Below, in pieces: positions 1 to 23,375 of a stretch of 23,375 nt of DNA. Numbering within the stretch: the first letter of the stretch is position 1; each line of letters starts with the position of its first letter. The notes beneath the pieces were generated by a model. It was not told the DNA's origin, ran no database searches, and saw only the letters and a list, made by a program, of their open reading frames with translations. The DNA is taken from the IMG/VR virus record IMGVR_UViG_3300046003_003610, positions 1 to 23,375 of that record; one strand, written 5' to 3'. The stretch comes from a virus. The position numbers and the translations under genes were made by a program.

Positions 1-370
1 GGGAGATGTGATATTAGAGGGTAGATGGGGAAATTCAATTAGATTTTCTTCTACTACTAAACAAAAACAACCTAATAATCCTTGGAGTTCACAAGGAGAC
101 ATTGGAATGCCTATTACTATTATAAGAAATAATCAATCTAATGTAGATATAAATTCTGATCCATGGGTTCCTGTTTATGAGGATCCAAATAATGATGGTT
201 CATCAATTTATATGTGTGCAGGACAAGATATTCCTTTAGAATATGCTTCTAAAAATTTACAATCATTTGGAAAAACTGTAGGATCAGCATTTAATCCTTC
301 ATTGCAAATTTTTGATCCCAAATTTCCATCACCTGATATTTCACCTAAACAAGCAGATAACCTTAAATAA
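1..370 (+). CDS. Baseplate spike-like protein, 3' fragment (5' end outside window)
   Basis: The reading frame is open to the left edge (first full codon at base 2), so this is the C-terminal ~122 residues of a longer gene. The GTG at position 8 is probably an internal valine codon (context GDVILEGRWGNSIRF). The visible part reads DVILEGRWGNSIRFSST, then a Pro/Asn-rich stretch and PITIIRNNQ. I associate this pattern with spike or hub proteins of T4-like marine phages, from memory of the family rather than a search. It ends TAA at 368-370, and the next gene starts 2 bases later and resembles the continuation of the same kind of spike, so the two products probably act together at the baseplate centre. 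Function is inferred from resemblance and from the downstream gp25/gp6 genes; no catalytic motif is visible. Confidence 0.6.
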   Translation, partial: GDVILEGRWGNSIRFSSTTKQKQPNNPWSSQGDIGMPITIIRNNQSNVDINSDPWVPVYEDPNNDGSSIYMCAGQDIPLEYASKNLQSFGKTVGSAFNPSLQIFDPKFPSPDISPKQADNLK

Positions 371-372
371 CT

Positions 373-813
373 ATGGCATCATATATACCAGATTTCCCTT
401 ACTTAGGAGATCATATAATAATTAATTCAGGTAGAGTCACTCTTAACTCTAAAGATGATTCTGTATTTTTATTCGCTAAAAAAGCAATTGGTTTTTCTTC
501 CGCGGGTGTAATTAATTTTGATTGTGATGATACATTAACTATTAATGCTCCTTTAATTCATTTAGGATTAGAAACTGATATAAATAAATTACAACATGCT
601 ATAAAAGGAGATAATTTAGTATATCTATTAAGTAGATTATTAGCTTCTTTACAAGATTTAGGAGTAGGATTAGGATATGCTACGGATAGTAATGGAGTAG
701 CTATACCATTTATAGCGGCTGCTGGAGATAATATTCAAGGAGATGCAACGGATTTATTAACTCTATTAAATAAAAATGATTATATTAAATCTAATAAAAC
801 CTTTTTATTATAA
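373..813 (+). CDS. Small spike-tip/beta-structure baseplate protein
   Basis: A 146-residue protein. Residues about 13-65 are short alternating beta segments with repeated Asn/Asp turns (GDHIIINSGRVTLNSKDD, then SVFLFAKKAIGFSSAG, then INFDCDDTLTINAPLIHLGL). This is the pattern of the beta-helical C-terminal part of gp5/VgrG-like spikes. The C-terminal half is helical and then Gly/Ala-rich (LLSRLLASLQDLGVGLGYATD). The gene follows the spike fragment with a 2-base gap and its stop codon overlaps the next start by one base (TAATG), so translation is probably coupled. A likely reading is a spike domain carried on its own gene instead of being fused to the upstream protein. The precise role is inferred from fold pattern and position. 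Confidence 0.6.
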   Translation: MASYIPDFPYLGDHIIINSGRVTLNSKDDSVFLFAKKAIGFSSAGVINFDCDDTLTINAPLIHLGLETDINKLQHAIKGDNLVYLLSRLLASLQDLGVGLGYATDSNGVAIPFIAAAGDNIQGDATDLLTLLNKNDYIKSNKTFLL

Positions 814-2264
814 TGGCTGTACCTACAGGATTATCTAGAATATTAAATGATGTGGCCCCTCGAAGGATTAATAAAGTATCATTACAAATCCTAAAAATTT
901 TATTTAAAATTAATACAGTTTTAAGTGAAATTAATTCTATTGACTTTTGTAATCCTTTAGGATATATTTTAACTAAAGCTTTACCTCCTGGAGGACTTTT
1001 AGAAGGTAAACTTTTAAAATATGGTAAAGACGCTCTAGATTTTGTAAATAATTTAGGAGATAAATTAAACCCTTTAAGATTAGATAATGAAACTGATGAA
1101 CAATATAAAATTCGAATTCAATCCTATCAAGCATCTATTGAAGAAATAAGATTATCTTTAGAGGATATTATCCCTCCAGATGATTTAATAGCAATTATTC
1201 CTGGTGGAGAAGGTTTATCAAAAACTATTCAATCCTTAAATTTAGTTTTAGTTGCAACTAGTGATACTATAGATCCTACTACTGATATTATAAATAAAAT
1301 TACTATTTTAAAATCTTTTGCTAGAAAATTAACTCCATTTTTATCTCCAATTAATATAGCTACTTTAGCTTTAGGAGGACAAGAAGCTGAAATTAATAAA
1401 AAATTAGCAGGTATAATTAAACCTGAAAGATTTAGAGAAAGTGTTGGTTTTTTAGTTACCCAAGTTAAAGCTATAGATAAAGCTATTGCCCAAATACAAA
1501 CTACAGTTAAACTTATTAATACTATTTTAAAAATTATTAATGTATTAATTAAAATCTATAAATTTGTAGTTAAAATACTAACCAAATTGCCTACTCCATT
1601 AGCAGTAGGTGGGGGAACAGCTCCTGTAGTTTCACAAACTAATGCTACAGTTAATACTCAATCTGATAGAATTTCTAAAACTAATCAAATTATTGATGAT
1701 TTAGGAAAAATAACTAGTCAAATCTCTAAATTTTTAAATAGTACTATTTTATTAAATATAAAACGAATAAGAAGAGAAATATTAAGATTATTAACTGGTC
1801 TTAATATTTTATATAAAAATCTTCGTGCTTGCCAATACACAAATGATGATACTGCTCTTTTAAATACTGTGCAAGGTAGTATTGATTCCTTAAATAATAA
1901 TTTAGCTACTTTAGATGAATTATTCCCTACAGCAAAGGGTAATGCTATTTTACCTTCTTTATATAATGGGTATACAATTAATATTATAAAAGAAGAAGTA
2001 GTAGATGAGGGTATAACTTTATTAAGAAGAAGAGTAATAGTAGCTGATCAAAGAGGAGTTATAGAATATGAAGGGACATCTACTTATGCTCCTGATGATC
2101 AAGTATTAATTAAAGAAGGTCAATATTATATTGATAAACAAAATCAAACTCGCACTAGTGATGAAGGGAATGATTCACCTACAGACCAAGAAGTAATAGA
2201 TATAGTAACATTAACTGGATTAAATCCTAATAATACTATTGTAGGTCCTGTAACACCTGATTAA
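813..2264 (+). CDS. Large helical baseplate-region structural protein, unknown function
   Basis: I do not recognise a named family in this 483-residue protein. It is mostly alpha-helical. Residues about 225-262 form a very hydrophobic, lysine-dotted helical stretch (INTILKIINVLIKIYKFVVK), followed by a Pro/Gly break (LPTPLAVGGG) and a second helical region (about 280-350) with coiled-coil character. The C-terminal part (about 385-450) turns beta-rich (NIIKEEVVDEGITLLRRRVI, then APDDQVLIKEGQYYID). It starts at the TAATG overlap with the spike-tip gene and ends 30 bases before the next gene. Position between the spike genes and gp25 suggests a baseplate hub or tail-tube-interior part. The hydrophobic helix could be membrane-active during DNA entry, which is speculation. 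Confidence 0.55.
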   Translation: MAVPTGLSRILNDVAPRRINKVSLQILKILFKINTVLSEINSIDFCNPLGYILTKALPPGGLLEGKLLKYGKDALDFVNNLGDKLNPLRLDNETDEQYKIRIQSYQASIEEIRLSLEDIIPPDDLIAIIPGGEGLSKTIQSLNLVLVATSDTIDPTTDIINKITILKSFARKLTPFLSPINIATLALGGQEAEINKKLAGIIKPERFRESVGFLVTQVKAIDKAIAQIQTTVKLINTILKIINVLIKIYKFVVKILTKLPTPLAVGGGTAPVVSQTNATVNTQSDRISKTNQIIDDLGKITSQISKFLNSTILLNIKRIRREILRLLTGLNILYKNLRACQYTNDDTALLNTVQGSIDSLNNNLATLDELFPTAKGNAILPSLYNGYTINIIKEEVVDEGITLLRRRVIVADQRGVIEYEGTSTYAPDDQVLIKEGQYYIDKQNQTRTSDEGNDSPTDQEVIDIVTLTGLNPNNTIVGPVTPD

Positions 2265-2275
2265 AATAAGTTTTA

Positions 2276-2294
2276 ATATTAAATATTTATAAAC
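2276..2294 (+). promoter_or_regulatory. ATATTTATA motif upstream of gene 2295
   Basis: The 30-base gap after the helical protein holds AAATATTTATA at 2281-2291, only 3 bases before the ATG at 2295. The core ATATTTATA recurs at four other gene-cluster heads in this window. If it is a -10-type element, the transcript would start at or inside the start codon, that is, leaderless or nearly so; if it is an operator or translational element the spacing matters less. Confidence 0.45.
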
Positions 2295-2789
2295 ATGAAT
2301 TTAGACGCTTTTAGAAAAGTAATTAGAGAAGAAGTAAAAAAAGCTATTCAAGAAGAAATGAGAGAAGTTCTACTTGAAGCAGTTAAATCGGCTAGTGCCC
2401 CAAAATCTTTTGAGAATAATAGCCCTACACTAATTCATACTGAAAATCAAACAAAACCAAAATTTTCAGAAATAATTGCTGAACAAAAACAATATAAACC
2501 TCAACCTCTAGTATCTACAGGTAATCCTATATTAGATATATTAAATGAAACTGCTCAAGCAGGTGAATGGAGAACCTTAAATGGAGGTGATTATAATGCA
2601 TCTGATGCAGTAGGTTGGGCAGGAGGTGCTCCAGGTATGATGGGTGGTTCTAATACCCCTGTAGTAGCAACAGTAGATGAAATGCTTAAATCTCAAGGCC
2701 CTGTACGTGATATAAATGATGTAAGGATAGATGTTGTTCCTGATTTTACAGGCTTAATGAGTAAATTAAAAGAAAACGGTAAATTATAA
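2295..2789 (+). CDS. Small virion-associated protein with N-terminal IREE-type helix
   Basis: A 164-residue protein of unrecognised family. Residues 1-30 form a strongly charged amphipathic helix (LDAFRKVIREEVKKAIQEEM) ending in LLEA. The core VIREEV matches the N-terminal signature of the proteins at 20016, 21151, 21749 and 23197. A disordered Ser/Pro/Gln-rich linker (about 33-70) follows. Then comes a more ordered segment with GEWRTLNGGDYNASDAVGWA, a Gly/Met turn and the C-terminal FTGLMSKLKENGKL. It is preceded by an ATATTTATA motif and overlaps the gp25 start by one base (TAATG), so it appears to lead the baseplate-wedge cluster. A role as a minor virion or assembly protein is inferred from context only. 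Confidence 0.6.
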   Translation: MNLDAFRKVIREEVKKAIQEEMREVLLEAVKSASAPKSFENNSPTLIHTENQTKPKFSEIIAEQKQYKPQPLVSTGNPILDILNETAQAGEWRTLNGGDYNASDAVGWAGGAPGMMGGSNTPVVATVDEMLKSQGPVRDINDVRIDVVPDFTGLMSKLKENGKL

Positions 2790-3202
2790 TGGCTTATAAT
2801 ATAATTAATATTAATCCTTTAGATCTATCTCCTAGTAAAGGAGTAGGAATTCAAATTCCATTTAATGGAACAACTGGATTAAATATTACCTATACAACAA
2901 AAGATGCTATTAAATCTAATATATTCAATTTCTTCCTTACAGGTAGAAAAGAAAGAGTAATGAACCCTACATTTGGTTCAGGAATTAGAGAACAAATATT
3001 TGAACAAATTACTCAAGGTACATCTCAAAATATAGAAGATATAATAAAATTTGGGATAAATGATTACTTTCCTCAAATACAAATAAACAATTTATCAGTT
3101 AATACGTCGCCTGATCAAAATACAATTCAAGTTTATTTTAGTTATTCTATAAACAATACTAACATACAAGACGAAATTTTAATAAATTTCAATAATGGCT
3201 AA
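2789..3202 (+). CDS. gp25: Baseplate wedge protein, gp25/GPW family
   Basis: A 137-residue protein with the size and pattern of the T4 gp25 / P2 gpW baseplate family. The diagnostic segment is at residues 52-72, where GRKERVMNPTFGSGIRE runs into QIFE. This corresponds to the family's conserved glycine-arginine-glutamate/proline/glycine loop leading into a helix ending in Phe-Glu. Downstream is the usual helix-beta-beta region (DIIKFGINDYFPQIQI, then NTIQVYFSYSINNT). In T4, gp25 belongs to the wedge complex beside gp6 and gp53 and anchors the sheath-like end of the wedge. Here the gene is entered through a TAATG overlap and shares its last 8 bases with the gp6-like gene, as expected for subunits made together. 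Confidence 0.92.
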   Translation: MAYNIININPLDLSPSKGVGIQIPFNGTTGLNITYTTKDAIKSNIFNFFLTGRKERVMNPTFGSGIREQIFEQITQGTSQNIEDIIKFGINDYFPQIQINNLSVNTSPDQNTIQVYFSYSINNTNIQDEILINFNNG

Positions 3203-5072
3203 TACAAAGACCGTACAATATTTAAATCGTGATTTTGATAGTTTAAAAGCACAGCTAATTAACTTTGCTAAAATTTATTATCCAAACACTTATAATGATT
3301 TTACAGAAGCATCACCTGGTATGATGTTGATTGAAATGGCTTCTTATGTAGGAGATGTTTTATCATTTTATATTGATAACCAAATCCAAGAAAATTTTCT
3401 ACAATTTGCTAAACAAAGAAAAAATTTATTAGCTATAGCTTATAGTTTTGGGTATAGTCCTAAAGTTACTAGTGCTTCCTCAGTTAATGTTAATATATAT
3501 CAAGCTGTACCTTCTATTTTATCTAATAGTGAATATGTACCTGATTTTGGATACGCTTTAATTTTAGAAGAAGGAACTCAACTTCAATCATCTATCAATA
3601 ATGTTGCATTTTATATTAATGAGAAAATAGATTTCTCTAATTCAGGTTCATCACCTATAGATATTTCTGTTCTTAATTATGATCCTGACACTGGTATTCC
3701 TCTCTTTTACTTATTGCAAAAGACAGCGAAAGCTACGGCTGGAGCTATAACTACAACAACATTTACATTTAATAATCCTGAGCGTTTTCCTACCGTGACT
3801 CTTACTGATAATAATGTAATAGACATAGTTAGTGTAGTTGATAGTGATAATAATAAATGGTATGAAGTACCCTATTTAGCTCAAGATACTATATTTGAAC
3901 CTACAGCTAATATAGCATCAAATAATCAAACTTTAGCCCAATATAGTGATACTACTCCTTATTTACTTAAACTAAAAAAAGTACCTAGAAGATTTGTTTC
4001 TCGTTTTAAAGCTAATAATTCCTTAGAACTTCAATTTGGGCCTGGTATTTCATCAGGAGCTGATGAAGAAATTATTCCTAATCCTGATAATATAGGTTTA
4101 GGTTTACCTTATGGGGTAGATAAGATGATGACTGCATGGGATCCTTCAAATTTTTTATATACTCAAACTTATGGTTTAGCCCCTTCAAATACTACTTTAA
4201 CAGTAACCTATTTAAAAGGCGGAGGAGCTACTTCAAACATACCTTCAAATACTTTAACTAATCGTATTGGGGGAACTAATTCGTTTGCAGGTAATGGATT
4301 AGATCCTAATATGCAAAATACTGTAATTAATTCTCTTGCTTTTAACAATGATGAAGCAGCTGTAGGGGGAGGAGATGGAGATACTAATGAAGAAATAAGA
4401 CAGAATTCACTAGCTATGTATCCTACACAGTTAAGAACTATTACTGAAGATGATTATATTATTAGAACTTTATCTTTACCTTCTAAATTTGGTTTAATTT
4501 CTAAAGCTTATGTAACTCAAGATATGGGTATTAGTGTTAATTACCCAACAGATCTATTAGCCACTCAAAATCCTAATGCTATTTCACTTTATATTTTATC
4601 TAAAAATGTAAATAATAATTTAATATTATCTAATCCTGCTTTAAAACAAAATTTAAAAACATTTCTCTCCGAATATAGAATGTTAACTGATGGGGTTAAT
4701 ATTAAAGATGCTTTTATTATTAATATAGGAGTAAATTTTGATATAATTGTTAGACCAAATTATAATAATAAGTTAGTCTTAAATAATTGTTTAACAACTT
4801 TACAATCATTTTTTAATATAGATAAATGGAATATAAATCAACCTATTATACTATCTGACATTTATAGCATTTTAGATCAAATAGAAGGAGTACAAACTGT
4901 ACAAAAAGTAGATATAATTAATAAAGCAGGAACTACATCAGGGTATTCACAATATGCTTATGATATTAAAGGAGCTACAATTAATAATATTATTTACCCT
5001 TCTTTAGACCCAAGTATTTTTGAAGTCAAAAATCCTACATCAGATTTAAATGGTAGAGTAGTTACTTTATAA
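3195..5072 (+). CDS. gp6: Baseplate wedge protein, gp6 / J-like
   Basis: A 625-residue protein. The N-terminal ~70 residues carry the characteristic entry of gp6/J-like wedge proteins: YLNRDFDSLKAQLINFAK, then TEASPGMMLIEMASYVGDVL and FYIDNQIQENFL. The central domain is beta-rich, and near residues 395-425 the acidic EEIRQNSLAMYPTQLRTITE introduces the conserved ITEDDY-type segment typical of Baseplate_J proteins. The C-terminal part holds an LSEYRMLTDGVNIKDAFI-type segment and a final DLNGRVVTL. In T4, gp6 forms the inner baseplate ring that joins the wedges through gp7 and gp25. The start overlaps the end of gp25 by 8 bases (ATGGCTAA). Length is close to T4 gp6 (about 660 residues). I regard the assignment as secure. 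Confidence 0.9.
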   Translation: MANTKTVQYLNRDFDSLKAQLINFAKIYYPNTYNDFTEASPGMMLIEMASYVGDVLSFYIDNQIQENFLQFAKQRKNLLAIAYSFGYSPKVTSASSVNVNIYQAVPSILSNSEYVPDFGYALILEEGTQLQSSINNVAFYINEKIDFSNSGSSPIDISVLNYDPDTGIPLFYLLQKTAKATAGAITTTTFTFNNPERFPTVTLTDNNVIDIVSVVDSDNNKWYEVPYLAQDTIFEPTANIASNNQTLAQYSDTTPYLLKLKKVPRRFVSRFKANNSLELQFGPGISSGADEEIIPNPDNIGLGLPYGVDKMMTAWDPSNFLYTQTYGLAPSNTTLTVTYLKGGGATSNIPSNTLTNRIGGTNSFAGNGLDPNMQNTVINSLAFNNDEAAVGGGDGDTNEEIRQNSLAMYPTQLRTITEDDYIIRTLSLPSKFGLISKAYVTQDMGISVNYPTDLLATQNPNAISLYILSKNVNNNLILSNPALKQNLKTFLSEYRMLTDGVNIKDAFIINIGVNFDIIVRPNYNNKLVLNNCLTTLQSFFNIDKWNINQPIILSDIYSILDQIEGVQTVQKVDIINKAGTTSGYSQYAYDIKGATINNIIYPSLDPSIFEVKNPTSDLNGRVVTL

Positions 5073-5081
5073 AAAAGTATT

Positions 5082-5112
5082 TTAATGTATATTTATATTA
5101 TATATTAAATTT
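5082..5112 (+). promoter_or_regulatory. TATATTTATA motif upstream of gene 5113
   Basis: The 40-base gap after gp6 holds TATATTTATA at 5088-5097, 15 bases before the ATG at 5113. It shares the core ATATTTATA with the other intergenic copies, but the bases to its left (TG) do not complete the longer palindrome. It probably starts the transcript for the 5113-11992 genes, by analogy with position-conserved late promoters. The function is not shown by sequence alone. Confidence 0.45.
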
Positions 5113-6144
5113 ATGGCTATTTATAAATTATTTCCTTCTAAAGATACTTTTATTTCCTCATATCGTTCAACTCAAAATTTTGGTAGAGACGAAATTTTAG
5201 AAATATCTAATCAAACTGAAATCACTTCTATAAACGCCGATGTAACACGAGCGTTAATTCAATTTCCTACTTCTCAAATAATAGATGTAGTTAATAATAA
5301 AATAAGTGGAAGCAGTTTTGTTTCTTATCTTAAATTATTTTTAGCTAATGCTACTTTACCTATAGATTATAGTATTTTAGGTTATCCTATCTCTCAAAGT
5401 TGGGATATGGGTTTAGGTAAATCTGCTGATACTCCTATAACAACTGACGGTTGTACATGGATTAGTACAGGTACTACAAATTGGGCTTCTTCTGGTAGTT
5501 CATTTACTACTAGTTCTTTTACTTCCCAATCTTTTATCTACACTGATAGTAAAGATATTAATATGAATTTAACCTCAATTACTAATTTATGGTATTCAGG
5601 TTCAATTCAAAATAATGGTATTTTATTAAAACTTTCTTCTAGTATAGAAAATAGTACTACTCCATTAATTACATCTTTCTTCTCAATGGATACTCACACT
5701 ATATACCCACCACAATTAGAATTTAAATGGGATGATAGTATATATTCATCTTCATTAACTCAGGTAACAACATCTGATTTTACTCCTGTAATTTCTAACA
5801 ACAAACCTGAGTTTGAAGAGAATACAACTTATAATTTTAGAATTAAAGCTAGAGATAAATTTCCTGCTAGGCAGTTTACTACTACTTCTGTATATTTAAA
5901 TGTAAAAGCTTTACCTTCATCTTCATATTGGGCATTAAAAGATGTAAAAACTGAAGAAATGGTAATTGATTTTGATATTAATTATACTAAAATAAGTTGT
6001 GATAATGTTAGTAATTATTTTAAATTATACATGGATGGTTTAGAACCTGAGAGATATTATCAAATTTTAATTAAAACCATATTATCTAATGGTGAAACTA
6101 TAGTTATAGATGATAAATCAAATTATTTTAAAGTAGTTAGATAA
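5113..6144 (+). CDS. Baseplate/tail protein with DNRLRE-type beta-sandwich and Ig-like C-terminus
   Basis: A 343-residue protein. Residues 1-205 follow the DNRLRE/disaggregatase-like carbohydrate-binding pattern: MAIYKLFPSKDTFISS, an N-x-G-R-D-E-x-L element at about 22-30, then SQSWDMGLGKSADTP, DGCTW, NWASSG and LWYSGSIQNNGILLKL. Such beta-sandwiches are known in bacterial surface proteins and appear in phage structural proteins. Residues about 225-343 look like an Ig/Fn3-like module (TTYNFRIKARDKFPARQF, ending in NYFKVVR). The gene sits between gp6 and the giant tail protein and its stop overlaps the next ATG by one base. A peripheral baseplate role, possibly with glycan-binding capacity, is inferred. 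Confidence 0.65.
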   Translation: MAIYKLFPSKDTFISSYRSTQNFGRDEILEISNQTEITSINADVTRALIQFPTSQIIDVVNNKISGSSFVSYLKLFLANATLPIDYSILGYPISQSWDMGLGKSADTPITTDGCTWISTGTTNWASSGSSFTTSSFTSQSFIYTDSKDINMNLTSITNLWYSGSIQNNGILLKLSSSIENSTTPLITSFFSMDTHTIYPPQLEFKWDDSIYSSSLTQVTTSDFTPVISNNKPEFEENTTYNFRIKARDKFPARQFTTTSVYLNVKALPSSSYWALKDVKTEEMVIDFDINYTKISCDNVSNYFKLYMDGLEPERYYQILIKTILSNGETIVIDDKSNYFKVVR

Positions 6145-6485
6145 TGGCTGAAACAGTTCAATTAAATAAAACAGTTTATGGTAAAATTACATATCCCAAT
6201 GTAATTGATACTGAATTTACCCAATTATTAAATATCCAAACTGAAGTTACTTCTTCTGCTATGACTGTAGATCAATTTTTTCAAGGGTATAATGATTTAT
6301 TCTATGAAATACCTATTGAAGGAGATTTCCATACACATTTAGAATTAATAAAACGAAGTACAGAATATGTTGGTGTTAACCAAAATTCAGGAGAAATAGA
6401 TGCCTTATTAGATGAGATAAATCAATTACGCCTTGAAAACTTAACTCAACAACAAACTATAGATGAATTAACAGCATCCAAATAA
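6144..6485 (+). CDS. Small conserved tail protein with C-terminal coiled coil
   Basis: A 113-residue protein of unknown family. It has a compact N-terminal region with VDQFFQGYNDLFYEIPIEG followed by HLELIKRSTEYVG (about 40-77). It ends in a clear heptad coiled coil (about 83-113, IDALLDEINQLRLENLTQQQ), which probably mediates trimerisation or dimerisation. One-base TAATG overlaps exist at both ends, with the DNRLRE-type gene before and the 1835-residue gene after, so its expression is tightly linked to theirs. I have an impression of similar small proteins in other T4-like marine phages at this place, but no named function. An adaptor or chaperone for the giant protein would fit the layout and is only a guess. 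Confidence 0.6.
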   Translation: MAETVQLNKTVYGKITYPNVIDTEFTQLLNIQTEVTSSAMTVDQFFQGYNDLFYEIPIEGDFHTHLELIKRSTEYVGVNQNSGEIDALLDEINQLRLENLTQQQTIDELTASK

Positions 6486-9400
6486 TGGAAATTACCAACA
6501 TATCAAATATTGACTCAACGCAATTTATAAATCAAGACTATACTACTAAAGATGAATCCTTATTAAATTCATTAAATGTAAGTAAAGAATTTGGTTTACC
6601 TGAAGATAAAGTAGAAGTACATATTATAACACCTAATGGGGATATAATAGATTCTGTTTATGATTTTAGAAACTACACTACAAGACAAACCTATCAGGAT
6701 ACTTCTTTATATAACCAAATCGAATTAGACCCTAAATCTGATTTAGAATCATTTGGATTAAACCAAGGTCAATATGATATTAATTATAATTTTTATAGAG
6801 AATTATTTTCAAGTTCATTAGCTAATAAATTTTATATTACTGATATATCTTCTGATCGTACTGAAATAAAGATATCTACCAATAATACCTCATATACAGA
6901 TTTAGGTCAGTCTTATTTAAATTTTGTAGTTGAACGTAATTCAAGAGCATTCTACTCAGATTTTATTTTAAATTTTGGAGATAATAAAACTTATATAGGG
7001 GTTAATGTAGCTTTAGATAATGTTAATACTGAATTACCTAGTTTATATATTAAATTATATGAACCTTTACCTTCTAATTTTACATTAAAAGATACATTTT
7101 GGCTAGTAGAAAGTATTTCTGAGCCTTTCTCTTTTAATGTTAATACTGAGTTTATAGCTGAAAATGTATCTGATACTACTTTATTACGAGGGCCTAATAT
7201 TAATATAGAATTAACAGAAACAACTAACTTAACAACTCCCTATTTAAATTTAAACACTTTATTAAGTTCTAATATTTCTTCTTCATATCAACAATTACAG
7301 TCTTGGTTAGAAGAAAAAAGTATTGAAATAACAGTTGATTATAATGATTTTTCTAACTTTGTTCATTTCTCTTCTGCAAATGAAAGATTAGAAAATTTTA
7401 AATATAAATTAAATCAAATTCAAACTATACAAAATGATATAGATGATATTAATGGTTTAAATATATCTTCAAGTGTATTTTATACTTCTACTAGTGTTAT
7501 TACCTTACAAAATCAACTAGATACTCTTATTCAAAAATTAGATGGATATGAATATTTTTTATACTATGAGTCTGGAAGTAATTCTTGGCCTAAAACTAAT
7601 TCAACTAAACCTTATATAAATTCTGCTGTCACAACATCTGCAGCTTTAAATTGGTTTGGTTCAATTGACTATACTTCACAGTATTATGGTGGTCAAATAT
7701 TAGATGCTGATAATTATGATATTAATAATAGAGATTATATTTGGAATAACTTACCAGAATTTATTAAGGAAGATTCTCAAAACTTTAACTTAGAGTTATT
7801 TATTTCTATGTTAGGACAGCATTATGATTATATTTGGACTTATATTAAAGATATAACTGACATTACTGTAGCTGATAATAGAATTGATTATGGGATTTCA
7901 AAAGATTTAGTAGCAGATACTTTAAGGAATTTTGGAATAAAATTATATACTAATTCTCGAAATCAAGAAGATTTATATCTCTCTCTTTTAGGAATAGACT
8001 CTAACGCTGGTACTTTGCCTTCTACAGGTTCTTACATGATAAATAATTATGTAACTGCTTCTCAATATACTATTCCTGATAATGACATTGTAAAAGAAAC
8101 ATATAAAAGGTTAAATCACAACTTACCTTATTTACTCAAGACTAAGGGTACAAGAAGAGGACTACGTGCTTTAATCAATTGTTTTGGTATTACTGATACA
8201 ATTTTAAAAATTAAAGAATATGGTGGTAATAAAAAAGATTTAGATATAATTGAACAAATTACCCCTAAATTTAATTACGCATCATCATTAAATACAGAAT
8301 CTCAAGGAAGTTCTTACATTTTAATACCAGGAATCCCTTCTTATAAACAATACTTAGATTCAGGTTCAAATGATACTTACCCTGACACTTTAGAATTTAG
8401 ATTTAAATTAGATAGCAGTAATATATTACCTACACAGTCTATATTAGAATCTAGTAATAATAACCAAATTATTAAAGTTACTTATATATCAGAATCATAT
8501 GCTAATATTAATTTTGGTTTAAGTAATAATAGTAATCCTTCTTATTCTACTCCTATAGCTCTTCCGTTATATAATGATGATTGGTGGACTTTAAATTTAA
8601 CTAGAGAAACTGGTAGTTTAAGTAGATCCAACACATTTTATTCTAATACCCCCCAAACTTATACTTTAACTATTGGTAATAAAGATTCTAATGGAATCCA
8701 ATATTTAGAATCTTGTTCTATATATAGAGACGGACTAATTAATAGTAATTTTATATATTCATGGATAGATAGTGAACTCTATCCAGGAGGAATAAACAGT
8801 ACTTATCCTTTTATAGGTTCAATTCAAGAATTTAGATATTGGGTAGGTTCTATCCCTATAAATAACTTTAAGGATCATATTTTAAATCCTCAATCTATCG
8901 TTTTTAATAATGTAAGTGGTTCATATAACAACCTAATATTTAGAGCACCATTAGGTTCAGAGCTTGATATTAATGTAGGAATTCAAACATCAGTTCATCC
9001 TTCAAATACTGCTTCATTTTGGGCAGGAGTAACATCTTCAAATTATAATGTTTATTCTTCTTATATCACTAACCATGAAACATATTTAATTAATACTCCT
9101 AATATAGGAAGTATTACAGAAATAGATGAAAAAGTAAGAATTGCAAATCCTAATTTAGTACCGGGAGATGTATTAACACCTTATATTTCAATTCAAAAAC
9201 CTGAAATTTTCCCTATAACAACTGATTTAAATATAGTTGAAGTAGCAATATCTCCTCAAGATTCAATTAATGAAGATATTATTTCTCAATTAGGTTCATT
9301 TAATATTGATGAATATATTGGAGATCCAAGATTAAATTCTTCTAATACTTACCCTGCTTTAGATGAATTAAGAAATTTTTATTTTAAAAAATACTCTGAT

Positions 9401-11992
9401 TCTCAAAATGTTTTTGATTTAATTAAACTTTTATCTTATTTTGATAATTCGTTATTCAAAATGATAAAGGATTTTGTTCCTGCTAAAGCTAATTTATCAA
9501 CAGGATTAGTTATTAATACTAATATTTTAGAAAGAAATAAGATAGCAAGACATGAACCTGCATTATCTTTTATTGATTACAGTGGCTCAATAGAAACTGC
9601 TTTTATAACTGGGTCAAATGGGTTAGATGAAATATATAATACCTCTTACACCTCATCTACAACATATGTCTCAGGTAGTATAACTAAATATAATACTGAT
9701 AGTAGAGAATTATTTACAGGTGAATTAGGAGGTACAGTGATAATAGCTCATTCTCAAACAAATGAAAATATTGTTTATGAATTAAATACTTTATCTACAT
9801 CTGCTTCTCAAGATATTAATCAAAATTTCTATAGATTACCTTTAAATCCTACATTAAATAATGTTCTAACAGCTAGAACATCTACTAAATATCTAGATGT
9901 TGATTACTCTTATACTCCAATTACTCCAGTTAATTTTAATTATTTAACTAGTAGTCTATTTTCTAATTTAAATACAAATGCATTTACTTTTTTAAATGCT
10001 CCTGTACAAGATAGTAATTATACTTTATCTAGACATATTATACCTAGATATTTAGGTAGTAAATTAGAAGGATTTACTTATAACATTTATACTTTTGGAG
10101 ATACTTCTTATGGTAATGATCCTGTAATAGATTATAATAATGTTGAATTTGCTTATTTTAATGAAATAACTTCTCAATCTCTAACATTACCTGGAAGAGT
10201 AAATGCTAATATTAAATATTTAATTAATAGTGCTTCTAATATTGTTGAATTAACTGAAGCTAATAAGAGTTTATTTGATGTACAAAATTTATTTAATAGA
10301 ACTAGTGCTAATATAGCATTAGATAATACTAATCAGCCTTCAGATCAAAAAAGATTAAATGGTTTAAAACCTATTTATGCTGGTGGATTTAGATATGAAC
10401 CTATATTACAAAATTATTCAACAAATACCAGTACTTTCCCTCCTCAATTACAATTAAATTTTGAAAATGAAGTATCTTTATTAAATAATAGTATAGCACC
10501 TGTTACTCAATCCATTTCCAATATATTAAATATAGGTACTCCTGTATTTTCAAGTCCTATTAATTATACAGCATTAAATCAATCAGCTAATACTTTAAAT
10601 GTTTTTTTTAATTCTAAAATTAAATTCCCTAATGTCCAGAGAACCACTCTATATGATGGAGAAATTAGACAGAAGGTAACAGGTAGTATCCAACTTAATA
10701 TTAAAGTATCACCTGCTCCTTTATTAAGTACTTTATTTAGTAAACAAATTCCTCCATCTAGTCAAGTAGGTTTAATAACATGGGATAATGTCCCTTTAGG
10801 AGAATATCAATATAATAATTTAAATGGTTTAAGTCCTAGTTTTGATAACTTAATTCAATCAGTACAATTACCTATAGGAGTAAAAGGATCTTTTTATAAT
10901 GATCCTAATTTTACTGGAACAAGTTATATACATAATGGTACAGGAGTTAGAACTAATACGGCTATTAATAGTATTACATCTTTTATTTTAACCTCTAATG
11001 GTACTACTATTTCTTTTGTTTCCCCACCTATAACTAACCAATTCAATCCTTCTCCTTCTGCTATTTTTAGTACAGGTTCAGGTACTTACATAATAGAAGA
11101 AAACGATGGATTCGAATTACTTGTAACATTCCCTATTAATGGGTATGTTATACTACCAGCTAATGAAAATAACGCCTCTATAGAATTAGTAAATCTAGCA
11201 GGTACATTAAGTAGCATTGTTGGTAATATTATTATTAATAAAACTACTACAAGTAGTCAAATTAGATTTACAACAGCCCCTGAAACTATTTATGGTGTAC
11301 TTCCTTTTAATTTACCTTTTATATACACTGAACCTCCCCAATATATTTACGTTACAGGAAGTTATGATAATGGATTTAGTAGTGGGAGTATTAATAACAA
11401 TTATTTTGAAAGAGGTAATAGTGCAATTAGCGGAAGTTTATTTACATATTTAACTGCATCTTATGATTTATCTACCCTATATTATAACTCTGACTTAACT
11501 GAAAATAACATAATTCAAATATTACCTACAGCATCTCTTGTAACTCCTTTAGGAAGTTTTCAAAATATAACAGAATATTTTATACCTAAAAAAGGAGATT
11601 TAATTAGATTTTTTAATCATGATAGTGGTAAATTTCCATTTTCACCTGAGTTTGAAAGAGAAATAATTAATATATTTCCACCTCAAGGAACCCCTATAGG
11701 AAGTGGTTCTAATGGAACTGGTTCTTATGCTAATAGATTAGTTTTTGAAGTTAGTGGGCAAGATATCCCAAATCCAGCTTGTGCTAATATTCCCTCAGGT
11801 TCTGATATAGGCAAAATTCAAAATTTTATATTTTTATCTAAAGTCCCAGATGAGACTAATATAGTATTAGTAGCAGATAAAAAACCTGGTCAAACCTCAA
11901 CAGGGATATTAATCCCTAATAATATAACTGCGGATTTAAAAAATGAGGCTGGTAATATAATCAAAGAATTAAAATCACAAAACTTAATTTAA
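6485..11992 (+). CDS. Giant composite tail/baseplate protein with gpI/gp7-like segment and LamG-like domain
   Basis: An 1835-residue protein. Residues about 415-600 carry a helical module (WNNLPEFIKEDSQNF, LELFISMLGQHYDYIW, then LPYLLKTKGTRRGLRALINC at about 545-565). The KGTRRGLRALI...GI pattern is what I expect of phage tail protein I/gp7-type wedge proteins, which normally follow the J/gp6 gene as here. Residues about 630-805 look like a concanavalin/LamG-type beta-jellyroll (TLEFRFKLDSSN, DDWWTLNLTRE, FIGSIQEFRYWVG). A second helical element with NVFDLIKLLSYFDNSLFKMI and FVPAKANLSTG lies near 975-1005. The remaining ~800 residues are Ser/Thr/Asn-rich beta structure, typical of extended fibre-like parts. 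It probably combines wedge attachment with a peripheral, surface-exposed arm. The start is at the TAATGG overlap with the preceding gene. Confidence 0.75.
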   Translation: MEITNISNIDSTQFINQDYTTKDESLLNSLNVSKEFGLPEDKVEVHIITPNGDIIDSVYDFRNYTTRQTYQDTSLYNQIELDPKSDLESFGLNQGQYDINYNFYRELFSSSLANKFYITDISSDRTEIKISTNNTSYTDLGQSYLNFVVERNSRAFYSDFILNFGDNKTYIGVNVALDNVNTELPSLYIKLYEPLPSNFTLKDTFWLVESISEPFSFNVNTEFIAENVSDTTLLRGPNINIELTETTNLTTPYLNLNTLLSSNISSSYQQLQSWLEEKSIEITVDYNDFSNFVHFSSANERLENFKYKLNQIQTIQNDIDDINGLNISSSVFYTSTSVITLQNQLDTLIQKLDGYEYFLYYESGSNSWPKTNSTKPYINSAVTTSAALNWFGSIDYTSQYYGGQILDADNYDINNRDYIWNNLPEFIKEDSQNFNLELFISMLGQHYDYIWTYIKDITDITVADNRIDYGISKDLVADTLRNFGIKLYTNSRNQEDLYLSLLGIDSNAGTLPSTGSYMINNYVTASQYTIPDNDIVKETYKRLNHNLPYLLKTKGTRRGLRALINCFGITDTILKIKEYGGNKKDLDIIEQITPKFNYASSLNTESQGSSYILIPGIPSYKQYLDSGSNDTYPDTLEFRFKLDSSNILPTQSILESSNNNQIIKVTYISESYANINFGLSNNSNPSYSTPIALPLYNDDWWTLNLTRETGSLSRSNTFYSNTPQTYTLTIGNKDSNGIQYLESCSIYRDGLINSNFIYSWIDSELYPGGINSTYPFIGSIQEFRYWVGSIPINNFKDHILNPQSIVFNNVSGSYNNLIFRAPLGSELDINVGIQTSVHPSNTASFWAGVTSSNYNVYSSYITNHETYLINTPNIGSITEIDEKVRIANPNLVPGDVLTPYISIQKPEIFPITTDLNIVEVAISPQDSINEDIISQLGSFNIDEYIGDPRLNSSNTYPALDELRNFYFKKYSDSQNVFDLIKLLSYFDNSLFKMIKDFVPAKANLSTGLVINTNILERNKIARHEPALSFIDYSGSIETAFITGSNGLDEIYNTSYTSSTTYVSGSITKYNTDSRELFTGELGGTVIIAHSQTNENIVYELNTLSTSASQDINQNFYRLPLNPTLNNVLTARTSTKYLDVDYSYTPITPVNFNYLTSSLFSNLNTNAFTFLNAPVQDSNYTLSRHIIPRYLGSKLEGFTYNIYTFGDTSYGNDPVIDYNNVEFAYFNEITSQSLTLPGRVNANIKYLINSASNIVELTEANKSLFDVQNLFNRTSANIALDNTNQPSDQKRLNGLKPIYAGGFRYEPILQNYSTNTSTFPPQLQLNFENEVSLLNNSIAPVTQSISNILNIGTPVFSSPINYTALNQSANTLNVFFNSKIKFPNVQRTTLYDGEIRQKVTGSIQLNIKVSPAPLLSTLFSKQIPPSSQVGLITWDNVPLGEYQYNNLNGLSPSFDNLIQSVQLPIGVKGSFYNDPNFTGTSYIHNGTGVRTNTAINSITSFILTSNGTTISFVSPPITNQFNPSPSAIFSTGSGTYIIEENDGFELLVTFPINGYVILPANENNASIELVNLAGTLSSIVGNIIINKTTTSSQIRFTTAPETIYGVLPFNLPFIYTEPPQYIYVTGSYDNGFSSGSINNNYFERGNSAISGSLFTYLTASYDLSTLYYNSDLTENNIIQILPTASLVTPLGSFQNITEYFIPKKGDLIRFFNHDSGKFPFSPEFEREIINIFPPQGTPIGSGSNGTGSYANRLVFEVSGQDIPNPACANIPSGSDIGKIQNFIFLSKVPDETNIVLVADKKPGQTSTGILIPNNITADLKNEAGNIIKELKSQNLI

Positions 11993-12002
11993 AAAATAAA
12001 AA

Positions 12003-12037
12003 TTACATATATTTATAACTGCAATTAATAAAAACTT
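12003..12037 (+). promoter_or_regulatory. ATATATTTATA motif upstream of gene 12038
   Basis: The 45-base gap after the giant tail gene holds ATATATTTATA at 12007-12017, 20 bases before the ATG at 12038. It is the third intergenic copy of the ATATTTATA core and marks the head of the fibre-gene cluster. No hairpin terminator is visible in the gap, so transcription from upstream probably also reads through. Confidence 0.45.
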
Positions 12038-12697
12038 ATGGGATTCCTTAACAATACATCAGTAACCGTAGATGCAATTCTTACTAAAAAGGGTAGAGAA
12101 CTTTTAGCTAAAAACGACGGTTCATTTCGAATAACACAATTTTCATTATCTGATGATGAAATTGATTATACATTATATAATCCAACACATCCTTCAGGTT
12201 CAGCCTACTATGGTGAAGCCATTGAAGCCATGCCAATATTAGAAGCATTTCCCGATGAGACTCAAATAATGAAATACAAACTTTTAACTTTACCAAGAGG
12301 TACTGCTAAATTACCAGTATTAGATGTAGGTTATACTACTATTACTTTACGTCAAGGAGCATCATTAGCTATTACTCCACAAACATTAAATTACTTAGGG
12401 TCATCAACTGCATTCGAATCATCAGGTTATACAGCTACTATAGGGGATTCAAGATTATTATCCACATTTAATGGAGTAGGTATTAATACTGCTGAAGTTC
12501 AAGCTTTGAATTCAACAACTACAATTGGAACAAATGTTTCAAGAACTGTAATTGGAGCTACTATTAACTTAACAGCAACTACTGTTAATACTTTATTTGG
12601 TACTAATACATCCTTATCTACTATATTAACATTAATAGGTAGAGATTCAGGAGCTAGAATAACAATCCCTGTAATAATAACTAAAGTAACTAGTTAA
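12038..12697 (+). CDS. Conserved phage virion protein (ILTKKGRELLAK type), unknown function
   Basis: A 219-residue protein. The N-terminus is very distinctive: GFLNNTSVTVDAILTKKGRE, then LLAKNDGSFRITQFSLSDDE and IDYTLYNP, with a second conserved-looking block EAMPILEAFPDETQIMKYKL at about 68-87. I associate this N-terminus with an uncharacterised structural protein common in T4-like environmental phages, encoded beside fibre genes. The C-terminal half is Thr/Ser/Ile-rich beta structure ending in ITIPVIITKVTS. It follows an ATATTTATA motif and is 12 bases upstream of the compact fibre protein. A connector between baseplate and fibres would fit its place; this is inference. Confidence 0.65.
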   Translation: MGFLNNTSVTVDAILTKKGRELLAKNDGSFRITQFSLSDDEIDYTLYNPTHPSGSAYYGEAIEAMPILEAFPDETQIMKYKLLTLPRGTAKLPVLDVGYTTITLRQGASLAITPQTLNYLGSSTAFESSGYTATIGDSRLLSTFNGVGINTAEVQALNSTTTIGTNVSRTVIGATINLTATTVNTLFGTNTSLSTILTLIGRDSGARITIPVIITKVTS

Positions 12698-12709
12698 TAA
12701 AAATATAAT

Positions 12710-13759
12710 ATGAGCTTTATAACATTAAATACTGAAGACTTTGTAGTAAGTTCAGATTCAATTACTTCAACTTTATGGGGTGATGGAAATACTAAAATGA
12801 CAAGTTTTTTTACTTCATCTACTTCCCCTACAAATAATTCATATCTTTCAATTTACCAAAGATCTCCTGTAACTTACCCATCAGATTTATCTCAATTTTC
12901 TATTTCTTATGGGCAAGTGAATGGATCAGGATCTGCTCCAATTAATACTTTAGTAACAGGTTTATCTCCAACACGAATAACTTATGGTCAATTTAGAACA
13001 TTAGTAAACGGAGATGAAAATACTAACATAAATTTCGGAGTTGGTAACTCAAACTCCCCAGATTTCTATTTAATTAATATAAACAGAGCTAACTATAAGG
13101 AAAAACTATTCTTAGGAACTTTCAACTTATTTCTATCAGGCTCAGATGGTACTAATCAATCTTTAATACAATTAACTAATAATAGTGTAAACGTTACTTC
13201 TTTAACCTATTGTGATGCTGGTAGAGTATTTGATATAGTAAGTGGGTCTAATGGTTCAGCTACTACATCTATTCCAAGTGGTAGTAGTGCAGCCGGATAC
13301 ACAGTCTCAGGTTCATACGGTAAATTTTTACCTGATGTAGGTTTAATAATGCTAAATTCTAGAGCATTAGCTTTATCTGCTAGTCAAGGAGGTATAGGAT
13401 TACAACCTGGAAGTTCTAATACTAATCCAACCTTACTAAATACTCAAGGAGGATTATTTAACGCTTTAAATCTAGCTAAAGCTTCAGGATTTGCTCTTAA
13501 TAGTGAAGAAACTATTACTTCTGATTATATTTTTGTTAGAATTAAAAATAGTGATTTTAATTATACTACTAATCCCTCTATGATAAGTGGTAGTGGAGAT
13601 TTTTATTATCCTACTTTAGTTAATAATCCTCAAACTTTTATTACAACTGTTGGATTATATAACAATAATAATGAATTATTAGCAGTAGCTAAATTATCTA
13701 AACCCTTACCAAAAGACTTTACAAAAGAAGCTCTTATTAGAGTTAAATTAGATTTTTAA
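12710..13759 (+). CDS. Compact fibre-type virion protein
   Basis: A 349-residue protein. The head domain (1-about 235) contains LFLGTFNLFLSGSDGTNQSL, GRVFDIVSGSNG and YGKFLPDVGLIMLNSRAL. The C-terminal domain (about 268-349) reads VRIKNSDFNYTTNP, then FITTVGLYNNNNELLAVAKL and ends ALIRVKLDF. This C-terminal domain is clearly homologous to the whole 99-residue product at 16818 (DFN..TNP, TT.GLYNN.NELL.VAKL..P.P). The head domain is collinear, with weaker similarity, to the N-terminal half of the 13777 product. It therefore looks like the one-gene version of an assembly that the next three genes make in pieces. No enzymatic motif is visible. It probably lies at or near the distal baseplate or fibre. 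Confidence 0.65.
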   Translation: MSFITLNTEDFVVSSDSITSTLWGDGNTKMTSFFTSSTSPTNNSYLSIYQRSPVTYPSDLSQFSISYGQVNGSGSAPINTLVTGLSPTRITYGQFRTLVNGDENTNINFGVGNSNSPDFYLININRANYKEKLFLGTFNLFLSGSDGTNQSLIQLTNNSVNVTSLTYCDAGRVFDIVSGSNGSATTSIPSGSSAAGYTVSGSYGKFLPDVGLIMLNSRALALSASQGGIGLQPGSSNTNPTLLNTQGGLFNALNLAKASGFALNSEETITSDYIFVRIKNSDFNYTTNPSMISGSGDFYYPTLVNNPQTFITTVGLYNNNNELLAVAKLSKPLPKDFTKEALIRVKLDF

Positions 13760-13776
13760 TTTAAGAAAATCCTAAT

Positions 13777-15810
13777 ATGAGTTTTTCCTATAAGACATTA
13801 AATTCTAATGATATATCATTAACCTCCTATATTGCTAATAAACAATGGGAGGTTAATAATACTACTTTATCTCAAAATGGGGTTACAATCTATATAGGTG
13901 AAAATTTACCTATTAATAAAGTGGATATATTTGATCCTGTAAATGATTCCCAAACAGCAAATGAAGAATATAGAAGATTAATTTATAATTCTATAAAAAA
14001 TCTTTATTACCAGAATTATACATCTGGATCTCTTACAGGACAATTTTTTCACTCCTCATCATTTTTTAATTACGAACAATCTACCCTAACATCAGGGTCA
14101 ATGTTAGCTGCTAATAGAAATATACCCACTTTAACAGGTAGTTCGGCTATTGGAACTAACTCTACTCTTTTTAATAATGCTTTATATGAATTATCATCAA
14201 GTTTATATGATCAAACAGGATATGACCCTGATAAAGGAAGTAAGATAGTTGTAATATCTGTAGACCAAAATATATTTGGCTCAGGACTATCTCCTAAATC
14301 AGTAATAATATCAGGTTCAACTTATAATATACAAGATGATGGTGAAGGTAACTTATTAGACACCTTAGCTACTTCTTCTTTATATATAGGCAATATATTC
14401 TACTCACAAGGATTAATAGTAATTACTGATCAAAATTATTTATGTTTATTTGGAGCCCCTCCAACTACTACAAATGATTATTATTCATATCAAAATACCG
14501 AATATCTTTCTCAATCTCTACAAATATTAGCAAATGACTTTGCTGATTGTGGGGCAATAGACTTTACATCAACCCAAATATCATCTGTGCCTGGATTTAA
14601 TTTTCCTGATTATATTATAAATAATGGGATATTAACAATTACTCCTAATCTAATCTCTATAATACCAGGTGAATATAAATTAAATTATACTATTGGAAAT
14701 TATAATGGTATAAGGAGTAATACTAGTTCAATTAATTTAACAATAACTTCTCTTCCATTAGAGATAAGTAATATTATAACAGATAGTGTTTGTTATGGGG
14801 TTACAAGTAGTTTAGATGTAAGTTTTGATATAAATTATGGAGTACCTTATTATAGTTATTCATTAGATGGGGGTATTAATTATACTGGTTCTAATGATAT
14901 ATTTAACTCTACTATTACTGGGTCAATGCCTGCGGGAATTAATAATATAATATATGTTAAAGATTATACTGATACTTTATATTCTGCTTCATTTAACTCT
15001 TGGTATAAACCTATATCATATACAACTAATATAATAAAAAGTCCATGTTCATCTACAAGTACTGATGGGCAAATCCGTATTGAGGACGATGGGTCTAATA
15101 CAGCAAATCAAGCTAGAATTGATTTCTCAGGATCTTATAATCCTATCCCTATTACTTTTACTGGATTAACTACAGGTTCTCATACTATACAAGTTAGAAA
15201 TATATACTCATGTATTACAAGTTCAATAGTAAATTTAGAAGTTTATACTTCATTAACAGCTAGTGTAACACAATCTAATGCATCTTGTTATGGTAGTTCA
15301 AATGGATCTATATCTATAGCTTTTACTAATGTAACTGATACTTTAATAGTTAATTTGCTGGATGCTACTGGAAGTAATATCTATACTAATGTCAATCTAA
15401 GTTCATTCCCTAATAATACTGTAACTGCTTCTGGTTTAGTTACTGGAAGTTATAATTTAAATGTAACGGCCTCTGGTATAAATCAATGTCAAAACTATAA
15501 TAATACTTTTACTTTAACCTCACCAACACCTATAATTTTAACTACTACAGCGTCTTATATAGATTCATGTTCTAATGCTGTAATACTTAATGCTAGTGGT
15601 GGAACCCCTCCATATTCATATTTTGCATACAATACAGGATCAGGAACTACTTATTCTAGTACATCTAATTTAATAAATTTAGATGGATTAAACCCAGGCA
15701 CTTATGGTGCTTTTATAGTAGATAATAATGGGTGCTCTACTCCTATTACTAATATATCAATTTTTGGTAGATCTTATATTTATACTGGATCATACTGTGA
15801 AACAACATAA
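13777..15810 (+). CDS. Fibre protein with head domain and four SprB-like adhesin repeats
   Basis: A 677-residue protein. Residues 1-about 245 are a phage-type head domain (MSFSYKTLNSNDISLTSYI, KIVVISVDQNIFGSGLSP, YNIQDDGEGNLLDTL, LYIGNIFYSQGLIVITDQ). Residues about 255-325 look like a cadherin/PKD-like beta domain. Residues about 327-665 hold four diverged repeats of ~65-90 residues, each opening with an Asx-x-x-Cys element (DSVCYG, KSPCSS, NASCYG, DSCSN). The last is a good SprB-repeat match: NASGGTPPYSYFAYNTGSG, then LDGLNPGTYGAFIVDNNGCS. SprB repeats build the large mobile adhesins of gliding flavobacteria. The domain mix suggests receptor binding to a Bacteroidetes cell surface. It is followed after 3 bases by the Fn3-like gene. 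The homology is judged by eye. Confidence 0.7.
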   Translation: MSFSYKTLNSNDISLTSYIANKQWEVNNTTLSQNGVTIYIGENLPINKVDIFDPVNDSQTANEEYRRLIYNSIKNLYYQNYTSGSLTGQFFHSSSFFNYEQSTLTSGSMLAANRNIPTLTGSSAIGTNSTLFNNALYELSSSLYDQTGYDPDKGSKIVVISVDQNIFGSGLSPKSVIISGSTYNIQDDGEGNLLDTLATSSLYIGNIFYSQGLIVITDQNYLCLFGAPPTTTNDYYSYQNTEYLSQSLQILANDFADCGAIDFTSTQISSVPGFNFPDYIINNGILTITPNLISIIPGEYKLNYTIGNYNGIRSNTSSINLTITSLPLEISNIITDSVCYGVTSSLDVSFDINYGVPYYSYSLDGGINYTGSNDIFNSTITGSMPAGINNIIYVKDYTDTLYSASFNSWYKPISYTTNIIKSPCSSTSTDGQIRIEDDGSNTANQARIDFSGSYNPIPITFTGLTTGSHTIQVRNIYSCITSSIVNLEVYTSLTASVTQSNASCYGSSNGSISIAFTNVTDTLIVNLLDATGSNIYTNVNLSSFPNNTVTASGLVTGSYNLNVTASGINQCQNYNNTFTLTSPTPIILTTTASYIDSCSNAVILNASGGTPPYSYFAYNTGSGTTYSSTSNLINLDGLNPGTYGAFIVDNNGCSTPITNISIFGRSYIYTGSYCETT

Positions 15811-15813
15811 CAA

Positions 15814-16818
15814 ATGGCATTAACAGGATACGTTTCAAGTTCAGGAGTACAACAAGTTTTTACAACAGGACCCTTTTCAGGTTCTATTGTAACTTCTAGT
15901 TATTCAAATGGAACTAATTTATTTGGCCCCGTTATTGATTTTACACAACTATTTGTATCAGGGGTATTAGATATAATAACATTATGTAATACTAATTCAT
16001 ATTATAGATATTATCAAGATATATCTTCATGTCTTCCTCCAACAGCGTGTCTTACTCCTACTATATTAAGTATTGCACGTCAAAGTTGTATAGAAAATAC
16101 TGCACCAGCATATACAGTGAATTTTAATTCTGCATCAGTATCGGCTAGTTATACTATAATTAATTATTCATTTTCTCCTACTTTTGCATCTAATTGGACT
16201 AAAATTAGTACAAATTCTATAAATAATAGTACTATATCATTTAATACTTCTACTGATTCTGGGATAATATCATCCCCTGATAATACAGTTTACATTAGAG
16301 CATATAATAGTTGTAGTAATGGAGCGACTTCTTCTTGGAGTGATACTTTATCATATCAATGCTTTGACTATGTTGAACAAACATATTTACCTATTACAGT
16401 AGAATTCAAAAATAACTCAGGACAAACTGTTATATATGAATATAAATCTATAGAATACTCAGTATTAAATAATAATACTACATCATTTTCAGTTGATGAT
16501 GAATTTAATATTGATTTAAATTTTAGTATTATAGGAAACAACTTTTATACCGGAGAAGTAAATGAATATTCATATTATTATTATAATATGATAGTATCAA
16601 GTAGTGATGCAGTTAATGGTAATATTTCTACTATAGTAACTCCTCAAATATATGTTATACCTACTGAGCCTACTTTAATTAATATAGACTATAACCCAGC
16701 AACAAGTGTCCCTTTTAATTCAGATGGATTAACTGCTACAACTACTGATGTGAGTGTTAGTATTGATAGAAGTCAATATTTATCAGCTGCTACTATAAAA
16801 TTAAATATTTCTATATAA
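15814..16818 (+). CDS. Fibre-associated protein with Fn3-like domain
   Basis: A 334-residue Ser/Thr/Asn-rich beta protein. Residues about 79-183 look like an Fn3/Ig-type module bounded by cysteines (CLTPTILSIARQSC, then YIRAYNSCSNGATSSW and DTLSYQC). The last ~150 residues are repetitive beta strands with no domain I recognise. It starts 3 bases after the SprB-repeat gene and its stop overlaps the next ATG (TAATG), so the three products are probably made together. It lacks its own head or C-terminal domain. This fits a middle segment of a multi-protein fibre better than a stand-alone virion protein. Cysteines are frequent here, as in the preceding gene, and rarer elsewhere in the structural region. 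Confidence 0.6.
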   Translation: MALTGYVSSSGVQQVFTTGPFSGSIVTSSYSNGTNLFGPVIDFTQLFVSGVLDIITLCNTNSYYRYYQDISSCLPPTACLTPTILSIARQSCIENTAPAYTVNFNSASVSASYTIINYSFSPTFASNWTKISTNSINNSTISFNTSTDSGIISSPDNTVYIRAYNSCSNGATSSWSDTLSYQCFDYVEQTYLPITVEFKNNSGQTVIYEYKSIEYSVLNNNTTSFSVDDEFNIDLNFSIIGNNFYTGEVNEYSYYYYNMIVSSSDAVNGNISTIVTPQIYVIPTEPTLINIDYNPATSVPFNSDGLTATTTDVSVSIDRSQYLSAATIKLNISI

Positions 16819-17117
16819 TGATAACGCAAGACCCAAATGCAACTTTAAGTTTTAAAAATGAACATATCATTTATGAACAAGAAATACGTTGTAAAGTAGG
16901 AGAGAATGATTTTAATATGTCTACAAATCCTACTATATCAACTGATAACTCAGGCTCATTAAGGGATTTTGCTACAGGTTCAATTTTTGCTCCTTATGTT
17001 ACAACAATAGGACTTTATAATAATAGAAATGAATTATTAGTAGTAGCTAAATTAGCTCAACCTATTCCTCTTTCTTCAACAACAGATACAGTTTTTGTAG
17101 TTAAGTATGATTTATAA
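16818..17117 (+). CDS. Detached fibre C-terminal domain protein
   Basis: A 99-residue protein that is almost entirely one domain. It aligns by eye with the last ~80 residues of the 12710 product: IRCKVGENDFNMSTNPT against VRIKNSDFNYTTNPS, YVTTIGLYNNRNELLVVAKL against FITTVGLYNNNNELLAVAKL, and VFVVKYDL against IRVKLDF. The domain must therefore be able to work as a separate chain. Its ATG lies in the TAATG overlap with the Fn3-like gene. It ends the fibre cluster, and a 45-base gap with an inverted repeat follows. The natural reading is that it is the C-terminal piece of a fibre assembly split over three genes. Confidence 0.7.
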   Translation: MITQDPNATLSFKNEHIIYEQEIRCKVGENDFNMSTNPTISTDNSGSLRDFATGSIFAPYVTTIGLYNNRNELLVVAKLAQPIPLSSTTDTVFVVKYDL

Positions 17118-17126
17118 AATTATTTA

Positions 17127-17143
17127 GATTGCATATTGCAATC
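17127..17143. promoter_or_regulatory. Perfect inverted repeat between fibre and DNA-metabolism genes
   Basis: GATTGCA and TGCAATC (7-base arms) flank a 3-base loop TAT, in the 45-base gap between 17117 and 17163. No T-run follows, so a classical terminator is unlikely. It could be an operator or an RNA hairpin at the boundary between late structural genes and the DNA-metabolism cluster. The ATATTTATA motif of the other long gaps is absent here, apart from a weak GATTTATA at the stop codon of the preceding gene. Confidence 0.4.
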
Positions 17144-17162
17144 CACAATATAAAACAAAAAT

Positions 17163-17600
17163 ATGTGGTTATATAAAAATAAAGAAATAAAAGAGTTAAC
17201 TGACATGCCTGAAAATACCTTTGGCTATATCTATGAAATAACTCATTTACCAACAGGTAGAAAATACCTAGGTAAAAAACAATTAATATCAGTTCAAAAG
17301 AAAGCTTTAGGTAAAAAAGAATTAGCTTTAATTACTGATAAAAGATCTTCTAAGAAAAAAACAATTATTAAAGAAACTGATTGGAAAACCTACTATGGGT
17401 CACAAGAAGATGTAAAACAATTAGTTAAAGATAGTGACCCTAAAGACTTTAAACGAGAGATACTTATGTTTGTTTCTAATAAAAAATTATTAACTTACTA
17501 TGAAGATAAATACCTTTACATAAATGAAGTAATAGAACCAGGTTCAAATTACTTCAATAGTAATGTTTCTGGTAGATTTTTTAAGAAAGATTTCATATAA
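17163..17600 (+). CDS. Divergent GIY-YIG-type protein (putative nuclease)
   Basis: A 145-residue protein. Residues 20-39 give FGYIYEITHLPTGRKYLGKK, in which Y22-I-Y24 and Y35-L-G37 match the GIY and YIG motifs. Further elements are WKTYYGSQ (74-81), FKREIL (96-101) and YYEDKYLY (112-119), where E114 is a candidate metal ligand, and a final YFNSNVSGRFF. This layout, with YYGS and REIL blocks, fits small GIY-YIG-like proteins often annotated in T-even-type phages as Seg-like homing endonucleases. A 25-residue Lys-rich insert separates the YIG and YYGS blocks. No DNA-binding extension of a homing enzyme is obvious, so a host- or phage-DNA nicking role is equally possible. The start is the first ATG after the hairpin gap; an alternative is M15. 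Confidence 0.65.
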   Translation: MWLYKNKEIKELTDMPENTFGYIYEITHLPTGRKYLGKKQLISVQKKALGKKELALITDKRSSKKKTIIKETDWKTYYGSQEDVKQLVKDSDPKDFKREILMFVSNKKLLTYYEDKYLYINEVIEPGSNYFNSNVSGRFFKKDFI

Positions 17601-17607
17601 TATATTT

Positions 17608-17624
17608 GGCTCCCATAGGGAGTC
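17608..17624 (+). terminator. GC-rich hairpin, possible terminator or structured leader
   Basis: GGCTCCC and GGGAGTC pair over a 3-base loop (ATA) with one G-T pair, and TTATTA follows. It stands out as GC-rich in an AT-rich region and lies 8 bases after the GIY-YIG stop and 30 bases before the next ATG. The tail is only weakly T-rich, so a leader structure for the following 50-residue gene is the alternative. TATATTTG, matching the Bacteroidetes -7 pattern TAnnTTTG, abuts its left edge at 17601-17608, but no clear -33 TTTG is visible. Confidence 0.4.
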
Positions 17625-17653
17625 TTATTACCTTACCCCAAAAAAATAATAAT

Positions 17654-17806
17654 ATGAAAAAATTTGGTCTTTTCAATAAAAATTCTAATGAATCTATAAA
17701 TCAAATAAGATTTAATTCTTTAGCTGAAGCTATTTTATTCTTTGCACAACAAAAAAGATTAATGATAAATGCTTTTAATGATTTATTTGATGTAAGAGAA
17801 ATATAA
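17654..17806 (+). CDS. Small protein, 50 residues, unknown
   Basis: I choose the ATG at 17654. The longer frame from a TTG at 17606 would translate through the GC-rich hairpin and an unlikely leader. The product begins MKKFGLFNKNSNESI, then NSLAEAILFFAQQKRLMINA and NDLFDVREI. The central helix (SLAEAILFFAQQKRL) with a following NDLFDV tail resembles short acidic/amphipathic phage proteins of the type EEAIxxFAxxKxL...xxLFxV that I recall from marine phage genomes, without a known function. It lies 15 bases upstream of the primase gene and is probably co-transcribed with it. Confidence 0.55.
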   Translation: MKKFGLFNKNSNESINQIRFNSLAEAILFFAQQKRLMINAFNDLFDVREI

Positions 17807-17821
17807 AATAAAATAAAGGTT

Positions 17822-18754
17822 ATGGTAAACGGAATTTTATTAGGTCTATTACAATCTGTAATAGGAAAAGGTACTGTTACTTCAAGAGGTAATTATGCTT
17901 TTCACTGCCCTTTTTGCAAACATAGAAAACCCAAATTAGAAATTAATTTAATACCAACAACTAAGAATGAAAATCCTTGGCATTGTTGGGCATGTGACGC
18001 TAAGGGAAAAACAATTTCAACTTTATTTAAAGGATTAAAAGTAGAAGGAAATAAATATACTGAATTAAATTCCATATTAGGTACAACTTATAAAACCGAT
18101 AGAATTGAACTTAATAATAATATCGATTTACCTAAAGAATACTTACCTTTATACAATATATCTAAATCAAATATAACGGCGAGACAAGCCCTAGCTTATC
18201 TTAAAAAACGTCATATTAGCTCAATTGATATATTAAAATATCAAATTGGTTATTGTGAATATGGACCTTACTCAAATAAAATAATTATCCCTAATTATAA
18301 TTCAGAAGGTAAATTAGATTATTTTATAGCACGTTCATTTGAAGAAGACCCATTTAAAAAATACGATGCTCCATCAGCTGATAAAAATAATATAATTGGG
18401 TTTGAAAACCTTATTAATTGGAATTTACCTGTAATTCTATGTGAAGGGGCATTTGATGCTATAGCTATTAAACGTAATGCTATACCTTTATATGGAAAAA
18501 CCCTATCTAAAAAATTAACAAAAAGGTTATTAAATAATGATATTAAAGATATCTATTTAGCCTTAGACAGTGATGCTTTAAAAAGCACACTTAAAATTGC
18601 CGGAGATATACTCCAATCAGGAAAAACATTACATGTAATTAAATTAGATAGTAAAGACCCAAGTGATATGGGTTTTGAACATTTTACTCATTTAATACAA
18701 CAATCACAAGAATTTACTTTTTCTGATCTATTTTCACTTAAATTATCTATTTAA
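17822..18754 (+). CDS. DNA primase, DnaG/gp61-like (CHC2 zinc finger plus TOPRIM)
   Basis: A 310-residue protein. C29-x2-C32 (HCPFCKHRK) and C55-x2-C58 (WHCWACDAKG) form the CHC2-type zinc-binding module that reads template DNA. The TOPRIM catalytic core follows: E208 and D212 in VILCEGAFDAIAI, and the D249-x-D251 pair in IYLALDSDALK, which bind the metal ions for primer synthesis. The middle segment (about 150-185, NKIIIPNYNSEGKLDYFIAR) matches the conserved primase core strands. It is about the length of T4 gp61 (342 residues) and shorter than bacterial DnaG. No helicase-binding C-terminal domain is visible. AAGG precedes the ATG (AAAGGTTATGG), one of the few SD-like sites here. It makes RNA primers for lagging-strand replication. 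Confidence 0.88.
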   Translation: MVNGILLGLLQSVIGKGTVTSRGNYAFHCPFCKHRKPKLEINLIPTTKNENPWHCWACDAKGKTISTLFKGLKVEGNKYTELNSILGTTYKTDRIELNNNIDLPKEYLPLYNISKSNITARQALAYLKKRHISSIDILKYQIGYCEYGPYSNKIIIPNYNSEGKLDYFIARSFEEDPFKKYDAPSADKNNIIGFENLINWNLPVILCEGAFDAIAIKRNAIPLYGKTLSKKLTKRLLNNDIKDIYLALDSDALKSTLKIAGDILQSGKTLHVIKLDSKDPSDMGFEHFTHLIQQSQEFTFSDLFSLKLSI

Positions 18755-18757
18755 ATT

Positions 18758-19516
18758 ATGAGCTACGAAAGAGTACTAAAAATTTCAGATGACCATCTTC
18801 AAATCACTCTCCCCGATTCTAGATTTTACCAAAGAAATGGTGAGTATTATCCATCAATTACACATGTTTTATCTTCATACCCTAAGGGTAAACATTTTGA
18901 AGACTGGTTAAAGAAAGTAGGATATTCATCAGAATATATTGTTAAAAAAGCTGCTGAAGAGGGTACTCAAACTCACCAATTATGTGAAGATTATTTAAAT
19001 GGTAAAGAATGCACATTTCTAGATCAATACAACAAACCTAAATTCATACCTGAAGTATGGAAAATGTTTATAAAGTTTGTTGAGTTTTGGGAAACCTATA
19101 AACCTAAATTAATTGAAACTGAAGTACATTTATTTTCAGATGAAATTAAAGTAGCAGGTACTTGTGATTTAGTAGTCGAAATTGAAGATGAATTGTGGGT
19201 TATAGATTTAAAAACATCAAACCATTTACAAACTACTTATGATTTACAAACAGCTATTTATAGTAAATGTTATGAAGAAGATTTTGAGAAAAAAGTAAAT
19301 AGAAGAGGTGTTTTATGGTTAAAATCATCTAAACGTGGTATAGACAAATCCGGTAAGAAAATGCAAGGTAAAGGTTGGGAAATAGTTGAATCTGATAGAA
19401 CCCAAGATGAAGATTTAGAAATTTTTAAATGTGTTAAAACTTTATTTGATTTAGAAAATCCTAATCCTAAACCCCATATTGAAGAACTAAAAACCGTGAT
19501 TAAAAGGGAAGTATAA
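18758..19516 (+). CDS. PD-(D/E)xK nuclease, RecB/Cas4-like
   Basis: A 252-residue protein with the RecB-family layout. It contains YPSITHVLSSYPKG (31-44), EEGTQTHQLCEDYL (67-80, the H/GTxxHxxxE element), then AGTCDLVV with D137, VIDLKTS with D150 and K152, and the QxxxY element LQTAIYSK with Q164 and Y168. These are the metal-binding Asp, Asp-x-Lys and Q-motif residues of single-strand-specific exonucleases such as Cas4 and AddB-type nucleases. No C-terminal cysteine cluster (Cas4 iron-sulphur) is visible, so a RecB-like phage exonuclease is preferred. It follows the primase after 3 bases, so recombination or DNA-end processing during replication is a good fit. It ends 34 bases before the next gene at a TATAAATATTTATA palindrome that overlaps its stop. 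Confidence 0.85.
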   Translation: MSYERVLKISDDHLQITLPDSRFYQRNGEYYPSITHVLSSYPKGKHFEDWLKKVGYSSEYIVKKAAEEGTQTHQLCEDYLNGKECTFLDQYNKPKFIPEVWKMFIKFVEFWETYKPKLIETEVHLFSDEIKVAGTCDLVVEIEDELWVIDLKTSNHLQTTYDLQTAIYSKCYEEDFEKKVNRRGVLWLKSSKRGIDKSGKKMQGKGWEIVESDRTQDEDLEIFKCVKTLFDLENPNPKPHIEELKTVIKREV

Positions 19517-19525
19517 ATATTTATA
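19512..19525. promoter_or_regulatory. TATAAATATTTATA palindrome before the metallopeptidase gene
   Basis: A perfect 14-base palindrome that includes the TAA stop (19514-19516) of the nuclease gene and lies 25 bases before the ATG at 19551. It contains both the T4 late-promoter sequence TATAAATA on the + strand and the core ATATTTATA found at four other cluster heads. It probably starts transcription of the 19551-21128 genes. Confidence 0.5.
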
Positions 19526-19550
19526 TTAATCACATATTTACCTAACTACT

Positions 19551-20015
19551 ATGAGAATAATAAATCCTAAACCAAAAAAACAAAAAATTCCAGTTAAAAT
19601 AACTAAAGTTGATAAAGATGCCTTTGAATATAGAGGAGGACCTATATTACATGAAGGATTTACTCCTCAAAAAGCTCCATTAATTAAAAAGTTTGTTGAT
19701 TATACTTGTAGTAGATTAAATATAGATGAACCTAATATTATAATAATAAATTCACCTGCTTACTCCCAACAGAATAAAAGTTTTGGAGGTTATATGCCAT
19801 CTGAACAAAAAATACTTTGTGTAGTACATAATAGAAATATGGCTGATATTTTAAGAACACTAGCTCATGAATTAGTACATCATATGCAAAACGGAAAAGA
19901 TGAATTAAACCAAGAATCAGGTGGAGATGGTTCACCAACAGAAAATGAAGCTAATGCAATGGCAGGAGTAATAATGAGAGAATTTGGAAGAGAAAACCCA
20001 GAAATATTTGAATAG
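19551..20015 (+). CDS. HExxH zinc metallopeptidase-like protein
   Basis: A 154-residue protein. H106-E107-L-V-H110 (AHELVHHMQ) is a canonical HExxH zinc motif preceded by a helix (MADILRTL). E131 or E133 in PTENEANAMAG, 20-odd residues downstream, is a good third ligand of the gluzincin kind. The N-terminal 40 residues are Lys/Pro-rich (PKPKKQKIPVKITKVDK) and may be flexible. The metallopeptidase core resembles ImmA/IrrE- or SprT-like minimal domains. It starts after a palindromic promoter-like motif. Its TAG stop, the only TAG among the genes here, is followed at once by the next ATG. Possible jobs are processing of a phage or host protein or release of a host repressor. No signal peptide is visible, so a cytoplasmic or virion-internal place is likely. 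Confidence 0.72.
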   Translation: MRIINPKPKKQKIPVKITKVDKDAFEYRGGPILHEGFTPQKAPLIKKFVDYTCSRLNIDEPNIIIINSPAYSQQNKSFGGYMPSEQKILCVVHNRNMADILRTLAHELVHHMQNGKDELNQESGGDGSPTENEANAMAGVIMREFGRENPEIFE

Positions 20016-20552
20016 ATGATATCAATAAAAGAGTTGTTTAAAGAAGAGTTATCTAAAGCTTACACTATCTATTGTGACATGGATGGGGTACTTTGTGATT
20101 TTGAAGCCCGCTTTGAACATTTTACTGGTCTATCACCAGATCAATATAGAGCAAAAGCTCAAAAAGAATACGGTGATAAAAAAGTAGATAAGATGTTTTG
20201 GGATGTAATTGATCATCAAGTAGGAATGAGATTTTGGAGAGGAATGCCTTGGATGCCTGAGGGTAAAGCCTTATGGGATTATATAAAACCTTATAAACCT
20301 ACCTTACTTACAGCACCTTCATATCATAATTCAAGTACAGAAGGTAAAACATCATGGGTTGAAGACCATATATCAGGAACACCAATAATATTTAAACAAG
20401 CTAAACAAAAAGCAGATTTAGCAGGCCCAAATAAAATTCTTATAGATGATCGGGAAGATACTATTATGAGTTGGAAAGCTAAAAATGGTATTGGAATCTT
20501 ATATAAAAACACAGAACAAGCCATAAACGAATTAAAACAATTAGGAATATAA
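20016..20552 (+). CDS. HAD-family 5'(3')-deoxyribonucleotidase-like protein with N-terminal tag
   Basis: A 178-residue protein. The HAD motif I is Y-C-D21-M-D23-G-V-L-C-D28-F, motif II is the Thr at about 99 in PTLLTAPS, and motif IV is LIDDRED with D144 and D145. This matches the NT5C-like phage nucleotidases that remove phosphate from dNMPs and help tune nucleotide pools. Lysines in FKQAKQKAD are candidates for motif III. The first 15 residues (MISIKELFKEELSKA) are not part of the HAD fold and resemble the tag shared with the proteins at 2295, 21151, 21749 and 23197. The ATG follows the metallopeptidase stop directly, with no gap. Confidence 0.8.
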   Translation: MISIKELFKEELSKAYTIYCDMDGVLCDFEARFEHFTGLSPDQYRAKAQKEYGDKKVDKMFWDVIDHQVGMRFWRGMPWMPEGKALWDYIKPYKPTLLTAPSYHNSSTEGKTSWVEDHISGTPIIFKQAKQKADLAGPNKILIDDREDTIMSWKAKNGIGILYKNTEQAINELKQLGI

Positions 20553-20555
20553 GTT

Positions 20556-21128
20556 ATGTCAACACAATTAAATAGAGAATTCTCTGAAAGAGATATTCAA
20601 AGAATGCGTAACATCATTGGTAAAAAAACTAGTGAGGGAACAAGAATTCAAGCTGGTTATAGTAAAAATCAAATTACTCACACTGAAGGTGATACATGGG
20701 AAGAAAACGGTAAAATCTGGACTATTCACAATGGTATTAAACAAACTGTCACCAAACATGATGCTTTAAAAGCCATGGTTGAATTTCCACTTACTTGCCC
20801 ATGTTGTTCTAAACCAATGAAAAGTAACATATTAAATAGAAAAATGTATAACATACATGGCACCTGTTTTGATTGTGTCATTGAAATGGAAACAAAACTT
20901 CGAATAGAAGGTAAATATGATGCTTATGTTAAAGAAATGTTAAATAATAATAAAAATACTTCTTTAGATGACGCTGAACAAATGTTTGATGAATATTTTA
21001 ATAGCAAAAAAGAAACATATGTTACCGAGGCAGGTGACATAGAAAAATGGGATGGTGGTAGCATTGATCCTGAATATATAAAAATGGTCAAAGCAAACAT
21101 AAAACGTCTAAGAGAAACAGAGATATAA
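20556..21128 (+). CDS. Four-cysteine (zinc-ribbon-like) phage protein, unknown function
   Basis: A 190-residue protein. C81-P-C-C84 (LTCPCCSKPMK) and C104-F-D-C107 (HGTCFDCVIEMETKL) form a probable zinc-ribbon or treble-clef site. The N-terminal part (about 45-65) reads GDTWEENGKIWTIHNGIKQT, a beta-hairpin-like block. I have an impression of this EE-G-x-x-W-T-I-x-N-G-I-K-Q arrangement plus CPxCxKPM in other marine T4-like phage proteins of unknown role. The C-terminal third is charged helix. It follows the nucleotidase after 3 bases, and its TAA is embedded in the next TATAAATATTTATA palindrome. A nucleic-acid- or protein-binding role is inferred from the zinc site only. Confidence 0.65.
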   Translation: MSTQLNREFSERDIQRMRNIIGKKTSEGTRIQAGYSKNQITHTEGDTWEENGKIWTIHNGIKQTVTKHDALKAMVEFPLTCPCCSKPMKSNILNRKMYNIHGTCFDCVIEMETKLRIEGKYDAYVKEMLNNNKNTSLDDAEQMFDEYFNSKKETYVTEAGDIEKWDGGSIDPEYIKMVKANIKRLRETEI

Positions 21129-21137
21129 ATATTTATA
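21124..21137. promoter_or_regulatory. TATAAATATTTATA palindrome before gene 21151
   Basis: The second perfect 14-base copy. It overlaps the stop codon (TAA, 21126-21128) of the four-cysteine gene and ends 13 bases before the ATG at 21151. The bases between (CCAAAACCAAACC) are free of T and form an A/C-rich leader. It probably starts the transcript for the tagged small genes that follow. Confidence 0.5.
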
Positions 21138-21150
21138 CCAAAACCAAACC

Positions 21151-21759
21151 ATGAAAAAATCATTTTTAAAAAACATAATTAAAGAAAGCATAACTGATTA
21201 TTTATCAGAATTAAATACAATTAATGAAGATCCTAGTGTACCTGAAGATTCAACCGATATGGCTTTGGATATGATGAAAAATGGATTACCTACCCAAACT
21301 AAAGAATCATTAACATCCACTCCAGGCATGATGTTTGAGGATAAAGTAACTAAAGATGATAATATTTATTTAGTTAAAAAAGCAATGAATGAGTCTACTG
21401 AAAAAGATTTAGTTGAGAAAAAACTATTATTAGATTTAATAGGTGAAGGATTATATGAAGGTGCTTATTTAAATGAAGCACAAGCTATGAATGCTGCTAA
21501 AAAATCTCTTAAAGGTAGAGATACGCAAATAAAAGAAAATGTTAAGAAAGGTCAATCTAAAATTGGTGGATTAGAAAAACAAGTAGCTGATTTAAAATCC
21601 CAAATGCAAAAATTAATTGATAATCCTGAAATGAGAGGCGAATTATCAAGTTATACTGCTAAATTAGAAAAAACTGAACAAGTATTAATTAAATTAAAAT
21701 CAGCTTTAGAAAAATCTGCTCCTAAAAAAGAAAAGAAAGAAACCAAAGATGATAAATAA
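21151..21759 (+). CDS. Tagged coiled-coil protein, probable minor virion or assembly protein
   Basis: A 202-residue protein with no family I recognise. It begins MKKSFLKNIIKESITDYLSE, a basic/hydrophobic helix matching the tag of 23197 (MDKSDLRNIIKETIEHIFQE) nearly residue for residue. LSE-L and INE-D shortly after are candidate sites of T4-type prohead-protease cleavage (L/I-x-E), if such an enzyme exists here. The middle is Ala/Lys helix (about 100-135). Residues about 130-195 form a heptad coiled coil (GGLEKQVADLKSQMQKLID, then LEKTEQVLIKLKSALEK). The last 12 residues are almost all Lys/Glu/Asp. The gene has its own palindromic promoter-like motif and overlaps the next gene by 11 bases. 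Confidence 0.6.
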   Translation: MKKSFLKNIIKESITDYLSELNTINEDPSVPEDSTDMALDMMKNGLPTQTKESLTSTPGMMFEDKVTKDDNIYLVKKAMNESTEKDLVEKKLLLDLIGEGLYEGAYLNEAQAMNAAKKSLKGRDTQIKENVKKGQSKIGGLEKQVADLKSQMQKLIDNPEMRGELSSYTAKLEKTEQVLIKLKSALEKSAPKKEKKETKDDK

Positions 21760-23095
21760 TTCTAAAGATAAATTACAATCTTACCTTTATAAGTTAATTA
21801 AAGAGGAACTTAAAGATGGTGAAGATGATCAAACTAAAAAATACGCTGAGTATGATATAGTATTGATTCCTGAAAATATTAATAAGGCTATTGAAGCTTT
21901 ATCTAATGCAAAAAATTATGGACCATACTCCCAAAATCTAAGAGATCCTAAAATAATTGAAAAAGTATTTGGACCTAATACTCCAGCAACTAAAGGTAGA
22001 ATAGCCAAAGAAACTTGGAATAAATTCTCAGAAACCGAAAAACGTGCTAAAGTATTAGATATTAAATCTAGAGCATCTCAAGATTTTGCTTCAGTTGAAA
22101 CTCAATTACAACCTCAATTCCAAACTTGGTCTAAAGAAAATGAAGGTGATTTTATTGATTTTTTAATATCACTTCCTGGAGATAAATTACCTATGAATTT
22201 TTACGGTAAGTATGGTGCTAATTTCTTTTTAACTAAGACACCTGAAAATCTTAAAAAATATAGTGGTGTGATGTCTAAAGGTGTTCACTACACTGCTGAT
22301 GAAGATGAATTAACTTTTCCTCAAAATTGGAACCCATTCAAATCTAAAGATTATCTTAAAAAAGTATTAAAACTTATAATGGATAATGCTGGACTTGAAT
22401 ATGTTTTTTCTGAACAAGAATCAACAGAACAACCTAAAGAAAAAGCAACTAGTATTACCTCACCTGATAGACCAGATCAAATAAATTTTGTTAAAACATT
22501 TACTGACGATGAAGGTGTACCTGATGAAGAATTAGCAGCTAAATTCAGAAAATTAATACCAGATGAATTCAAATTTAAAACTAAAGTTGAAAATGGTAAA
22601 ATTACTGTAAGTGATATATCAGCATCTGATAAAAAAGCTTTAATTAATGCTTCAATTAAATTTCAAGAAAAATATAATAACATCTACGAAAACAAACATA
22701 CAATGAAAGACCAATTAAAATCCCAATTAACTTCTATGATTAAGGAAGTTCTTTTAGAAAAAAAATTAACTCCTGCTCAACTTAAAAAAAGAAATAAAGA
22801 AGCAGAAGTTATTAAAAAGAAAAATCCTAAAATGGATAAAGGTGAAGCTTTTGCAATTGCTACTAAACATTTAAAAGAAGGAGAAGATAATATGTCAATG
22901 GACGAACTTATGCAACAATTTGTTGATGCATTAGATATTGAAGATGATAATGAAGCTAATCAAATCATAAAAAATGTTGGCATCGCTATAAAAAATAAAG
23001 TAAAAAATAAAATAAAAGGAAAATTTAACCAAGCTGCTAATTATGCTAAAGATAAATTAACTAAATATGCTGATAATTTAGAAGAAAATGTCTAA
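21749..23095 (+). CDS. Large tagged protein with a second internal tag (possible gene fusion)
   Basis: A 448-residue protein of unknown family. The N-terminus KDKLQSYLYKLIKEELKDGE carries the LIKEEL tag core. Residues about 35-310 form a globular region (IPENINKAIEALSNAKNYGP, then WSKENEGDFIDFLISLPGDK). At M319 (base 22703) the tag appears again inside the chain: MKDQLKSQLTSMIKEVLLEK. After it come a Lys-rich KKRNKEAEVIKKKNPKMDKG block with FAIATKHLKEG, then an acidic stretch and a basic C-terminus. The second half looks like a complete tagged gene joined in frame. It starts inside the preceding gene (ATGATAAATAA) and shares its last 8 bases with the tiny basic gene. A virion-internal role is inferred from the tag alone. 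Confidence 0.6.
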   Translation: MINNSKDKLQSYLYKLIKEELKDGEDDQTKKYAEYDIVLIPENINKAIEALSNAKNYGPYSQNLRDPKIIEKVFGPNTPATKGRIAKETWNKFSETEKRAKVLDIKSRASQDFASVETQLQPQFQTWSKENEGDFIDFLISLPGDKLPMNFYGKYGANFFLTKTPENLKKYSGVMSKGVHYTADEDELTFPQNWNPFKSKDYLKKVLKLIMDNAGLEYVFSEQESTEQPKEKATSITSPDRPDQINFVKTFTDDEGVPDEELAAKFRKLIPDEFKFKTKVENGKITVSDISASDKKALINASIKFQEKYNNIYENKHTMKDQLKSQLTSMIKEVLLEKKLTPAQLKKRNKEAEVIKKKNPKMDKGEAFAIATKHLKEGEDNMSMDELMQQFVDALDIEDDNEANQIIKNVGIAIKNKVKNKIKGKFNQAANYAKDKLTKYADNLEENV

Positions 23096-23195
23096 ATCAA
23101 GAAAACCAGGTAAACAAAAACCTAACCATGGTAACACAAAGAAAAGACAAAACGTTATCAAAAACAACGAACAAATCTTAGCCAAATACAAATAA
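23088..23195 (+). CDS. Tiny highly basic protein, 35 residues
   Basis: A complete ATG-to-TAA frame that overlaps the end of the preceding gene by 8 bases (ATGTCTAA), the same junction type as gp25/gp6. The product is MSKSRKPGKQKPNHGN, then TKKRQNVIKNNEQILAKYK. It has 9 Lys and 2 Arg in 35 residues against one Glu, with Gly/Pro/Asn in the first half and a short helix at the end. The next ATG (23197) follows one base after its stop, so it sits exactly between two tagged genes. It could be a protamine-like, DNA- or RNA-binding peptide packaged with the genome. Small size makes the call less certain, but spacing at both ends is exactly as in true genes of this genome. Confidence 0.55.
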   Translation: MSKSRKPGKQKPNHGNTKKRQNVIKNNEQILAKYK

Positions 23196-23196
23196 A

Positions 23197-23375
23197 ATGG
23201 ATAAATCAGATTTAAGAAATATAATTAAAGAAACTATAGAACATATCTTCCAAGAAAGTAATGTATCATCTCTTCAAGAGAACATTTTATTGACTGAAGA
23301 TAAAGTTTCTAAAAATCTTCAATACCATTTAGATAAAGAAATTCCATTACATGAGAATGCTTTTAGATATGGTAC
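23197..23375 (+). CDS. Tagged protein, 5' fragment (continues beyond the window)
   Basis: An open frame of ~59 residues runs off the right edge. It begins MDKSDLRNIIKETIEHIFQE, the clearest copy of the shared tag together with 21151, followed by SNVSSLQENILLTEDKVSKN and LQYHLDKEIPLHENAFRYG. FQE-S and LQE-N lie just after the tag and would suit L/I-x-E prohead-protease cleavage, if present. The LQYHLDKEIPLHENAFRYG block is reminiscent of an uncharacterised, head-associated class of environmental T4-like phage proteins that I recall, without a firm name. One base separates it from the tiny basic gene. Its function cannot be told from the visible part. Confidence 0.6.
   Translation, partial: MDKSDLRNIIKETIEHIFQESNVSSLQENILLTEDKVSKNLQYHLDKEIPLHENAFRYG

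Follow-up and report, generated by a model that had tools for sequence, protein, structure and literature searches.

Short N-terminal leaders resembling the T4 capsid-targeting peptide on unrelated proteins of aquatic T4-type phages

Tagged segments in the window

The window, the whole stretch of DNA analyzed in this work (23,375 bases, virus record IMGVR_UViG_3300046003_003610), was a fragment of a T4-type myovirus. It carried T4-type baseplate genes identified by PHROG matches (gp25-like at 2789 and gp6-like at 3195), followed by tail-fiber-like genes, a primase, an exonuclease and a cluster with the tagged open reading frames (ORFs). The nearest isolate (gp6 protein, 50%) was Flavobacterium phage immuto, and near relatives from IMG/VR (contigs of 168, 173, 166, 111 and 111 kb) were analyzed whole or nearly whole. 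Assignment to the T4-type myoviruses was based on a T4-like gene order (gp25, gp6, portal gp20, protease gp21, scaffold gp22, capsid gp23), and was supported by the baseplate proteins in the window and by the portal-protease-scaffold-capsid order in the relatives and in immuto. The head genes lay outside the 23-kb window, and the gp21-family protease was therefore seen only in relatives. The window also encoded a GIY-YIG SegE-type endonuclease (17163-17600; Pfam E=1.3e-25); both its PHROG match and the gene in the corresponding position of immuto were labeled NAD synthetase, probably a misannotation.

The first-pass annotation had described a common core in six segments, all of which were found: five begin at the Met of an ORF, and the sixth is internal to ORF 21749-23095. 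The leader MISIKELFKEELSKA (20016..20060, + strand) opened ORF 20016-20552, a HAD/NT5C nucleotidase whose orthologues carried different leaders or lacked one, with YTIYCDMDGV as the start of the fold. The body behind it (20061..20552, + strand) was a HAD 5'(3')-deoxyribonucleotidase-like domain (PHROG 2643, E=2.9e-27), with a Pfam NT5C match below the curated cut-off (E=3.3e-4) and HAD folds as its PDB matches (TM 0.45-0.56). The leader MKKSFLKNIIKESITDYLSEL of ORF 21151-21759 (21151..21213, + strand), holding the sites I-K-E and L-S-E, was kept in six relatives (G001, G002, G003, G004, G005 and G008) and preceded a coiled-coil, Lys/Glu-rich body. ORF 21749-23095, for which tblastn gave no match among isolate phages, started with MINNSKDKLQSYLYKLIKEELKD (21749..21817, + strand), and its LYKLIKE/LYTLIKE motif was kept in orthologues.

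The internal copy in the same ORF, MKDQLKSQLTSMIKEVLLEK (22703..22762, + strand; residues 319-338), lay at a module boundary, began at its own Met (residue 319), held the sites I-K-E and L-L-E, and preceded a KLTPAQLKKRNKEAEVIKKKNPKMDKGEAFAIATKHL module matching PHROG 2065 (function unknown); its equivalent was also internal in the G001, G002 and G004 orthologues. The leader MDKSDLRNIIKETIEHIFQESNVSSLQENIL (23197..23289, + strand), with repeated L/I-x-E sites, belonged to an ORF running off the window end, with full-length orthologues in G001 (117759), G002 (82244) and G003 (28121). The last segment, MNLDAFRKVIREEVKKAIQEEMREVLLE (2295..2378, + strand), opened ORF 2295-2789 in the baseplate cluster, beside the gp25 homologue. 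This ORF had relatives at 47 loci, and immuto and G018 had the tag in the same position; the role of the tag is uncertain, and it may simply be a similar helix on a component of the baseplate. MKKSFLKNIIKE and MENFDLKKFLVE are leader peptides from this work.

An L-H-E site (19647..19655, + strand) was also present before the zinc-metallopeptidase-like domain of ORF 19551-20015, a domain with a weak Peptidase_M76 match below the cut-off. The same boundary carried L-x-E in relatives (PILHEGF in G002, KFLNEGW in G005), and this is possibly a processing site between modules.

The pattern [hydrophobic]xx[hydrophobic][LIVFM][KR]E was found at the N-termini (first 31 residues) of 4 of the 21 complete window ORFs, versus 2 of 189 stretches of 31 residues taken from protein interiors (p=0.001, odds ratio 22); ORF 23197, which is open-ended, gave a fifth match, beyond these four. 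The same leaders were kept at the N-termini of orthologues in near relatives, and N-terminal enrichment of the core was also seen in eight relatives. T4, used as the positive control, recovered IPII, IPIII, gp68 and gp24. Cyanophage S-PM2, by contrast, has gp21, yet showed no N-terminal enrichment.

Leader code and its spread over unrelated proteins

The ten-residue T4 leader MKTYQEFIAE (the capsid-targeting sequence, CTS) sends internal proteins into the prohead core; in IPIII, residues 4 and 7 serve targeting and residues 8 and 10 processing, and gp21 cuts after L/I-x-E (PMC9026906). The N-terminal core shared by the segments fitted h-x-x-h-[L/I]-x-E, which is the T4 register: LKNIIKE, LYKLIKE, LRNIIKE, FRKVIRE, LKKFLVE and LAGIITE aligned with YQEFIAE in a single register. 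Hydrophobic residues at the targeting positions (4 and 7), L or I at position 8 and E at position 10 were thus all present, except in the 20016 leader, which has F-K-E (F at P3) in the standard register but also holds a shifted I4-K5-E6. Candidate L/I/F-x-E sites had been placed just after the tag in the first-pass annotation; the site in fact lies within it, as the closing I-K/R-E, as in T4.

T4 Alt is a packaged ADP-ribosyltransferase. Its start, MELITELFDED, also has such an early site (I4-T5-E6), and matches the nucleotidase leader MISIKELFKEE without gaps at I4, E6, L7, F8 and E10, although the body here is a HAD nucleotidase and not an ADP-ribosyltransferase.

Two leader strings were scanned against IMG/VR (ORFs of at least 50 residues for the first). 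Among the matches listed, 78 of 79 to the type-A string LKxIIKEE[L/F] and 82 of 88 to the type-B string F[DN]LKK[FY]LxE were N-terminal, five of the six internal type-B copies beginning at their own Met. The 160 bodies behind types A, B and D (type D is described below) formed 121 sequence clusters, of which 106 had a single member, again among the matches listed. A short N-terminal leader on otherwise unrelated proteins, proposed earlier from the window alone, was therefore borne out. When the 21 window ORFs were ranked with a scoring matrix whose whole training set was 58 type-A leaders from other contigs, the top three were ORFs 21749, 2295 and 21151, in that order, and the HAD ORF came sixth. 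Because the Glu was required in the type-A and type-B patterns, an independent test of the cleavage site comes only from type D and the nucleotidase leaders.

Terminase large subunits (e.g. L581, L598, L613 and L619) start with LKDIIKEEF, a type-A-like helix; the terminase large subunit is not an internal head protein, and this counts against capsid targeting.

The nucleotidase leaders gave one such independent test. Orthologues of the nucleotidase started directly at MYTIYCDMDGV, carried unrelated leaders (including MIKLTDILKEIEEQK, MISLSNLFEEEKPKIN and MYKLTDLYKQLKEEAQ) or were fused to other domains. L/I-x-E was present in 26 of 30 distinct leaders, a value reached in none of 2000 shuffles (mean 14.3, maximum 22). 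In the AlphaFold2 model the body had pLDDT above 90, and the leader, at about 54, formed a separate low-confidence helix. Against a strict rule, G018 encoded a leaderless nucleotidase copy inside the same gene cluster.

Similarity of the tags could also be convergence among AT-rich, Lys/Glu-rich N-termini, their low-complexity helices being alike by chance. The motif is indeed short and made of common residues, and plain L/I-x-E in the first 31 residues was only mildly enriched, being too common to inform. This explanation is nevertheless barely credible: the strings were almost absent from protein interiors in the viral collection (among the matches listed), the leaders were kept between orthologues, and the control phages without gp21, phi4:1 and phiST, showed no significant enrichment.

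Scaffold C-terminus, prohead protease and gene cluster

In the near relatives, the scaffold gene lies between those of the protease and the major capsid protein, and the last residues of its product are RMQKLAGII or closely similar. A scan for RMQKLAGI gave, among the matches listed, 66 protein C-termini, and the major capsid gene was directly downstream in 61 of the 62 with enough sequence. Fifteen further copies were listed elsewhere: 13 were N-terminal leaders (type D), which mostly read M(K)KQILSEEFxRMQKLAGIITE; of the other two, L370 was near an ORF start without an upstream ATG and L372 was internal. L/I-x-E was found no more than 6 residues away in all 15 of these copies (11% expected, p=3e-15), versus 1 of the 66 C-termini (L354, GIIKEN), among the matches listed, suggesting that the scaffold terminus was turned into a cleavable leader, cleavage itself being inferred. 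T4 offers a weaker parallel, its scaffold starting MLKEQLIAEA and its leader ending QEFIAEA.

The G001-G005 scaffolds (e.g. G002 96870-97823) also contained an internal helix, EITV[DE][DE]LKDI[IV]R[DE]V, with acidic stretches on either side and resembling the type-A leader, often with Asp replacing the P1 Glu. With an independent matrix it ranked high only in G005 (2nd of 198) and G018 (7th of 221), so its likeness to type A is only suggestive. A more general proposal is that cargo is loaded by scaffold mimicry, leaders copying or imitating segments of the phage's own scaffold plus a cleavable Glu, so that the product of any gene acquiring one joins the virion and T4-type phages of aquatic bacteria come to hold a large and exchangeable set of head enzymes; this could as readily prove wrong as right.

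RMQKLAGIIK also ended proteins with a different preceding sequence (SINESF or MNESF) at L351, L353 and L408; no capsid gene was seen downstream of L408, the only one with enough sequence. These ends are possibly C-terminal targeting tags on other proteins.

A prohead-protease gene, whose absence would have told against capsid targeting, was present in the near relatives. Of 20 related records, 16 held PF03420 (the gp21 family), among them all near relatives that were read whole (G001-G005 and G008), and immuto had it too; the four records without it were contigs of 28 to 91 kb whose head-gene coverage was not checked. The gene lay between portal and scaffold, the T4 order. Among the matches listed, tagged contigs of about 50 kb or more encoded PF03420 more often than contigs picked by neutral 15-mers (21/30 vs. 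6/20, p=0.006), as did those of at least 90 kb (13/15 vs. 6/12, p=0.049).

Tagged genes were concentrated 8-25 kb upstream of the protease (55 of 175 genes vs. 80 of 1295 elsewhere, p=7e-20, eight related genomes). The genomes are related, and this does not amount to eight independent tests; genome by genome, p was below 0.02 in seven of the eight and 0.023 in the eighth. The tag was thus gathered in one late-gene cluster rather than being found equally on cytosolic proteins: none of the named replication and nucleotide enzymes of immuto had such a leader, and its epimerase-like protein matched the pattern, but inside its fold.

The leaders might instead be docking helices for another assembly (baseplate, neck or a cytoplasmic replication complex), L/I-x-E then being merely incidental to an amphipathic helix with many I, L, K and E residues. 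The 2295 gene, located in the baseplate cluster in the relatives too, and the type-A-like helices at terminase N-termini fit this explanation, but we consider it improbable: tagged genes are gathered in one cluster, leaders of unlike sequence (A, B, D and T4) have common processing positions, the scaffold C-terminus gains L/I-x-E only on other proteins (among the matches listed), and 57 of 68 leaders had I or L at P3, versus 109 of 174 internal matches.

The reading we prefer, with a probability of roughly 0.8, is that the tags are capsid-targeting leaders of the T4 kind, which imitate the scaffold core, are removed by gp21 and serve a more varied cargo than T4 has. While the prohead is being assembled, the leader, as a short amphipathic helix hydrophobic at P7 and P4, would dock onto the scaffold core (proposed because the leader resembles segments of the scaffold protein); the activated gp21-family protease would cut after the Glu of the L/I-x-E closing the leader, and the body freed inside the head would stay with the DNA and be injected when the next cell is infected. 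All four steps (docking, cleavage, packaging, injection) are inferred only, and a literature search restricted to open-licence papers found neither virion proteomics or N-terminal sequencing for these phages nor any description of the literal leader strings or of such leaders in this phage group. The first-pass proposal of capsid targeting was supported by the protease in relatives, the late-gene cluster and the match to the T4 code, and needed correction as to the position of the site and the doubtful 2295 tag; its scope proved wider than the single tag proposed, since leaders fell into several classes, and one class was a copy of the scaffold C-terminus.

Cargo and known systems

The recognizable tagged bodies included the nucleotidase, a nucleotidyltransferase (CTP_transf_like), Zeta_toxin-type P-loop kinases and the zinc-metallopeptidase-like domain. 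Most tagged bodies gave no Pfam match, and several were small, Lys-rich or Glu-rich, and without enzyme match. The latter would suit cargo that enters the prohead via its leader but acts while the head is assembled or the genome packaged (by filling the core or condensing DNA), without being injected to act in the new host. This possibility is unlikely, though still to be reckoned with; nucleotidase, nucleotidyltransferase and kinase cargo suggest action in the cell, and T4 internal proteins are injected (PMC12373910).

Internal leader copies lay at module boundaries at 22703 in the window and at 84313 in G002, and the G008 relative of the latter had the leader at its N-terminus. Judged from these positions in sequence, some tagged proteins may be cut into several pieces.

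As with the T4 CTS of IPI, IPII and IPIII, the capsid-targeting leaders proposed here are short N-terminal peptides on non-homologous proteins, with hydrophobic P7 and P4, L/I at P3, E at P1 and a gp21-family protease encoded. Unlike T4, there were several leader classes instead of one, one of them the scaffold C-terminus, and a broader cargo with recognizable enzymes; packaging has not been shown here, and the carriers are distant T4 relatives whose nearest isolate infects Flavobacterium. In the giant phages phiKZ and SPN3US, which also have many internal proteins, head-protein propeptides offer a gp21-like protease redundant sites at which it cuts after Glu (PMC9026906), but the phiKZ site is S/A-x-E and not L/I-x-E.

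Because the leaders resemble the T4 head-loading label, this aquatic virus group probably carries enzymes in its heads that are injected with the DNA, although packaging was not shown. Head cargo of T4-type phages has so far been recognized mainly by the single T-even leader. A general leader code would allow the virion cargo of a very large group of uncultured viruses to be predicted from sequence, assign a likely location to many unknown proteins and point to the scaffold termini as the leader's binding partner; it also suggests that enzyme sets are delivered at the moment of infection, and adds to the leaders that could be used to load phage heads with proteins.

In three different phages, one of them pelagiphage HTVC008M, a short L/I-x-E leader preceded a Zeta_toxin/AAA_33 P-loop kinase (L209:3417-4217, L229:1360-2112 and L263:11562-12224). 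Proteins starting with YHFT...SIKSIL or WHLTT...SAIEII (L193:1236-2234, equal to G002 77236-78234, and MelJY01 60276, L251:3276-3926) resembled ADP-ribosyltransferase-like folds at these starts, without a Pfam match there, and in G002 this region lay upstream of a metallopeptidase domain; they are possibly an analogue of T4 Alt.
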